The position numbers and the translations under genes are program-made. A stretch of 64,000 bases of DNA from Phaeodactylibacter luteus. Its GTDB lineage: Bacteria > Bacteroidota > Bacteroidia > Chitinophagales > Saprospiraceae. Of the stretch, positions 1 through 64,000 are shown one piece after another. Under the pieces are notes generated by a model. It made no database searches, was not told where the DNA came from, and saw only the letters and a list, made by a program, of their open reading frames with translations. The DNA is taken from contig NZ_VOOR01000023.1 of NCBI RefSeq assembly GCF_007993045.1, positions 1 through 64,000 of the forward strand, written 5' to 3'. The first letter of the stretch is position 1, and each line of letters opens with the position of its first letter.

Positions 1-3000
1 ATCGCACAGCTCGGGTGTGCCCCCATCACAGTAGGAGTACTCAAAGGTGTCCATACCGTTGAAGTCCAGGTCCGGGGTATAGGTGAACGTACCGTCCAGG
101 TTCAGCGTCAGCATGCCGTTCATCGGGCCAGTGACCAGCGTGATCAAAGTATCTGGGCCGTCTACATCCATATCGTTCAACACAACGTTGCCCATCAACT
201 GGCCATCTTCGTCAACCATGGCGGTGTCGTCATTGGCTACAGGGGCGTCGTTGATGTTTTCCACCATGATGCTGACTACAGCTGTATCGCAATCTCCGTC
301 AAAATCACAGATCGCGTAAGCCAAGCTATCTACACCAAAAAAATCACCGCCTGGCGTATACAATATGGTATCGTCAGTTGGATTGGCAGGAGTGCCATTG
401 TCATCAACTGAAGCTATCCCATTGGCAGGAGCAGTCACTATAGAGATCGGAGCCAGAGCTGGCCCGTCGAGCCCAAAGTCATCGTTGCCCACAACATTAA
501 GCACAAAATCAACAGCATCCTCTGGCACAGAAACCATGTCATCAACTGCCATTGGCAGGTTATTGTCACAAGCGTCTGGGATACCATCCCCATCAACATC
601 AAGGTTATCATCCCCAAGACAGCACTTATCCAGGCAATCTGGCACCCCATCGCCGTCCTCATCGCCACGAGCGAAACCGTAAAGCAGGTTGACGGTGCCT
701 GCCGCTACACCGGCAGCGACTGTAGCATTGATGCTAAACTGTATTTCATCAAAAGAAAGAGAAGTGGGGAAGCTGATGGCAGCATTGCCCGAGCCGCCGC
801 TCAACAGCCCAAGGTTCAATAAGCCCGTACCACCGGTCACAGATTCTCTAACTGTGCCGTTAAGGTAAGTAGTGACACTCAGCCCGTTTAGGACATCGGC
901 AGAAAGCAATCCGCCATCGATCCGGTAAACAAACCCTGCTTCTTTGCCTGCAGGGATAGGCTCAGGCAATAGTATGGAAACACTCGCATCGCCCAATGCC
1001 CCTACCAACAAGTTAATAGGTGTTGCATTGGACAGATCGTCGTCAATGACGTTTGATATAGAACTGATAGAACAGCCCACACACGCAGTGGGTGGCAGCT
1101 GTGTACGCGCGTAATTGATGCTTGCGCAATAAAAGGAATTGGCAGTAAAAACCTCTCCACAAGTATCCGCAATATTATCCGTCGCACCATCGCCACCCGG
1201 GCAGCTTACCGGCTCTACGAAAGCATAGAATACGTCAACCGTGGACAACAGCCCGAGATCAAGGACGCCTCCCTGTAATACCACTTCTATCTCATTATAA
1301 GGAAGGGTGGTGACAAATGAAACCCGCTGTTGCCCTGAAGGGGCAAGTGCATCTGCCCCCAGTAAACTGCCGCCTGTACCAGAAACCTCAACAGGCACTC
1401 CATCTAAATAAGTGCGGATCTGGAAACCGCTCAACAGGCCCGCATTCAACAGCCCGCCTGTCTGTACGACGAAGCCAGCGCGAGTGCCACCTGGATAAAT
1501 TTGGGTAGTATCCACTACGGAAATCAAAGGTGTGGCAGAGCCTAGCAGCCCAAGGTTGAGCAAGCTGGCTGTGCTCACGGCATTAGAAAGGTCTCCGTCA
1601 GTAAGGTTTCCAGCATCAGGGCTTGCGCACAGGGTGCAGCCGGGCAAATTGCCCACTATCGTGCCCGGGCCAGATACAGGGTCGTTGCAATCCGTATCTA
1701 CAGAAGCCTGCCGGAAATCAACTGTAACCGTTTGCGAACAGCCTGGGATGCTGGGGTCTGTGAGCGTGAAGGAGTATATCCCCTGAACCGTTAGCCCAGA
1801 GACCAAGCCGTTATTATCTATTGTTGCAGCTGCAGGGTTGCCAGGGTCGGCAGACCACACTTGCCCTGGGCCAGCGGCCGGTAGCTGTGCGGTGCTCGTC
1901 AGCCCATCTGGGCATACTTTTACCGGAGCGATGGGAGCGAGGGCGCAGTCCATATCACAGGCATCGGGCACGCCATCACCATCCGCATCGAGTGCATCGC
2001 TGCCTCCAGGGCATTTGTCTACACAATTGGGGAAGCCGTCGCCATCATCGTCAAAGCGGACAAAAGCGTAGTATACGCGCCTGGAGGATAGGTTCAAAAC
2101 AGAAGGGTAGGCTATCCTGACACTGGCGAAAGGCAGGGTAGTCTTGAAGCTGATAGATGCCACGTTGGTGCCAGACAACAGCCCCACACTTGCTAAGCCA
2201 GACCCCGCGTCAAATACTTCAAGGGGTGTGCCAAGTACAGAGTAGGTCGTGATGGTAACTCCATCAAGCAGAGATAGGTTGAGCAAGCCTGTGCCCAACA
2301 AGCCTGCCGTCTCTATGACAAACCCTACGTCATTGCCTCCGCTGATCAAGGTACCTGTGTTCACCTCAATGAACGGTGCTGCCAGTACCCCGATAGCTGA
2401 AGTAGCAAAGTTGGTCGTATCAGGGTCAATAACATTAGCCGTAGGGCCAAAGCTAGCTAGCCCGAGCAGGCCGCCACCGCCCGAAGAGACCGAAGCCAGA
2501 GGGAAATTAGCTGTCGTGATAGCTGTAGAGCAATCATAATCGCAGCCATCTACCTCCTCATAAGCATAATACACACGCAGCCCATCTAGCTCCGTATTGA
2601 GCAGGCCGGTTTTGACAAGCGCGACCTCGTCAAAAGGAAGGGAGGTGAGGAAGTCGACCCGGCGCCTGCCGGCATTCTCTGCAGAAAGCAGGCTCAGGTT
2701 GATGCCCCCCCCACTGCCATTCGAAATGGCGACGGTCTCCTGTACTACATTGTTCAGAGAAGTCTGAATCGCCAGTCCGTTGAGCAGATCGAGGGACAAT
2801 AGCCCTCCTGTAGCTTCTATGACAAAGCCTGTCCTACGGCCTGCAGGATAGGTGTTGTTTACGTCTTTTACATTGACCAGCTGTAAATTGCCGACCGCAA
2901 TAGAGCCCAAGCCTGCAAATTCGGCGAAGTTGTTGAGGTCGCCGTCCAAAATGTTGTTCAGATTGGGGTTGGTCGCAAGGAGATTGATCAGCCCAGCGGA

Positions 3001-3201
3001 CAAATCGTCTACCACGACGCCTTTTCCAGAAATGGGGTTGTTGCACGCTCCTGGTATTTGCGCAGACAGGCCGAAGGTTGCCAGGAAAACAAGAAGTGCG
3101 GAAAGAAAAGATAATCTACCTCGCCTAGACCAATTAATGGGGCGTGGCATTTGGACAACTGCTGCGGCTGCAGCAGCTCCCGTCATTAGGTGCTGTTTCA
3201 T
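1..3201 (-). CDS. Giant repeat-containing secreted surface protein (N-terminal part, runs off window)
   Basis: An open frame of 1067 codons runs from ATG at 3201 to the left edge without a stop, so only the N-terminus is seen. A signal-peptide-like segment (LSALLVFLATFGLSAQ) follows; an in-frame ATG at 3150 would give a more normal signal peptide and is a good alternative start. The visible part has about four copies of a module of roughly 180-220 residues, each with a DGDLxN-type motif, a GFVIET-type motif, LLNLxLL leucine-rich stretches and an end like VYYAFV. Acidic DxDGDGxPDxCD calcium-binding repeats of thrombospondin type 3 kind occur after modules two and four. Towards the left edge are cadherin/VCBS-like repeats (AVDDMVSVPEDA, PVANDDTAMVDEDG). 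This is typical of T9SS-exported adhesins or cell-surface proteins of Bacteroidota. The expected C-terminal sorting domain is outside the window, so export by T9SS is an inference. Confidence 0.85.
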   Translation of the reverse strand, partial: MKQHLMTGAAAAAAVVQMPRPINWSRRGRLSFLSALLVFLATFGLSAQIPGACNNPISGKGVVVDDLSAGLINLLATNPNLNNILDGDLNNFAEFAGLGSIAVGNLQLVNVKDVNNTYPAGRRTGFVIEATGGLLSLDLLNGLAIQTSLNNVVQETVAISNGSGGGINLSLLSAENAGRRRVDFLTSLPFDEVALVKTGLLNTELDGLRVYYAYEEVDGCDYDCSTAITTANFPLASVSSGGGGLLGLASFGPTANVIDPDTTNFATSAIGVLAAPFIEVNTGTLISGGNDVGFVIETAGLLGTGLLNLSLLDGVTITTYSVLGTPLEVFDAGSGLASVGLLSGTNVASISFKTTLPFASVRIAYPSVLNLSSRRVYYAFVRFDDDGDGFPNCVDKCPGGSDALDADGDGVPDACDMDCALAPIAPVKVCPDGLTSTAQLPAAGPGQVWSADPGNPAAATIDNNGLVSGLTVQGIYSFTLTDPSIPGCSQTVTVDFRQASVDTDCNDPVSGPGTIVGNLPGCTLCASPDAGNLTDGDLSNAVSTASLLNLGLLGSATPLISVVDTTQIYPGGTRAGFVVQTGGLLNAGLLSGFQIRTYLDGVPVEVSGTGGSLLGADALAPSGQQRVSFVTTLPYNEIEVVLQGGVLDLGLLSTVDVFYAFVEPVSCPGGDGATDNIADTCGEVFTANSFYCASINYARTQLPPTACVGCSISSISNVIDDDLSNATPINLLVGALGDASVSILLPEPIPAGKEAGFVYRIDGGLLSADVLNGLSVTTYLNGTVRESVTGGTGLLNLGLLSGGSGNAAISFPTSLSFDEIQFSINATVAAGVAAGTVNLLYGFARGDEDGDGVPDCLDKCCLGDDNLDVDGDGIPDACDNNLPMAVDDMVSVPEDAVDFVLNVVGNDDFGLDGPALAPISIVTAPANGIASVDDNGTPANPTDDTILYTPGGDFFGVDSLAYAICDFDGDCDTAVVSIMVENINDAPVANDDTAMVDEDGQLMGNVVLNDMDVDGPDTLITLVTGPMNGMLTLNLDGTFTYTPDLDFNGMDTFEYSYCDGGTPELCD

Positions 3202-3820
3202 GAGCGTTTGTGTCGTTTATAGTGTGCAATATTAGTGCCAAGCAAAAACTCCGAGGACGGGCACCCACTACTATAAACGCTCATGCTCCCACAGAGGAGA
3301 GGCCAAACAGGTATAGCCTAATGGCAAAGTTGTGCATATTTGCCGATATGGGCAGCTCACTTCCTCTGTAGCCTTGGTTTACCGTTACAAGGCCCTTAGC
3401 AAGGACTGTCTGGCACAATCATCCGGGCAAGTATCCTCTGCTAAAGGACATACGCTCGGGATTGCCGCAGTCAGCGGGCTGTCACATTCTTAATTATAAG
3501 GGGGACTATGCGCCGGCAGATTAGCAGCGCATCTTGTTTTTTAAGGGGAAAAGACCTGAGATGAACGGCTTGACATACTGTAGCTAAGCTCATCCAATCA
3601 AATCTTCCGATTTACAAAGTTACACTATTAGCTTACCACAAACAATCCTTTAAACACAAAAAAGCGCTTGCTAATACAAAAAAACACCTAACTGTCTAAA
3701 AATAAGCAATTTAAAAAACACCCCCCTCCTTCCATCTTACCAAACATCAACCTTCCTGACTTACGAAAGCCAAAGACAGGCCAGCTGCTACAATTCAGTA
3801 CTGAACCAAGCCCAGAGGCG
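3202..3820. other. Intergenic region, no gene seen
   Basis: This gap of about 620 bases lies between two minus-strand genes. It becomes AT-rich around 3600-3760, with A-runs and short AT stretches that would suit a regulatory region for the surface-protein gene to its left. I see no convincing TAnnTTTG promoter on the minus strand, no tRNA-like fold and no open frame with coding character. Confidence 0.6.
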
Positions 3821-4612
3821 CTAACGCCGGCGCCGGCGCCACCAAATCAACCCTGCCAATCCGATGGCCAACAGGGGCCAAGCTCCGATTGCCCCTAAGA
3901 AAAGCTGCTGCAGCAAATCCCAGCCGCTGCGGAAGGCATCCGCCACTTCCCGCCCAAAAGAACGCTCAGCCAGCCCTGTGGCGGTCTGTTCGTACATAGA
4001 CAGCCGGATACTGCTTAAGCTCACCTGACGCTCGAGATAACGCATCTGGCCTTCCATAGACTCCAGCTCAGCGATGGCGCTCTGCAACTGACGCTCGACC
4101 TCCATCACCTCTCCTACGTTTACGGCTGCTGAAAGCAAAGACTCATAGCGTGCTACGAGCGCGCGCTTGGCAGAAAGGCGCGACTCCAAATCGATGTACT
4201 GACGGGTCACATCTTCCTGCCTGACCGAACGGGATTCAATAACTTCTGCCAGCTCCGCCAGCTCATCAAGCAGGCTATCCAGCTTTTCCGGGGCGACCCG
4301 GATAACCATTTGGCGCTGCAAGCGGTTGCCATATTGCTCTTCCGTATCTTCTTCGATCTCAGCGCCTGCCCTGCGCACTAGCTGCCTGGCCGCCTCAGCC
4401 TTTCGGTGGAAATCAATCACTTCCATGCGCAGCTCAGCCGTCCGGATCAACTTGCGCCCGGGCAACTCGGCCTCATCGGGGGCATCGAACTCCCCAGCCG
4501 TCATTTTTGCTTCATAGGAAGGTGCTGAAAATTGACTCCCGTCTTGCGTGCAGGCAGTGCTCATGACGATCACCAAGAATAGGGCAAAGTAGGTGGTTAG
4601 CAGCTTCATCAT
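3821..4612 (-). CDS. DUF4349-family lipoprotein with coiled coil and C-terminal membrane anchor
   Basis: A 263-residue protein starting MMKLL. The start at 4612 is chosen because it is followed at once by a lipoprotein signal (hydrophobic run, then STAC lipobox) and preceded by AGGAAAA; the upstream extension of the frame to 4759 runs into an intergenic repeat. After a short linker comes the RTAEL region typical of DUF4349, then a long charged helical segment (roughly residues 85-190) likely to form a coiled coil, and finally a transmembrane segment (LLAIGLAGLIWW) ending in an arginine tail. DUF4349 proteins are envelope proteins of unknown biochemical role. The gene stands alone, divergent from pcm. 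Confidence 0.75.
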   Translation of the reverse strand: MMKLLTTYFALFLVIVMSTACTQDGSQFSAPSYEAKMTAGEFDAPDEAELPGRKLIRTAELRMEVIDFHRKAEAARQLVRRAGAEIEEDTEEQYGNRLQRQMVIRVAPEKLDSLLDELAELAEVIESRSVRQEDVTRQYIDLESRLSAKRALVARYESLLSAAVNVGEVMEVERQLQSAIAELESMEGQMRYLERQVSLSSIRLSMYEQTATGLAERSFGREVADAFRSGWDLLQQLFLGAIGAWPLLAIGLAGLIWWRRRRR

Positions 4613-4696
4613 CGTTTGGTTTTCCTGACAAGATGCAGGGATAAAACAGAATGCACAAACTCGGCCACTAAATATATGATCTACGGCATAAACGGT

Positions 4697-4914
4697 ACAG
4701 GCAAAAACCAGATTGCCGCTTTTTCCCCTGCATAATGTGAGGGGGCCTGCCCCTGCCAAACGGCAGGTGCCGCTATGCTACGGGGCTCGCTGCCCGCTCG
4801 GCCCCTCGCCCTACAGGCGTCGGGTCTGGCCTTCGGCCACCCCTGCGCAGCGCTAGGCCAATGCCAGCCTAGAGCTCAAAAAGCATAAACGCCTGCGGTA
4901 TTTCAGTTTACGCA
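4697..4914 (+). repeat. Intergenic repeat family 1, copy A
   Basis: This copy lies between the divergent DUF4349 and pcm genes. It carries the family hallmarks: a GC-rich hairpin (GGGGCCTGCCCCTGCC...GGCAGGTGCCGCT), the core GGGGCTCGCTGCCCGCTCGG, then CGCAGCGCTAGGCCAATGCC and a right arm AAGCATAAACGCCTGCGGTA. The left arm (AAACCAGATTGCCG) matches the longest copy at 59852-60106. Confidence 0.8.
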
Positions 4915-4973
4915 CAGCTGCACTGCGTCCCCATTTCACCCGCTGCCCCTTTCCGCAGTGCAGACATATTTGC

Positions 4974-4981
4974 TACCTTCG
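4974..4981 (+). promoter_or_regulatory. Possible -7 promoter element of pcm
   Basis: TACCTTCG differs in one base from the Bacteroidota -7 consensus TAnnTTTG and lies 31 bases before the pcm start. No clear TTTG -33 element is visible, so this is a tentative call. Confidence 0.35.
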
Positions 4982-5012
4982 CACCGCAATTGCTCATCAA
5001 CCCTCATCCCTC

Positions 5013-5660
5013 TTGAAAGATACTTACCGTCATAAAGGGCTTAGGCGGCAGCTCATCGAAGAGCTTGCGCAAAAAGGCATATCTGACCAGGCCGTACTCG
5101 ATGCCATGCAAGTGTTGCCCCGGCACTTTTTCCTGGACAAGGCTTTTGAAGAATGGGCTTATCAGGATAAAGCTTTCCCGATCGGCAATGAGCAGACCAT
5201 TTCACAGCCCTACACGGTGGCTTTTCAAACCAGCCTCCTCAATGTACAAAAAAGGCAAAAGGTACTGGAAATAGGGACCGGCTCCGGATACCAAGCCTCC
5301 ATCTTAGCTTTATTGGGCGCGCGCGTGTACACCGTCGAGCGGCAGGAAGCCCTCTATCTCCGGGCACAACAGCTGATCGCTCAGCTCAAGCCAGGGAACA
5401 TCCGCTGCTATTGGCGGGATGGGTACAAAGGGCTCCCAGAATTTGCACCCTTCGATAAAATTTTGGTCACGGCCGGGGCTCCTGAAGTGCCAACGCCCCT
5501 ACTCCAACAACTAACGATGGGAGGCCAGCTTGTCATCCCTGTAGGCAAAGGCGCTCAGTCTATGCTCAGGATTACCCGCGTTTCAGCCGATGAATATGAG
5601 CAGGAAGAGCTCGGGCAATTCCAATTTGTGCCCTTTCTGAAAGGGCTGCACCGCAAGTAA
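5013..5660 (+). CDS. pcm: Protein-L-isoaspartate O-methyltransferase
   Basis: A 215-residue class I SAM-dependent methyltransferase that repairs L-isoaspartyl residues in damaged proteins, using S-adenosylmethionine in the cytoplasm. The SAM-binding motif I is clear (LEIGTGSGYQAS, near residue 86), preceded by the family motif around ISQPYTVAFQ and the N-terminal VLPRHFFLD segment equivalent to the VPRHxFVP signature. The length is normal. The start appears to be TTG at 5013: no in-frame ATG exists upstream, and the next in-frame ATG would remove the N-terminal helix conserved in the family. The gene converges with the downstream lipoprotein gene, with only five bases between stop codons. Confidence 0.93.
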   Translation: MKDTYRHKGLRRQLIEELAQKGISDQAVLDAMQVLPRHFFLDKAFEEWAYQDKAFPIGNEQTISQPYTVAFQTSLLNVQKRQKVLEIGTGSGYQASILALLGARVYTVERQEALYLRAQQLIAQLKPGNIRCYWRDGYKGLPEFAPFDKILVTAGAPEVPTPLLQQLTMGGQLVIPVGKGAQSMLRITRVSADEYEQEELGQFQFVPFLKGLHRK

Positions 5661-5665
5661 GCCCA

Positions 5666-6202
5666 TCAGTCTACCCGGCGCCCGCTTGCCACTCTGGAGC
5701 GGACATCCGTCTGCCGCACTTTATCCAGATCAATGAGCAGCGTGGCCAGGGCAGCTTCCCCTCCAGTGCGCCACTTTTTACCTTCATAAGTCACCACCCC
5801 TGTGCGCCGCTGCCAATCAGATGCCCTCAGGGTATAGCGGCCGGAAACACTGGGGTTGGGCCCAAAAATAAGGTAGCGCCCCTCTCCATTGCCTTCAAAA
5901 GCGACCGCCAGCCGCTCTTCTCCGGGAAAGAACTGTACCACTCCCGGGGTCCCTTTCCGGAACACAACCTGTTCGACCTGCCGCCCGTCTATCATTCGGA
6001 TTTCTCCAGATACTACCTCCGCTTTAGAGCCGGTCAGCTCTCGGGTCAGTATAATGTCGCTGGAAAGATAAAATTGGACCTGTTGCAGTTCTTCAGGTGT
6101 GAACCGGCTCTCCTCGTAGAGCTGTTGTGTAAAGGGGCTGAGGGTAGGCCCGCAGGAGGAGAGCAATGGCAGCAGAAGGGCAAACGTCAAATATTTTTGC
6201 AT
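5666..6202 (-). CDS. Hypothetical lipoprotein
   Basis: A 178-residue protein. The start at 6202 is preferred over an earlier in-frame ATG (6229) because it directly precedes a signal peptide with lipobox LLSSC. After the acylated cysteine come the segments TPEELQQVQFYLSSDIIL and a beta-rich domain ending in an Arg-rich tail. Similar small lipoproteins occur in Bacteroidota, but I do not recognise a named family or function. An envelope location is predicted from the lipobox. It lies between pcm (convergent) and tadA (same strand, about 100 bases upstream). Confidence 0.7.
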   Translation of the reverse strand: MQKYLTFALLLPLLSSCGPTLSPFTQQLYEESRFTPEELQQVQFYLSSDIILTRELTGSKAEVVSGEIRMIDGRQVEQVVFRKGTPGVVQFFPGEERLAVAFEGNGEGRYLIFGPNPSVSGRYTLRASDWQRRTGVVTYEGKKWRTGGEAALATLLIDLDKVRQTDVRSRVASGRRVD

Positions 6203-6299
6203 CAAACAAAGGTTTTGCTGAGCATGCAAAATAAGCCCTGCACCTTACTCTTGCCGGAATTTAAAACCCCATTAACCCTTTTTAAGGCCACTTTAAAGG

Positions 6300-8320
<2,021 letters not shown>

Positions 8321-8361
8321 GCGGCCGCAATAAAGAGCCTGAACACAACGGCTCATTAGTT

Positions 8362-8404
8362 GAGAAGGGGCTTCCGGCAATTCGCCAGAAGCCCCTTCTC
8401 TTTT
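8362..8404 (+). terminator. Rho-independent terminator after guaB
   Basis: A perfect 13-bp stem (GAGAAGGGGCTTC / GAAGCCCCTTCTC, 8362-8374 and 8388-8400) with a 13-base loop is followed by TTTT. Confidence 0.85.
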
Positions 8405-8417
8405 AGGTATATGGTTT

Positions 8418-8506
8418 AGAGCGTGTTGGAACTTTAGTAATCGGTCTGTCCCGCTAAGCTAGCGGGACACTTTTTCGACTAGAAGACCAAAGTCCCAACA
8501 CGCTCT
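8418..8506 (-). mobile_element. MITE-like element, short form (family 3)
   Basis: An 89-bp element with terminal inverted repeats AGAGCGTGTTGGAACTTT / AAAGTCCCAACACGCTCT. TTA is present at both ends (TTA-GAG...CTC-TTA). Inside is a perfect palindrome GTCCCGCTA/TAGCGGGAC (8448-8467). The reverse complement matches the 172-bp element at 34741-34912 except for an internal stretch of about 85 bp missing here. It lies between the converging ends of guaB and the T9SS cargo gene. Confidence 0.75.
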
Positions 8507-8526
8507 TAGAGATCAGGAAACCCTGA

Positions 8527-11001
8527 TTATTTCGTCACCACAACGCGCTTGGTCATTTCTCCCTGGCCAGCTTGTACGCGCACCATGTACACACCACTGC
8601 CGTAGGCGGAGAAGTCCAGCTGCTGCTGCACTTTTGCCGTCTGCCCAAGGTGGATCTGCCGGAGCTCTCGGCCTGCTACATCCGTGATGGTCAGGATGAT
8701 TTCAGAAGCCTCTTCCAGCTGCAGAGAGAAATCTACTGCTCCAGAAGTAGGGTTAGGCCCGAGGTAGTAAGCCGATAAGCCTTCAATCTCGGTTACGCTT
8801 ACCATAACCTGAATAGTGCCCGTAACCGTACAGCCATTAGCATCGGTAACGGTGACCGTGTACTCGCCATCCTCCAGGTCGGTAGCCATAGGGGTCGTTT
8901 GCCCGTCAGACCACTCGTAAGTGTAAGGAGGCACTCCGCCGCTGACCGTTACGGTAGCAGTACCATTGCCAGCTACCAGCTCGTCGATAATTGGCGCTGT
9001 GCCGAAATTGACGATAAGGGAGTCTGCAGAAACCTCGCAGATATTGGCGAAAGCCTGCCCACCTGCCGTGTTGGCCGTGACCGCAGCCTTGATGACCCAT
9101 GTCCCTTGGAATGGAGGGAAGTTGTTGGCACTGAGCAGACCGTTGAGGTCTGCATCGTATTCTGAATTAGGGTCTGCGCCAGTAAGGATAAAGGTGCCAC
9201 CGAGCGCGCCGGTGCCGCCAAGGTCACTGTAAAATACCCAGCCAAAGCTGCCGGCAGCAGGCACCTCTGAGGTTTCACCTGCCTCAAGGATAAAGGTTTC
9301 TTCCTCGCTACATACAGCCACTTCGCCAGTGCTGAGCATTGGAGCAACAGAGCAGGCCTCTTCTTCGCACATCGTAGTACCGTCAACGCAGGTCAGTGCA
9401 GGGAAGCCATTGCCTACCCCGGTGTTCTCTCCACCGCCACAAGCGCCAGCTTCATTGATGACAATCAGGTAAGTACCTTCCACATCAGCAGTCCAAGTAA
9501 TAGAGCATCCGTCTCCATCGCCAGCGCCAAAGGCAACTACCTCCCCGTTGGGGTTGATAATAGTAAACTCAGGTACCCAGGTACCTGCGCCAGGGCCATT
9601 GCACATGCTGAATGTATAAGTGCCGCCAGCTTGGAAGTTGTCCACGCTGTAAGCTTCAGAAGCGAATACTTCAAAAGTCGTAATCTCGTTGAACGGGCAG
9701 CCGGTGCCGTCGTCGCAAGGCGCTCCTCCAAAAGTAGAGTTGAAGTCGGTCCAGCCCGTAGTATCAGTAGGAGCGACCCAGTCCAGGCAAGGCTCCATAG
9801 GCATGCCGCCAATTTCGATAGTACCTTCTGTAGCACAGCCATTATCATCTGTAATGGTAACGGTGTACACACCCTCCATCAGGCCAGTAGCGGTTGCCGT
9901 AGTCTGGCCATCAGACCAAGTGTAGGCGTAAGGCTCTACGCCGCCGCTTGCAAATGCCGTCACGGTGCCGTCCATATTGTCTACCAGCGAATCGATGCCT
10001 ACCGCATCAGTGATGAAGTTGACAATGATAGAGTCTTCAGATACGGAACAGATAGAGCCAGATGGGCTCGCTGCGTTTTCGTAGACCACTGCACGGATAA
10101 CCCATAAGCCTCCCAGATCAGGCAGGTTATTGGCCGCGAGGATACCGTTTAGGCCAGCATCATAGGAAGCCGGAGTGCTTGCGCCAGTGAGGTTGAATAC
10201 GCCAGGGATGCCACCTGTGCCGCCCAATACATCAGAAAACTGCCAGCCGAAGCCGCCAGTGCCAGGGATGACATCCATCCCGTCAGTAGCCAGGTCGACA
10301 CTTTCGCCCGGGCATACTGCCACTTCTCCGGTAGTCGTCAGGACACCCGCCGCGCAGGTCACTACGTCGCCAATGCCCAGCTCGCCAGATACAACGCTGC
10401 AGCCTGTTGCATCAGTAACCGTCACGGTGTAGATGCCTTCTTCCAAGCCAGTAGCGGTGGCAGTTGTCTGCCCATCAGACCAAACGTAGGAATAGGGCTC
10501 AGTGCCAGCATCTGCAACTACAGTCGCAGACCCGTCGCCATTGTCTGTCAAAGACACAATGAAAGGAGTGAACTCCACGACGAGTGAATCCATTGTGGTC
10601 GCACAGATGGTGCTAGATGCGCTGCCTGCGTCAGAATAGACCACCGCCTTGATGGTCCACACCCCGCTGAACGGAGGGAAATTGTTGGCACTAAGTATGC
10701 CGTTCAAGTCTGCATCATAGTTGGCAGTGATGCTTGCGCCTGTAAGGGTGAAAGTCCCGCCCAACGCGCCGCTCCCGGTAGTGCCAGGGATGAAACGGTA
10801 GCCAAAGCCTCCCCCTTCAGGAATGACATTGGCATCTTCTACGCCGATATCAAAAGAGGAAACACCGGTATCGTCACAGCTAAGCGTGACCACCCCGGTA
10901 TTCTGAAGTGCGCCGACAGCGCAATCCTGTGCATGGGCTAAAGGTGTGCCCAGCAGCCAGACGGCTGCGAAAAGCAATAATCGGTAATGTTTTGCAATCA
11001 T
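8527..11001 (-). CDS. T9SS cargo protein with SprB-type repeats and type A sorting domain
   Basis: An 824-residue secreted protein. It begins with a signal peptide (LLLFAAVWLLGTPLAHAQ). It then has three copies of a module of about 110 residues (start CAVGAL / CAAGVL / CSVAPM, internal GGFGYRF- or GSFGWVF-like motif, YDADLNG, FPPFxGxWxIKAV). Each module is followed by a SprB-type repeat (PYTYEWSDGQTT...GEYTVTVTDANGC). A different beta-rich domain lies between modules two and three. The C-terminus (about 80 residues from YYLGPNPTSG, with GVYMVRV and a basic end) is a T9SS type A sorting domain, which directs export across the outer membrane and surface attachment. The role is probably adhesion or surface structure; no catalytic motif is seen. 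It is monocistronic. Confidence 0.88.
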   Translation of the reverse strand: MIAKHYRLLLFAAVWLLGTPLAHAQDCAVGALQNTGVVTLSCDDTGVSSFDIGVEDANVIPEGGGFGYRFIPGTTGSGALGGTFTLTGASITANYDADLNGILSANNFPPFSGVWTIKAVVYSDAGSASSTICATTMDSLVVEFTPFIVSLTDNGDGSATVVADAGTEPYSYVWSDGQTTATATGLEEGIYTVTVTDATGCSVVSGELGIGDVVTCAAGVLTTTGEVAVCPGESVDLATDGMDVIPGTGGFGWQFSDVLGGTGGIPGVFNLTGASTPASYDAGLNGILAANNLPDLGGLWVIRAVVYENAASPSGSICSVSEDSIIVNFITDAVGIDSLVDNMDGTVTAFASGGVEPYAYTWSDGQTTATATGLMEGVYTVTITDDNGCATEGTIEIGGMPMEPCLDWVAPTDTTGWTDFNSTFGGAPCDDGTGCPFNEITTFEVFASEAYSVDNFQAGGTYTFSMCNGPGAGTWVPEFTIINPNGEVVAFGAGDGDGCSITWTADVEGTYLIVINEAGACGGGENTGVGNGFPALTCVDGTTMCEEEACSVAPMLSTGEVAVCSEEETFILEAGETSEVPAAGSFGWVFYSDLGGTGALGGTFILTGADPNSEYDADLNGLLSANNFPPFQGTWVIKAAVTANTAGGQAFANICEVSADSLIVNFGTAPIIDELVAGNGTATVTVSGGVPPYTYEWSDGQTTPMATDLEDGEYTVTVTDANGCTVTGTIQVMVSVTEIEGLSAYYLGPNPTSGAVDFSLQLEEASEIILTITDVAGRELRQIHLGQTAKVQQQLDFSAYGSGVYMVRVQAGQGEMTKRVVVTK

Positions 11002-11353
11002 AGGTGCAATTAATTAATTAGGTGAAAAGGATTGGACTTGATGCATTGGGCCAGTGCAGTAGGAAAAATGAGCTGTGCTCAACCACGCGCCGGCTTTTCT
11101 TAGGAGCTTAGCCTAAGCTAAGTAACTGAAAAAGGCATAGTACGGGCAGGAAAGCGCCATTTCAACCCTGCAATGACCCCGGCACATCAAGCCTATTGAT
11201 AGCCATAAGGCCAGATAGACTGTGCTAGCCTGCATAAATACAGCCTGTTTATGGGATATTCTCCCTCTACAGCTTTTTTTCCCTGCAAGCAAACCGACAA
11301 AGTTCCCTAAAAACTATAGGGCTCAGGAATTCAGCTTGGCCCGATTATTTAGT
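11002..11353. other. Intergenic region between divergent genes
   Basis: These 350 bases lie between the T9SS cargo gene and mpg. I see no gene or tRNA. The minus-strand leader next to 11001 is AT-rich (TTAATTAATTAA). Only the mpg-side promoter is recognisable. Confidence 0.5.
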
Positions 11354-11361
11354 TAAATTTG
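11354..11361 (+). promoter_or_regulatory. -7 promoter element of mpg
   Basis: TAAATTTG matches TAnnTTTG exactly and lies 25 bases before the ATG at 11387. No clear -33 TTTG is seen. Confidence 0.5.
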
Positions 11362-11386
11362 TCTTTGACCTTTGCCTTTTCAACGG

Positions 11387-12007
11387 ATGACGCCAACCTT
11401 GCCACAACGCATACCGCGTTCTTTTTTCCTGGAAGCAGATGTCCTCCAAGCCAGCAACAAGCTGCTTGGGCACATACTCGCTACTTCCATAGGCGGCATA
11501 GTGGCCAGGGGGCGTATTGTTGAAGTGGAAGCTTACCGCGGCAGCGATGATAAAGCTTGCCACGCCTACGGCAACAAGCGCACGCCCCGCACTGAGGTGA
11601 TGTTCGGGCAAGGAGGGCACGCTTATGTTTACCTTTGCTATGGCATTCACCATCTGTTCAATATTGTAACAGGCCCGGCGGGGCAAGCTGATGCTGTACT
11701 GATCCGAGCGCTCGAACCGCTTCCCTGCTCCCATGGCCACATGCTGAAGCGCAGAGGGATGGAAAAAGTGCAAAAACGGCTTACGGCAGGCCCGGGCATG
11801 CTCTCCCAAGCCATGGGCATCACCACAGCACTTTCAGGAGCAGACCTGGCAGCGGCCGATAGCCCTGTATGGCTGGAGTGGGGCTCCGCCCTCCCAACTG
11901 AAACCGCTATCGCGCGCAGCCCCAGGATTGGCGTAGGCTATGCTGAAGAATGCGCAGCCTGGCCTTGGCGCTTCACTATAAAGCAGAGCCCTTGGCTGAG
12001 CCGGTAA
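11387..12007 (+). CDS. mpg: DNA-3-methyladenine glycosylase (AAG/MPG type)
   Basis: A 206-residue base-excision repair enzyme that removes alkylated purines such as 3-methyladenine from DNA. The family core is clear: EVEAYRGSDDKACHA (catalytic Glu and DNA-binding residues), then TPRTEVMFGQGGHAYVYLCYGIHHLFNIV, which contains the intercalating Tyr region and nucleotide-binding pocket. The start is ATG 11387 (MTPTLPQR); the frame can be read from TTG 11372, but that adds only five residues. The promoter element is 25 bases upstream. It is followed by the T9SS plug gene after 55 bases, possibly cotranscribed. Confidence 0.92.
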   Translation: MTPTLPQRIPRSFFLEADVLQASNKLLGHILATSIGGIVARGRIVEVEAYRGSDDKACHAYGNKRTPRTEVMFGQGGHAYVYLCYGIHHLFNIVTGPAGQADAVLIRALEPLPCSHGHMLKRRGMEKVQKRLTAGPGMLSQAMGITTALSGADLAAADSPVWLEWGSALPTETAIARSPRIGVGYAEECAAWPWRFTIKQSPWLSR

Positions 12008-12062
12008 CGCGGCAATTCAACCGCTCCTTTTTGCGTTATGGAACCGGATTTTTTACTACCCT

Positions 12063-13412
12063 ATGCAGAAAACTCGCTTTATGAAACTTCCAACAAGGAC
12101 CTTACTCCTTCTCCTTTTTAACTTCGCTGCTCACCTCCAGGGCCAGAACAATCCTGCAGGCCTGAAAAATATAGACTATGTCTATGCCGACCACATCCGC
12201 TCTGTGCAGTTTCATATAGATGGGCTTGTGCTCTCCTCCCCTATCATCGACCTCAACAGCGCAGCTAAGCTCGAACTTACTTTTGACGACCTGGACGCTG
12301 ATGTTAAAGACTATTTCTACAGCATCGTGCATTGCGACCGCAATTGGCAGCCTTCCAACTTACAGGAAATGGAATACCTGGATGGGTTCGCAGAGGAGCG
12401 CATACAGCAGTACGACTTTTCCTTCAAAACCCTTTGGCCTTATACGCACTACACCCTTAAGCTGCCCAACCGGGACATGAGGTGGCGGCTCTCTGGCAAC
12501 TACCTTCTACTGGTTTATGATGAATCCAATAACCGGGAGCTCGTCATTACCCGCCGGTTCGTTGTCGTGGACCAACAAGTTGGCATTTCCCCTAGGTTCC
12601 TGCGCGCCAATAATGTGAGCAAGCTGCGTACCCATCAGGAAATTGACTTCAACGTCGCGCACAAACAGCTCCGCATTCAGAACCCGCAACAAGAGATCAC
12701 CGCGACCATCATGCAAAATGGAAGATGGGACAACGCCATCACCGGAGTAGTGCCCAAGTTCATCCGGCCAGAGCTCATGATTTTCGATTACCAAGACGAG
12801 GTCGTATTCCCAGGCGGGAAGGAATTCCGCTATGCAGACCTGCGGAGCTTCCGGCGGGTCTCCTTCAATGTCGCCTCCGTAAGGCAAGAAGAACAGTCTT
12901 ACGTAGTAGAGATGAAAGCGGACAACCGCAGGGATCAGTTGCCTTATACTACCTTTGAGGACATCAACGGCAATTTCATCGTGGAGACCAACGACCAGAA
13001 CAGAGGGCGAGACCGGCAGGAAGACTATGAGCTCGATCAGCTCTACGCTGAATATGCGGATGTTTCCTTTGCCCTCAGCTCCCCTCCCCTGCCCGGGTAC
13101 GACATTTACCTCTTTGGCGCCTTTACCGACTGGCAGCCAAAAGCGCAGTACCGCTTGGAATACGACCCCAAACTGGAAGCGTATACCGGGTGGACCATCC
13201 TCAAGCAGGGCTACTATGACTATATGTACGCTGCACTGCCCAGGCAGAGCAACAACCGGAACAAGCCTCAGGCGGGCCCTCTTGATGTCGGCCTTATCGA
13301 AGGCCACAGTGATGAAACCATCAATGAGTATACCATCATCATTTATTACCGCCCCTACGGCAGCCGCTACGATCAGGCGGTTGGAGCCGTGACTTTCACC
13401 TCTACTTTATGA
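12063..13412 (+). CDS. Type IX secretion system plug protein (DUF5103)
   Basis: A 449-residue secreted protein of the DUF5103 family, now known as the T9SS plug protein, which closes the periplasmic side of the SprA translocon in the outer membrane. The N-terminal signal peptide is LLLLLFNFAAHLQGQ; the second ATG (12081) may be the true start, as it gives a shorter n-region. Family features are NIDYVYADHIRSVQFH, the C-D-R-N-W motif (VHCDRNWQPSNLQEMEYLDGF split across residues 93-113), NRDMRWRLSGNYLL, and the C-terminal FGAFTDWQ domain resembling a carbohydrate-binding/E-set fold. It supplies the export apparatus used by the cargo proteins elsewhere in this window. No other T9SS core gene is present here. 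Confidence 0.87.
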   Translation: MQKTRFMKLPTRTLLLLLFNFAAHLQGQNNPAGLKNIDYVYADHIRSVQFHIDGLVLSSPIIDLNSAAKLELTFDDLDADVKDYFYSIVHCDRNWQPSNLQEMEYLDGFAEERIQQYDFSFKTLWPYTHYTLKLPNRDMRWRLSGNYLLLVYDESNNRELVITRRFVVVDQQVGISPRFLRANNVSKLRTHQEIDFNVAHKQLRIQNPQQEITATIMQNGRWDNAITGVVPKFIRPELMIFDYQDEVVFPGGKEFRYADLRSFRRVSFNVASVRQEEQSYVVEMKADNRRDQLPYTTFEDINGNFIVETNDQNRGRDRQEDYELDQLYAEYADVSFALSSPPLPGYDIYLFGAFTDWQPKAQYRLEYDPKLEAYTGWTILKQGYYDYMYAALPRQSNNRNKPQAGPLDVGLIEGHSDETINEYTIIIYYRPYGSRYDQAVGAVTFTSTL

Positions 13413-13644
13413 GCGCAACATAGAGGGAATGCCCGGTTTTAAAGGGTATCTACAGCCGGGCGGCAGCCACTGACGGCTTTCCAAGTTATATGTTTACGTT
13501 TATCCGAGATTAGCCCAACTTGATATAATTTATCTTGCTATTTGGCAAAGGCCTGTTAATATTGCTGGGTATTCCAAAGTTAAGCTCCACATAGGGGCTG
13601 AACCCGACTTCCTCAGCCAACAGGCTGTCAAATGCCAAACCAAG

Positions 13645-15084
13645 ATGATGCTAAAAAAACTGACTTCCACTTTCCTTTTTGCTGCCGGTTTTTTGGCTGT
13701 GCAGGCGCAGAGCCCCGCATGGTCATTGGAAAAATGTATTACCTACGCCCAGCAAAACAACCTTACCCTAAAACTAGCAGAATACGATATCCGCAATGCA
13801 GAGCTCGACTTGGAGCAAGACCGTTTTAGCCGGATGCCTACCCTGAGCGCCAACGGCAGGGCCGGTTATCAGTTTGGCCGTACCATTGACCCGACCACCA
13901 ACACCTTCAATAACCAGCGCATTGGCTTCAATAGCTACTCCCTAGATGCCTCCGTCAGCCTCTACAACGGCGGAGCGATACACAACTCCATACAACAGAG
14001 CCAAGTCAATGCACGGGCTGCCCGGCTCGATGCCAAAGCCAGTAGCAATGATATCGCCCTCAGCGTAGCCAGTACTTACCTCAGTATCCTTTTGGCAGAA
14101 GAGCAGCTGGCAAATGCCAAAAAAAACCTGGAGCTGACTCAGGAACAATTGAGCCAGACCGATAAGCTCATCGACGCCGGCTCACTGCCGGAGAACGACC
14201 GCCTGGACTTCCTCTCCCAGATCGCTGTCAACGAGCAGGCCATCATAGAAGCAGAGAACCAGGTAGCCATAGGGTACTTGAACCTAAAACAGCTCCTCCA
14301 GCTGCCCCCCGAAGAGCAACTGCAAATCGTACGCCCAGAATTTATCGAAGCGCCAGAAGCAGTCAGCCCAGACGTGCTCAACCTCGACAAAGTCTACCTG
14401 GCTGCTTTGCAAACGCAACCGCAGGTAAGGTCCGCTGAACTCCGTGTGGAAAGCGCACAGTTTGGCGAAAAAATCGCCCGCAGCGGCTTCCTCCCTAGCC
14501 TTGCGGTCTTCGCCAACCTCAACTCCAACTATTCCTCAGCTTTTAGCCGGCCCATCACGGAAACGCTGCTTGTGCCACAAACGGTCTTTATCGATGGCAA
14601 CCCGGTCGTCATTGAGTTTGAATCTACCGTCCCTGTAGATTTTGAGCAGATTTCCTATCCGGACCAGCTCGACCAAAACTTCGGGCAGGTCGTCGGCGTC
14701 AACCTCAGCATCCCTATCTATAGCCGGAATACCAACCGGATTAATGTGGAGCGGGCACGGGTGGGCGCTCTCCGGGCAGAAACCGCAAGTGAGCAAATCA
14801 ATCAGCAGCTCAAAACAGACGTGCAGCGCGCTATTGCAGATACCCGGGCCTCGTACAACAATTACCAAGCGGCCCAACGGGCTGTAGAGGCATCTGCTGT
14901 CGCATTCGAAAATGCAGAGCAACGCTTCGACCTCGGTGCTATCAACACCTTAGAGTACACCACTGCCCGAAACACACTCGACCGTGCGCGCACAGATGCC
15001 ATCCGGGCCAAGTACCAGTTCATCTTCAACCTCAAAACGGTAGATTTCTACCTCGGCAAAGAGCTCAAACTCAACAGCAACTAA
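13645..15084 (+). CDS. TolC-family outer membrane efflux protein
   Basis: A 479-residue outer-membrane channel component of a tripartite efflux or type I export system. It starts with a signal peptide (MMLKKLTSTFLFAAGFLAVQAQ), then WSLEKCITYAQQNN, the usual TolC entry motif. Two repeats of outer membrane factor type follow, with long alanine- and glutamine-rich helices and the segments LSANGRAGYQFGRTIDP and VVGVNLSIPIYS. The C-terminal helix ends YQFIFNLKTVDFYLGKEL, typical of Bacteroidota TolC proteins. It is the first gene of an operon with the periplasmic adaptor 48 bases downstream. The start may be the first or second of two adjacent ATGs. Confidence 0.9.
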   Translation: MMLKKLTSTFLFAAGFLAVQAQSPAWSLEKCITYAQQNNLTLKLAEYDIRNAELDLEQDRFSRMPTLSANGRAGYQFGRTIDPTTNTFNNQRIGFNSYSLDASVSLYNGGAIHNSIQQSQVNARAARLDAKASSNDIALSVASTYLSILLAEEQLANAKKNLELTQEQLSQTDKLIDAGSLPENDRLDFLSQIAVNEQAIIEAENQVAIGYLNLKQLLQLPPEEQLQIVRPEFIEAPEAVSPDVLNLDKVYLAALQTQPQVRSAELRVESAQFGEKIARSGFLPSLAVFANLNSNYSSAFSRPITETLLVPQTVFIDGNPVVIEFESTVPVDFEQISYPDQLDQNFGQVVGVNLSIPIYSRNTNRINVERARVGALRAETASEQINQQLKTDVQRAIADTRASYNNYQAAQRAVEASAVAFENAEQRFDLGAINTLEYTTARNTLDRARTDAIRAKYQFIFNLKTVDFYLGKELKLNSN

Positions 15085-15132
15085 CCCGCGCCCCTTCTTT
15101 CACTTCAATAACCAACTTGAACCATCATCATT

Positions 15133-16503
15133 ATGGCTAAGTCAAAACGAAACAACAAACTAATATTCGGATTACTAGGGCTCATTGCCATCCTTGTTGC
15201 AGTGGCTGTCTGGCGCAGTAAGAGCAAGCCCAAAGGTGAGAAAGTGATAACGGAGGCTTGCGAAAAACGCACCATAACAGAAGAGGTTTCGGCCAGTGGG
15301 AAAATATTCCCACAGACCGAAGTCAAAATCAGCTCGGATGTCTCCGGGGAAATCGTCGAGCTGCTGATCGAAGAAGGGGACTCTGTAGTCTCTGGACAGC
15401 TCTTGGCCCGTATCGACCCTGATGCCTTCGAATCACAGGTAGAGCGGGGCGTGGCCAGTGTCAATAGCGCTAAAGCCCAATTGGCGAACGCAAAGTCGCA
15501 GATCGAGCAGTTCAAAGCCCAAAAAGAACAGATAGAGGCACAGCTGGCCAATGCCCGGGAAATTCACCAACGCAATGAAAAGCTCTACGAGCAGGGCGTC
15601 ATCTCTGAAGCAGACTATCAGCAGTCTCTATCCAACTTCCGGGGGCTGGAAGCCAACCTCAAATCCGCAGAAGCCAATATCAAAGCTGCTCAAGAAAGTG
15701 CACGGGCTTCCGCCTTTTCTGTGGAAAGCGCTGAAGCCAGCCTCAAAGAGCTGCGGACAAGCCTGAGAAGGACCGAAATTTTTGCCCCTATGAGCGGCAT
15801 CGTTTCCCGCCTCGATGTAGAAGAGGGCGAGCGCGTTGTTGGCACCATCCAAATGGCAGGTACAGAAATGATGCGCATTGCCAACCTGAATGCCATGGAA
15901 GTCCGGGTGGAGGTCAGTGAAAACGATATCCCCCGGGTAACAGTAGGGGACGAAGTCGCTATTGAAGTAGATGCTTACATCGACCGCATCTTCAAAGGCA
16001 AAGTCACACAAATTGCCAACTCCTCTACCAACGCTGCCGCGTCAACTTCCCTGACCAGCGACCAAGTGACCAACTTCGAGGTACGCATCAATATCGACCC
16101 GGCTTCTTACAAAGACCTCATCTCCCCTCAAAAGCCCTACCCTTTCCGCCCGGGCATGTCTGCCTCTGTCGATATCCGGACAGAAGTAGCTAAGGGCATT
16201 CTCACTGTCCCTATCCAAGCCGTGACTACCCGGGAAAAAGAGGACGCTAAGAAAGGGGAGGCACAAGAAATTGGCGAAGACGACCTGCTGGAAGTTGTAT
16301 TCCTTATCAAAAATGATACCGTAGCCATGCAGGAAGTCCGCACCGGTATCCAAGACGACTCTTACATTCAGATCCTTAGCGGGCTGGAAGGCGGAGAAGA
16401 GATTGTCACTGGCCCTTACGCTGCAGTAGCCCGGAAACTAAAGAGCGGCAAATCTGTTCAAGTGGTATCCGAGGATGAACTCTACAACAAAAGCGATGAA
16501 TAA
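15133..16503 (+). CDS. Periplasmic adaptor subunit of efflux pump (HlyD/MacA type)
   Basis: A 456-residue membrane-fusion protein linking an inner-membrane transporter to the TolC channel encoded just upstream. An N-terminal membrane anchor (LIFGLLGLIAILVAVAVW) is followed by the first half of the lipoyl domain (GKIFPQTEVKISSDVSGEIVEL), then a long coiled-coil hairpin (about residues 95-205), the second lipoyl half (IFAPMSGIVSRLDVEEGERV), a beta-barrel domain and the membrane-proximal domain. The coiled-coil is alanine/glutamate rich. No permease gene follows in this operon, so the partner ABC or RND transporter is encoded elsewhere. The stop overlaps the start of the next gene by eight bases. 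Confidence 0.9.
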   Translation: MAKSKRNNKLIFGLLGLIAILVAVAVWRSKSKPKGEKVITEACEKRTITEEVSASGKIFPQTEVKISSDVSGEIVELLIEEGDSVVSGQLLARIDPDAFESQVERGVASVNSAKAQLANAKSQIEQFKAQKEQIEAQLANAREIHQRNEKLYEQGVISEADYQQSLSNFRGLEANLKSAEANIKAAQESARASAFSVESAEASLKELRTSLRRTEIFAPMSGIVSRLDVEEGERVVGTIQMAGTEMMRIANLNAMEVRVEVSENDIPRVTVGDEVAIEVDAYIDRIFKGKVTQIANSSTNAAASTSLTSDQVTNFEVRINIDPASYKDLISPQKPYPFRPGMSASVDIRTEVAKGILTVPIQAVTTREKEDAKKGEAQEIGEDDLLEVVFLIKNDTVAMQEVRTGIQDDSYIQILSGLEGGEEIVTGPYAAVARKLKSGKSVQVVSEDELYNKSDE

Positions 16504-17110
16504 ACCTGCTGATAAAGCACTGATCATATTTATCCGGAACCCGGAAAAAGGAAAAGTAAAAACACGTTTGGCGCAGGGACTCGGTGAAGACCGGGCCCTG
16601 CGTATTTATAAAGCCCTGCTCACCAAGACAAGGGATACTGCTCTCGCGGTAGATGCCCAGCGCTTCCTTTTTTACAGCCAGGCTATAGCTCAAAATGATG
16701 GCTGGCCAGAACAGGAATTTGACAAGCGCCTACAGTCTGAAGACCCGGACCTCGGGGTACGTATGCACGACAGCTTTTGCACAGCCCTCGCCAAAGCTGA
16801 AAAAGCAGTAATCGTCGGAAGCGATATCGCACAAATCGAGCCTCAAATCCTGGAAGAAGCTTTTGCTAAGCTCGCCCATCATGACTACGTCATTGGCCCC
16901 GCTCTCGATGGCGGCTATTACTTGTTGGGGATGAAAACGCCTTCTCCCGAACTTTTTACAGGCATGGCCTGGAGCACGGAAAAGGTGTTCCAGGATACCG
17001 TAGGCCGTATTCGGCAGCTCAACCGCACCTACGATACGGTCCCTGCCCTCTCCGATATAGATTTTGCCGAAGACTGGGAAAAGCATGGCTGGGACATCGG
17101 CCCAGCATGA
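16496..17110 (+). CDS. TIGR04282/DUF2064-family glycosyltransferase-like protein
   Basis: A 204-residue cytoplasmic protein of the DUF2064 family, related in fold to GT-A nucleotidyl/glycosyl transferases. Some family members are annotated for arsenosugar biosynthesis. Motifs: IIFIRNPEKGKVKTRLA at the N-terminus (nucleotide-binding loop), VGSDIAQI (SD metal-binding equivalent), ALDGGYYLLGM and LSDIDFAEDW near the C-terminus. ATG 16496 is chosen because it overlaps the end of the adaptor gene and gives the normal start; an upstream ATG at 16475 is possible. The real substrate is unknown here, since no other arsenic gene is nearby; grouping with the efflux pair may be coincidental. Confidence 0.82.
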   Translation: MNKPADKALIIFIRNPEKGKVKTRLAQGLGEDRALRIYKALLTKTRDTALAVDAQRFLFYSQAIAQNDGWPEQEFDKRLQSEDPDLGVRMHDSFCTALAKAEKAVIVGSDIAQIEPQILEEAFAKLAHHDYVIGPALDGGYYLLGMKTPSPELFTGMAWSTEKVFQDTVGRIRQLNRTYDTVPALSDIDFAEDWEKHGWDIGPA

Positions 17111-17148
17111 TTAAGGCCGATAACTCAGGAGCGTTTTCGTCACTTATG

Positions 17149-17215
17149 TGCTGTGCCAGCATAGCCGGCAGGGCCTTGGCGAAGCCGCTGAATTTGAGCT
17201 TAACGGGCTAAGTGA
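17149..17215 (+). repeat. Intergenic repeat family 2, left part of a split copy
   Basis: TGCTGTGCCAGCATAGCCGG and the following bases match the copies at 28185-28310, 28688-28757 and (inverted) 40025-40085. The matching right end (GAACGGGCTCCAAGCATGCG) appears only at about 17441-17470, after a family 1 repeat, so a family 1 copy seems to have inserted into this one. Confidence 0.6.
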
Positions 17216-17218
17216 AAA

Positions 17219-17432
17219 TGGGCGTAAACCCAAATACCGCAGGCGTTTAAGCTTTTCGGGCTTTAGGCTGGCAATCGGCCTAGCGCTGCGAAGGGGTGGG
17301 AAGCCCGATAGGGCCGAGCGGATAGCGAGCCCCGCAGCATAGCGGCACCTGCCCGCTGGCAGGGGCAGGCCCCCCATCCTTACGGCAGGGGCAGGGCCAT
17401 CACGCGAAGCAAGCTAGGCAGGCCCCATCCTT
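17219..17432 (-). repeat. Intergenic repeat family 1, copy B
   Basis: This is the inverse orientation relative to copy A. It holds the right arm (TACCGCAGGCGTTTAAGCTT), the core GGCCTAGCGCTGCGAAGGGG, GGGCCGAGCGGATAGCGAGC, the CACCTGCCCGCTGGCAGGGGC hairpin region (17347-17367) and a long left arm including CACGCGAAGCAAGC, as in the copy at 59852. It lies between converging genes. Confidence 0.8.
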
Positions 17433-17465
17433 GATTCGTAAGAGGAACGGGCTCCAAGCATGCGC

Positions 17466-20400
17466 TTAGCGCATCAAGACCACCTCCCCACTGTACACCT
17501 CCGTCTCCCCGTCTTTAAACCTAACCGCTGCAACGAAAGCATACACTCCGGCTGGCATTTGCTGCCCGCGGAAATTGCCATCCCAGCCGCCCGCGTTAAC
17601 GTTAGGATCAAGGTTTTTGCCCTCAAATACCATTTGGCCGCCCCGGCTGAACACCCTCAGGTAGCCTACCTCCGCGACATCATTACCGGCAAATACCAAA
17701 AACTCGTCGTTCTGCCCATCCCCATTCGGGCTGAAAGCATTGGGGAGAAATACCTGCCGCTCCTTGCTGACCCGGACCCAGACCTCATCTTCCGCCCGGC
17801 ACTGGCTCACTGTGTCCACGGCCACTACCCGGTACAAAGTGCTCAACTTAGGCGATACCCCCCACTCTGAGGCAGATTGGAAAAGCCCGCTACTGTCCTG
17901 CGCAGCCCACTCAAATACGGCAGTAGCTGAACTGGCCTGGGCCTGTAATATTACCGTGTCGCCCAGCCGGATTTCCTCGTCCGGCCCAGCAAAAACCAAT
18001 AGCTCGGGCGCAGGGGCGACCAGCTGTTCCAACTCGGCCTCACAACCGGCTGAATCACGGACAACAACAGTGTACACCCCTGCAAAAAGCCCAGCCAACT
18101 TAGGAGATGAAGCAAACAGCACCCCATCGACAGCGTACTCGTATGGCGGTGTGCCGCCCACTACCGTATCGAAATTGATCACCCCGCCATTTTCCGGGCT
18201 CAGGCAGGTGATGTCCACTACAGATACCACCGGCTGCAGCGGCCCTGGCTCTGAAAGGTTGTACACGGCAGAATCCCGGCAGCCCCTTTCATTGGTAAGG
18301 GTAAGCCCGTAGGCGCCCGCAGCAAGCCCATTGACCTGAGCCCCCCCACTTCCATTTGACCAAGTATAAGCCACGGATTGAAAGGGGCCGCCGGGCAAGG
18401 CTTCCAATGCGCCGTCCGAATCGCCGGAGCAGCTGATGGCTGCTGCCAAAGCTATATCGGCTGTAAACGGGGCCACAGGCTGCGGCAAAAAGGCTTGTAG
18501 GGTATCTTGGCAGCCCGAGGCGTTGGTCAGCGTTACTTCGTAAGTGCCAGCTGACAGCCCTTCTATAATGGCCGCTGCCCCGCCGTTGGACCACTCAAAC
18601 ACCAAAGGCGCTTCATTCCCGCTCACAGCAAGCCGGCCATCGCCCCCACCAAAGCAGGAGACCTCCTGTAAGACCTCCACTGTACCGATCAGCTCGGCTG
18701 GCTCTTGCACGGCAAAAAACGTATCTGCAACACAGCCATTCCCATCTGTTACCGTAAGGGCATAGCTTCCTGCACACAGCCCCTCTGCCGACGGCCCATT
18801 CCCTCCGCCTTCCCACTCGATACTGTACGGCTGCACCCCACCAATTGGCGAAGCTTGCAGGCGGCCATCACAAAAACCAAAGCAACTGGCCCCGGCCGAT
18901 TCCTCCAGAACAATCGCCAACGGTGCCGGCTCCTGGACTTCTACCGTAAAAACAGTATCCAAAATCCCATCTGTTACCGTAAGCGAATAGGCTCCGGCCC
19001 CCAGCCCGGCAAGGCTTGCCACTTCGTTATCTGCGGCCAATATACCAGTGCCGCCAGCCCCAACGCCAGCCGGCGCCCACGTATAGTCATAGGGGGCCAG
19101 GCCGCCAAGGACTGAAAAAGAAATCGTGCCTGTGGCACTGCCCTGGCAAAGGGCATCTTCTACCAAAACGGTAGGCAAAATGTTGTTGAGCAGGTCAGGC
19201 GTAAAACAAGTATCTGTGGTGCACCCTTGGCTGTCCGTTACGGTCAGGCAGCACGCTATACCACCTACCAAGGATTCATTCAGCGGCCCGGAGGTGCCGT
19301 TGCACCAGGAGAAAGTATAGCCACCTGCGCCACCTGAAGCGCTCGCCTGTGCAATGCCATTGGCATTCCCTTCCCCTACCCCAGGCTGCAACTGTTCGAT
19401 ATTCAGCACAATAGGCTCTAGCACGGTCAGGTTGGTCATTACGATGCTATCGCACCCCTGAAACAGGCTAAGGGTATCGGAATAGGTGCCTGCCTGCGTA
19501 TAGGTAGAGCTGCCCACCTCGTAGGCCGATCCTGCACAAATCGTAGTATCAACGGTTGTCCTTGGGGTGATATCTCCTGCGTCTGACACCTGTAGGGAGA
19601 AAATCCCCCTGCCAAAACCGCCGTCCCCGTCTACCAAGACATAATACGTCTCTCCAGGATAGAGGCAACTGACCTGCAACGACTCGTCCCTATCCTCGAA
19701 AGTATAATTGCTGGCGATATGCTGAAAGAAACCGCTGCAGGTAGAAAAAGGGCGGTAGAGGGAAAGCTGCGCCCCAAGCGGCTGTGTCAGCGTATCAGCT
19801 ATGGCCTCGATCAGCACATGGCCCGTAGGCGGAGCCTGAAAGGAGAACCAAACGGAGGCCTGAACAACGAAGGATGGGCTAAAGGGGTCGCCCACGCTGG
19901 TAGCGCAAAAATTGCTGTAAGGCTGGCCTGTAGCAACAGCCCCTCCTGTAGGCACGGCCCCGAGGCTGAGCGCATCACAGCGGTTGTCCGGTGCCTCGTC
20001 AACGTCTGTACTGTTGAGCGAAATGCCAAAAACACCTTCCTCAGAGCCCGGGCTGCTGAAAGCGCCATCTACCAGCACAAAGTACCGGGTATCGGGCTCA
20101 GGGCAGGACAAGCGCATGTAAACATCGGTGCGGTCGGTTGGAGCCGACCAGCTGACCAGTTCGAGGCTGCCGTCGCAATTGCCATTGTCTGAACGGTAGA
20201 CAGCGACTTCCGCGTCGAAGTTGTCCCCTGTACCTTCTGGGTCTCCCAAAACTTCGATCCAAAGGACACTGCCTATATCTGGGCCGGTTGTAAATTCAAA
20301 CCACACCCCGTTCTGATTAGAGAACCCTGCGCCCTCGTCTGCAGGGTCAGGCTCATTCTGATTGTTGGCGCAAAGGTTGCTGAACTGCCCCAGCCCAGCA

Positions 20401-20930
20401 TCCCCTATCGTATCTCCCCGCACAAGCAGGCCGAGCCCTACCGCATCGCAGGGCAGATCGTTGTTCCCGGGCCCGGATACCGTTACTGCAAAAGACAGCT
20501 CCCCCGTAGTCGCCCCTGAGGAAGGCAAAGGCAAGGTATAAAAAACCGTATCTCCATGAGCAGGCACAGCAAAAGGGGCACAGGCTTGTTCCAGGCAATC
20601 GGGGGAAATGATACAGCCAAAAGGGATGATGGGGTCGTTCTCGAATGCGTAGAAACAGACTTGCACCTCCGTAGGGAGGGCATCGCCACAAGCGTAAGGC
20701 TCATTGTACTGCAGATTGGGCAGGGCGTTGAAGCAGCCGTCTGTTTGTAAAGGGTAAGTCAGCCGGCCTTGCCCATTGACTTCTACCTGCCAAAGCGGGT
20801 CTGGGGCAGAAAGGAAATCGGTGCAGCTCGTCTCCACCTCGGCACCGAGCACAATGACTTCTAAATTGAATTGGGCAAACGCAGCGGAAAAGCTACAGCA
20901 CAGCAACAAGCACAGGGATAAAGATTTCAT
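17466..20930 (-). CDS. Large T9SS cargo protein with SprB-type repeats and type B sorting domain
   Basis: A 1154-residue secreted protein. The N-terminus has a signal peptide (LCLLLCCSFSAAFAQ). The first half includes two beta-rich domains with paired cysteines resembling pre-peptidase/jelly-roll modules (repeated phrases like GTGDNFDAEVAVYRSDNG and YFVLVDGAF, both near 225-300). The second half is a string of SprB-type repeats (PYDYTW, PYSIEW, ..SNGGAAAIIEGLSAGTYEVTLTN), at least six of them, often ending in a CxD or GC motif. The C-terminus is a gliding-motility-associated T9SS type B sorting domain: VFLPNAFSPNGDGQNDEF, then GWDGNFRGQQMPAGVYAF and a final VVLMR. Type B cargo is often linked to gliding or surface filaments. 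The gene is monocistronic and no catalytic motif is seen. Confidence 0.9.
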   Translation of the reverse strand: MKSLSLCLLLCCSFSAAFAQFNLEVIVLGAEVETSCTDFLSAPDPLWQVEVNGQGRLTYPLQTDGCFNALPNLQYNEPYACGDALPTEVQVCFYAFENDPIIPFGCIISPDCLEQACAPFAVPAHGDTVFYTLPLPSSGATTGELSFAVTVSGPGNNDLPCDAVGLGLLVRGDTIGDAGLGQFSNLCANNQNEPDPADEGAGFSNQNGVWFEFTTGPDIGSVLWIEVLGDPEGTGDNFDAEVAVYRSDNGNCDGSLELVSWSAPTDRTDVYMRLSCPEPDTRYFVLVDGAFSSPGSEEGVFGISLNSTDVDEAPDNRCDALSLGAVPTGGAVATGQPYSNFCATSVGDPFSPSFVVQASVWFSFQAPPTGHVLIEAIADTLTQPLGAQLSLYRPFSTCSGFFQHIASNYTFEDRDESLQVSCLYPGETYYVLVDGDGGFGRGIFSLQVSDAGDITPRTTVDTTICAGSAYEVGSSTYTQAGTYSDTLSLFQGCDSIVMTNLTVLEPIVLNIEQLQPGVGEGNANGIAQASASGGAGGYTFSWCNGTSGPLNESLVGGIACCLTVTDSQGCTTDTCFTPDLLNNILPTVLVEDALCQGSATGTISFSVLGGLAPYDYTWAPAGVGAGGTGILAADNEVASLAGLGAGAYSLTVTDGILDTVFTVEVQEPAPLAIVLEESAGASCFGFCDGRLQASPIGGVQPYSIEWEGGGNGPSAEGLCAGSYALTVTDGNGCVADTFFAVQEPAELIGTVEVLQEVSCFGGGDGRLAVSGNEAPLVFEWSNGGAAAIIEGLSAGTYEVTLTNASGCQDTLQAFLPQPVAPFTADIALAAAISCSGDSDGALEALPGGPFQSVAYTWSNGSGGAQVNGLAAGAYGLTLTNERGCRDSAVYNLSEPGPLQPVVSVVDITCLSPENGGVINFDTVVGGTPPYEYAVDGVLFASSPKLAGLFAGVYTVVVRDSAGCEAELEQLVAPAPELLVFAGPDEEIRLGDTVILQAQASSATAVFEWAAQDSSGLFQSASEWGVSPKLSTLYRVVAVDTVSQCRAEDEVWVRVSKERQVFLPNAFSPNGDGQNDEFLVFAGNDVAEVGYLRVFSRGGQMVFEGKNLDPNVNAGGWDGNFRGQQMPAGVYAFVAAVRFKDGETEVYSGEVVLMR

Positions 20931-21193
20931 GTTTCCTTAAATTGGTTTTTTGATCCGGGCCTGCAGACAGCACCGGGGCAATGGAGTTGTTCACACATCA
21001 GGGGCCGCTGGCCAGGATGATGTGAAGTTGGCAATAAATCTATTCAGGGTGCAGATTGTGTGGGCAAGGGCATGGTCTGCCCTTTTACATTTCGCTAAAA
21101 TCAGGAAGGATTTGTTATCAGCTGTGGGCAGATTTTGGAGATGGCTGCTCGCTCAAAGATAGGCAATAGAACGCTTTTGGCAAGTGCTAAAAT

Positions 21194-21232
21194 AAAAAAA
21201 GCAGCACATAACTCAATGTATGTACTGCTTTT
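21194..21232 (-). terminator. Terminator of the tRNA-Glu transcript
   Basis: Read on the minus strand, AAAGCAGTACATA pairs with TATGTGCTGCTTT and is followed by a run of T's. It begins one base after the end of the second-transcribed tRNA gene. Confidence 0.75.
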
Positions 21233-21233
21233 G

Positions 21234-21305
21234 TAGCCCGTACGGGATTCGAACCCGTGCTACCAGAATGAAAATCTGGCGTCCTAACCCCTAGACGAAC
21301 GGGCC
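21234..21305 (-). tRNA. tRNA-Glu (anticodon TTC), distal copy
   Basis: A 72-base cloverleaf on the minus strand. The acceptor stem GGCCCGT pairs with ACGGGCT (one G-U pair), the discriminator is A, the anticodon stem is CCAGA/TCTGG with loop TTTTCAT (anticodon TTC), and the T-arm contains GGTTCGAATCC. CCA is not encoded. The sequence is identical to the copy at 21339-21410. Confidence 0.96.
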
Positions 21306-21310
21306 GGGGT

Positions 21311-21430
21311 TTAAATATTAGTGTGCAGTGGTTTGTAGTAGCCCGTACGGGATTCGAACCCGTGCTACCAGAATGAAAATCTGGCGTCCTAACCCCTAGA
21401 CGAACGGGCCATGTGCACTCTAATATTTAA
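21311..21430 (-). repeat. Inverted repeat flanking the proximal tRNA-Glu gene
   Basis: TTAAATATTAGTGTGCA (21311-21327) and TGCACTCTAATATTTAA (21414-21430) are inverted copies with 16 of 17 positions pairing. They bracket the tRNA at 21339-21410, so in the transcript the leader could pair with the spacer between the two tRNAs. Confidence 0.75.
21339..21410 (-). tRNA. tRNA-Glu (anticodon TTC), proximal copy
   Basis: Identical in all 72 bases to the tRNA at 21234-21305, with the same cloverleaf and TTC anticodon. It is transcribed first, from the promoter at 21438-21467, with a 33-base spacer before the second copy. Confidence 0.96.
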
Positions 21431-21437
21431 AGGATTG

Positions 21438-21467
21438 CAAAGCTAATGCTTACTTGTAACATTCAAA
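21438..21467 (-). promoter_or_regulatory. Promoter of the tandem tRNA-Glu genes
   Basis: On the minus strand TTTG (complement of 21464-21467), an 18-base spacer and TAGCTTTG (complement of 21438-21445) fit the Bacteroidota consensus TTTG-N19/21-TAnnTTTG with the spacer one base short. Confidence 0.7.
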
Positions 21468-21846
21468 AGCTTTTTTTCAGCTCTTTTGCCATCCTATTGT
21501 CAAGCGTGGGCGCTTTAGCGCTGTCCTACTTGTGCCTTTCTTCAAAAGCGATGCAAATATAAACGCATTTTCAAGATAATGCCAAATAGAAATGTGTTTT
21601 TTTTCTACAATCGCATATCGCCCCTTTTGATGGGCTTTAAAATTGGATTACCCACACAGGAATTCCAACTTTATACGGTTTCTATTGGTTCATCAACAAG
21701 GAAATTTCTAAAAAAAGCTACAGGAGGAATTAATTATTGTTACTTTTACACTAAGTAATACTCAGCAGGGCACCTCTACCTGAAAAGCTTCAGCTCCTGC
21801 CGCAGTACTACTCCTGTTCTAAAAATTACAAAACTGCGAATCAACC
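21468..21846. other. AT-rich intergenic region upstream of gap
   Basis: No gene is seen. An AT-rich stretch around 21700-21760 (ending TTACTTTTAC, close to TAnnTTTG) is a reasonable place for the gap promoter, but I cannot fix it. Confidence 0.45.
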
Positions 21847-22845
21847 ATGGCAAAAAAAGTTGCAATCAACGGCTTTGGCCGTATCGGAAGACTGACTTTC
21901 CGCAACCTCCTGCAAAAAGAAGGCATCGAAGTCGTTGCGATCAATGACCTGACAGACAATCATACGCTTGCCCACCTGCTGAAGTACGATTCTGCGCAGG
22001 GGCCTTTTGACGGCACAGTGGAAGCTACTGAAGACGCCCTCATCGTCAACGGCAAGCGCATCAACGCCTATGCGGTACGCAACCCGGAAGAACTGCCATG
22101 GGCAGACTTGGGCGTAGACTTGGTCCTAGAGTGTACGGGCATTTTCCGCTCAAAGGACAAAGCGGGGCTGCACCTGAAAGCTGGCGCAAAAGACGTGGTC
22201 ATTTCAGCGCCTGCCAAAGGCAGCGACGTACAAACGATTGTACTTGGCGTAAATGATGACGAGCTGGACCGCCGCGCCAACGTTTTCTCTAATGCTTCCT
22301 GCACCACCAACTGCCTGGCGCCTGTTGCCAAAATCATAACTGAAAACTGGGGCATCGAGGTAGGGTCTATGACGACTACGCACGCCTATACTTCTGACCA
22401 AAATATTCAGGACGCCCCCCACAGCGACCTGCGCCGCGCGCGGGCAGCTGCTTTCAATATCGTACCCACGAGCACTGGGGCAGCTTCTGCCACTGGCAAG
22501 GTGGTTCCTGCTGTCAAAGGTAAACTTTCTGCTATCGCTGTACGGGTGCCTGTCGTGACCGGCTCCATGATCGAGCTTAACGTCGTTACTGAAAAAGAGG
22601 CCACTGCTGAAGAGGTGAACGCCAAATTCAAAGCTGCCGCTGAAGGCCCAATGAAAGGTGTGCTGCAGTACAGCGAAGACCCTCTCGTGTCCAGCGATAT
22701 CGTCCGCAACCCACACTCTTCCATCTTCGACAGCCTCATGACTGAAGTCAACGGCAGGATGTTGAAAGTGGTGAGCTGGTACGACAACGAGGCAGGCTAC
22801 TCCGCCCGCCTTGCTGACCTAGCCCACTTGATCCTGACCAAGTAG
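21847..22845 (+). CDS. gap: Glyceraldehyde-3-phosphate dehydrogenase, type I
   Basis: A 332-residue glycolytic enzyme converting glyceraldehyde-3-phosphate, phosphate and NAD to 1,3-bisphosphoglycerate. The N-terminal Rossmann motif is INGFGRIGR (residues 8-16). The catalytic motif SNASCTTNC has the active cysteine at residue 152; THAYTSDQ follows with the histidine that activates it. The C-terminus [12 protein letters not shown] is typical. Start and length are normal. pgk follows after 130 bases on the same strand, so the two glycolytic steps that act in sequence are encoded together. Confidence 0.97.
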
Positions 22846-22862
22846 GGTTTCAGAAAAAGGCT

Positions 22863-22905
22863 ACAGCCACGGCGGGCAGAGGAAACCTCTGGCAGCCGTG
22901 GCTGT
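22863..22905 (+). terminator. Long hairpin between gap and pgk
   Basis: A perfect 11-bp outer stem (ACAGCCACGGC / GCCGTGGCTGT) and a 6-bp inner stem (CAGAGG-AAA-CCTCTG) form a strong hairpin 17 bases after gap. There is no T run, so it may stabilise the gap 3' end or act as a processing site instead of terminating. Confidence 0.55.
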
Positions 22906-22975
22906 CCCCATTCCGGTGCCGCCTACGGCTGCCGCAGCCCCTTATTTTCTTCCTACCTCCACAAACCAGCCCCGT

Positions 22976-24178
22976 ATGCAACTCAACTTCAAAGGCCGCA
23001 AAGCTCTTGTAAGGGTCGATTTCAATGTACCCCTCGACAAAGATTTCAAAATCACGGATGATACCCGGATCAGGGCAGCCCTCCCTACCCTAAAACACAT
23101 CCTGGAACAAGGCGGCTCCGCCATACTGATGTCGCACTTGGGCCGCCCACTGAAGAAGCTCAAGGAAGATGGCAGCATCGACCGTGAGAAATTCACCCTG
23201 GGCCACGTCACGCAACATTTATCTAGCCTATTGGGCACAACCGTAGCGTTTTGCCCCGAAACCGTAGGCGAACAAGCTACCGCAATGGCAGCTGCACTGC
23301 AGCCCGGGCAAGTGCTCCTCTTGGAAAATACCCGTTTCAACGAAGGGGAGAAAAAAGGGGATGCTGGGTTTGCCCAAGCATTAGCTGCACTAGCCGACGT
23401 TTATGTAAACGATGCTTTCGGCACTGCCCACCGGGCACACGCCTCCACCACGACCGTAGCCCAATACTTTGGCACAGACGCCAAGTCGTTCGGATACCTG
23501 ATGGAAGCAGAGATCAAAAATGCCAACAAAGTGCTCCACCACCCGGACCGCCCGCTGACTGCTATTATCGGCGGCGCTAAAGTATCGGACAAAATATTGC
23601 TGCTCGAACGCCTTATCGACTTTGTCGACCACCTCATCGTTGGCGGCGGCATGGCTTATACCTTCATGAAGGCGCAAGGCGGGCAGATTGGCAACTCCCT
23701 GGTAGAAAACGACCGCTTGGAGCTGGCCATCAGCCTGGTAGAAAAAGCCAAAGCCAAGGGCGTACAGCTTCTGCTCCCTGAAGACTCTGTGATTGCCGAC
23801 GGCTTCAGCAATGATGCCAGCCACCGGGTGGCGCTCAGCCAAGATATACCCGATGGGTGGATGGGCCTCGACATTGGGCCAGCTGCCCGGGAGGCGTTCA
23901 CCCAAGCCATCATGGCCTCCAAGACGCTGCTCTGGAACGGCCCGATGGGCGTCTTTGAAATGCCCAATTTTGCTAACGGCACCAAAACCATTGCAGAGGC
24001 AGTGGCTGCCGCCACAGCCAACGGCTCCTTCTCTCTCGTTGGCGGGGGCGATTCTGTCGCCGCAGTAAACCAAATGGGGCTGGCAGAACAAGTCAGTTAT
24101 GTCTCTACAGGCGGAGGCGCTATGCTAGAGTTCCTGGAAGGCAAGGAGCTGCCGGGCATCAAAGCCATTACCGGATAG
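22976..24178 (+). CDS. pgk: Phosphoglycerate kinase
   Basis: A 400-residue glycolytic kinase transferring phosphate from 1,3-bisphosphoglycerate to ADP. The start is ATG 22976 ([20 protein letters not shown]), because the family begins with the [12 protein letters not shown] motif; the upstream ATG at 22898 lies next to the hairpin region and would add an atypical Pro/Ala-rich tail. Other motifs: [42 protein letters not shown], and the nucleotide-binding GGGDSVAAV with [13 protein letters not shown] near the C-terminus. It is the second gene of the gap-pgk pair; a good terminator follows. Confidence 0.96.
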
Positions 24179-24222
24179 CCACGCCCCCAATGGGCAAGCC
24201 TTCAGCCTTATTGTCTGCACAG

Positions 24223-24255
24223 AAAAGCCATACCTGCCGGTATGGCTTTTTTTGG
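24223..24255 (+). terminator. Rho-independent terminator after pgk
   Basis: AAAAGCCATACC / GGTATGGCTTTT (24223-24234, 24239-24250) form a 12-bp stem with a 4-base loop, followed by a T run. Confidence 0.88.
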
Positions 24256-24408
24256 CTTGCAGGTATAACTTCCGGCCAGTATTTTACGTTGCAGATACTG
24301 GCCTTTCCGCCATAAAAAAGCTGATGCCCCAAAGAGGGCAATGCCAGGCCAATTCAAGATGAGCCCTCTGCACCCTCTTTGCTTAGTTGACCGCAACTTG
24401 TAACTGAC

Positions 24409-26310
24409 ATGACCCTACGACTTTCTCTACTGCTCCTGACGGCCTTATTTCTTGCCTTCGCGCTCCCTGAAAGCCATGCGCAGCGCATCGACCGCTACCA
24501 GAAAAAGCTCGAAGACATGAGGCGGGAGAACTGGCCGCCGGAACGTGGCTACGCTCGGATGAGCCTGGGCTACGCCCTGCAGCGGATTTTCAAACAGCAC
24601 TGTGAGTACTGCGGCTTCTCCTCTCCTGCTGGCCGGCGCGACTACGTGCCTGAAGACATCAGCAAATTCCTCGGCCGGCGCGATCTGCGCACTGATGTCG
24701 AAATGGCGGACATCCGCGGGGGAGGCTTGCTCTACTACATTTTCACCGCTGATGATATCGAGCGGAAATTCGAAGATATCGACTACGCCCCAAGCCGGGT
24801 ATTCAACCTGAGCAGTGTGGCCAATCAGTTTGTTGTACAACCAGACGAAAACTTTGATTCCTACTTCATGCACAAGACCTGCAGCGGCTACCTGCGCGCC
24901 GCTCTGGAAGCCGGTGTACAGCCACCCTATGCGGCCTTTCAGGCCGCCCTTGACACCGACCACCGCAGAGAATCGTCGGTAATTGCGCTCTCCGGGGCTT
25001 TTTCCTCCCCCCTCCGGTTCGTACTCGAAGCCAATGATTACCGCACCACAGAAGCCATGCTGAAGCTCTGGCGCTTTTATCAAGACTATCCCGAGTACAT
25101 CGGCAACGCCTACTACCTTAGAGAATTTGAGGGGGTCATGCTCAAGCACCTGACTTCTGCAGAAGAAAATTACCGGATCGAAATGGAAGGCGGGCTCAAC
25201 CTCAACGGCCCACTGCCCGCCCACCTGAATGCCAGCCTGGGGTTTGGCAAAGCGGGGCAGGCCAATTTCGCCGGCACAGATTGGGAAACCATCATCTATA
25301 CCGAGTTCGACTACCCGAGGGATAAATGGCAACTGTTCAGCCCTCTGCCCGGGCCTGCAGAGGTGCAGGCCTACTTGCAGGGGATCAACCCGGTCTTTCA
25401 GCGCGCACAAGATCTCCCCCTCATGATTGAAGGTATTGAGCACAAACATTTCCTCATCGTAGAAGGCATACCGGAAGGTATGACCCAAAACTTTTGGGCC
25501 ATCGAGTCGGTACAGCCCGGTGTTTACGACGGCACCCCCAGCCTGGCCGCAGAGCATTACTACGATGCAGAAAGCCAGACCGGCGGCTGCCGCTTTACCA
25601 TTACTGGCCGCCCATTGTCTGCCAATTTTGATGGGCCCGTCGAAAAACGCCCTAGCAAACTGAATGCCCGGTACCGCATCCGGAGCAAAGAGCCCGTTGG
25701 GGGGCAATACCTCTATTTCGATATTGACGAAGAGATACAAACCAGCTCCCACCCTATTGCCGGCGTAGCCGACGGCCGGTTTGACCTCACCAAAAAAGAT
25801 GGATGGGAATTTGCTTTCCAGTGGAAATTTGCCATCGAAATTGAAGACCGCTACAACCCGGTCAATTTCGATGCCAACCCCTACATCGGCAACTTGCTCG
25901 TCAGAAGGAGCGATAAGAACATGAACGTCAAAATCGTCAGCGTCGAGCCCGATAAACACCGCAAAAAGTTCTATGTGACCCTTGAGACCCAAGAGACTTA
26001 CCCCTTGGAGCGCATTGACAATACTGCGATGCAGAGCTACAACCTGAGCCTCGACATCCACTTGGAAAGCGCTAGGACCGGCATAACGAGCGTGCGCCCC
26101 ATCAAGGGCATTGTGCGCTTCCCTGTCATTAAGGATATTGTAAAGCCGGAAGAGCAGCCTACCGCTGAGAATACCCCTATTGAGAACAGCCCCACTGCTA
26201 CGCGAAATGGCCTGCCCAATGCAGAGCCCGCCCCGCAAACGCCGCCCGCCCCGCTAGCCTACCCTATGGAAAAGCAGGCTCCACCGCCCAACGAAGGGAA
26301 CAACCGCTAA
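24409..26310 (+). CDS. Secreted protein of unknown function with proline-rich tail
   Basis: A 633-residue protein I do not recognise. It has a signal peptide (LSLLLLTALFLAFALPESHAQ). Near residues 64-69 is a short CEYCGF cysteine pair in an otherwise cysteine-poor protein. The middle is rich in aromatic residues and mixed alpha/beta in look, with YEYxIGNAYYLREFEG-like helices around 225-250 and a region starting FRITGRPLSANFDGPVE-type beta strands near 400. The last 60 residues are rich in Pro, Ala, Glu and Thr and probably disordered. No T9SS sorting domain is seen, so the product is probably periplasmic or surface-bound in another way. It is monocistronic, between two hairpins. An uninterrupted antisense frame lies opposite but looks like a compositional shadow. 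Confidence 0.75.
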   Translation: MTLRLSLLLLTALFLAFALPESHAQRIDRYQKKLEDMRRENWPPERGYARMSLGYALQRIFKQHCEYCGFSSPAGRRDYVPEDISKFLGRRDLRTDVEMADIRGGGLLYYIFTADDIERKFEDIDYAPSRVFNLSSVANQFVVQPDENFDSYFMHKTCSGYLRAALEAGVQPPYAAFQAALDTDHRRESSVIALSGAFSSPLRFVLEANDYRTTEAMLKLWRFYQDYPEYIGNAYYLREFEGVMLKHLTSAEENYRIEMEGGLNLNGPLPAHLNASLGFGKAGQANFAGTDWETIIYTEFDYPRDKWQLFSPLPGPAEVQAYLQGINPVFQRAQDLPLMIEGIEHKHFLIVEGIPEGMTQNFWAIESVQPGVYDGTPSLAAEHYYDAESQTGGCRFTITGRPLSANFDGPVEKRPSKLNARYRIRSKEPVGGQYLYFDIDEEIQTSSHPIAGVADGRFDLTKKDGWEFAFQWKFAIEIEDRYNPVNFDANPYIGNLLVRRSDKNMNVKIVSVEPDKHRKKFYVTLETQETYPLERIDNTAMQSYNLSLDIHLESARTGITSVRPIKGIVRFPVIKDIVKPEEQPTAENTPIENSPTATRNGLPNAEPAPQTPPAPLAYPMEKQAPPPNEGNNR

Positions 26311-26347
26311 AAAGGCCTCCGGGCTCACAAGAAAAGGGCATACCATG

Positions 26348-26380
26348 CAAATGGCCAGCGTTCAGGGCGCTGGCCATTTG
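26348..26380. terminator. Bidirectional hairpin between convergent genes
   Basis: CAAATGGCCAGCG / CGCTGGCCATTTG form a perfect 13-bp stem with a 7-base loop. It lies downstream of both the 24409 gene (plus) and truB (minus). No long T run follows, so it may be a weak terminator or mRNA-stabilising hairpin. Confidence 0.6.
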
Positions 26381-26397
26381 CCAAAAGCTGTTGCCGA

Positions 26398-26493
26398 ACG
26401 GGCGTGAACCAAAATGTCGCAGGCGTTTATGCTTTTGGGGCTCTAGCCTGGCATTGGCCTAGCGCTGCGAAGGGGCGGCAGGCCAATGCTATA
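26398..26493 (-). repeat. Intergenic repeat family 1, copy C (truncated)
   Basis: Only the right arm (TGTCGCAGGCGTTTATGCTT) and GGCCTAGCGCTGCGAAGGGG core are present; the GC-rich hairpin half is missing. Confidence 0.75.
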
Positions 26494-26523
26494 CTGAAGC
26501 CAAGGGCTGCGCCTCAGTGCCTT

Positions 26524-27273
26524 TTATTCTGCTTTGACTACAGCTCCAGCCTCAATGTGTGCAATGAGCTGATCCAATGCCCATGCATTGCTGATGTCAA
26601 AATCGCCCACCCGGGTGCGGCGCAGGGCAGTAAGGTAGCCGCCGCTATTGAGGGCTTTGCCAAAGTCATAGGCCAGAGAGCGGATATAAGTGCCTTTGCT
26701 GCAGCTTACGCTAAAATCAACCTCAGGGACGGCCACCCTTGTAAAGTCGAAGTTGTAGATATTCACAGTGCGCGGCTGCACCTCTACCACCTCCCCTTTA
26801 CGGGCTTTTTTGTACAGCGGCTGGCCATCCACCTTTATCGCGCTGAACATAGGCGGCACCTGTTGCTGTTCGCCCAGAAACTGCAGGCGGGCTTCCTCCA
26901 GCATTTCAGGGGTAATGTGGCTAGTGGGGAAAGTCTCTTGTACTTCAGATTCTGCGTCGTAAGAAGGCGTAGTAGCGCCGAGGCGGATCGTACCGGTGTA
27001 GGACTTGGGCAGCCCTTGAAACTCATTTAAACGCTTGGTGAACTTGCCCGTACACAACACGAGCAGGCCCGTGGCCATAGGGTCGAGGGTGCCGGAGTGG
27101 CCCACCTTTATTTTTTTCACCCCTAACTGATGCTTGATTTTATAGCGGACTTTATTGACCACATCGAAGGAAGTCCAACCTTGAGGTTTGTCTATGAGGA
27201 GGACAGCCCCAGCTTTAAAGTCGTATTGCGGGAGAGGCGTATCTTCAGCATCCATAATTGCTGCTTCTGGCAT
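26524..27273 (-). CDS. truB: tRNA pseudouridine-55 synthase
   Basis: A 249-residue enzyme that makes pseudouridine at position 55 in the T-loop of tRNAs. The catalytic motif GHSGTLDPMATGLL holds the nucleophile Asp64. LLIDKPQGWTSFDVV at the N-terminus and SCSKGTYIRSLAYDFG near residue 190 are further family signatures. The length fits the short bacterial form without a large PUA domain. It is the last gene of the minus-strand cluster ftsX-DUF3098-uppP-truB, 18 bases after uppP. Confidence 0.95.
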   Translation of the reverse strand: MPEAAIMDAEDTPLPQYDFKAGAVLLIDKPQGWTSFDVVNKVRYKIKHQLGVKKIKVGHSGTLDPMATGLLVLCTGKFTKRLNEFQGLPKSYTGTIRLGATTPSYDAESEVQETFPTSHITPEMLEEARLQFLGEQQQVPPMFSAIKVDGQPLYKKARKGEVVEVQPRTVNIYNFDFTRVAVPEVDFSVSCSKGTYIRSLAYDFGKALNSGGYLTALRRTRVGDFDISNAWALDQLIAHIEAGAVVKAE

Positions 27274-27291
27274 GTTTGTATAAGTCGCTTT

Positions 27292-28092
27292 TTACGATGC
27301 TGTGATGGCCACTAGCACCGCTATTGCTGCAATGATAAAACAATATACGGAGAAGTAAATGAGTTTGCTGCGTTTTACCAGGCTGATCATCCATATACAG
27401 GCCAGGGCGCCCGTAATGAAGGCCGCAGCAAACCCAGCAGCCAAGGGGGCAGCTTGAGCGCTCGAAAAAGCCAGACCGCCATCCAGGATATCTTTGGCCA
27501 TCTTGCCTAAGATGAGCGGCACGACCATCAAAAAAGAAAAACGGGCCGCCCGTTCGCGGTCTATCCCCAGCAGTACAGAAGTGGAGATGGTAGCCCCAGA
27601 ACGAGAGATACCAGGCAAAATCGCGATAGCCTGTGCGATGCCTATGATGAATGCCTGCCCAAACCCCACCGGCTGATCCGTGTGCTGCGCACGGTCAGCC
27701 AACAGCAACAGCACTCCCGTGACCGCCAGCATAAGCCCCACCAACAGTATACGCTGCCCGAACAAAGCTTCTATTTGCGTTTCAAAAAGGAGGCCGACAA
27801 AGGCCGCAGGGATCATAGAGAGGATGATTTTCAGAGAGAAGCGCAGCTCCTCGTTCCACCTGAATTGGAAAAGGCCCTGCAGGATATCCCAAACGTCTTT
27901 CCGGAAAACCAGAAGCGTAGCCAGGGCCGTGGCGGCATGCAGGGTCACCGTCATCATCAGGCTTTCTTCGGCCATACTGTCGTCGCCCAGAATGTATTTA
28001 GCCAGCTCCAGGTGGCCGCTGCTGCTTACGGGCAGAAACTCGGTGAGCCCCTGAATGACCCCCAAGAGCACGCTATTGATTATTTCGTTCAT
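27292..28092 (-). CDS. uppP: Undecaprenyl-diphosphate phosphatase
   Basis: A 266-residue inner-membrane enzyme (also called BacA) that dephosphorylates undecaprenyl diphosphate to recycle the lipid carrier of peptidoglycan and other wall polymers. Signatures: GLTEFLPVSSSGHL near the N-terminus (catalytic Glu/Ser/His region) and LPGISRSGATISTS near residue 160. Seven to eight hydrophobic segments are evident. It is followed closely by truB and preceded, after a repeat-filled gap of 217 bases, by the DUF3098 gene. Confidence 0.96.
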   Translation of the reverse strand: MNEIINSVLLGVIQGLTEFLPVSSSGHLELAKYILGDDSMAEESLMMTVTLHAATALATLLVFRKDVWDILQGLFQFRWNEELRFSLKIILSMIPAAFVGLLFETQIEALFGQRILLVGLMLAVTGVLLLLADRAQHTDQPVGFGQAFIIGIAQAIAILPGISRSGATISTSVLLGIDRERAARFSFLMVVPLILGKMAKDILDGGLAFSSAQAAPLAAGFAAAFITGALACIWMISLVKRSKLIYFSVYCFIIAAIAVLVAITAS

Positions 28093-28184
28093 AAAACTGA
28101 CTTGTCACCCAAGCGTTGGAAACCAGGTTAGCTTGTACGTGGAGTAAGCGCTTCCTTTAAGCGGTTTAGCCGTGAGAACCAAGG

Positions 28185-28309
28185 ATATATGCCTGCCTGC
28201 TGTGCCGGCAAGGCCCTGGCGGTACCGCTAAATGAAAATTTAGCGAGGAGGCAAGGCCCATAAAGCGTTGATTGGCAATAGGCGCAAGCTCCAAGCATGC
28301 GCGAAGTGA
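28185..28309 (+). repeat. Intergenic repeat family 2, longest copy
   Basis: It runs from TGCCTGCCTGCTGTGCCGGC to AAGCTCCAAGCATGCGCGAA and contains a small palindrome (CGCTAAATGAAAATTTAGCG). It fills the gap between uppP and the DUF3098 gene within one apparent operon and reaches the DUF3098 stop codon. Confidence 0.65.
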
Positions 28310-28636
28310 TCAAAACTTTTTAAAGATGGCATATACCTCAAGGGCAAGGCCCGCGAGCATGACCACAGGAGCGAGCACTGTGCGGCGGAAAGAATAAATG
28401 ACGCTGTCGTCCCAAACATCAGAGGAGGGCATCTCGCCACCTGCCATGAGGATGAGCCCAAGGAATACAAGCCCCAGCCCGGCCGCGATCAGTATGTAAT
28501 TTTGCTTGCCCAGCTCCAAGGCTGTTTCACCTGCACTGTTGTCTGCCGCAGCAGACCTGCGTGCAGTTGTCGGTGTGACTTCCGGTTTCGTAGTCGTCAC
28601 CACTACTTTCTTTTTTACGGGTTTCCCTTTGCTCAT
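28310..28636 (-). CDS. DUF3098 membrane protein
   Basis: A 108-residue small membrane protein of the DUF3098 family. The N-terminal third is basic and Thr/Val-rich (cytoplasmic tail). Two membrane segments follow: YILIAAGLGLVFLGLILM and TVLAPVVMLAGLALEVYAIF, joined by a short polar loop with the conserved YSFRR motif. Its biochemical role is unknown. It is regularly found between ftsX and uppP in Bacteroidota, which suggests a link with cell-envelope growth or division. Confidence 0.88.
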   Translation of the reverse strand: MSKGKPVKKKVVVTTTKPEVTPTTARRSAAADNSAGETALELGKQNYILIAAGLGLVFLGLILMAGGEMPSSDVWDDSVIYSFRRTVLAPVVMLAGLALEVYAIFKKF

Positions 28637-28687
28637 ATTTTTGGTATTTGAGAGCTTTCTTGGAGCGGTTCCATTGTAAAAATCAAG

Positions 28688-28757
28688 TATTTAGCCTGCC
28701 TGCTGTGCCAGCATGGCCGAGCTGATTTGCAATAGGAACGAGCCCCAAACATGCTCT
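28688..28757 (+). repeat. Intergenic repeat family 2, short copy
   Basis: TGCCTGCTGTGCCAGCATGG is followed directly by the right end (GCAATAGGAACGAGCCCCAA), lacking the middle of the 28185 copy. It fills the gap between ftsX and the DUF3098 gene. Confidence 0.65.
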
Positions 28758-28761
28758 GAGT

Positions 28762-29640
28762 TCAATAAAGGTCATCTACCCGCATGCGCAGGTATTTGCG
28801 CACCACATAATAGGTGCTCAATGCATTGATAACGCCCCCGAGTAGCATAAGCAGCCCTCCAAGCAGGGCTTTATCGCTCCAGCCCTTGAGGAGGCTCAGC
28901 CCAACAGCGCTTTGCTCTACCCAAGCCGCCAGCAGCATTAGCGCTAAGAAGGCGGCTAACCCGCTCAGCGCACCGTGCCAGACTGCGCGCTTGAGAAACG
29001 GCCGGCTGATGAACTCCCAAGAAGCCCCGACCAGTTCCATATTTTTGATCAGGAAGCGGTTGGCATACAGGGCCAGCCGCACGGTATTGTGGATAAGGGC
29101 CACAGCCACGGCGGTAAACAATGCTAAGATTGCCAAAGCAGCCCAAGCGATAGCCTTCGCATTGCGGGCAATATCTGCGATCAGGTTCTCCTGATAGTAT
29201 ACATCCGCTACCCCTTCCCGTTCAATCAAGCGCTTCCTAATTTTAGCAAGGCTGTCGGACTCCATATAAGCCGACTCTACATTGAAGGTGATGACATCGT
29301 ACAAGGGGTTGGGCAGATCGAGCTTGAGGAAATCGTCGCCAAACTCCTTGCGCATCAGTTCGGCCGCCTTTTCTTTGCTGATGAAAGTGGCTGAGCCTTC
29401 CCGCACATAGGGCAGCCGGTTGATTTCAGCGGTCAGGGCCTCGCCCTGCTCCCCTCCGAGGCTGTTCAGCTCAGCAATCAGGTTGACCTGCTCCTTGAGC
29501 TGCTTGATCAGCAAGCGGGCATTGACGACAGTGAGCACAAAAAAACCTAATGTGAACAACACGATCGCCACACTGCCTACCGAGGTCCAGTAATTGGGGC
29601 GGTGCTCCCGGGGAGGCCTTGGCGGGGCGGCATCTGACAT
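28762..29640 (-). CDS. ftsX: Cell division protein FtsX
   Basis: A 292-residue permease-like protein that pairs with the ATPase FtsE to control peptidoglycan hydrolases at the division site. The start is ATG 29640 (MSDAAPPRPPREHRPNYW); the longer frame from 29703 would add an atypical hydrophobic stretch. One membrane segment at the N-terminus (VGSVAIVLFTLGFFVLTVV) precedes a periplasmic domain with YVREGSATFISKEKAAELM (typical FtsX), followed by three C-terminal membrane segments (about residues 170-285). The cluster ftsX, DUF3098, uppP, truB is a conserved Bacteroidota arrangement. ftsE is not in the window. Confidence 0.92.
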   Translation of the reverse strand: MSDAAPPRPPREHRPNYWTSVGSVAIVLFTLGFFVLTVVNARLLIKQLKEQVNLIAELNSLGGEQGEALTAEINRLPYVREGSATFISKEKAAELMRKEFGDDFLKLDLPNPLYDVITFNVESAYMESDSLAKIRKRLIEREGVADVYYQENLIADIARNAKAIAWAALAILALFTAVAVALIHNTVRLALYANRFLIKNMELVGASWEFISRPFLKRAVWHGALSGLAAFLALMLLAAWVEQSAVGLSLLKGWSDKALLGGLLMLLGGVINALSTYYVVRKYLRMRVDDLY

Positions 29641-29855
29641 ACGCTCGATGATGATGATTAATAGTGACGGCTGAAGCCAAAGGACAAAATTAGGAAATAT
29701 CATTCAAACGGCGGGGCAGGCAGGCACGCAATACTTGGTTTATAGCCCGCTTACCCAAGATCCAGCCCTACAGCTGCTCCGCATTGTGATGCCCGGCTTG
29801 CCCTTTTCGCACCTCAATGCGATGAAAATACGGCTCATGCTAAGGCCTGCACTGC

Positions 29856-30326
29856 TTACTGCGCTTTGCGCTCCATGTCATCCATGAGGCGTTCGGTCTT
29901 GCGCACCAAGGTCTCCCAGTCTTCTTCCAATTGTTTCTTATCCGCGCTGTCCAGCTGCCGGGCCGGCTGCGGCTCATCGTAGCCCTCGGGGGCAGGCTCG
30001 CCGCGCAGCTGCTCTGTGAGCCTGCGCTGAGACTGCTCCAAGTCGGCAATCTGGTCGAGCAGCTCTTTGTTGTCTTCCAACTGAGCAGCCTTGCCCTTCA
30101 GATCATCAATGAGGCCGCCGATTTTATCTACTGCCTCATCGTATTTGCCCTCGTCAAACTTTTGCTTTTCTGCCTTGAGCAGATCGAAAGCCGAGCGGGT
30201 CAGGTCACGTACATTGGTAAATATCTCTTTGGACTGTGCTTTCTCCTCGGGGGTGCCAAAAAAGTAATTGTACACCAGAATGCCGGCCACCAGGAACAAA
30301 CCCAACTTGATCAAACTTCGTAACAT
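29856..30326 (-). CDS. Membrane-anchored coiled-coil protein
   Basis: A 156-residue protein with a single N-terminal membrane anchor (LIKLGLFLVAGILVYNYFFG) and a long charged helical domain (heptad-like pattern from about residue 40 to 105), then a Pro-containing linker and a final acidic/basic helix. The start at 30326 (MLRSLIKLG) is preferred over 30362 because it places the anchor at the N-terminus. I recognise no family and can give no function; anchored coiled-coil proteins of this kind often act in envelope organisation. It is separated from ftsX by about 215 bases. Confidence 0.65.
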   Translation of the reverse strand: MLRSLIKLGLFLVAGILVYNYFFGTPEEKAQSKEIFTNVRDLTRSAFDLLKAEKQKFDEGKYDEAVDKIGGLIDDLKGKAAQLEDNKELLDQIADLEQSQRRLTEQLRGEPAPEGYDEPQPARQLDSADKKQLEEDWETLVRKTERLMDDMERKAQ

Positions 30327-30364
30327 GCTCTTTTTCGGGTAAAGATATAATTTGCTGCCCACAC

Positions 30365-30545
30365 CTTAATACCGGGCACAGCCCAAAATGTCGCAAGCTT
30401 TAGCACGGCCATGGCATCGGCCTAGCGCTGCGGAGGGGCGGCAGGCCTGATAAGGCCGAGCGAAGAGCGAGCCCCGCAGCATAGCGGCACCTGCCGTCGG
30501 GCAGGGGCAGGCCCCTATCCTTGCGGAGGGGGCAAGCCCCACAAA
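30365..30545 (-). repeat. Intergenic repeat family 1, copy D
   Basis: It contains AAAATGTCGCAAGC, GGCCTAGCGCTGCGGAGGGG, GGCCGAGCGAAGAGCGAGCC and the CACCTGCCGTCGGGCAGGGG hairpin region. It lies between the coiled-coil protein gene and leuS, which diverge. Confidence 0.8.
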
Positions 30546-30660
30546 ATGGGCCATCCGGTTTGCGGGGCTCTCGCTAAGCCGTCGGAAGGATTGCCCCCTT
30601 GCAGCCGGCCCGGGCGTTTATTCCCAAGCGCATAGCAGAGCCCTTTTGCCAGTTTTTCTC

Positions 30661-30668
30661 TATTTTCG
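30661..30668 (+). promoter_or_regulatory. Possible -7 element of leuS
   Basis: TATTTTCG is one base from TAnnTTTG and lies 88 bases before the leuS ATG. The same TTCG ending is seen at pcm. Tentative. Confidence 0.3.
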
Positions 30669-30756
30669 CGCCCTGAGCCACTGCACCGAACCACATGGGA
30701 ACTTCTTGCCCTTTGTGTGCAGTTATTTTCAAATTCAGAACAGAACCCTCAGCCGT

Positions 30757-33579
30757 ATGGAATACAAGCCTGGAGCGATTGAAGCCAAAATCAAAGCTTT
30801 CTGGGACAAGGAGCAGATTTACCGTGTCGAAGCGGATGAAGACAAGCCCAAATACTATGTCCTGGACATGTTCCCCTACCCTTCCGGGTCAGGGCTTCAC
30901 GTAGGCCACCCGCTGGGCTATATCGCCTCCGATATATATGCCCGCTACAAAAGGCTGACCGGCTACAACGTGCTGCACCCTATGGGGTACGATGCATTTG
31001 GCCTGCCGGCAGAGCAATATGCCATTCAAACTGGCGTGCACCCTGCCAAGTCTACCGCGGAGAACATCAAGCGCTACCGGGAGCAATTGGACAATATCGG
31101 TTTCAGCTTTGACTGGAGCCGGGAAGTGCAGACCTGTGACCCTGCTTTCTACAAATGGACGCAGTGGATATTCATGCAGTTGTTCAACCACTATTACGAC
31201 AAAGACGCCGACAAGGCTTTGCCCATTGATGCCCTGACAGCCAAGCTGGCCATGGAGGGGAACCGCGGGGTCAATGCTGTATGCGATGAGGAGACACCGG
31301 CCATCTCCGCAGCCGACTGGAACGGTATGAGCGAAAAAGAGCAGCAGCTGTTCTTGCTCCATTACCGCCTTACTTTCCCAGAAGAGAGCTACGTCAATTG
31401 GTGCCCTGCTATGGGCACAGTGCTCTCCAACGACGAAGTGAAGGATGGCGTGAGCGAGCGGGGCGGCTACCCCGTGGAGCGCAAGCTCATGAAGCAATGG
31501 AGCATGCGCATTACGGCCTACGCCGACCGCCTGCTCTATGGGCTGGACCATATCGACTGGCCGGAAAGCCTGAAAGAGCAGCAGCGCAACTGGATCGGCC
31601 GTTCTCAGGGGGCTAGCGTCAAGTTCCCGCTGGCACAAGATGAAAACCGGAAGATTGAAGTCTTTACGACCCGCGTGGACACCATATACGGCGTTTCCTT
31701 TATGGTTTTGGCCCCTGAGCACGATTGGGTAGCCGAGCTGACTACCCCCGAGCAAGAGGAGGAGGTGAGCCAATATGTGAAGTGGGCGGGCTCGCGCTCT
31801 GAGGTGGAGCGCATGGCTGAAGTCAAACAGGTCACAGGGGCCTTTACCGGCAGCTACTGCATCAACCCTGTCAATGGAGAGAAAGTGCCGATCTATATTG
31901 CCGACTATGTGCTTGCCGGCTATGGGACCGGCGCTGTCATGGCGGTCCCTTCTGGCGATCAGCGCGACTGGAGCTTCGCCTCCCACTTTGGCCTGCCCAT
32001 TATACCCATACTAGACGCACAACAGGATATCGGCCAACAAGCGGATGCGACCAAGGACGGGCGCTACATCAACTCGGGCATGATCAACGGCCTGACGTAT
32101 GCAGAAGCGGTGCCCAAGCTCATTGGCTGGCTGGAGGAAAAAGGCTTGGGCCGGGGCAAAATCCAATACCGGCTGCGCAATGCCGTGTTCAGCCGCCAAC
32201 GGTACTGGGGCGAGCCGGTGCCTGCCTATTGGAAAGACGGCGTGCCCTACCTGATCGAGGAATCGGAGCTGCCCCTGCTTTTGCCGAAAGTCGACAAATA
32301 CCTGCCCACCGAGACTGGGGAGCCGCCCTTAGGGCGTGCCACAGACTGGAAGTACAAGGGGGAATATGAGTACGAACTGAGCACTATGCCGGGCTGGGCG
32401 GGCTCTTCCTGGTATTTCTACCGCTATATGGACCCCGGCAATGAGGAAGCCTTCGCTTCTGGTGAAGCCCTGAAATATTGGAAGTCGGTAGATTTGTACA
32501 TGGGCGGCTCGGAGCATGCCGTTGGGCACCTGCTCTACAGCCGTTTTTGGAACCACTTCCTGTTTGACCTGGGCTTGGTGCCTGAGCGGGAGTATGCCAA
32601 AAAGCTGATCAATCAGGGGATGATCCAAGGTGTGATCGAGTCTATTTACCTGGATAAAAACAGCACGGCGCCCCGCCGGTTCGTCTCAGCAGATAGGATT
32701 GGCCACTACCCTGATGCCGACTGGGCGATGATCCCTGTACATGTAGATTTTGTAACGGACTATGGCAAAGCAGAATCCTACCTGAACGCGGAGGGCATTC
32801 AGCAATTCCTCAGCTGGAGGGCAGAGTATCAGGGCGCAGAGTTCGTCACCAATGATCAAGGGCAGCTCGTAACGCATAGCGAAGTGGGCAAAATGTCCAA
32901 GTCTAAGTTCAATGTGATCAACCCAGACGATGTGGTGGCCAAGTACGGTGCGGATTGCTTCCGGATGTACGAAATGTTCTTGGGCCCCATTGAGCAGTCT
33001 AAGCCATGGGATATTCAGGGCATTGACGGGGTGTTCAAGTTCCTTCGCCGGTTCTATGAGCTTTTTACGGACGAGCATGGGCAGATCAGCCTCAGCACGG
33101 AACCCCCGACTAAGGAGGAGTACAAAGTGCTGCACCAGGCCATACAAAAAGTACGGCAAGACGTAGAGCGGTTCTCGTTCAACACCTGTGTGAGCGCCTT
33201 TATGATTGCGGCCAATGAGCTCCGCAAGCTGAAATGCAACAAACGGGGCATCTTGGAGCCCATGGCTGTCCTGCTGGCCCCTTTCGCCCCCTTCCTCGCC
33301 GAGGAGATCTGGCAGAGCCTGGGCAATGCGGGCAGTGTACACCGCGACGGGCAGTACCCTGAGCTGGACGAAAGCTACCTCAAAGAGGACAGCATAGATT
33401 ACCCTATCGCCATCAATGGCAAAACGCGGGCCACGGCTTCCTTCCCGGCAGATGCAGAAAAGGCGGCTATCGAAAAAGCAGCACCGGAGCTGGAGGCCAT
33501 ACAAAAATGGCTGGAAGGGAAAACCATCCGCAAAGTGATTGTCGTCCCGAAAAGGATGATCAACATCGTAGTGGGGTAA
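30757..33579 (+). CDS. leuS: Leucyl-tRNA synthetase
   Basis: A 940-residue class I aminoacyl-tRNA synthetase charging tRNA-Leu. The start is ATG 30757 (MEYKPGAIEAKIKAFW), the usual family start; the upstream extension to 30646 is leader sequence. The ATP-binding HIGH motif is HVGH at residues 48-51 (in FPYPSGSGLHVGHPLGY); the editing CP1 domain follows, and GKMSKSKFN is the KMSKS loop near residue 715. The protein is longer than the E. coli enzyme (about 860 residues), with an insertion of roughly 90 residues between the GMIQG motif and KMSKS, as is usual in Bacteroidota. The gene is monocistronic. Confidence 0.97.
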   Translation: MEYKPGAIEAKIKAFWDKEQIYRVEADEDKPKYYVLDMFPYPSGSGLHVGHPLGYIASDIYARYKRLTGYNVLHPMGYDAFGLPAEQYAIQTGVHPAKSTAENIKRYREQLDNIGFSFDWSREVQTCDPAFYKWTQWIFMQLFNHYYDKDADKALPIDALTAKLAMEGNRGVNAVCDEETPAISAADWNGMSEKEQQLFLLHYRLTFPEESYVNWCPAMGTVLSNDEVKDGVSERGGYPVERKLMKQWSMRITAYADRLLYGLDHIDWPESLKEQQRNWIGRSQGASVKFPLAQDENRKIEVFTTRVDTIYGVSFMVLAPEHDWVAELTTPEQEEEVSQYVKWAGSRSEVERMAEVKQVTGAFTGSYCINPVNGEKVPIYIADYVLAGYGTGAVMAVPSGDQRDWSFASHFGLPIIPILDAQQDIGQQADATKDGRYINSGMINGLTYAEAVPKLIGWLEEKGLGRGKIQYRLRNAVFSRQRYWGEPVPAYWKDGVPYLIEESELPLLLPKVDKYLPTETGEPPLGRATDWKYKGEYEYELSTMPGWAGSSWYFYRYMDPGNEEAFASGEALKYWKSVDLYMGGSEHAVGHLLYSRFWNHFLFDLGLVPEREYAKKLINQGMIQGVIESIYLDKNSTAPRRFVSADRIGHYPDADWAMIPVHVDFVTDYGKAESYLNAEGIQQFLSWRAEYQGAEFVTNDQGQLVTHSEVGKMSKSKFNVINPDDVVAKYGADCFRMYEMFLGPIEQSKPWDIQGIDGVFKFLRRFYELFTDEHGQISLSTEPPTKEEYKVLHQAIQKVRQDVERFSFNTCVSAFMIAANELRKLKCNKRGILEPMAVLLAPFAPFLAEEIWQSLGNAGSVHRDGQYPELDESYLKEDSIDYPIAINGKTRATASFPADAEKAAIEKAAPELEAIQKWLEGKTIRKVIVVPKRMINIVVG

Positions 33580-33705
33580 ATACAGGTACACCCTGTTGCC
33601 CCTTACCTCCTTCCTGCCCCGGCCAACCCTTCTGGCCGGGGCATTGTTTTAACTTTTTGGCTCGGGCCCTTGGGCCCCTGCCCATTCATCAAAACCCTCT
33701 CCCCC

Positions 33706-34638
33706 ATGTCTACTGCTGTACGTTTCTTGTCCGTGCTATTCTTGTGCCCTTTGGCGCTTTCGCTAAAAGCCCAGCCCTTGGTCAGTGCCGATTCGCTCAT
33801 GGCCCATGTCTACTACCTTGCCAGCGATAGCCTGCAGGGGCGGCGCACCGGAGCGCCCGGCAATGCAGCAGCCCGGGCCTATATCCGCAACCGCTTTGAC
33901 GCCTATGAGCTGAAAACGTTCGAGAGCGGGCGGGAAGCCCCATTCAAATTTTTCAACCGCTGGATGCAAAAGACTTTTGAAGGCGTCAATGTTGTCGGTT
34001 ATGTAGAAGGGGACACCTTCCCGGCCCAGTATATCGTCATCAGCGCCCACTATGACCACGTTGGCGTAAGGGACGGGGCGGTTTACAATGGGGCTGACGA
34101 CAACGCCTCTGGTAGTGGCGCACTATTGGAGCTCGCCCGCTACTTCAAAAAACATCCGGCCCGCCACAGCCTCATCTTCGCCGCATTCGATGCTGAAGAG
34201 CTCGGGCTGCAAGGCGCAGCACATTTCGTAGATGAGCCGCCCGTGCCCCTCGATCAGATTGTCTTGAACCTAAATATGGATATGGTGGGCCGGAACAAAA
34301 GCCACGAGCTCTACCTCTGCGGCCCGGGGCACTATCCTCACCTCAAGCCAGCGCTGCAGGCGCTGGGCGGAAAGCAGGAGGGGATTAAGGTGTCCTTTGG
34401 GCACGAAACGCCAGAACCAGGGCCCGCTGATGATTGGACTTCCGCCTCAGACCACGGCCGTTTCCATGCTGTAGGCATCCCCTTCGTCTACTTCGGCGTA
34501 GAGGACCACCCCGATTACCATCAACCGGGGGACGATGCCGAAAAGATCATGCCTGACTTTTACCTGCAGGCTGCCGACTTCATCCGGCAATCCATAATCG
34601 CCCTTGACGGGCTGCAGCTTGGCACCGAAAGGGAATAA
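33706..34638 (+). CDS. M28-family zinc metallopeptidase (secreted)
   Basis: A 310-residue secreted aminopeptidase-type protein. The start is ATG 33706, directly before the signal peptide (FLSVLFLCPLALSLKAQ). M28 zinc-site motifs are complete: VISAHYDHVG (His), NGADDNASGSGALLE (bridging Asp), FDAEELGLQG (catalytic Glu and Glu ligand), NLNMDMVGR (Asp) and DYHQPGDD (His). There is no sorting domain, so a periplasmic role is likely. It is one of three M28 proteins within 13 kb; this one and the 45351 protein share a YLASDSLQGRRTG / FLASDALEGRRTG-like N-terminus, suggesting a common origin. Confidence 0.9.
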   Translation: MSTAVRFLSVLFLCPLALSLKAQPLVSADSLMAHVYYLASDSLQGRRTGAPGNAAARAYIRNRFDAYELKTFESGREAPFKFFNRWMQKTFEGVNVVGYVEGDTFPAQYIVISAHYDHVGVRDGAVYNGADDNASGSGALLELARYFKKHPARHSLIFAAFDAEELGLQGAAHFVDEPPVPLDQIVLNLNMDMVGRNKSHELYLCGPGHYPHLKPALQALGGKQEGIKVSFGHETPEPGPADDWTSASDHGRFHAVGIPFVYFGVEDHPDYHQPGDDAEKIMPDFYLQAADFIRQSIIALDGLQLGTERE

Positions 34639-34658
34639 AAGGAGGCCGTAAATGAAAA

Positions 34659-34700
34659 AGCGCCTGCTACCGGAGATGCCCGGGCAGGCGCTAAATTTTG
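34659..34700 (+). terminator. Rho-independent terminator after M28 gene
   Basis: AGCGCCTGC / GCAGGCGCT (34659-34667, 34684-34692) form a 9-bp stem, with additional CCGG pairing inside, followed by AAATTTTG. Confidence 0.65.
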
Positions 34701-34740
34701 TTTTCCTTCAAATAGCAGTGCGCTGCGCAGCCAGCGGTTT

Positions 34741-34912
34741 AGAGCGTGCTGGGAGTTTGGCCTTCTAGCCGAAAATTAGTGCCTCAAGCCATTTTTTGAT
34801 CAGACGAGGCCCGAAAACCGGAGTTTAGCGAAAGTTTCGGGGCGAAGTACAAGCGAAAAAGTGTCCCGCTATCTAGCGGGACAGACCGGTCACTAAAGTC
34901 CCAACACGCTCT
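34741..34912 (+). mobile_element. MITE-like element, long form (family 3)
   Basis: A 172-bp element with ends AGAGCGTGCTGGGAGTTT and AAAGTCCCAACACGCTCT, flanked by TTA on both sides (TTA-GAG and CTC-TTA). It holds a palindrome GTCCCGCTA/TAGCGGGAC (34862-34881). The reverse complement of the 8418-8506 element is the same sequence with an internal deletion of about 85 bp. Its right end touches the stop codon of the next gene. Confidence 0.8.
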
Positions 34913-35607
34913 TAATTATCCATAGCCGTAAGCTCCATATAGGTCTCTAGTTTCCCGTTGCTGCTGTAAGACTCTGAACGGACCACCCCCACTCCGTCTG
35001 CATAATACTCCACAGATTTAAACTTCCGGGTCATCATCATTTTGATTTCCGATTCCTGGGAGATCTTGTAACAGTCGAAAGTGCCAGCGGCAGTGGTCAC
35101 CTTTTCTTTCGCTTCCACCTTCCGGTTGGTGATCCGCACCGTCATATTGATGATGGTCAGCCCGCTCGTGCCTGCAGAGATGGTCGTGCTCGCGTCCGGC
35201 AGCTCTTCGCCCACGTTGAGGGTAGCCGGTATGCTCAGGGCATCCCCCTCCACCGTCACTTCCATGCCATCAAAAGACTGCTGCATGGCAGGGTTGAGCA
35301 TGGAATTGACATCCATCAAAAGTTGATTGTCCTGGCAGAGCACCTCAAAAGTGCCAGAAAATTGCTCTTTCCCTTTTTTGTCTTTTAAGACCGATACCAC
35401 CTCTGCCCTGAGGCCGGCCCCGCTTGTAGCGACAGCTGAAATGGTATTCTCCTGAATGTTCTCCACCTTCCCCTTAGGGCTGTAGGTGGTATACTCCATC
35501 GTAACCCCCTCTTTAAAAGGGAAAAAGTTGTTGCACAAGTCTTGCCCTTGGGCAGAAAAACTGGCCGCGAACAAGGCCAACAAAAACGTAATTTTCTCGA
35601 GCTGCAT
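34912..35607 (-). CDS. Secreted protein, TapB/DUF3108-like
   Basis: A 231-residue protein starting MQLEKITFLLALFAASFSAQGQ, a clean signal peptide; this start is preferred over the upstream ATG at 35670. The mature part begins CNNFFPFKEGVTMEYTTYS and looks like an all-beta domain with YxxGVGVVRSE near residue 205, resembling the TapB/DUF3108 group of Bacteroidota, whose role is unknown. The family assignment is from general resemblance only. The stop codon overlaps by one base the end of a MITE-like element, so the element may provide its transcript end. Confidence 0.65.
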   Translation of the reverse strand: MQLEKITFLLALFAASFSAQGQDLCNNFFPFKEGVTMEYTTYSPKGKVENIQENTISAVATSGAGLRAEVVSVLKDKKGKEQFSGTFEVLCQDNQLLMDVNSMLNPAMQQSFDGMEVTVEGDALSIPATLNVGEELPDASTTISAGTSGLTIINMTVRITNRKVEAKEKVTTAAGTFDCYKISQESEIKMMMTRKFKSVEYYADGVGVVRSESYSSNGKLETYMELTAMDN

Positions 35608-35810
35608 GATTGGGTAATATTTAGTAGTCAGTATGTCGGTGTATAGAGCAGCTTCCCCTCCCGAATCCACAGGGGCTAGCGTTAAAGCGAAGTTAAGAAA
35701 GCCGGTAGTGGTAGAACTCCGTTTAAAGGCAAAAAATTATTTAGCCCTCCAGTTTTCTAACGGATAGCGCCAAAGCCCACCAGCCCCCCTTTTTTTGGCT
35801 TCCCATTGGA

Positions 35811-35998
35811 GCCTGCCCCTGCCGCAAGGAGGGCTGTAAAGTTTGGGGCTCCCCCTGCCCAGCGGCAGGGGGCGCTATGCTGCGGGGCTCGCTGTCCGCT
35901 CGGCCCTAACGGGCTTCCCACCCCTCCGCAGCGCTAGCCCGATGCCATCCTGTGGCCAATACAACCTGAATGGCTGCAACATCTGGGTTTCCGCTCCT
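35811..35998 (+). repeat. Intergenic repeat family 1, copy E
   Basis: It contains GCCTGCCCCTGCCGCAAGGA, a second hairpin CCCCCTGCCCAGCGGCAGGGGG, GGGGCTCGCTGTCCGCTCGG and CCGCAGCGCTAGCCCGATGCC with a diverged right arm. It lies between divergent genes. Confidence 0.78.
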
Positions 35999-36103
35999 AG
36001 CACCTGCCCGGCTCCACTGAACCCCAAATCCTTTTTTGTAATTTGTTGTTCTGCCTTTGATTGCTCAAATCCGCATCTGATTGACCACCGAAATTGATAT
36101 GGT

Positions 36104-37867
36104 ATGAAAAACCTCTTCCTTTTTTTATTCCCCTTTATCATGCTCAGCAGTAGCGGGGCCGCCCAAACCAACCTGCTGCTTACCAACCCGGAAGCCCTTG
36201 ATGCGCTAAAAGGCTTGCATGCCCCTGAAGATTACCTGCCGGAAATCGTCATTAGCCAGCCTGCTGACATCTTCGAACGCATTGTGGCAGAAGTCAGCCC
36301 GGACTCGCTGAAGGCCTACCTGGAAGCCCTGCGCGCTTTTGAAAACCGGAACACTGGCGCAGACACCCTGAGCGAGACTTTTGGCATGGGCGCCGCCCGC
36401 CGATGGGCGCATGGCAAGATGGCCTCATTTTCCGAAAGGCAGGCTGGCCGGCTGCTCACCGGCTACTTCCAATTTGACCAGGACATCTGCGGCATGGGCC
36501 GCCACAGGAATGTAGTGGGCGTATTGCCTGGGGCCGGGCCCCACCGGTCAGAGGTCGTGCTGGTAGAAGCACATATGGACAGCCGGTGCGAAGAGGCTTG
36601 TGATACCGATTGCCTGGCAGAGGGCATGGAGGACAACGGCAGCGGCACTGCGCTTGTCCTCGAGCTGGCCCGAGTCATGAGCAGCTTCACCTTCGACCGT
36701 ACCCTTGTCTTCATGATTACGACAGGAGAAGAGCAAGGCCTTTTTGGCGCTAATGCCTTTGCCGAATTTGCCGAGCAGGAGGGCATTGACCTGTATGGCG
36801 TGTACAACAACGATATCGTAGGCGGCATCATCTGTGGGCAGACCGCCTCCCCTCCGGGCTGTCCGGGGCTCAATGAAATTGACAGCATCAACGTGCGCAT
36901 CTACTCAGCGGGCGGCGGGGTCTTCGGTGCTTCCTCCTCCCGCCTGCTGGCCCGTTTCACCCGCCTGCAATACGAGGAGAACATAGCCCCGATCGTCCCA
37001 GTCGTCTCACAGATCAACATCATCTCACGGGAAGACCGGGCCGGGCGGGGCGGTGACCATATCCCCTTCCGGCAACGCGGCTACGCTGCGCTCAGGTTCA
37101 CCTCTGCCAACGAGCACGGCAATGGCAACCCCTCTACCGATGACTACCATGACCGGCAGCATACCATGGAGGATATCCTAGGGGTAGACACGGACGGGGA
37201 CAACGTGCTCGACAGCTTTTTTGTCGACTTCAACTACCTCGCCCGCAATACCGTCATCAACGGCACGACCATGGCGGCCAGTGCTATGGGGCCGCCCACT
37301 GTTGATGATTTCGAGCTAGAACCCACTACGGCGGGGCTGAGATACCGCATTTCCGCGCCTGATGGCGCAGGCCCCTTCCGGCTGGGCATCCGTGCTTTCG
37401 ATAGCGAGACGACCTACTTTGACACCCTGCTCACCGTTACCGAAGCAGAAGACACCCTTTCCTGGCTGGAGGATGGCACTGTCTACCTTGCAGCGGCAGC
37501 CACTATCGACAGCAACGGGATTGAGAGCCATTTCTCTGACGAAGGCTTTGCCAACCTTACTACCACTGCACAAGAGATCAAAACCTATCCGGGGCTTACG
37601 CTCCTGCAAAACCGCCCTAACCCTTTTGACGAGGCCACCACTATTGGGGTGCACGTAGGGCAGCCTGTCAGCTACAAAAGCGCGCAGCTGAGGGTAACTG
37701 ATGTACAGGGCCGGCCTCTAAAACAATTTGACATTGAGCTCAAGCCGGGGCTGGTACAAGTGCTGTATGGGTATGAGCACCACCAATACGCAAGAGGCAC
37801 CTACTACTATAGCCTGATTGTTGATGGGCAGGTGATCGATACCAAAGCCATGATATACGCCTATTGA
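36104..37867 (+). CDS. Secreted M28 metallopeptidase with C-terminal sorting domain
   Basis: A 587-residue secreted peptidase. After the signal peptide (LFLFLFPFIMLSSSGAAQ) and a pro-region, the M28 domain spans about 120-400: VLVEAHMDSRC (His), GMEDNGSGTALVLE (Asp), MITTGEEQGLFGANAF (Glu-Glu), VYNNDIVGG (Asp) and DRQHTMEDILG (His). A fibronectin-like domain follows, then a C-terminal region with LLQNRPNPFDEATTI and GTYYYSLIVDG, which is a T9SS type A sorting domain. It is probably exported to the surface or medium for protein degradation. An extra set of cysteines near the zinc Asp (CEEACDTDC) could bind metal or form disulfides. A signal-peptide-bearing DUF547 gene follows about 95 bases downstream. 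Confidence 0.9.
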   Translation: MKNLFLFLFPFIMLSSSGAAQTNLLLTNPEALDALKGLHAPEDYLPEIVISQPADIFERIVAEVSPDSLKAYLEALRAFENRNTGADTLSETFGMGAARRWAHGKMASFSERQAGRLLTGYFQFDQDICGMGRHRNVVGVLPGAGPHRSEVVLVEAHMDSRCEEACDTDCLAEGMEDNGSGTALVLELARVMSSFTFDRTLVFMITTGEEQGLFGANAFAEFAEQEGIDLYGVYNNDIVGGIICGQTASPPGCPGLNEIDSINVRIYSAGGGVFGASSSRLLARFTRLQYEENIAPIVPVVSQINIISREDRAGRGGDHIPFRQRGYAALRFTSANEHGNGNPSTDDYHDRQHTMEDILGVDTDGDNVLDSFFVDFNYLARNTVINGTTMAASAMGPPTVDDFELEPTTAGLRYRISAPDGAGPFRLGIRAFDSETTYFDTLLTVTEAEDTLSWLEDGTVYLAAAATIDSNGIESHFSDEGFANLTTTAQEIKTYPGLTLLQNRPNPFDEATTIGVHVGQPVSYKSAQLRVTDVQGRPLKQFDIELKPGLVQVLYGYEHHQYARGTYYYSLIVDGQVIDTKAMIYAY

Positions 37868-37962
37868 GCGCCCAATATGTCCTGCAGGTAACAAATGCTG
37901 CAGGGCCGCCACAACAAGGCAGCAATAGGCGGGGTTATGATAGGGAACTTAACCCAAAGATC

Positions 37963-38877
37963 ATGACACGCCTGTTGCTGTTTGCTTTAATGTTGTCCGC
38001 TTGCACTGCCTGTTCGGCCTCCTCTGCACCTTCCAATGCCCAAGCAGAGGCCAACACAGCCGAAAGTGCCCGTACAGCCCAATTGCCCGAGCCCCAATCC
38101 ATTTCTGCCCGCCCCAACGAGCTGAGCGCGGTGCTGCCCCAGCAATCTGCTGCGGAAGCTACCGCAGCTGCCACCCCGCGCCCCACCACTAAAGCGGCCG
38201 CCCTCAAAGCTGGCCCGGAGGACCCAAAGGGCTCCCCTGACCATAGTATATGGGATGCCCTTTTGCGCAAGCACGTCAACCCCCTGGGCATGGTCGACTA
38301 TGCCGCCCTGCGCAGCGACCGGGCCGAGCTGCAGCGCTACCTCAACGAGCTGTCTTCTTCCACCCCACAGCCCGATTGGCCAGAAATGGAGCAGCTCGTC
38401 TACTGGATAAATGCTTACAATGCTTTTACCATACAGCTCATTTTGGAGCATTACCCGGTAAAAAGCATACGCGACATCGACAACGGCAACCCATGGGATG
38501 TCAAGTGGATCCAATTGGGGGGCAAAACCTACTCTCTCAACCAAATTGAAAATGATATCATCCGGCCACAGTTCAATGAGCCCCGCATCCACTTTGCCGT
38601 CAACTGCGCCGCCAAGTCCTGCCCCCCGCTGTTGAACCGTGCATGGACTGCAGCCATCGCAGAGCGCTTCCTAGCAGCCCAAACCCTGGCCTTCATCAAC
38701 AACCCGGCCTACAACACCCTGTCAGCTGAAAAAGCAGAAGTCTCCCAGATTTTCAATTGGTATGGGGCCGACTTTGGCGACGTCCGGGCATTCATCAACC
38801 AATATGCAAAAACGCCTGTAGATGCAACGACTACCCTACAGTTCAAAAGTTATGATTGGGCGCTCAATGCGCAGTAG
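37963..38877 (+). CDS. DUF547 lipoprotein
   Basis: A 304-residue protein with a lipoprotein signal (LLLFALMLSACTAC; start ATG 37963, chosen for this reason over the longer frame). A low-complexity Ala/Ser/Thr/Pro linker of about 75 residues separates the lipid anchor from the DUF547 domain (about residues 95-300), which has the family motifs YWINAYNAFTIQLIL, IHFAVNCAAKSCPPL and FNWYGADF. The conserved cysteine and histidine in HFAVNCAAKSC suggest a thiol-dependent, transglutaminase-like fold, but activity is not established. The last bases overlap the start of the Omp28-like gene. Confidence 0.85.
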   Translation: MTRLLLFALMLSACTACSASSAPSNAQAEANTAESARTAQLPEPQSISARPNELSAVLPQQSAAEATAAATPRPTTKAAALKAGPEDPKGSPDHSIWDALLRKHVNPLGMVDYAALRSDRAELQRYLNELSSSTPQPDWPEMEQLVYWINAYNAFTIQLILEHYPVKSIRDIDNGNPWDVKWIQLGGKTYSLNQIENDIIRPQFNEPRIHFAVNCAAKSCPPLLNRAWTAAIAERFLAAQTLAFINNPAYNTLSAEKAEVSQIFNWYGADFGDVRAFINQYAKTPVDATTTLQFKSYDWALNAQ

Positions 38878-39943
38878 CCTCCTCTTGGTGCTCCTGCTGG
38901 GCCTATCCCTGCCCTGCCTTGGGCAGCGGAAGGTGCTACTAGAACACTACACCTCAAGCTGGTGCGGGGAATGCGCTAATGCACACTGGGCTGCACAAGA
39001 ACTGCAGGCCGCCTATCCCAACCTTATCCTTGCCTTCCACCACTCTTCCGCAGACCCCATGGCGAATGAGCACAGTACGGAATGGCGCCAGGCTTTTCAG
39101 ATACCGGGCACTCCCCTGGGGCTGGTCAACCGCAGCAACAACGGCGGCGGGCCGCTATACTTGAATGTTGGCCAATGGGAAGAAAACATAGCGGCAGCTT
39201 TGGCGCTCCCAGATTTGATGGGCCTGAGCCTTTCCGCCTCCCCTGCCGGAAATGGGCAAGAAGTTAGGCTGCAGGTAGAAGCCAACCTGCTTTCCCCCCT
39301 GCCTCAAGGGGAAATCCGGCTGAGCGTGCTGCTCTTGGAGGACTACGTATCGGGAGAAGGGCCCGCATGGAATCAGTCGAACTATTATCATGATGTGCCC
39401 GGCCACCCTCTTTTTGGGCTCGGTGGCTCCATTGAAGGGTATGAACACCGGCATGTCGTGCGCGATATCTGGCCGGGGACTTGGGGAGCAGCTGACTTCC
39501 TGCCGGCAGGGGCACAAGCTGGGGACAGTTATTTTTGGGAAGGCCGTTTTTTCATTCCTGAAGAAGCCAGGCCTGAATTCCTGAAGGCCGTAGCAGTAGT
39601 ACACCGCTACCTGCCCGGCAGCCTTAGCGCTCAGGAAGTGCTGGAGGTAGAAGAAATTGCGCTTGGCCCTGTCCTCGTCAGCACAAGCCCCCGGCAAGCT
39701 GTTCATGCTATAGATTTTGATGTTTCCCCCAACCCTGCTGCAGGCAGCTGCTCCATCCGCCTGCCCGATGGTTTGTTCTGCCTGACATTGGCCAATGCGC
39801 AAGGGCAGCCCGTGAAGGAGTGGGCACAAGCCAGCAACGGGCAAAGGCTTGAACTGCCTGAGCTCCCCAACGGGCTATACCTGATGCGGGCAGCCAATGG
39901 CCGCCGGTACGCCACAAAAAAGCTCCTGATACAGCGCTTCTAG
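38867..39943 (+). CDS. Omp28-related secreted protein with thioredoxin-like CxxC and sorting domain
   Basis: A 358-residue secreted protein. ATG 38867 (MRSSLLLVLLLGLSL) is the probable start, overlapping the DUF547 stop by 11 bases; ATG 38852 is also possible. Right after the signal peptide comes LLEHYTSSWCGECANAHW, a thioredoxin-like CxxC motif as in Omp28-related proteins, then FHHSSADPM and the cis-proline loop GTPLGLVNRS. The C-terminal 75 residues (FDVSPNPAAGSCS... LPNGLYLMR...KKLLIQRF) form a T9SS type A sorting domain. It may act in redox chemistry or peptide binding at the surface; the Porphyromonas Omp28 is a surface fibrinogen-binding adhesin. A hairpin follows the stop. Confidence 0.85.
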   Translation: MRSSLLLVLLLGLSLPCLGQRKVLLEHYTSSWCGECANAHWAAQELQAAYPNLILAFHHSSADPMANEHSTEWRQAFQIPGTPLGLVNRSNNGGGPLYLNVGQWEENIAAALALPDLMGLSLSASPAGNGQEVRLQVEANLLSPLPQGEIRLSVLLLEDYVSGEGPAWNQSNYYHDVPGHPLFGLGGSIEGYEHRHVVRDIWPGTWGAADFLPAGAQAGDSYFWEGRFFIPEEARPEFLKAVAVVHRYLPGSLSAQEVLEVEEIALGPVLVSTSPRQAVHAIDFDVSPNPAAGSCSIRLPDGLFCLTLANAQGQPVKEWAQASNGQRLELPELPNGLYLMRAANGRRYATKKLLIQRF

Positions 39944-39972
39944 CGTTTTAGCTGGCCATCTTCCAAATGGCA

Positions 39973-40010
39973 CAAAGGGCTGAAGCGGAATATACCACTT
40001 CAGCCCTTTG
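39973..40010. terminator. Hairpin between convergent genes
   Basis: CAAAGGGCTGAAG / CTTCAGCCCTTTG form a perfect 13-bp stem with a 12-base loop between the Omp28-like gene and the Crp-family gene. There is no T run on either side. Confidence 0.6.
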
Positions 40011-40024
40011 GCTTTGAACGAAAC

Positions 40025-40085
40025 TCAAGCTTAGCAGTCCTGCCAAGGCCCTGCCGGCACAGCTGACAGGCATAAGCCTTTGGTT
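40025..40085 (-). repeat. Intergenic repeat family 2, inverted copy
   Basis: The reverse complement reads AGCTGTGCCGGCAGGGCCTT followed by GGCAGGACTGCTAAGCTTGAG-type sequence, matching the left part of the copies at 17149 and 28185. Confidence 0.55.
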
Positions 40086-40113
40086 GTCATAGCGCAACTG
40101 CTCTAAACAAGCG

Positions 40114-40794
40114 CTAAGACAGCTTCGCCATATCCCGTACCAGTATTTTGCCCCGGTTAAAGTAAATGAGGTCTGACTTCTTCAGCTCGTTGAGCACCAA
40201 AGTGACCGTTTGGCGGGAAGTACAGGTGATATTAGCGATATCTTGGTGCGTCAGGGAGTGCCGCAGCAACATTTCGTAGCCTACCCGGCGGCCACGCTTC
40301 ACCACTGCATCCTTGATAAACTCGATGATCCGAGTGCGGGCATCCTTGAAAATAAGCGACTCCAGTTTGTCTTCCGCACGGACAAGGCGGCCGCCAAATA
40401 AATTCATCACTTGTGTGCACAGCTCAAAGTTGGTCTGCATGAGCGCTTTCATATCTGCCACCCGCAGTTGATAGATGTGGACATCCTCTTTGAGTGCCTG
40501 TGCAAAATCTTTGCGCGAAGTTTCCCCCACCAGCCCCAGCTCTCCGAACATGGCCGTGGGGTGGATAAGAGATTTGATGATTTCTTTGCCATCGGTAGAA
40601 TGTGTCCCGATTTTCACTGTGCCCTTGGCCAGGAAGTAAATATAATCGGAGGCGTCCTCCGGCATGTATATAAAGGAGTACTTAGGCTTTACCTTGTGCT
40701 CCATCATCTGTGCCAGCTGAACCTTCTCCGCCGGCGTAAGCATGGCAAACAGGGGGAATAAATCGATAAATGAAGATTTTGCCTCTGCGTTCAT
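40114..40794 (-). CDS. Crp/Fnr-family transcriptional regulator
   Basis: A 226-residue DNA-binding regulator. The start is ATG 40794 (MNAEAKSSFIDLFP); the upstream 40857 start adds an atypical tail. The N-terminal cyclic-nucleotide-binding-like beta-roll covers about residues 10-125 (FLAKGTVKIGTHSTDGKE, MFGELGLVGE). The C-terminal winged helix has LTHQDIANITCTSRQTVTLVLNELKK (recognition helix). No cysteine cluster like that of Fnr is seen, so it does not appear to bind an iron-sulfur cluster; the ligand is unknown. It is monocistronic. Confidence 0.9.
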   Translation of the reverse strand: MNAEAKSSFIDLFPLFAMLTPAEKVQLAQMMEHKVKPKYSFIYMPEDASDYIYFLAKGTVKIGTHSTDGKEIIKSLIHPTAMFGELGLVGETSRKDFAQALKEDVHIYQLRVADMKALMQTNFELCTQVMNLFGGRLVRAEDKLESLIFKDARTRIIEFIKDAVVKRGRRVGYEMLLRHSLTHQDIANITCTSRQTVTLVLNELKKSDLIYFNRGKILVRDMAKLS

Positions 40795-40857
40795 AACGTC
40801 ATTATTTTTAAGCTGTAGACTCCTGCAATCAAATACTGCTGTGTTTTGATTTTGCAA

Positions 40858-41114
40858 TTACACCTATAAAGACACGAAATGACGCCCTTCCCCCCATGTA
40901 TGGAATAAGAATTTTTCAATATCCGGAAATTAAAAATGGAATTGGGTACGCCTGCCCGGGCAATCGGGGCCTATTCGAAAACGCCCGCACCGGTATGGCC
41001 CCAGCGAATAGCAGCCCGCAGGCGATGCCAAGCCCTAAACCGGCTACCGGCCTATTGATTGCGTGCCATGCTGTAGCTCACTTGAGGCGCTTTGTACGCT
41101 TATCGAGCTTGGCC
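40858..41114. other. Intergenic region, no gene seen
   Basis: AT-rich upstream sequence of the Crp-family gene, then mixed sequence leading into a family 1 repeat. Nothing else is recognised. Confidence 0.4.
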
Positions 41115-41265
41115 CTTACTGCAGGCTTTCGGCTGGAATTGGCCTAGCGCTGCGAAGGGGTGTAAGCCCGATAGGGCCGAGCGGGCAGCGAGCCCCGGAG
41201 CATAGCGGCACCTGCCTTCAGGCAGGGGCAGGCCCCTATCCTTGCGGCGGGGGCTGTATGAACAC
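41115..41265 (-). repeat. Intergenic repeat family 1, copy F
   Basis: It holds GGCCTAGCGCTGCGAAGGGG, GGGCCGAGCGGGCAGCGAGC, and CACCTGCCTTCAGGCAGGGG followed by CCCCTATCCTTGCGG. The left arm diverges. Confidence 0.78.
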
Positions 41266-41295
41266 GCCCACGCTACTTGAGCCCCCAACACCTTG

Positions 41296-42243
41296 CTAGT
41301 GCCGTACGATAAGGGAATCTGAGGAAGTGCTAAAGCCCGCAAATACGCCCTGCCCCCCATCGATATTGTCGTATAGGATGACCGGGTCTACAAAAGGGGA
41401 ATTTTCGGAAGCCTGCTGACGGCTGAGCGCAGAGAAATAACGGTAGTACTCTTCGGATACCGCCCGAAGCTCAACAAACAGCTTGCCCAGCTTCTCTTTT
41501 GCAGGATTGTGCAGCTGCCTGACCGGCAGGGTGTAGTCTATGATCGTGCCATCCCAGCCTTCGTCTTGGAGCAGGACCCCGCCCCCAAGGTGGGCGATCT
41601 GATCATTAGAATTGTTCCTGTGGTCAAACCTGGCAGCCCGGTAGACCGGCGCACGGAAAGCCGTATCCCCCTCTACCATTTCATAAGGGACAAACTGCTG
41701 CAGCAGATTGATATGGTAATAGTTCTGCACCTTGCTGGGGTCTTCAAACCGCAGCAGCAGATCGTAAGTGAACGCCTGGGTTTTGTCATGTTCAGGTGCG
41801 GCGAAGGTCAAATTGGAAAGCGAGGTGGACAGCAGGTTGATCGGCTCTGGTATTTCGCTCTTGGCCGTAACGGTAGGATAGCCCGGCGCATCTACAGTAA
41901 TGGTATAAGCTACCCCCACCTGCGGCACAAACCCATTTGTGGTATAAAACGGGGTCGCCACCTGCCCTTTAGGCCCAGAAAACTCCAACTCCTGTACCAA
42001 TTCCCCATCCCGGTAGAGCTTCACCTCCGCATCGTCCACAAATTCTGTGGCGGCGGTACCGACCAAGATGTCCCTGGAAAGAGAGACCACTACGTGCAGC
42101 GCTTGATCGGGCATAAAATTGCTCACGACCACGAGCTCCCGGTTATTGTCAATAACTTCGAGGGACAAGGGCTTCTCACAAGCTATGATGCTTGCGGCAA
42201 CCCCTGCAATAATCCAAAACCGGAAATGGGCGTAACTTTTCAT
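41296..42243 (-). CDS. DUF4249 lipoprotein
   Basis: A 315-residue envelope protein of the DUF4249 family. The start is ATG 42243 (MKSYAHFRFWIIAG) because it is followed by a lipoprotein signal ending IIACEK. The mature N-terminus LVVVSNFMPDQALHVVVSLSRDI is typical, followed by an all-beta domain (VYRAARFDHRNN and YYRYFSALSRQQ) of about 280 residues. DUF4249 genes regularly sit next to a TonB-dependent receptor, as here (42430-45096, same strand, 186 bases upstream), suggesting that the lipoprotein works with that receptor. The function is otherwise unknown. Confidence 0.88.
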   Translation of the reverse strand: MKSYAHFRFWIIAGVAASIIACEKPLSLEVIDNNRELVVVSNFMPDQALHVVVSLSRDILVGTAATEFVDDAEVKLYRDGELVQELEFSGPKGQVATPFYTTNGFVPQVGVAYTITVDAPGYPTVTAKSEIPEPINLLSTSLSNLTFAAPEHDKTQAFTYDLLLRFEDPSKVQNYYHINLLQQFVPYEMVEGDTAFRAPVYRAARFDHRNNSNDQIAHLGGGVLLQDEGWDGTIIDYTLPVRQLHNPAKEKLGKLFVELRAVSEEYYRYFSALSRQQASENSPFVDPVILYDNIDGGQGVFAGFSTSSDSLIVRH

Positions 42244-42429
42244 ACTGTGTATCTTTCCAACAAAAGCCAAATAAGTGCCTGCTAAGCCGCTCCCCTTTGA
42301 TTAGGTTCAGAATTAAAACTTGTGCCATTTGAAAAATAAAGGCAAAAAGAAGGGGAAATGGCGGCTATTTTTGCCTAAGGCAGCTTATGTCAGTAAATAT
42401 ACAATAATTATTCTTCCCGGGCTGCAACC

Positions 42430-45096
42430 CTAAAACCGAATGGCGTAATTGAAAGCGGGCATAAATGGGATGAGGGTAACCGGAGTAAAGCTGCGCTGCT
42501 GTTCGATGGCAGCCCCGTCACTGACATAACGGACCCTTAGGTCATAGTAAAGCGGGTTGCTGCGGTTGTAGGCATTGTACACGCTCAGGTTGATCTTATG
42601 CCTGACTCTCCCCGTCTCGATGTACATATTCAGCCCCAGATCAAGGCGGTGGTCGTAAGGCATGCGGAAGTCGTTTTTGAAGCCATAATCCACCGCATTG
42701 ACCGGCCCCACGCCCGGCACGAACACCGTATACTGCCCTTGCGGGAGGCTAAAAGCCAGCCCGGTGCTAAACGACCAGCTCGCAGAGGCTTCAAGCCAAT
42801 CCGCAAAACGGTGCACCGCAGCAACCTTAAGGCTGTGCCTGCGGTCGTACCGGTAAGGGTAAGCCACACCATTGTTGATCCGGTCATACTGCCGGTTGGC
42901 CCAGGCCAGCCCGTAGCTCAGCCAACCGGTGGTGAGCCCCTTCGCTTTTTCTAGCACCAGCTCCATCCCATAAGCCTCCCCTTTCCCAAAGGCAACATTA
43001 GACTCCCAGTCATTGAGCAGCTGAGCCCCTTCGGAATAAGTCAGCAGATGGCGCATACTTTTGTAATACAAGTCCCCGCTCAATTGCCAGCCCTCCTTGA
43101 AGCGCCAGTGAAAGGCAGCCCCGGTATGCCAGCTTTGCTGAGGCCGTATGCGCGCTGTAGAAGGCACCCAAATGGAAGCCGGCAGCCCCAAAGCAGTGTT
43201 CGACAGCAAATGCAGGAACTGCGCCATGCGCCCTCCATAGCCGCGGACCGTAAACTGACTAGATGGGGCCCACGATAAGGACAACCGGGGCTGCACCGAC
43301 GCATAATGCTGTTTTTCTACACTGAACAGCGCCCCATACAAACCGGCATTCAAAGTAAAACCCCGCCCTAGCTCGCTGATATGCTCCATATAGGCGGCAT
43401 ACTCTGTAGCTGCCACCTCCCGGCCAGAGAGCCTTGGCGCATTTACAACGGTATCTGCTTTTTCCACCACCTGCAAATCCAGTACCCCGGGCGTGATGAA
43501 ATGCTGGGTCAGGTTCCAGCCAAACCGCATGGTGTACCCAGGCTGCACTCGGTAATCAGCGTCGAGGCGAAGGCTGAAGTCCTTGATCTTGCTTTGGTAA
43601 TCCCCTATGTCCACCCGCCGGTCTGTCAGGCTTTGTGTGCTGAGGGCGAGGAGGGAGTCTGCATCTACATAGCCTATGCCAAGGTCAAGCGCACTATGGG
43701 AAGCGGTAAAGCGCGTGAACAAGCGGTCGCCAAACAGGTGCGTCCATTGCAAGGAGCTCACCCGGTTAGCCCATTCCATGCGGTCGTTGAACTGCTCCCG
43801 GCTGATGAAATAGGCAGGCTCCGAAACCGAAGCATCAAAAATAGACAAGGTGTCTGTAGACAAGCCTGAATTCTGATAGTGGTCTCTGCCCTGATATACA
43901 GAAACATATAGCCTGTCCTTCGAACTGAGCTGAAGATCAAGCTTTGCGTTCAGGTCATAAAAATCATAAGACAGCCGCCTTTCCTCCGGCGTGCTCTGCA
44001 AAGAAGCCGCCAAAGGGTTGAGGTACCAATTGATAAGGCTCTTTCTGGCAGAAATGATAAAACTGCTTTTGTCCTTGATGATAGGCCCTTCCGCTGTGAA
44101 GCGGGCAGACAGCAGCCCGATGTCCCCTTGCGCATGGTATTCATGCTTATTGCCGTCTTTGGTGCGGATGTCCAATACCGAAGATAAGCGCCCGCCAAAA
44201 CGCGCCGGGAAATGCCCGCGGTAGAGGGTTGCCGTCCGTACTGCATTGGTATTGAATATGGAAAACAAACCTGCTGCGTGGGAAATATTGTACACGGGCA
44301 CCCCATCGATCATGATCAAGTTCTGCCCGTCATTGCCCCCCCTGACATGCATGCCCCCTATCCCATCGGTGCCGGTCTGTACCCCCGGCAGCAAATGCAG
44401 CGCCCTGACTACATCAGACTCGCCGGCCAGGGCCGGCAGTTGCTGTACCCGCTGTGCCGATAGTACTTTGCCGCTCCCATCTGCCTCTTGTGAAGAAAGT
44501 ACAGCAGAAAGGCTGCGCTGCCCGATCACCTCCACCTCGCTTAGGGTGAGCTCCGGCTTGAGGGCCATATCCATACGGGTATCCTTTTGGAGGGCAAACG
44601 CCCGCTCTTCTGCCTGATACCCAACGTAGCTGCAGAGCAGCTCAACCGCTCCGTAAGGGAGGGATAAGCTGAAAAAACCATACTCATTCGTGCTTGTGCC
44701 CAAGCCAGACCGCTGCTCCAAAACATTTGCCCCGATGAGGGGCTCGCCATTCCGGGCATCTCTCAGCACGCCACTGATGGAAAAACGAGATGCGGCAGGA
44801 AGGTAGATCACCACCTGCCCCCCTACTGCTTTGAAAGACAAAGGCGTCCCCTGAAGCAGGATAGGCAGCGCATCGGCAAGCGGCAGGCTATCGAATGCCA
44901 CATCCATGCGCTCCTCCGCAATCAGGCCTTCCGAAAAAGCAAACCGGATACCATTCTCCCGCCCCATTGTATTCAGGGCTTCCTGTAAGGTGACCCCTTC
45001 CCCCTCATAAGCGACTTTCTGCTGCAGCAGTGCCTGTGACTGCACATAGCTCCAGCTGAAGGCCAAAATGGTTAGGGTCAGTAAAAGTCGCTGCAT
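42430..45096 (-). CDS. TonB-dependent receptor with STN and carboxypeptidase-like domains
   Basis: An 888-residue outer-membrane receptor for energised uptake or signalling. It starts with a signal peptide (LLLTLTILAFSWSYVQSQ), then an STN domain (about residues 25-100) as in receptors that signal to anti-sigma factors. A carboxypeptidase-regulatory-like beta-sandwich follows (FSISGVLRDARNGEPLIGANV, about 105-185), then a plug (LPGVQTGTDGIGGMHVRGGNDGQN-type region, split by GG motifs, about 200-300) and a C-terminal beta-barrel ending NYAIRF. It pairs with the DUF4249 lipoprotein downstream. The substrate cannot be told from sequence; no sigma/anti-sigma pair is present here. Confidence 0.92.
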   Translation of the reverse strand: MQRLLLTLTILAFSWSYVQSQALLQQKVAYEGEGVTLQEALNTMGRENGIRFAFSEGLIAEERMDVAFDSLPLADALPILLQGTPLSFKAVGGQVVIYLPAASRFSISGVLRDARNGEPLIGANVLEQRSGLGTSTNEYGFFSLSLPYGAVELLCSYVGYQAEERAFALQKDTRMDMALKPELTLSEVEVIGQRSLSAVLSSQEADGSGKVLSAQRVQQLPALAGESDVVRALHLLPGVQTGTDGIGGMHVRGGNDGQNLIMIDGVPVYNISHAAGLFSIFNTNAVRTATLYRGHFPARFGGRLSSVLDIRTKDGNKHEYHAQGDIGLLSARFTAEGPIIKDKSSFIISARKSLINWYLNPLAASLQSTPEERRLSYDFYDLNAKLDLQLSSKDRLYVSVYQGRDHYQNSGLSTDTLSIFDASVSEPAYFISREQFNDRMEWANRVSSLQWTHLFGDRLFTRFTASHSALDLGIGYVDADSLLALSTQSLTDRRVDIGDYQSKIKDFSLRLDADYRVQPGYTMRFGWNLTQHFITPGVLDLQVVEKADTVVNAPRLSGREVAATEYAAYMEHISELGRGFTLNAGLYGALFSVEKQHYASVQPRLSLSWAPSSQFTVRGYGGRMAQFLHLLSNTALGLPASIWVPSTARIRPQQSWHTGAAFHWRFKEGWQLSGDLYYKSMRHLLTYSEGAQLLNDWESNVAFGKGEAYGMELVLEKAKGLTTGWLSYGLAWANRQYDRINNGVAYPYRYDRRHSLKVAAVHRFADWLEASASWSFSTGLAFSLPQGQYTVFVPGVGPVNAVDYGFKNDFRMPYDHRLDLGLNMYIETGRVRHKINLSVYNAYNRSNPLYYDLRVRYVSDGAAIEQQRSFTPVTLIPFMPAFNYAIRF

Positions 45097-45162
45097 ACCG
45101 GGAAAACTTAAAAAGCCAGGGCAAAACAGCCATTACAACAAGCCGCCCCGGCTTGATCCTTC

Positions 45163-45193
45163 CAAAATTACAGTAAAATACGGGCAAAACCAA
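45163..45193 (-). promoter_or_regulatory. Promoter of the receptor/DUF4249 operon
   Basis: On the minus strand, TTG (45191-45193), a 20-base spacer and TAATTTTG (45163-45170) fit TTTG-N19/21-TAnnTTTG. It lies about 65 bases upstream of the receptor ATG. Confidence 0.6.
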
Positions 45194-45309
45194 TCCGGAG
45201 GTTGTACGAACCCCCTGAATATCAACACTCCCGGGCTATAATCTTGCTAAACTCACCCCAATTGCTAAGCCTTATGTCAAATATAGCCCTTCTTTTACCC
45301 TGCTATTGC

Positions 45310-45317
45310 TACTTTTG
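45310..45317 (+). promoter_or_regulatory. -7 promoter element of M28 gene
   Basis: TACTTTTG matches TAnnTTTG and lies 33 bases before the ATG at 45351. The -33 box is not clear. Confidence 0.5.
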
Positions 45318-45350
45318 GGCAATCATTATTTTCAAATACAGCTAACTAGT

Positions 45351-46883
45351 ATGAACCGTAATACCCTGATGCTCGCCACGGTGGCGCTCTTCTTATCTCT
45401 GCCCCTTTTTGCACAAGACAGCGCCGCCCCTGAATTCAACCTCGAAAAATCTGAGCTCGAAGCCCACCTCCGTTTCCTGGCTTCCGATGCCCTCGAAGGG
45501 CGGCGGACCGGCGAACGGGGCAATGACATGGCCGCAGCCTACCTTTCGGCTCAATACGCTGCCTATGGGCTAAAAACCGTGCCCGGTGCGCAAGGGTACT
45601 ATCAGCCGGTGCCTTTTGAAGCCATCACCCCCCCTGCCGCAGCCAGCCTCATGCTCAACAAAAGCGCTTTCCAGCAAGGGGACAACCTCCTCATTATGAC
45701 CGGCAACATCCCTGCCACTAAAACGGACGCAGTCTTCGCCAACTTCGGATGGGCCGACGAAGAAACCGGCCACAACGACTATAAAGGGCTGGACGTCAAA
45801 GGCAAAGTTGTAGTGGTGCTGCCGGGCACGCCAGAAGGCCAGGCACCCCTCGTAGTCTTCAATGCCATGAAAAAAAAGCGGCAGCTGGCTATGGAAAATG
45901 GAGCCGTTGCCCTTATCGAGCTCTACCGCCTGCAGTTCCCTTGGGAGTTTTTCCTCTCTTACTTCAACAAGGAAAGCCTAAGCCTTGCTGATGATATGGA
46001 AAGCACCGCCGAGGCCCCTTCCAACTTTGTTTACGGCTGGCTCAAGGAAGGGGACGCCGAGGAGAGCATCAAGCGCCTCACTGAAGGCAAACGGGCCAAA
46101 GCTGAGCTGAGCAGCAAGGGCTTCAGCCGCCGCACAGTCATGTCCAATAATGTCATCGGCATGATCGAAGGTACCGACCCCGAACTGAAAGATGAGTATA
46201 TGCTGCTCACCGCACACTACGACCACGTAGGCATGGGCAAAAACGGGGGCGGCGCCTACACGGCCGAAGACAGTATCTTCAACGGCGCACGCGACAACGC
46301 TATGGGCACCACTGCCCTCCTCGGCGCTGTAAAGTCGCTTTCGCAAAAACCGCCCCGCAGAAGCGTGATTTTCCTCGCAGTCACCGGAGAAGAAATTGGG
46401 CTCCTGGGCAGTCAGTACTACGCTGAAACCCCCCTCATCCCGCTAGAGCAGACCGTATTCAACCTCAACACAGATGGGGCAGGCTACAACGATGCGACTT
46501 ATGTATCCGTCATCGGCTATGGCCGGACCGGCACCGACAGCTCCATCGATGCTGGCGCCAACATCTTCGGGCTCGATGTGTTCCCCAACCCAGCACCCGA
46601 ACAAAACTTGTTCGACCGCTCAGACAATGCCTCTTTTGCTAAGAAAGGGGTGCCTGCACTTTGCCTCAGCCCGGGCCTGACTTCTTTTGACGATGAGATC
46701 GGCAAGTACTACCACCAAGTGACGGACAACCCCGATACCATTGACTTCAACTACCTCCACAAGTACACCCAAGCTTTCATCCGGACGGCACGCCTCATTG
46801 CAGACGAGGACGCCCGCCCGTTTTGGGAGGCCGGCGATAAGTACGAGGAAGCCGGCATGAAGCTTTACCAGAAAAAGCCTTAA
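45351..46883 (+). CDS. M28-family metallopeptidase with PA-like insertion
   Basis: A 510-residue secreted peptidase. The start is ATG 45351, at the signal peptide (LMLATVALFLSLPLFAQ); the upstream frame contains the promoter element. A region around residues 95-260 resembles the protease-associated insertion found in some M28 enzymes (GLDVKGKVVVVLPG). The catalytic motifs are LTAHYDHVGMG (His), NGARDNAMGTTALL (Asp), VTGEEIGLLGSQY (Glu-Glu), LNTDGAG (Asp) and YYHQVTDNPD (His). The N-terminus FLASDALEGRRTG is very similar to that of the 33706 protein. No T9SS domain is present, so it is probably periplasmic. A strong terminator follows. Confidence 0.9.
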   Translation: MNRNTLMLATVALFLSLPLFAQDSAAPEFNLEKSELEAHLRFLASDALEGRRTGERGNDMAAAYLSAQYAAYGLKTVPGAQGYYQPVPFEAITPPAAASLMLNKSAFQQGDNLLIMTGNIPATKTDAVFANFGWADEETGHNDYKGLDVKGKVVVVLPGTPEGQAPLVVFNAMKKKRQLAMENGAVALIELYRLQFPWEFFLSYFNKESLSLADDMESTAEAPSNFVYGWLKEGDAEESIKRLTEGKRAKAELSSKGFSRRTVMSNNVIGMIEGTDPELKDEYMLLTAHYDHVGMGKNGGGAYTAEDSIFNGARDNAMGTTALLGAVKSLSQKPPRRSVIFLAVTGEEIGLLGSQYYAETPLIPLEQTVFNLNTDGAGYNDATYVSVIGYGRTGTDSSIDAGANIFGLDVFPNPAPEQNLFDRSDNASFAKKGVPALCLSPGLTSFDDEIGKYYHQVTDNPDTIDFNYLHKYTQAFIRTARLIADEDARPFWEAGDKYEEAGMKLYQKKP

Positions 46884-46901
46884 AACGCACGGCGCACTAC
46901 T

Positions 46902-46937
46902 AAAAAACGCCTGAGGGGCTTCCCTCAGGCGTTTTTT
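46902..46937. terminator. Bidirectional terminator
   Basis: A stem of about 14 bp with core AACGCCTGAGGG / CCCTCAGGCGTT, a 4-base loop, A's before and T's after. It serves the M28 gene (plus) and the GT2 gene (minus), which converge. Confidence 0.88.
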
Positions 46938-46958
46938 TACCACCTCCCCACACATAAG

Positions 46959-47918
46959 CTACCCGCCGCCTATTTCCTTTTCTATAAGGTAGTTATTGCG
47001 GTCCGTAGCGGTACGCGACACCAGCTCCGCCAGAAAGCCCGACAAGAACAGCATAGTGCCGATGATCATACAAGTAAGGGAAATATAGAAATAAGGATTG
47101 TCCGTCACCAGTATGGTTGGCAGCTTTTGGCTGAGGCGGTAGAGCTTGCTCACCCCAATGTAGCCTGCTGATAAAAAACCTAAGACAAAAATGGCAGCCC
47201 CCCACATGCCAAAAAAGTGCATCGGGCGCTTCCCAAACTTAGAGATGAAGACCACGGAGAGCAAGTCGAGCGGGCCGCGGATAAATCGCTCGATCCCAAA
47301 TTTGGTCGTACCATATTTGCGCTCCTGATGCTGCACGACCTTCTCCCCGATTTTCTTAAACCCCGCCCACTTGGCCAGCACCGGAATGTAGCGGTGCATG
47401 TCGCCATACACCTCTATGCTCTTCACCACCGCCTGCCGGTAAGCCTTGAGCCCACAGTTGAAATCGTGCAGGTGGATGCCGGTCATCTGCCGGGCCGTCC
47501 AGTTAAAAAACTTGCTGGGCAGGTTCTTCGTCAACACAGGGTCGTAGCGCTTGCGCTTCCAGCCCGAAACCATATCAAAACCCTCCTCGGTGATCATGCG
47601 GTACAGCTCGGGCACCTCCTCGGGGGAGTCCTGCAGGTCGGCATCCATCGTAATGACGACATCCCCTTTCACCGCGGCGAAACCACGGTTCAAGGCCGCA
47701 GACTTGCCATAGTTGCGCCGGAACTTGATGCCGCGCACAGTAGGCTGCTCTTGGGCCAGGCGAACGACCACATCCCATGAGCCATCGCGGCTCCCATCAT
47801 CTACGAAAAGGATCTCGTAAGAGAAATGGTGTGCCTCCATGACCCTGCGGATCCAAGCTTCAAGCTCCGGGAGGGATTCCTCCTCATTGAACAAAGGGAC
47901 AACTATTGAAATATCCAT
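46959..47918 (-). CDS. Family 2 glycosyltransferase with C-terminal membrane segments
   Basis: A 319-residue membrane-associated glycosyltransferase of the polyprenyl-phosphate (dolichol-phosphate-mannose synthase-like) type. The GT-A domain has ISIVVPLFNEEESLPEL, the FVDDGSRDGSWD nucleotide-binding motif, TMDADLQDSPEE (metal-binding DxD) and the acceptor region LHDFNCGLKAYR. Two membrane segments near the C-terminus (FFGMWGAAIFVLGFLSAGY and YFYISLTCMIIGTMLFLSG) anchor it. It probably transfers a sugar to a lipid carrier in envelope glycan synthesis. It is the last gene of a minus-strand cluster with two DUF4199 proteins, 18 bases after the nearer one. Confidence 0.93.
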   Translation of the reverse strand: MDISIVVPLFNEEESLPELEAWIRRVMEAHHFSYEILFVDDGSRDGSWDVVVRLAQEQPTVRGIKFRRNYGKSAALNRGFAAVKGDVVITMDADLQDSPEEVPELYRMITEEGFDMVSGWKRKRYDPVLTKNLPSKFFNWTARQMTGIHLHDFNCGLKAYRQAVVKSIEVYGDMHRYIPVLAKWAGFKKIGEKVVQHQERKYGTTKFGIERFIRGPLDLLSVVFISKFGKRPMHFFGMWGAAIFVLGFLSAGYIGVSKLYRLSQKLPTILVTDNPYFYISLTCMIIGTMLFLSGFLAELVSRTATDRNNYLIEKEIGGG

Positions 47919-47936
47919 ATTCCCGTTTTTGGGCCT

Positions 47937-48452
47937 TTACCGGCGGCTAGCTATAAAGGCCAGCGCCAGTGCGAGTAAAAAATATCCGATCAGGCTGCGG
48001 GCGTAAGTCAGCAGGGTATTCGGCAGCGTCACCCTCAGGCTCTCTTCGTTCAGAGAAGCAGAAAAGGCTTCATACTGCTCTTCCGACAGCATCGCCTTGC
48101 GGGCTTCCAAGACTTCCCGCATCACTTCAGCCTGTACATCTGCAAGGCCAGGGTCAGCCAAGCCATGAAGCACAAAATAATATACATAATACAGCAAGCT
48201 GCTCACCACCAATACCGCAAAGCCGGCCCGTATGCCCTCTTTAAGGTCCAGCTTGCCCCCCTCCTGCGCTTGCCGCTCATCTTCCACCGCTTTCCAGGCT
48301 GCCGCAACATACAAGCCGACCGTCGCCCAGTGCAGGAAGGAATTGAAAACCCATTCCTTGTTGATCAGGTAAGCCACAAAATAAATCGCCACGACGGCCA
48401 GGCCTGCAATGAGGCCATACCGGACACTACGGTTTTGTAAAAGCTTGCCCAT
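47937..48452 (-). CDS. DUF4199 membrane protein
   Basis: A 171-residue inner-membrane protein with about four hydrophobic segments (YGLIAGLAVVAIYFVAYLI; a second at 40-55; FAVLVVSSLLYYVYYFVL; and a C-terminal one LIGYFLLALALAFIA). The middle loop has the AEVMREVLEA / MLSEEQYEAF charged pattern typical of DUF4199. The function is unknown. It lies between the GT2 gene and a second DUF4199 gene on the same strand. Confidence 0.85.
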   Translation of the reverse strand: MGKLLQNRSVRYGLIAGLAVVAIYFVAYLINKEWVFNSFLHWATVGLYVAAAWKAVEDERQAQEGGKLDLKEGIRAGFAVLVVSSLLYYVYYFVLHGLADPGLADVQAEVMREVLEARKAMLSEEQYEAFSASLNEESLRVTLPNTLLTYARSLIGYFLLALALAFIASRR

Positions 48453-48514
48453 GCTGATTTTGTTTTCTGGCTGCCCTGCCCTTCAAAAGCTTTTGGCAAC
48501 CGCTAGTTGATGAT

Positions 48515-48552
48515 AAAAAAGCCTGCTCCGTAGAAGTTCCCCCGGAGCAGGC
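48515..48552 (-). terminator. Terminator between the two DUF4199 genes
   Basis: On the minus strand GCCTGCTCCG / CGGAGCAGGC form a 10-bp stem followed by six T's. It follows the 48610 gene, so that gene may be partly separated from the DUF4199-GT2 pair. Confidence 0.7.
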
Positions 48553-48609
48553 CTGCCAATAGTCAATGCTCAAGCCAGGCACTGCTTCAGGCCCGGCCAA
48601 AGATAAAAA

Positions 48610-49176
48610 TTATCGCTCGCGCTTGAGGAACGGAGCAATGATAAGCGAAAAAATCACGCCCACAACCAGCGCGCCCCCGCCGCCAAACACCGCAAATGCT
48701 GCCGGGCTGAACATAAAGCTCATCATCTCCATCGCATTGTCGGCATCGCTTGCGCTCATGCCCTGCTGCTCTATCATCTGATCGCGGCTGACCTCAAGCA
48801 GAGTATCCATAAGCCCCGGCTCAATGAAGGCAAAGAAGACATAGCTCCAGATCGCCGAGACGATCGCAATCATCAGCGCTGCAATAAAACCGGTATAGAA
48901 CGATCGCCCGAACGTGATGAAACCGCCAAGCTCGTGGTCACGATGCTGCCGGATGGCCAGCACCATAGCGGCGATCATCACCGTCCAGGTCGCCAGATTG
49001 GAGACCCAGCTAGAGCTCGACTGCGGGTCGGAGTAATCTACTGCGCCAGTGAGGTGGATGACCAAAGAGATCACGACCAGCACCAATCCGCCAAGCAGCC
49101 CGTGGCGAGTGGCTGTTGGCCAGGGCGAAACCGATTCAGGCGCTACATTTTCATTCGGGTTGTCAAAAGTACTCAT
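48610..49176 (-). CDS. DUF4199 membrane protein, second copy
   Basis: A 188-residue membrane protein with the same layout as its neighbour at 47937: a polar N-terminus, four hydrophobic segments (HGLLGGLVLVVISLVIHL; LATWTVMIAAMVLAI; FYTGFIAALMIAIVSAIWSYVFF; and a Gly-rich VFGGGGALVVGVIFSLIIA at the C-terminus) and a charged loop with RDQMIEQQGMSASDAD. It is probably a duplicated DUF4199 protein of unknown function. Confidence 0.85.
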   Translation of the reverse strand: MSTFDNPNENVAPESVSPWPTATRHGLLGGLVLVVISLVIHLTGAVDYSDPQSSSSWVSNLATWTVMIAAMVLAIRQHRDHELGGFITFGRSFYTGFIAALMIAIVSAIWSYVFFAFIEPGLMDTLLEVSRDQMIEQQGMSASDADNAMEMMSFMFSPAAFAVFGGGGALVVGVIFSLIIAPFLKRER

Positions 49177-49345
49177 GGCTGATTTTTTTTGTTTTGTTTA
49201 TAAAATCGGGGGGACGCCCCAAAATACCCTACTAACCTACAGTATTTTCCAACAACGCGCCAAGGATTCCGGCAAAGCCTGTACTTTGTTAGACCAACAG
49301 GAATGCAAAATGGCTTGAACACCGCTGCGATTGCGGATTGTTTTG
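49177..49345. other. Intergenic region
   Basis: Upstream of the minus-strand DUF4199 gene; no coding frame is seen. It leads into a family 1 repeat and a MITE-like element. Confidence 0.4.
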
Positions 49346-49476
49346 GGGCCTGCCCCCTCCGCAAGGATAGGGGCCTCCTCCTGCCTGACGGCACGAGGCG
49401 CTACGCTACGGGGCTCGCTGTCCGCTCGGCCCTATCGGGCTTACACCCCTCCGCATCGCTAGGCCAGTGCCAACTT
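49346..49476 (+). repeat. Intergenic repeat family 1, copy G
   Basis: It contains GGGGCCTGCCCCCTCCGCAA, GGGGCTCGCTGTCCGCTCGG and CCGCATCGCTAGGCCAGTGCC. It abuts a MITE-like element directly (49477). Confidence 0.78.
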
Positions 49477-49632
49477 AGAGATGTTGGGATTTTGCTTTTG
49501 GAGCGAACGCAGCCAAATTTTGCCCTGATCGACCGACCTGCCCGCCGTAAGACTTTGGCAGGCGGAAGAACAACGGAGAGCAGGAGAAAATTTGGCAAGA
49601 GCAGCCCGAAGTGCAAAATCCCAAAAAGCTCT
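49477..49632 (+). mobile_element. MITE-like element, diverged (family 3)
   Basis: A 156-bp element with inverted ends AGAGATGTTGGGATTTTGC and GCAAAATCCCAAAAAGCTCT, again with TTA at both sides. The interior differs from the other two and contains nested inverted repeats (AGCCAAATTTTGCC... and AGAAAATTTGGC). It is flanked on its left by a family 1 repeat. Confidence 0.55.
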
Positions 49633-49833
49633 TAAACCCCGGCAAACGCTGTATCTTGTTTGCGTTTCAGTCTATGCCCATTCGTTTGACCTCAATGCGG
49701 GGCCCTAGCGCGGCTAGACCGGATGATTTGATGGCATTTCCACGCTTAAGCCTTTTCTGGTGCGTGGTCTTCAATTGTCAAAAATATACGGCTCAATCTA
49801 CTCACACAGCCCCGCTATCCAAAACAAAAAAAC

Positions 49834-51108
49834 ATGCGCCGCCTCGCTCAAATCCTTTTTTGGTCTGTCATCTCTGCCGCATTCATAGGCCCCGGCACAG
49901 TCACCACCGCGGCCAAAGCCGGCAGTGCTTTTGGCACCGCCCTGTTGTGGGCACTGCTTTTTTCCGTGGGCGCTACTTACCTGCTGCAAGAGACCGCAGC
50001 CAGGGTAGTCATTGGCAGTGGGCAACAGCCCGGGCAATTGATCGGCGGCGGCCATCGGAAGCGCCTGGCCTATGGGCTCTTCTACGCAGTTGCATTTGGC
50101 TGTGCAGCCTACCAGGCTGGGAATGTCATGGGAGCGGTAGCGGGCCTGCAGCTCAGTGCCCCTGTCCCCGGTTATGTGCTCAGCTTAGGCATAAGCGCCC
50201 TGTCTGCCACACTGCTGTGGGGCGGGAGCTTCAAAGTGATCACCCGGGGGCTGAGCACCCTCGTAGCCGTTATGGGCTTTCTATTCTGTTGGGCAGCTTG
50301 GCAGGTGCGCCCCTCGCCCGGGCTTCTAGGCAGCGGCTTGAGCCCCAGCTTGCCCAGCGGCAGCCTGCTGCTCACCATCAGCCTGATCGGCACTACGGTA
50401 GTGCCCTACAACCTCTTCCTTGGGGCTGGCCTCAGCCGGGGCAGGGAGCTCAAAGCTACAAGATGGGGCCTGGGCGGGGCAATTGCCCTGGGCGGGCTGA
50501 TATCAGCAGCCATACTCATCACCGGAACGCAAGTCAGCGAGGGGTTTAGTTTTGAAGGGCTGGCAGCAGCGCTGCAAAGAGAGCTCGGCCCTTGGGGAAA
50601 GCCCGCTTTGGCCGTGGGGCTCGGGGCAGCGGGCATCAGTTCTGCCATCACAGCCCCGCTGGCAGCAGCTGTGGCAGGGCAGAGCCTGATCGGGCAGGAA
50701 CACGGGCATTGGGGCACTCAAGGCCGCTATTTCCGGCTCACTTGGGGGGCGGTCCTTGGCATTGGGCTCTTGTTCAGCCTCTCTGGCATACAGCCCGTGC
50801 CAGCCATCATCATGGCACAGGCCATCAATGGGCTCCTCCTCCCCTTGGCAGCAGGCTTCCTCATTTATGTGGCCAACGATAGCGCAGCCCTTGGCCGAAA
50901 CGCCAATGGCCCACTGGCCAACTTCTTGTCCCTCCTGGTATTTGGCGTATGCGTTTTCCTTGGGCTGAACAACCTGGCCGCAGCCCTCTCCAAAGCCATT
51001 GGGCTGAGCGGGGGCGCACTGCGCTCTCCTGCGTGGCTGGGCCTGCTCAGCGCAGCCGCTTGCCTGCTGATGGCCCGCTGGGCTTTCGCCAAAAGGGCAC
51101 AGCCTTGA
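49834..51108 (+). CDS. Divergent Nramp-like transporter lacking canonical metal ligands
   Basis: A 424-residue polytopic membrane protein (about 11 hydrophobic segments) with the fold signs of the Nramp/SLC11 family: a broken helix 1 around GPGTVTTAAKAGSAFG (residues 19-34), helix 6 with GTTVVPYNLFLGAG (187-199), and the usual segment pattern. Canonical Nramps have DPGN in helix 1 and MPHN in helix 6, which bind the divalent metal. Here they are GPGT and VPYN, so Asp, Asn, Met and His are all replaced. It is probably a transporter of other cations or a different substrate; annotation as a manganese/iron transporter would be unsafe. It is alone on the plus strand, convergent with the dihydroorotase-like gene. 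Confidence 0.8.
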   Translation: MRRLAQILFWSVISAAFIGPGTVTTAAKAGSAFGTALLWALLFSVGATYLLQETAARVVIGSGQQPGQLIGGGHRKRLAYGLFYAVAFGCAAYQAGNVMGAVAGLQLSAPVPGYVLSLGISALSATLLWGGSFKVITRGLSTLVAVMGFLFCWAAWQVRPSPGLLGSGLSPSLPSGSLLLTISLIGTTVVPYNLFLGAGLSRGRELKATRWGLGGAIALGGLISAAILITGTQVSEGFSFEGLAAALQRELGPWGKPALAVGLGAAGISSAITAPLAAAVAGQSLIGQEHGHWGTQGRYFRLTWGAVLGIGLLFSLSGIQPVPAIIMAQAINGLLLPLAAGFLIYVANDSAALGRNANGPLANFLSLLVFGVCVFLGLNNLAAALSKAIGLSGGALRSPAWLGLLSAAACLLMARWAFAKRAQP

Positions 51109-51137
51109 ATGCTGTTGCGCTGGCCCTCATACAAGCG

Positions 51138-52412
51138 CTAAGCCAGCGCAGAGAAAAACTGGTTGTTGTTGATGACGCCCAACGGGCGGCCCTTCAACCG
51201 CTGGCCAAGCACAGGGGAGTTCAGCGAGCGGGAACGGACACGGCCGCGCTCATATACCCACTCCATATCTGGATGGAAAATGGTCAGCTCCGCAGGCTGG
51301 CCTACGGCTATGTGAGGTACCGGAAGGCCAAAAAGCTTGCGAGGGTTGTAAGCCAGCGCCTGCACCAGGGTTTCCGCATCTAGCCAATCCGACAAGTAGG
51401 TCCTGCTCAGGGCGTATAAGGTCTCCAGCCCGGTCACCCCAAAATCTGCATAGCTGAACTCCAGCTTTTTCACTTCCTCTTCCAGCGGCACATGATGAGC
51501 CGAGATGATGTCAATGGTGCCATCCTTTACGCCCGCTAAAAGAGCAGCCCGGTCTTCGGCCCTGCGCAGGGGCGGCATGACTTTGAAGTTGCTGTCAAAA
51601 TCTGCTACAGCCGTTTCGTCGTACACCAAGTTCATGATACTGACAGAAGCCGTTACCTGCAAGCCCCTGCTTTTGGCCTCCCGCACCATTTGTACCGCAC
51701 CTGCCGTGGAAAGGTTCGCGAGATGGAGGCGGCTTTCGGCGTACTCCAGGAGGTGCAGATCCCGGCGCACCATAATCTCTTCAGCGATAGCAGGCACCCC
51801 GGCCAGCCCCATAGCTGTCGATACCCGCCCCTCGTGCACCTGCCCGCCGTGGCTGACCAGCTTATCCAGTGGCTGATTGATGACCAGCCCGCCGAAGGCC
51901 TTGACGTACTCTAGGGCACGGAGCATGACGCCGGCATGCTGCAAAGGCTTTTCCCCATCCGAAAAGGCGACCGCCCCGGCGCGCTGCATATCGATCATCT
52001 CCGTGATATCCAGCCCTTTACAGCCTTGAGTAATGGCCCCGATCGGCAGAAACTGCACCAGCTTGCCATACGCGTTCTTGCTGATGTACTGCACACCAGA
52101 TTTATCGTCAATAACAGGTTGGGTATTGGGCAGGGCTGCCACTGCGGTGAAGCCGCCTGCTGCCGCTGCTGCGCCTGCGGTGTGTAGGGTTTCCCGGTGC
52201 TCCAGCCCGGGGTCTCCAACCTGTGCTCCAATATCTACCCAGCCAATAGAGGCGCATTGCCCCTTATAGGACAGCTCCTCCAAGCCCGGCGCGGAGGGGA
52301 GGTTCTCCCCTATTGCTGCGATATAGCCATCTCGGATCAAAAGGTCTTTTTCCTCCCCGTGCAGGTCTTCCCCCGGGGCCACAATGTGTGCGTTTCTTAT
52401 CAGTAGGTCCAT
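51138..52412 (-). CDS. Dihydroorotase-like protein lacking the HxH zinc motif
   Basis: A 424-residue amidohydrolase of the dihydroorotase family (pyrimidine pathway: ring closure of carbamoyl aspartate). The fold motifs are recognisable: start LLIRNAHIVAPGEDLHGEEKD-type (split here), GWVDIGAQVGDPG, AALPNTQPVID, NPRKLFGL. The metal site is altered: in active enzymes the sequence is DxHxHxR, while here Asp60 is followed by G62, Q64 and G66. The later HxxD-type segment reads NQPLD, and the catalytic TDHxPH segment reads SAHHVPL. Many Bacteroidota have such a second, zinc-poor PyrC-like protein; it may be a regulatory or structural partner of aspartate carbamoyltransferase. I therefore do not assign pyrC. 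GT2/DUF4199 genes are often its neighbours. Confidence 0.82.
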   Translation of the reverse strand: MDLLIRNAHIVAPGEDLHGEEKDLLIRDGYIAAIGENLPSAPGLEELSYKGQCASIGWVDIGAQVGDPGLEHRETLHTAGAAAAAGGFTAVAALPNTQPVIDDKSGVQYISKNAYGKLVQFLPIGAITQGCKGLDITEMIDMQRAGAVAFSDGEKPLQHAGVMLRALEYVKAFGGLVINQPLDKLVSHGGQVHEGRVSTAMGLAGVPAIAEEIMVRRDLHLLEYAESRLHLANLSTAGAVQMVREAKSRGLQVTASVSIMNLVYDETAVADFDSNFKVMPPLRRAEDRAALLAGVKDGTIDIISAHHVPLEEEVKKLEFSYADFGVTGLETLYALSRTYLSDWLDAETLVQALAYNPRKLFGLPVPHIAVGQPAELTIFHPDMEWVYERGRVRSRSLNSPVLGQRLKGRPLGVINNNQFFSALA

Positions 52413-52459
52413 CGGTCAGTTTGCTGAAATATCAGACTTGCATCAAGCCTATTGTGCTG

Positions 52460-52467
52460 CAAATATA
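52460..52467 (-). promoter_or_regulatory. -7 promoter element of the dihydroorotase-like gene
   Basis: On the minus strand TATATTTG matches TAnnTTTG and lies 47 bases before the ATG. The -33 box is not visible. Confidence 0.5.
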
Positions 52468-52545
52468 CACTCCACCACGGTTTTCCGGTTAGAACAGCCT
52501 GCAATGTCTATGCTTACGGGAAAGGTTGCTGCACAGCCGCTGTAT

Positions 52546-54864
52546 TTACCCCCCTACCGGGAACCAGCGGTTGTTGCGGTAAACGTAGCCCGGGCCCTGC
52601 CGGTACACTTCTACGGCATCTGGCCGCACGAGCAGCTCATCCACCCAGAGCGTATCCCTCAGGATGCGCGGGTGCTGTACCCACAGCCTTACTTTCGTAT
52701 CCGAACGCTGGGGGATGAATACCTTTTCAAACAAAGCCCAGCCATTGGTATCTACTACAGAGAGGCTCCGGTGCAAGGGGAGCACTTCTGCTTTCACCAC
52801 CGCTCCAGTCTCCGGCTCGTACTCTTCAAAGTGGGCCTCGGCTTGGGCGAGGCGGTCCTGATCGATGTATACCCAGGCCGAGAAATTGTACCAGCCTGTG
52901 CCAAACTGCTTGGGGATGGGCTGATCGAAAAGCACATTCCGCTGTCCGGACAGCCCTTGGAACGCCCCACCTCCCCGGTAGTAGCGCGCTGAACGCAAAG
53001 TATCGAAAGACTCAAGGCTGATGCCAGCCGTAGCGTCCGTTGCCAAGCATCCATCCACGGGGAATAAGCCGGTGCTGTCGTTGGCAATGCGGTAGCGGAT
53101 TTCCCTGGCGCGGGCCGCAATGCGGTCTTCAAAGGCCTGTAGCGGCTGACGGTACAGCCGGTAGGAGTCCGACTCATAGATCAGCTGCGCCCCTTCCAGC
53201 AAGTGGGCATACCGGGCCTTCTGCTGACTGAAATGGTGGTTGTCCACCAACATGAGCAATGGCTTGCCGTTGGGGAAATCGGCCAGGATGCGCGGCAGGC
53301 GGTAAGGCTCGTGCACCAGCTCCAGCTGCCGGATGGCCTGCCCACGTGAAGTGCGGGTCAGGGCTGCCCCTGTAGTCGGCAGCCCGGTCTGTATGCCGAT
53401 GATCAGGGTGCGCGGCATGGGCAGCCCTTCTGTTTCGTACCAGAAATTGTCGCTCCCGAGGTTGAAGTAAGGCACCGGGAGCACCGCCTGAAACTCTCCC
53501 CAATCTATACCCGGCAGATCGGTATACTTCCGCCCTTCCTCCAGCTCAGCTATGCTGTCGAGACGCAGATCGGGCCCGTTGGCAGAGTACCAGGCTTCTG
53601 CCCCTAGCAGCAGCAATGCAGCAATGCCTGCCCCAAGCCTTAGGTTGTCCTGCTGTTTCGCTACCCAATGCCAGAGCTCAGCGAGCACGACTATATTCGC
53701 GACATAATAAAACGGCCAGTTGAACCGGCCCACAGACCGGAACTGCTGATACGGGCCGGTATAATCCAGGTACCCCTCCAGCCCCGGCAGCGTAAAGGGC
53801 AGCCCAAAAGAAAGCAACAGCAGTATGCTGCTAGCCCCCAGCGCTTTGGCCAGGAAAGGCTGCAGCTTGCCCCCTGCCCGGACAAAAGGCTGCCGGAACC
53901 GGCTGCCAGCCCAGCGGCCCAACATCGCCAACAGCCCCACGATGGCCACCAGCCCTAAGTATGCCTGCCCTTCGTACGACTGCTGTATCTTTATCCAGTG
54001 CTGATCGATGTATTGATACCAGGGGATATAAGGCGAAGTCACCAGGTTTTCCCATATCGCATGGAAGTGGAAAAAGCCCCAGGGGCGGGCTGCCCGGTCT
54101 GTAATGCTGCTGTTGTGGTACATCCAGAAATAAAAGAACACCAGCGGCAAGCCTACCTGTACCCCGTAGTGCAGCGCATATTTCAATAACCGCTTAATGC
54201 CGGGCTTGCGCAGGAAGCCTATCCCAAAATACAAGCCCAGGGTCATGGCCATGATGGCAAAGTAATAAAAGTGGATCAGGGAGAAAGCCGCCACAGCCAA
54301 TGCCATAAGGAAGCTGAACTTTAGGCTGTGCGCCTCTTCCAAGCGGGCCAGTAGGTACAGCATGACCGGGATGACCTCGAGATGGGCCAGCCCGTAATGG
54401 GATATGAACCGGTGCAGCTGAGGGGACAAAAAGGCCACGCCCAGCCCCGCAGCCATGGCCCACCAGGGGTGGCAGCCGAGGCGCCGCAGCAACAGCATCA
54501 GAAATAAAGAGGCCAGCCCGATCCCCAGCAGCAGGCTAAAATGTATAATAGCCCGGGTGTAGCCCGTAATGTCCACCACATAATCGCTCACCAGCTTGAT
54601 CAGCCCCGATACCAAGGGCTGGGTGACCGCAGCTGAAGCGTGGTCGCCATAAGGGTAGTTCATCCCTTGAAAGTAAGTAAGGGAAGAATCGTAGCGGGCG
54701 TGGTACTCTATGTTGGTGTAGGCTTTCAGCCCGTCTGCATAGGGCTCAATGACCTTGCTGTTGGGCGATTGGAAAAAATCAGGAAAGCGGAGGCCCAAAG
54801 CCGCCAGCAGCAGCAGGAGCCAGGCAAGGTTAGTCCAGCGGTGGGAGGAGTGCGGTGTCGACAT
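52546..54864 (-). CDS. Polytopic membrane protein, GT-C glycosyltransferase-like
   Basis: A 772-residue protein. The start at 54864 (MSTPHSSHRWTNLAWLLLLL) is preferred: the open frame reaches 55359 but overlaps the divergent ThuA gene and has no membrane-protein character there. The N-terminal half has about 11 membrane segments with an early periplasmic loop (TYFQGMNYPYGDHASA) like the first loop of GT-C enzymes such as ArnT/PMT-type glycosyltransferases. The C-terminal third is soluble and periplasmic, with a beta-sandwich likely to bind carbohydrate (GTGWYNFSAWVYID, about 645-760). It may transfer sugars from lipid carriers to proteins or glycans. The family is not certain. Confidence 0.65.
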   Translation of the reverse strand: MSTPHSSHRWTNLAWLLLLLAALGLRFPDFFQSPNSKVIEPYADGLKAYTNIEYHARYDSSLTYFQGMNYPYGDHASAAVTQPLVSGLIKLVSDYVVDITGYTRAIIHFSLLLGIGLASLFLMLLLRRLGCHPWWAMAAGLGVAFLSPQLHRFISHYGLAHLEVIPVMLYLLARLEEAHSLKFSFLMALAVAAFSLIHFYYFAIMAMTLGLYFGIGFLRKPGIKRLLKYALHYGVQVGLPLVFFYFWMYHNSSITDRAARPWGFFHFHAIWENLVTSPYIPWYQYIDQHWIKIQQSYEGQAYLGLVAIVGLLAMLGRWAGSRFRQPFVRAGGKLQPFLAKALGASSILLLLSFGLPFTLPGLEGYLDYTGPYQQFRSVGRFNWPFYYVANIVVLAELWHWVAKQQDNLRLGAGIAALLLLGAEAWYSANGPDLRLDSIAELEEGRKYTDLPGIDWGEFQAVLPVPYFNLGSDNFWYETEGLPMPRTLIIGIQTGLPTTGAALTRTSRGQAIRQLELVHEPYRLPRILADFPNGKPLLMLVDNHHFSQQKARYAHLLEGAQLIYESDSYRLYRQPLQAFEDRIAARAREIRYRIANDSTGLFPVDGCLATDATAGISLESFDTLRSARYYRGGGAFQGLSGQRNVLFDQPIPKQFGTGWYNFSAWVYIDQDRLAQAEAHFEEYEPETGAVVKAEVLPLHRSLSVVDTNGWALFEKVFIPQRSDTKVRLWVQHPRILRDTLWVDELLVRPDAVEVYRQGPGYVYRNNRWFPVGG

Positions 54865-55108
54865 AGGGTTGGTTCGGATGCCTTTACGGCAAAAGTACAT
54901 TTTTCCGGCCAAGCAGCGGTGCTGTACGTACAATTCGGCCGGCTGCGGGCAGGAGGAATGCAGGCCTATCCCGGCTGGTTTTGTATATTCGGCTTGATAT
55001 GACAGGGGCACTGCCAATTTTACCTGCTGCCCTGCCCCGGCGCACCAAGCATCTTTCATCAAACGAAAAACCAGGCAGGCCAGGGCTTGCCGCCACACCA
55101 ACGGAACT

Positions 55109-58100
55109 ATGAAACCTCTTTGCCCACTTTGCCTTTTGCTGATCGCCTGCCTGATGGCCAGCTGCTCCGAGCCGCCCATGCCGAAGGTGCTGGTTTTTTC
55201 CAAAACTGCGGGGTTCCGGCATGCCTCTATCCCGGCGGGCATTGCCGCCATACAGCAATTGGGCATGGAGCACCATTTTAGTGTGGACACCACGGAAGAT
55301 GCTGCTGCTTTCCGGGAAGAGAACCTGAAACAATATGCTGCCGTCATTTTCCTGAACACGACCGGCGATGTGCTCGGCCATTATCAGCAGGCAGACTTTG
55401 AGCGTTACATTCAAGCCGGGGGCGGGTACGTGGGCATACACGCTGCAGCCGATACCGAATACCAATGGCCTTGGTACGGCAAGCTTGCCGGCGGCTATTT
55501 CGATGGGCACCCAGACTCGCCCAATGTGAGGGCGGCGGAGCTGGAAGTTGTCTACCCCAGCCACCCGGCCACTTCCATGCTGCCCGAACGGTGGGCGCGC
55601 GAGGACGAATGGTACAACTACAAAGCCCTCAACCCCGATGTGCAGGTGCTCCTCAACCTGGACGAGTCCACCTACGAAGGGGGGACAAACGGCAGCCACC
55701 ACCCGATTGCCCTCTTCCACGAATACGATGGGGGGCGGGCATTTTATACCGGAGGGGGGCATACAGAAGCGGCTTATGCCGAGCCCCTCTTCCTGCAGCA
55801 CCTGGCAGGCGGCATACAATATGCGATAGGGGAAAACCGGCTGGACTACAGCCTGGCCCGGACCGCGCGCGTGCCCGAGCAGAACCGTTTCCAGAAGACT
55901 GTCTTGGCCAGCAACCTGTTTGAGCCCATGGAAATCGACCTGCTGCCCGACGGGCGCATACTGCTGATTGAACGGCGGGGGGGCATCAAGATGTACGACC
56001 CTGAGCGCGGCGCCCTCGATTCTATTGGCCATCTCCCGGTACACACCGAACACGAAGATGGGCTGATGGGGCTGGCTGTCGACCCCGCCTACGAGGACAA
56101 TCATTGGATTTACCTGTGCTATTCGCCGGTTGGGGAGGAAGCGGTGCAGCAGGTCTCCCGCTTTGTTTTTGCCCAAGATTCCGTACACTGGCTGAGCGAG
56201 CAGGTCATCTTGAAAATACCCGTACAGCGGGAAGAGTGCTGCCATTCTGCAGGCTCGCTGGAGTTTGGCCCAGACGGCAACCTCTTCATCAGCGTAGGCG
56301 ACAACACCAACCCTTTCGAATCAGAGGGGTACGCCCCTATTGATGAGCGGCCGGGGAGAGCGCCCTTTGATGCACAGCGGACTGCGGCCAACACCAATGA
56401 CCTTAGGGGCAAGATCTTGCGGATCACGCCTCAGCCCGATGGGTCCTATACCATTCCGGAAGGCAACCTTTTCCCGGAAGGCACGCCCGGCACCCGGCCG
56501 GAGATTTACGTCATGGGCTGCAGGAACCCTTTCCGCTTTAGCATAGACGCGCGCACCGGCTACCTCTATTGGGGCGATGTAGGCCCAGATGCAGGCGTCG
56601 GGCGCGAGCAGCGCGGCCCCAAGGGCATAGACGAGATCAATCAGGCCAGGGAAGCCGGCTTCTTTGGCTGGCCTTACCTCAGGGGCAACCTGCAGGCATA
56701 CCATGATTTCGACTTTGCCAGCAATCTGGCAGGCCCACAGTTCAGTGCACAGCAGCCTGTGAACGAATCGCCCAACAATACCGGGCTGCGGGAACTGCCG
56801 CCCGTACAGCCGTCCATGATCTGGTACTCCTACGACAAGTCGAAGGAATTCCCCTGGGTAGGCGTTGGCGGCAAAAACCCTATGGCGGGGCCGGTATACT
56901 ATGCAGAACAGTACGAAAATGAAGACAAGTACCCGGATTACTTCAATGGCAAGCTGTTCGTCTACGAGTGGATGCGCGACTGGATTTTTGTGCTCACCCT
57001 TGACGAAGACGGGCGCTTCGTGCAGGCAGACCCCTTCCTTTCGGAGCAGGGCGACTTCGCCAACCCTATGGATATGCTCTTCGGGCCCGATGGGCAGCTG
57101 TATGTGTTGGAATACGGGGAGCAATGGTTTACCCAAAATGCAGACGCCCGATTGTCGCGCATCGCTTACATCAAAGGCAACCGCAAGCCAGCTGCCCGGA
57201 TAGAAGCGGCCGCCCTGCAAGGGGCTGTGCCGCTGAAGGCCAGTTTTTCCGCTGCTGCTTCCTACGATCCGGACCGGGACCCCCTGCAGTTCGATTGGCA
57301 AGTTGACGGGCAGGCATTTTCGGGCGAAAGCCTGAGCTATACCTTTGAACAGCCTGGCACCTATACGGTACAGCTGAAGGCGACCGACCCCGACGGCAAT
57401 ACCTCGGAGGCCAGCGTGGCCGTCATGGCCGGCAACGAGCCCCCGCAGGTCAATTGGTCCATTGCAGGCAACCGGTCATTCTATTGGGATGGCAGGACGG
57501 TAGCCTATGAGGTAGCCGCCAAGGATAAAGAAGACGGGCAGGTGCCGGCAGCGCAGCTGAAGGTGAGCGTTGACTACCTTGCCGAAGGGTACGACCTGGC
57601 TGCTATAGCCCAAGGGCATCAGCAGGCTTCCAGCCTGCAGCCTGCCGGGCTGGCCCTCATCGAGGGTTCGGACTGCAAGGCCTGCCATGCCAAGGATAAA
57701 AAAATCAACGGCCCGAGCTACCTGCAGGTGGCCGAAAAGTATGCCGGCGACCCCAAAGCGCCGGCTGTCCTTGCCCGCCGCATACGAGAAGGGAGCTCCG
57801 GCGTGTGGGGCGAGACCGCTATGTCGGCCCACCCTCAGCTCACGGAGGCGGAAGCCAGCCGCATGGTGGCCTATATCCTATCCTTGGCGGCGGCCCACAG
57901 CAACAGCCTGCCGGCTAAAGGGCAATACACCACCGATCAGCACCTTGGGAAAGCAGAGAAAGGTCGTTATGTATTCATGGCCTCTTACACCGATCGGCCC
58001 CGGAACGGGCAGCCGGCCATCACGCGGCAGGAAAAAGTACAGCTGCGCTACCACCGTATGCCCGCAGCCGCCTTTGATGAGGGCACTCCTACCCTGATGC

Positions 58101-58417
58101 GGCAGGAAGGGAGCGTGGGGGAGATTTATGACGGCGACCACATGGCCTTCCGGTCGGTTGACCTGGCCCAGGTCAACGGTATTTCTTTGGAAGCCTCCAC
58201 AGAGCAAGGGCGTTTTGCCGGGGGAGAGGCAGAGGTCCGCACCGGCTCCCCCTCAGGGCCGCTGCTAGGCCGCATGCCCCTGCCTGAATCGGGCAAAGCC
58301 ACCCTCCCCATAGCCCCTGCTCCTGGCCTGCAGGATGTGTACCTGGTGTTCAGGGCAGCAGAGGGGTCTAGCTGGCAGATTGCCAGGCTGGATGCGGTGA
58401 CTTTTGAAGTCCGTTAG
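55109..58417 (+). CDS. ThuA-like / PQQ-type sugar dehydrogenase / cytochrome c fusion lipoprotein
   Basis: A 1102-residue envelope protein with several domains in order: a lipoprotein signal (LLIACLMASCSE); a ThuA-like trehalose-utilisation domain (about 25-245: VLVFSKTAGFRHASI, GYVGIHAAADTEYQW, GGGHTEAAY); a glucose/sorbosone dehydrogenase-type beta-propeller (about 270-690: MEIDLLPDGRILLIERRG, CCHSAGSLEFGPDGNLFISVGDNT, FGWPYLRGN); a PKD domain (about 700-780); a cytochrome c domain with haem motif CKACH near 855; and a C-terminal carbohydrate-binding-like beta domain. It probably oxidises sugars at the cell envelope and passes electrons to the c-type haem. It is monocistronic. Confidence 0.88.
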   Translation: MKPLCPLCLLLIACLMASCSEPPMPKVLVFSKTAGFRHASIPAGIAAIQQLGMEHHFSVDTTEDAAAFREENLKQYAAVIFLNTTGDVLGHYQQADFERYIQAGGGYVGIHAAADTEYQWPWYGKLAGGYFDGHPDSPNVRAAELEVVYPSHPATSMLPERWAREDEWYNYKALNPDVQVLLNLDESTYEGGTNGSHHPIALFHEYDGGRAFYTGGGHTEAAYAEPLFLQHLAGGIQYAIGENRLDYSLARTARVPEQNRFQKTVLASNLFEPMEIDLLPDGRILLIERRGGIKMYDPERGALDSIGHLPVHTEHEDGLMGLAVDPAYEDNHWIYLCYSPVGEEAVQQVSRFVFAQDSVHWLSEQVILKIPVQREECCHSAGSLEFGPDGNLFISVGDNTNPFESEGYAPIDERPGRAPFDAQRTAANTNDLRGKILRITPQPDGSYTIPEGNLFPEGTPGTRPEIYVMGCRNPFRFSIDARTGYLYWGDVGPDAGVGREQRGPKGIDEINQAREAGFFGWPYLRGNLQAYHDFDFASNLAGPQFSAQQPVNESPNNTGLRELPPVQPSMIWYSYDKSKEFPWVGVGGKNPMAGPVYYAEQYENEDKYPDYFNGKLFVYEWMRDWIFVLTLDEDGRFVQADPFLSEQGDFANPMDMLFGPDGQLYVLEYGEQWFTQNADARLSRIAYIKGNRKPAARIEAAALQGAVPLKASFSAAASYDPDRDPLQFDWQVDGQAFSGESLSYTFEQPGTYTVQLKATDPDGNTSEASVAVMAGNEPPQVNWSIAGNRSFYWDGRTVAYEVAAKDKEDGQVPAAQLKVSVDYLAEGYDLAAIAQGHQQASSLQPAGLALIEGSDCKACHAKDKKINGPSYLQVAEKYAGDPKAPAVLARRIREGSSGVWGETAMSAHPQLTEAEASRMVAYILSLAAAHSNSLPAKGQYTTDQHLGKAEKGRYVFMASYTDRPRNGQPAITRQEKVQLRYHRMPAAAFDEGTPTLMRQEGSVGEIYDGDHMAFRSVDLAQVNGISLEASTEQGRFAGGEAEVRTGSPSGPLLGRMPLPESGKATLPIAPAPGLQDVYLVFRAAEGSSWQIARLDAVTFEVR

Positions 58418-58539
58418 CAGCCCCTGCCCCATCAGCAAGGAGAGGGGGCAGTGTGCAAGAGCAAAAAACGGCCCATCAGCAGAATGCCAATATCCATTTT
58501 TTTATTAAATTGCATTGTTGATTAGCTGGCGTGACCGGG

Positions 58540-58705
58540 CAGCAACCCGAATGCCCGGTGCTTTGGGGCACTAGCCTGGCAGCGGCCTAGCGCTGCGAAG
58601 GGGGGGCCGAAGGCCAGACCCGACGCCTGTAGGGCGAGGGGCCGAGCGGACAGCGAGCCCCGCAGCATAGCGGCACCTGCCCTCAGGCAGGGGCAGGCCC
58701 CCTCA
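58540..58705 (-). repeat. Intergenic repeat family 1, copy H
   Basis: It contains GCGGCCTAGCGCTGCGAAGG, GGCCGAAGGCCAGACCCGAC (as in copies A and I), GGGCCGAGCGGACAGCGAGC and CACCTGCCCTCAGGCAGGGG. It lies upstream of the WYL regulator. Confidence 0.8.
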
Positions 58706-58763
58706 CATGGTACAGGGGCACCGTGCTAGCTGCAGTACCTAATGACATCAAAACCCTACTACA

Positions 58764-59732
58764 ATGCCATCCAAAGGCCATGAATACAGTACTAAAACAC
58801 GGTTGCTGAGAGTCCTCAGGGCCATACAGGAGCAGCCTTATCGTTATACCAAACGGGAATTGGCTGAACTGTACGGAGTTGACCCGGATACCATTAAGCA
58901 TGATTTTGAGGCGATGCGTAACGCAGGCTTCCAAGTGAAACCTGACGACAAGCACCGCTACGGCTTCGCTGCGGACAAACCGTTTGAAGACTTGAAAGCG
59001 CTCCTGCAATTAGAAGCGTCAGAGCAGTTGCTGTTGCTCCGTGCCCTACGCCAAGTAGATGCTGCGTCTGATAAGATTATCGCTTTGCAGCAACGCCTGG
59101 CGGCCATATTTGGCAATCAGCAGGATTACCCAGGGGCAGCAGATACCCTTGGGGCGGTGAGCACCCCTGGGCCTGAGCACTGGAGAAGGCCATATCTGAC
59201 CAAATTTCAACTGCTGCAGCAGGCTCGGCAGCAAAAAGTACAAGTGGTACTGCTGGGGTACCGCTCTTCTAACAGCAATGAAGTAAAAGACCGGCTGGTG
59301 GAGCCCTTCCACGCAAAGGTAGAGGATGATACGGTACAGGCTTATGATGTGGACAAGCAGATGCTGCGGCATTTCCGTATTTCCCGCATCCTTAGGATCC
59401 GCATGACGGATACGCCCTGGGCGTACGAAACGGAACACAACAAGCTGGCCACAGACCCTTTCCGTATTGTGGACAACGAACAGGAACTGGTCCACCTGCG
59501 CCTAAAAGTAGGCGCTTACAATGAACTGGTGGAGCGTTACCCCTTGACCAAAGCCTACATTCAGGAGGATGCGCAGCAGGAGAATGTATATGATTTCCAG
59601 TGCCGGGTGAACCATAAATTCTATGGGCTGACGAATTTCATACTGGGCTTCCACCATCAGGTGATCGAGGTGATCGCACCGGAGGGGCTGAAGCGGCATT
59701 TGGAACGGGAGCGGGGGCGGATGCAGTTTTAG
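58764..59732 (+). CDS. WYL-domain transcriptional regulator
   Basis: A 322-residue regulator. The N-terminus is a winged helix (about residues 8-70: KTRLLRVLRAIQEQPYRYTKRELAELYGVDPDTIKHDFEAM), followed by a WYL domain (about 150-240) with VQVVLLGYRSSNSNEVKDRLVEPFHAKVEDDTV-type sequence, read in pieces, and a C-terminal extension. WYL regulators bind nucleic acids or nucleotides and often control CRISPR-Cas and other defence loci. Here the gene lies 570 bases upstream of a cas operon on the same strand, with a family 1 repeat between, so it may control that operon. Its composition is like the host genome. Confidence 0.88.
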   Translation: MPSKGHEYSTKTRLLRVLRAIQEQPYRYTKRELAELYGVDPDTIKHDFEAMRNAGFQVKPDDKHRYGFAADKPFEDLKALLQLEASEQLLLLRALRQVDAASDKIIALQQRLAAIFGNQQDYPGAADTLGAVSTPGPEHWRRPYLTKFQLLQQARQQKVQVVLLGYRSSNSNEVKDRLVEPFHAKVEDDTVQAYDVDKQMLRHFRISRILRIRMTDTPWAYETEHNKLATDPFRIVDNEQELVHLRLKVGAYNELVERYPLTKAYIQEDAQQENVYDFQCRVNHKFYGLTNFILGFHHQVIEVIAPEGLKRHLERERGRMQF

Positions 59733-59851
59733 GGGGGAAGCTGTCACAATTTTGATGGTTTTGAGGTCGACCTATTTCAGGAGATGACCAAACGAGCAAA
59801 AATGAAAGCAGGGGCAGCAGTCTGGCTTGGGGCTTGTTGAGATTTTAGGGG

Positions 59852-60106
59852 CACAAACCAGATCGCCGTTTTTTGCCTGCCCAGCCTGCTTCGCGTGATG
59901 GGCTTGCCCCCTGCCGCAAGGATGGGGCCTGCACCTGCCTGCAGGCAGGTGCCGCTATGCTACGGGGCTCGCTCTTCGCTCGGCCCCTCGCCCTACAGGC
60001 GTCGGGTCTGGCCTTCGGCCCCCCCTTCGCAGCGCTAGGCCAATGCCAAGCTATAGCCCGAAGGGCATATACTCTTGCGGCATTTTGGTTCACGCCCGAT
60101 TTTAGC
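59852..60106 (+). repeat. Intergenic repeat family 1, copy I (longest)
   Basis: About 255 bp, from AAACCAGATCGCCGTTTTTT through CTTCGCGTGATGGGC, GGGGCTCGCTCTTCGCTCGG and GGTCTGGCCTTCGGCC to the right arm GCATATACTCTTGCGGCATT. It is the best reference copy for the family. It sits between the WYL regulator and cas6. Confidence 0.82.
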
Positions 60107-60260
60107 AGGCCCAATTGTCTCTCCAGTTTGAAACAATGTCGTACATTCACCGTACAACAATATCACAATAGCGTTCCTGACGCTACATCTGTACATACCG
60201 ATAGCACATTTCTGAGAAAAAAAAATTTAGCTGGGGTGATAGCTGCCCTAGGGGTGGCTG

Positions 60261-60268
60261 TAGCTTTG
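60261..60268 (+). promoter_or_regulatory. Possible promoter of the cas operon
   Basis: TAGCTTTG matches TAnnTTTG and lies 31 bases before the cas6 ATG. No TTTG -33 box is seen at the right distance, so an activator may be needed, or the call may be wrong. Confidence 0.45.
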
Positions 60269-60299
60269 CCACTGTGAGTGATAAAAAAATTGATGGTTT

Positions 60300-60965
60300 A
60301 TGCGTATATATTTGAGACTAACACCGAACACAGAAACCGTCCCTTTCGATTATCAAAGGGCATTGGTAGGCGCTTTCCACAAATGGCTCGGAGAGAACGA
60401 GCTGCACGATGAGATTTCATTGTATTCCCTTTCCTGGCTGTACGGAGGGAAGATGCGCCGGGATAAAAAAGGCTACGACTTTCAGCACGGCGCGGAGTTT
60501 TTTATCAGCTCCCCCCTCGAAAGCCTGCACAAAAGTGCAGTATCCGGCCTATTCAAAGACGAGAAGATACAATGGGGCATGCGGGTGGAAGAAGTAAGGA
60601 TGCGTACTACGCCCGACTTTGGAGAGCGGCAGCGGTTCTTCGCCCAAAGCCCGATCTTCATCAAAAAACACCGGGAAGCGGATAACGGGCAGCAGTTTAT
60701 TTTCCCCGGCGATGAAGAGGCGGGTGCCCTGATGACCGCTACCCTTCAGAAGAAGCTCGCCCGCGCGGGCTTGGGCAGCCACGCTACCGTAGCCTTTGAC
60801 CCGGAGTACCAAAACCCGAAGACCAAGAAGATCACCTTCAACAAGATTGACCTGATCGGCACTTTCTGCCCGGTCATTGTGGAGGGCGACCCGGAAGCGG
60901 TGCGCTTTGCCTGGGATGTGGGGGTCGGGCATTCTACGGGGATTGGGTTTGGGGCGTTGAGGTAG
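60300..60965 (+). CDS. cas6: CRISPR RNA endonuclease Cas6
   Basis: A 221-residue RAMP protein that cuts pre-crRNA in the repeats to make crRNAs. It has the usual Cas6 pattern: N-terminal RIYLRLTPN beta strand, followed by the helix FDYQRALVGAFHKWL; and the C-terminal glycine-rich loop GVGHSTGIGFGALR that contacts the repeat RNA. The probable catalytic His lies in the N-terminal ferredoxin-like half (H28 or H37). It is first in the operon. Its GC content is like the rest of the genome, in contrast to the following cas genes. Confidence 0.85.
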   Translation: MRIYLRLTPNTETVPFDYQRALVGAFHKWLGENELHDEISLYSLSWLYGGKMRRDKKGYDFQHGAEFFISSPLESLHKSAVSGLFKDEKIQWGMRVEEVRMRTTPDFGERQRFFAQSPIFIKKHREADNGQQFIFPGDEEAGALMTATLQKKLARAGLGSHATVAFDPEYQNPKTKKITFNKIDLIGTFCPVIVEGDPEAVRFAWDVGVGHSTGIGFGALR

Positions 60966-60990
60966 TATTTTAAACAAAAGAAGAAGGCAA

Positions 60991-61731
60991 ATGGCACTTG
61001 AAACCATAGAGTATCTTTTCTCACAAACGGAATTCAGTAAGCAGTTTCGTTTGTCAGTAGAATTATTATCACCAATATCAATGGTGAGCCAATTACCGGG
61101 AAGTTATTATCGGTCAGACCGATTACCGGGGAAGTTACAGCTAGCTGGACTCTTTGAAAATGTGATGGGCTTGCATTTTCCACCTCAGCTACGCAAACAA
61201 CTCTTCAAAACTCTGGTCAAAGCTTGGAAGAAGCAACACAAAGTTGAACTGTCACCAGAGTCATCTGGTTCAGGCTATCAGCCGTTAGTCGTTCATCTGT
61301 TTGAGATGAATCACTTACATGTAATTCCAAGCTTAGAGAGTTTTGATGACACTTGGAAAAAAGCTATGCGGCGTGATGATGCAAAAACCCATCCGAATGG
61401 TACTCCTAATTTAGATTACCGCCTGATACCAGAAAAACGCAGGCTTGCTATAAAGTCTGGAGGTCCTGGAGCAAAAATAGAAGACGATGACTTGACTACG
61501 CTATTCAAGAATAACCTTGATTGTTTTCCGCTTTACTATACAACGGTTTCTTCTAGAGAATATCTAATACCTACAAATGCCAGAGGGTCTTCTCTGGAGC
61601 GATCATATCAGCTACAGTTGAGTTGCACATCTCCGTTTTTGGAAGTCTTGCAAAAAGCATTAGAAAAAGTATCCACGGCTTATTTAGGACACAGTGAAAG
61701 TTGGGTAGAACTTAAAATTGATACAGAATGA
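60991..61731 (+). CDS. Cas5-like RAMP subunit of the CRISPR effector complex
   Basis: A 246-residue protein between cas6 and the large-subunit gene. The N-terminal region SVELLSPISMVSQLPGSYYRSDRLPGKLQLAGLF-type sequence (in two parts) with a Pro-Gly turn followed by LxGLF and MGLxFP resembles the start of Cas5 proteins (the TYPxPPPSTLxGLL region), and the rest is compatible with a RAMP fold. It is therefore probably the Cas5 subunit that caps the crRNA 5' handle, but the match is weak and gene position (before Cas8) is unusual; it could also be another RAMP. Its AT content is much higher than that of cas6. The stop overlaps the next ATG by four bases (ATGA). Confidence 0.5.
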   Translation: MALETIEYLFSQTEFSKQFRLSVELLSPISMVSQLPGSYYRSDRLPGKLQLAGLFENVMGLHFPPQLRKQLFKTLVKAWKKQHKVELSPESSGSGYQPLVVHLFEMNHLHVIPSLESFDDTWKKAMRRDDAKTHPNGTPNLDYRLIPEKRRLAIKSGGPGAKIEDDDLTTLFKNNLDCFPLYYTTVSSREYLIPTNARGSSLERSYQLQLSCTSPFLEVLQKALEKVSTAYLGHSESWVELKIDTE

Positions 61732-63275
61732 ATCAACAACACCCTTTAGTAAAATATGGTATTGCCGTAGCACTAGCGAATCACCAAGATAAAATCAATG
61801 AGCAAGGGCTACCCACCATGGAATCCTTATTTTTTGAGCTAAAAAAAGGAATAACCTACTTTCGGCTAGGGTTAGCTGATGACTTAGCGAAAAAAGAAGT
61901 AAGCTTTAAATACTATGATCAGAAGAAAGCAGATGCTAAGAATTATGTCTATTTAGCTCCTAATGTCATCACCTCCGATGAAAAAGCAGGCAATACTTAC
62001 GGAGCAATTCAAAAAGTATTGAAAGGATTGGAAGACGACCCACTAAAAACAACCAATATAACTATGGCTATAGCTCCGATGGCCGGTGACTATTTAGTTT
62101 TTAGCTCAAAAGCACGAAAGGGAGCTGGAAAAATGACCTTTCTAGATGCCGCTGCATCCCTAATCACAAGCACTACACTAGATAAACCGTCTTTGGCTTA
62201 CAAAAAACGTGAACGGGGTACCACTAAACGATTTAATATAGGAATTATTCCCGACTTAGATATTGCTGATTTAGTCACTTTTGTCCGCATAATAAAAGAC
62301 ATAAAGTTATCGGCAGCAAAGGATTATTACCGCTCCAAGGTTCGTGTAGAAACTAACAGTAAAGGAGAGGAAAAGAACCGTTACCCCATTCGACCGGCGA
62401 TTTATGATGGAAACTTCCCTTACGCACCTCGAAGTAGTGCATTCAGTAAAGCTGGATTATTAGCAAGTATTGCTGAGTTAGTCAAAAATGCAGAATATCG
62501 AAAACGTAGTCCCTACTGGTCTAAAATAGAGCGTTTGTTAGACAGGCTGCCACAGACTACTTTTTATCTTTTTGGCTATGGTCACGCAGAGACTTTTCGA
62601 TATGACCACTATGTGGTTGAGCTAGCTTTAGACAAACATATTAACCTTTATCAGGTAGTCGAAGGAATTTATCGCTCAAAGCTATTCCTTCATCCTGATC
62701 GTTACAAAGAAGACCCAAAAGAAAGCGAAAATATCAAGAAGGCATATGAAAAGTTCGATCTCTTTGCGAGTCGTTTTTTACAACTTTTTAACCAAGCTGC
62801 GTTCACTGATTTTTTTGCCTTTCGGGCAGAATACTCTCCTGATATTTCACCATTAATAAATACCTTTTTTATGAAGAAACATCACCTTGATCCTGAACTG
62901 GTCGCTTCGGCTAAAGCCTTGGGAGCGTGGATTAATCAACAAGCTTATCGACTGGCTAATGCAGACAACGAAGCCACCGGGACGATATACGAAAAAAAAG
63001 CTAAAGTATTGGCTACGGTGGAAAGTTCAATTATGAGTTCACCCTCTGCGGCGGATTTTGCCATTCGAGCGATTCGGGACATTAGCCAACACAGTAAGAG
63101 TGATGCGCCGCCGGAAAGCAGTGCTTTCTTAGAAGCGGTATTAGCTGGACAGGTAGATAAGCAAACAGCTAAGCACATGCTCTTGGCATTCAGCCGAATT
63201 GGAACTTGGTCGAAGAAAGAACTTGAGCAAGATTCAATACCATCAACTGAATCTCCAGACAATAATGAAGATTAA
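61728..63275 (+). CDS. Cas8-like large subunit of a class 1 CRISPR effector
   Basis: A 515-residue protein I do not match to a named Cas8 family. Position between a Cas5-like and a Cas7 gene, size, and an all-helical C-terminal region of about 140 residues (like a fused small subunit) point to the large subunit that recognises the PAM in Cascade-type complexes. Visible features: KNYVYLAPNVITSDEK near residue 72, a beta-rich middle with FNIGIIPDLDIADLV, LPQTTFYLFGYGHAETF near 285, and a Ser/Glu-rich end. No zinc finger and no HD or polymerase motif is seen, so it is not Cas10. The composition is AT-rich. Confidence 0.6.
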   Translation: MNQQHPLVKYGIAVALANHQDKINEQGLPTMESLFFELKKGITYFRLGLADDLAKKEVSFKYYDQKKADAKNYVYLAPNVITSDEKAGNTYGAIQKVLKGLEDDPLKTTNITMAIAPMAGDYLVFSSKARKGAGKMTFLDAAASLITSTTLDKPSLAYKKRERGTTKRFNIGIIPDLDIADLVTFVRIIKDIKLSAAKDYYRSKVRVETNSKGEEKNRYPIRPAIYDGNFPYAPRSSAFSKAGLLASIAELVKNAEYRKRSPYWSKIERLLDRLPQTTFYLFGYGHAETFRYDHYVVELALDKHINLYQVVEGIYRSKLFLHPDRYKEDPKESENIKKAYEKFDLFASRFLQLFNQAAFTDFFAFRAEYSPDISPLINTFFMKKHHLDPELVASAKALGAWINQQAYRLANADNEATGTIYEKKAKVLATVESSIMSSPSAADFAIRAIRDISQHSKSDAPPESSAFLEAVLAGQVDKQTAKHMLLAFSRIGTWSKKELEQDSIPSTESPDNNED

Positions 63276-63303
63276 TTTCTAAACAAATAAATATAACTGT
63301 ATT

Positions 63304-64000
63304 ATGGAAATCAAAAACATTCTTGTTTCGTTACTCGCGCCTTTTGAAAACCACATCGCTAATGGTGGCGAGAAAATACTAGGCAATGCCTCATCCATAA
63401 AGCGAACTCCGGATGGTCGCGTATATATCAGTGGACAAATGCAACGCCACGCGCTTTTTACTGCGATGGAAAGGCTGAACGAAGCAGACCCCGACAAAGG
63501 AGAAACTTATGTTTCTAACGGCGACGGGGTTACGAACTACGTAGAAAAAGACTTACGGGCCGACATGGGGGGCTTTATGCATCCTAGTAAGAATGACTAT
63601 AGTGGCCGAAGGACAGCTCCAATATCAGCTACTATGGCTATCTCAATCAGTAGCAATCCCGCAGATGAACTAAGTTTAGAGGAAAGTAAAATTGCTCGGG
63701 ACCTATTGATTCGTTTAAAACAAGATGACAGTTCTACAGAGGGGGCTAAAAAGCAAGCATTAGCCACCAAGGAGTTTAGTGCTTACGATCTGATGCACAT
63801 GAATTTCTCTTTAGACATAGGGGCATTGAGTATTTCTAAAGGCTTTGAATACGGCGGAAAATCTATGCATTTAGGTTCTACCTATTTTCTACACGCTGAT
63901 GCTGCGGAACGTAAACGCCGTGCCCGCTTATTCTTGGAGGCTGCTATGAGCCTTAACGACTATGCTAATCAAGCTCGCAATATGGTCAGCGGCGAACCAC
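63304..64000 (+). CDS. cas7: Cas7 (Cst2/DevR-like) backbone subunit, partial
   Basis: 232 codons are seen from ATG 63304 to the right edge, so the C-terminus is missing. The N-terminus ILVSLLAPFENHIANGG, then GRVYISGQMQRHALFTAM, fits the Cas7/DevR family of type I systems, which polymerises along the crRNA and forms the backbone of Cascade. Further Cas7-like parts are YVEKDLRADMGGFMHP and the RRTAPISATMAIS segment. It is 28 bases after the Cas8-like gene. Codon use is AT-rich like its two upstream neighbours. Confidence 0.7.
   Translation, partial: MEIKNILVSLLAPFENHIANGGEKILGNASSIKRTPDGRVYISGQMQRHALFTAMERLNEADPDKGETYVSNGDGVTNYVEKDLRADMGGFMHPSKNDYSGRRTAPISATMAISISSNPADELSLEESKIARDLLIRLKQDDSSTEGAKKQALATKEFSAYDLMHMNFSLDIGALSISKGFEYGGKSMHLGSTYFLHADAAERKRRARLFLEAAMSLNDYANQARNMVSGEP

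Follow-up and report, generated by a model that had tools for sequence, protein, structure and literature searches.

The locus and the predicted fold of its product

The window, i.e. the whole stretch of 64,000 nucleotides analysed here, contains on its plus strand an open reading frame (49834-51108) that starts with ATG, has no internal stops and specifies a product of 424 amino acids. The features considered are the following.

49834..51108, plus strand: Nramp-fold (LeuT-fold) transporter of the GPGT clade, 424 aa (open reading frame, Pfam, AlphaFold2 model, solved-structure matches)
49888..49899, plus strand: TM1 break, GPGT (residues 19-22) replacing DPGN (alignment columns; model residues 16-19 unwound)
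50122..50124, plus strand: Asn97 of TM3, replacing a conserved Glu (E134 of DraNramp; alignment columns)
50392..50412, plus strand: TM6 break, TTVVPYN (residues 187-193) replacing A-T-V-M-P-H-N (alignment; model residues 189-190 unwound)
51138..52412, minus strand: convergent dihydroorotase-like neighbour, context only (TIGR00857 pyrC_multi, 293.9 bits, cut-off 279.05)

The Pfam Nramp model PF01566 matched the protein with 180.2 bits (cut-off 29.8), and all three NCBIfam MntH/nramp models that matched did so below their cut-offs (95.3 against 430, 62.9 against 272.5 and, for Nramp_1, 47.7 against 50 bits). An AlphaFold2 model computed from a 24-row alignment (pLDDT 85.3, pTM 0.88) is unwound at the two breaks listed above, and its top matches among solved structures were DraNramp (6c3i, Z 48.0), BfraNramp (10ky, Z 46.3) and EleNRMT (Z 43.6-43.9). 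Based on the Pfam score, the modelled helix breaks and these best matches, the predicted fold is that of Nramp. Canonical Nramp/MntH proteins (DraNramp and the clade B BfraNramp) share this fold at 22-23% identity, as does the magnesium transporter EleNRMT (PDB 7qia; Z 43.6, rmsd 2.7 over 380 residues); the APC-type transporters ApcT and AdiC share the LeuT fold, but at 10-14% identity and with a far weaker match (Z 27-28). As the fold is common to metal and amino-acid carriers, the structure search is silent on substrate. The structure prediction that a preliminary description of this gene, made from the sequence alone, had proposed as a check delivered the Nramp fold with its TM1 and TM6 breaks.

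The surroundings of the gene were also inspected. The dihydroorotase-like neighbour was rejected as a functional partner, being found in one of 207 other loci (L235; E <= 1e-10). Two adjacent genes for DUF4199 membrane proteins lie upstream of the carrier (47937-49176, minus strand). Eight places in the window (49341-49480 and approximately 4742-4874, 17261-17398, 30412-30544, 35806-35947, 41134-41254, 58639-58701 and 59900-59986) hold copies of an interspersed repeat, 63-142 bp long and 72-88% identical, in both orientations; five more copies lie on two other stretches of the genome (L123, L146), which together amount to 36 kb. Two tRNA genes of equal Rfam score lie 33 bp apart at 21234-21305 and 21339-21410 (minus strand).

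Binding-site residues and family placement

Metal-transporting Nramps are described by the signature DxxN in TM1 and A/CxxM in TM6, and the NRMTs by DxxG-TxxA/T (PMC8806188). The window protein reads GxxT-TxxV; it lacks the NRMT signature as well as the canonical DxxN, A/CxxM-PH and TM3 Glu, i.e. the metal- and proton-site residues of DraNramp and BfraNramp, and two of its changes, TM6 His to Tyr192 and TM3 Glu to Asn97, lie outside the four signature positions. In a 191-row alignment that includes DraNramp and BfraNramp, G19, T22, T187, V190 and Y192 are aligned to the D, N, A, M and H of the DPGN-type rows. At the columns of interest, the nine DPGN-type rows (seven genomic plus DraNramp and BfraNramp) have D, N, E, A, M and H, and the four NRMT-type rows D, G, E, T, A and W.

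These substitutions are characteristic of a clade. Relatives were picked by similarity (more than 130 bits to P0001 or to a member of group 2, as defined below), which gave 163 loci, 80 of them from a scan that had these motifs among its seed patterns, and 161 aligned rows, with four proteins present twice. Within these 161 rows, G19, T187 and Y192 occur in all; position 22 is Thr in 157 and Ser in four, position 97 is Asn in 159 and Asp in two, and position 190 is Val in 158 and Ile in three. Because the site residues hardly vary in 161 relatives, we conclude that the GPGT proteins are a real subfamily. The preliminary description, which had read GPGT/VPYN in place of DPGN/MPHN in an Nramp-fold protein, is thus borne out by the alignment, the Pfam match and this near-invariance. 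Its statement that all four metal-binding side chains are replaced needs a correction: all four positions have changed, but strictly they comprise three side-chain ligands plus the Ala position, which contributes a backbone carbonyl and no side-chain ligand.

A degenerate or broken gene was ruled out by the intact reading frame and the almost invariant alternative site. Likewise, an erroneous alignment of GPG with the upstream GPAF of MntH was ruled out for the GPGT clade, in which GPGT is spaced from AGxxFG exactly as DPGN is; in YcsG and MumT this spacing is four residues longer, so that the alignment of GPG is less certain there. No position in TM1, TM6, TM8 or TM10 is acidic in more than 30% of the clade's rows. 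Acidic residues do occur elsewhere: at E53 in TM2, at TM3 position 94 (Glu in 121 of the 161 rows and Gln in 38, the window protein having Gln) and, where the helix following TM6 begins, at positions 208 and 212. Two Bacillota carriers with GPGT, from Domibacillus (L236, L245), have Asp rather than Asn at TM3 position 97, and no oxoprolinase is present on their stretches.

A tree of 86 of the 191 rows, inferred by a quick method with SH-aLRT support and with long branches flagged, places all 62 GPGT rows in one set (support 96), with the window protein inside group 1, a set of 30 rows (99). The preliminary description had suggested a phylogeny with Nramp-related magnesium transporters, and in this tree the NRMT-type rows stand apart from the GPGT clade, they and the DPGN-type rows each forming a set of their own (100 each). 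The YcsG/MumT-type rows, which carry GPGF, sit on a long branch away from GPGT in the free tree, and a joint clade is not rejected (AU p 0.58); none of the 63 genomes with a GPGT carrier was hit in a search for YcsG-type genes at 1e-40. The clade is large, with at least 592 relatives in one scan.

Relatives of this kind have been noticed before. A 2026 preprint sorts Nramp-related proteins into groups, places MntG (YcsG) in 'G-motif 3' and terms the groups other than the NRMT-like one and G-motif 3 'entirely uncharacterized' (PMC12873925); the GPGT clade would be one of these. The Nramp outgroup has been seen as a possible link from carriers of non-metal substrates to metal carriers (PMC4072509), and a conserved TM3 Glu has been described in a sampled outgroup (PMC9606685), a residue that the GPGT clade lacks. 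A literature search, mostly without subscription papers, found no paper giving the GPGT clade a substrate or linking it to OplAH/HyuAB; that PxpT and YcsG are likely 5-oxoproline carriers is, in contrast, already known.

YcsG (MntG) of Bacillus subtilis and PxpT of Corynebacterium glutamicum resemble the GPGT clade in being Nramp-related partners of a pxpABC operon. As judged on a YcsG-type protein of Bacillus badius and a MumT-type protein, the YcsG type shares the GPG of TM1 and the Asn of TM3 with the clade and differs in having GPGF and GGTVGGY instead of GPGT and GTTVVPY. MumT of Acinetobacter baumannii, so named here by its match to the described mum operon since the record is unannotated at that point, likewise has GPG and the TM3 Asn and adjoins a PxpA-type gene; it differs from the clade by its YcsG-type GPGF motif and is reported to import manganese. 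EleNRMT shares the TM6 Thr at the Ala position with the window protein and differs by its retained TM1 Asp and TM3 Glu (DAGG...E).

One subgroup within the GPGT proteins has TVVTY or TVVAY, i.e. Thr or Ala for the TM6 Pro (L108, L110, L111, L113-L118). Genes of the 2-oxoacid:ferredoxin oxidoreductase type occur on the stretch at six of its loci, and its genomes hold unlinked split HyuAB (eight) or pxpA elsewhere (G183); its substrate may differ from that of the other GPGT carriers.

Linkage and co-occurrence with 5-oxoprolinases

Reading frames around 59 loci were clustered without prior choice. Besides the carrier, each of PxpA, PxpB and PxpC was found at 24 loci, spread over 14 genera, and proteins of the HyuA/HyuB type at 14 loci, from six genera. 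Inspection by eye of the 40 clusters listed for these loci, judged on their first 110 residues, showed no recurrent MntR/DtxR/Fur-type regulator; a regulator of the Rrf2 type and potassium uptake proteins of the Trk type were each present in four loci of a single family, the Trk-type genes, recognised by eye, lying near the carrier at L102, L104, L106 and L109. Neighbours were named by NCBIfam and Pfam on single representatives: PxpA and PxpB scored above the NCBIfam 5-oxoprolinase cut-offs, and PxpC above that of the 5-oxoprolinase/urea amidolyase domain and below that of PxpC_5OPro. A neighbour of approximately 1260 amino acids is Hydantoinase A plus B/oxoprolinase by Pfam and reached no NCBIfam cut-off for HyuAB; the best solved match of this fused enzyme is named N-methylhydantoinase, and the next one 5-oxoprolinase.

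For the linkage counts, carriers were located by tblastn and loci were assigned to group 1 or 2 by their best tblastn query, so that haloarchaeal, Domibacillus and TVVTY rows count as group 2 though set apart in the tree. Across 57 loci from 57 of the 63 GPGT genomes, OplAH/HyuAB lay on the stretch at 13 of 19 group-1 loci, and pxp genes (24) or OplAH (one) at 25 of 38 group-2 loci; in 32 of the 57, the enzyme was encoded within 300 bp of the carrier on the same strand. The enzyme was linked in one of nine group-1 and seven of 12 group-2 loci among 21 further loci of the window's family, and in 32 of 70 group-1 and eight of 10 group-2 loci among 80 named ones, the 38 named group-1 loci without a linked enzyme including some cut by contig ends. 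Plasmid records with a carrier match numbered 25, and three of the five examined had a linked enzyme. By comparison, neither pxp nor OplAH/HyuAB genes were found beside other Nramp-family proteins (0 of 17 loci).

The named loci with OplAH/HyuAB include Bacteroidota, Latescibacterota, Acidobacteriota, Aminicenantes, Caldithrix, Chlorobiota, Myxococcota and one haloarchaeon. Where a distance was given, the hit edges of carrier and enzyme were 6-121 bp apart on the same strand in 11 of 13 loci; in a Gemmatimonadetes locus the enzyme is approximately 3 kb from the carrier. On plasmids of Haloarcula, Haloferax and Halocatena, the genes for the carrier, HyuA and HyuB follow one another in that order, and the annotation calls the carrier a divalent metal transporter. 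A gene for a ribbon-helix-helix (CopG-type) regulator lies directly upstream of haloarchaeal operons (L164 7262-7807, L165 7237-7782, L171 7337-7882).

The two enzyme types can be exchanged beside closely related carriers. Three loci share one genus code (g70); in two of them (L091, L095) pxpABC lies directly downstream of the carrier, while in the third (L090) a fused OplAH, 646 bp away on the opposite strand, stands in for pxpABC. The carriers of L090 and L091 share 75% identity. 5-Oxoproline is the substrate common to the pxpABC and OplAH enzyme types, and for this reason the swap at L090 favours 5-oxoproline.

The window gene itself, unlike those of YcsG/PxpT and of many group-2 relatives, is not beside pxpABC, nor beside any other oxoprolinase gene. 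The window's genome has an unlinked pxpABC cluster on another contig (C124; L123, ORFs 8404-10710), of which PxpA (240.7 against 226 bits) and PxpB (190.3 against 145.6) exceed the NCBIfam cut-offs and PxpC does not (172.6 against 500 and 189.2 against 230.2); no OplAH match was found in this genome. It also yielded no MntH-type match at 1e-40, its only other Nramp-family match being a protein with GAGD in TM1 (L002 1411-2649, G000:C179). As this protein reaches 166 bits against a cut-off of 50, the NCBI model Nramp_1 covers proteins without DPGN.

Co-occurrence was scored in 296 genomes drawn at phylum level, which are not phylogenetically independent, with GPGT carriers called at E <= 4.5e-42. 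The carrier was present in 63 genomes, pxpA in 57 and OplAH/HyuAB in at least 45. All 63 carrier genomes had pxpA (41) or OplAH/HyuAB (22) and none had both, as against at least 38 of 233 genomes without the carrier that had either enzyme (Fisher 4.5e-38, kinship uncorrected), a lower bound because at most two OplAH/HyuAB candidates were scored per genome. Of the 22, 14 have an enzyme that is fused or adjacent to the carrier, and eight have only unlinked split HyuAB, whose substrate is unsure. The association also holds within families. In 44 genomes of the window's family, Saprospiraceae, pxpA or a fused OplAH was present in 26 of 27 with the carrier versus four of 17 without (p 5.6e-7), one genome being the sole exception (G316; carrier present, neither enzyme), and a 255-bit HyuAB-type match in a carrier-free genome (G333) was left out of the fused OplAH count. 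In a second family (f5), an enzyme accompanied all nine carriers versus two among the 19 listed genomes without one (p 8e-6). Conversely, 27 of 101 enzyme-bearing genomes had neither a GPGT nor a YcsG-type carrier.

Other carriers are found in place of the GPGT protein. YcsG-type genes occurred in 11 of the 296 genomes and in no GPGT genome, and all 11 had pxpA (10) or, in G190, OplAH without pxpA. Among the 16 genomes with pxpA and without a GPGT call, the pxpA stretch carried a YcsG-type gene in nine and an MFS permease inside the cluster in two; one had a GPGT piece near a contig end, and in four no such carrier was seen beside pxp (G275 has a YcsG-type gene elsewhere). The GPGT piece (G128, L265) is a fragment beside pxpA with one in-frame stop, approximately 130 bases from the contig end, and was left out of the GPGT-positive count. 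Pfam confirmed both MFS permeases and two of the YcsG-type proteins. Judging from the carriers found at the pxpA loci of these 16 genomes, a single slot seems to be occupied alternately by GPGT, YcsG and MFS carriers. The MFS permeases, encoded between pxpC and pxpA (L258 6635-7876, L267 7435-8679), are candidates for a third kind of 5-oxoproline carrier.

Probable substrate and biological meaning

We infer that the window protein is a metal-free secondary carrier of the Nramp fold that most likely, with a probability of roughly 0.73, imports 5-oxoproline or a very similar small lactam acid. Once the carrier had taken up 5-oxoproline (pyroglutamate), the ring would be opened to glutamate by an ATP-dependent intracellular 5-oxoprolinase: PxpABC in the window's genome, OplAH/HyuAB in many close relatives. 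In APC-type amino-acid transporters, a glycine-rich TM1 break binds the substrate carboxylate; by analogy, the Gly-Pro-Gly-Thr break could offer backbone NH groups and hydroxyls to the carboxylate of 5-oxoproline. The lactam side may be lined by Thr187, Thr188 and Tyr192 of TM6, Asn97 of TM3 and Gln329 and Asn332 of TM10, all nearly or fully invariant, and in some members of the clade TM3 position 94 may be involved in proton coupling. In support of uptake, C. glutamicum PxpT is required for growth on 5-oxoproline and B. subtilis YcsG is reported to be so (PMC13274462). The expectation of the preliminary description that the substrate has changed, or that no metal is carried at all, is supported on three counts: the missing metal ligands, the tree, and the genomic association with two oxoprolinase types that are unrelated to each other.

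The clade might instead import manganese, or iron, through another site, with the tie to nitrogen enzymes being indirect, as has been argued for YcsG/MntG and MumT; we regard this as improbable. When overproduced, YcsG (renamed MntG) raises cell manganese, and MntR binds to the pxp promoter, the authors of that work cautioning that a polar effect may have caused the 5-oxoproline phenotype (PMC10448178); deletion of mumT lowers cell manganese (PMC5050338). Both types share GPG and the TM3 Asn with the GPGT clade, and an NRMT relative without an M-box rescued manganese transport (PMC4072509). Furthermore, MntH-type genes occurred in three of 63 GPGT genomes versus 105 of 233 others (p 1.2e-10), and the window's genome gave no MntH-type match, so GPGT carriers could be replacing MntH as manganese importer. 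Against this, MntH-type genes are present in nine of the 11 YcsG genomes, which fits poorly with replacement in the case of YcsG, and the carrier and MntH coexist in those three genomes and, within Saprospiraceae, in three of five with a DPGN-type MntH, compared with 24 of the other 39 that have the carrier; lineage and habitat may explain the anti-correlation. The dearth of acidic positions in TM1, TM6, TM8 and TM10 of the clade, the lack of a recurrent MntR/DtxR/Fur-type regulator by eye and the ability of MFS permeases to fill the slot also speak against manganese, as does the abolition of manganese transport by D56G in DraNramp (PMC13060092). Our literature search, mostly without subscription papers, found no report of manganese or iron transport by the GPGT clade, although its relatives YcsG/MntG and MumT are reported manganese importers.

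Comparably improbable is that the carrier serves another small cyclic amide, such as hydantoin, N-methylhydantoin or a dihydropyrimidine-type compound, with 5-oxoproline being one of its substrates or none. HyuAB-type enzymes act on several lactams and imides, and models of caprolactamase and acetophenone carboxylase match the fused enzyme below their cut-offs; since the best solved match of that enzyme is named N-methylhydantoinase, a hydantoin-like compound is, next to manganese, the most serious competing substrate. However, group 2 is tied to pxpABC, whose products NCBIfam models name as 5-oxoprolinase subunits, and the two enzyme types share a single carrier clade, the swap at L090 being one instance. 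The magnesium option raised by the preliminary description fares much worse: Thr187 of TM6 is common to the clade and the NRMTs and the selective Met is absent, but the TM1 Asp and the TM3 Glu are retained in all four NRMT-type rows, which make up a separate set in the tree (100), and we reject this reading on TM1, TM3 and the tree. No M-box was found at the Rfam gathering score in the window or in the loci of eight relatives, a motif present in only some NRMTs (PMC4072509). Least probable of all is an exporter or overflow valve for 5-oxoproline; direction cannot be read from genomic association, but the enzymes encoded in the same operons use up 5-oxoproline within the cell, and growth on 5-oxoproline supplied from outside depends on the related PxpT (PMC13274462).

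If import of 5-oxoproline is the function, a large cross-domain Nramp branch, spanning many bacterial phyla and haloarchaea, would have given up metals to become a dedicated carrier for pyroglutamate salvage, able to partner either of two unrelated 5-oxoprolinases and exchanged elsewhere for YcsG/PxpT or MFS permeases, the reported manganese roles of YcsG and MumT then being indirect; for this wider picture we consider the odds to be even. Metal transport would then be just one trade of the Nramp fold family, which would become a testable case of the interconversion of a metal site and an organic-acid site on one fold. Relatives are publicly annotated as 'divalent metal (cation) transporter', a name that would be wrong for hundreds of genes, and a different branch, together with a second type of enzyme, would bring independent evidence to the dispute over whether YcsG and MumT handle manganese or 5-oxoproline.

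An N-terminal pyroglutamate is reported for the majority of exported proteins of Bacteroidetes (PMC10653852), and breakdown of these proteins would free 5-oxoproline outside the cytoplasm. We suggest that the carrier in Bacteroidota recycles the pyroglutamate of exported proteins (Q-rule); pyroglutamate salvage would thereby gain its uptake step in a phylum where this residue stands first in most exported proteins.
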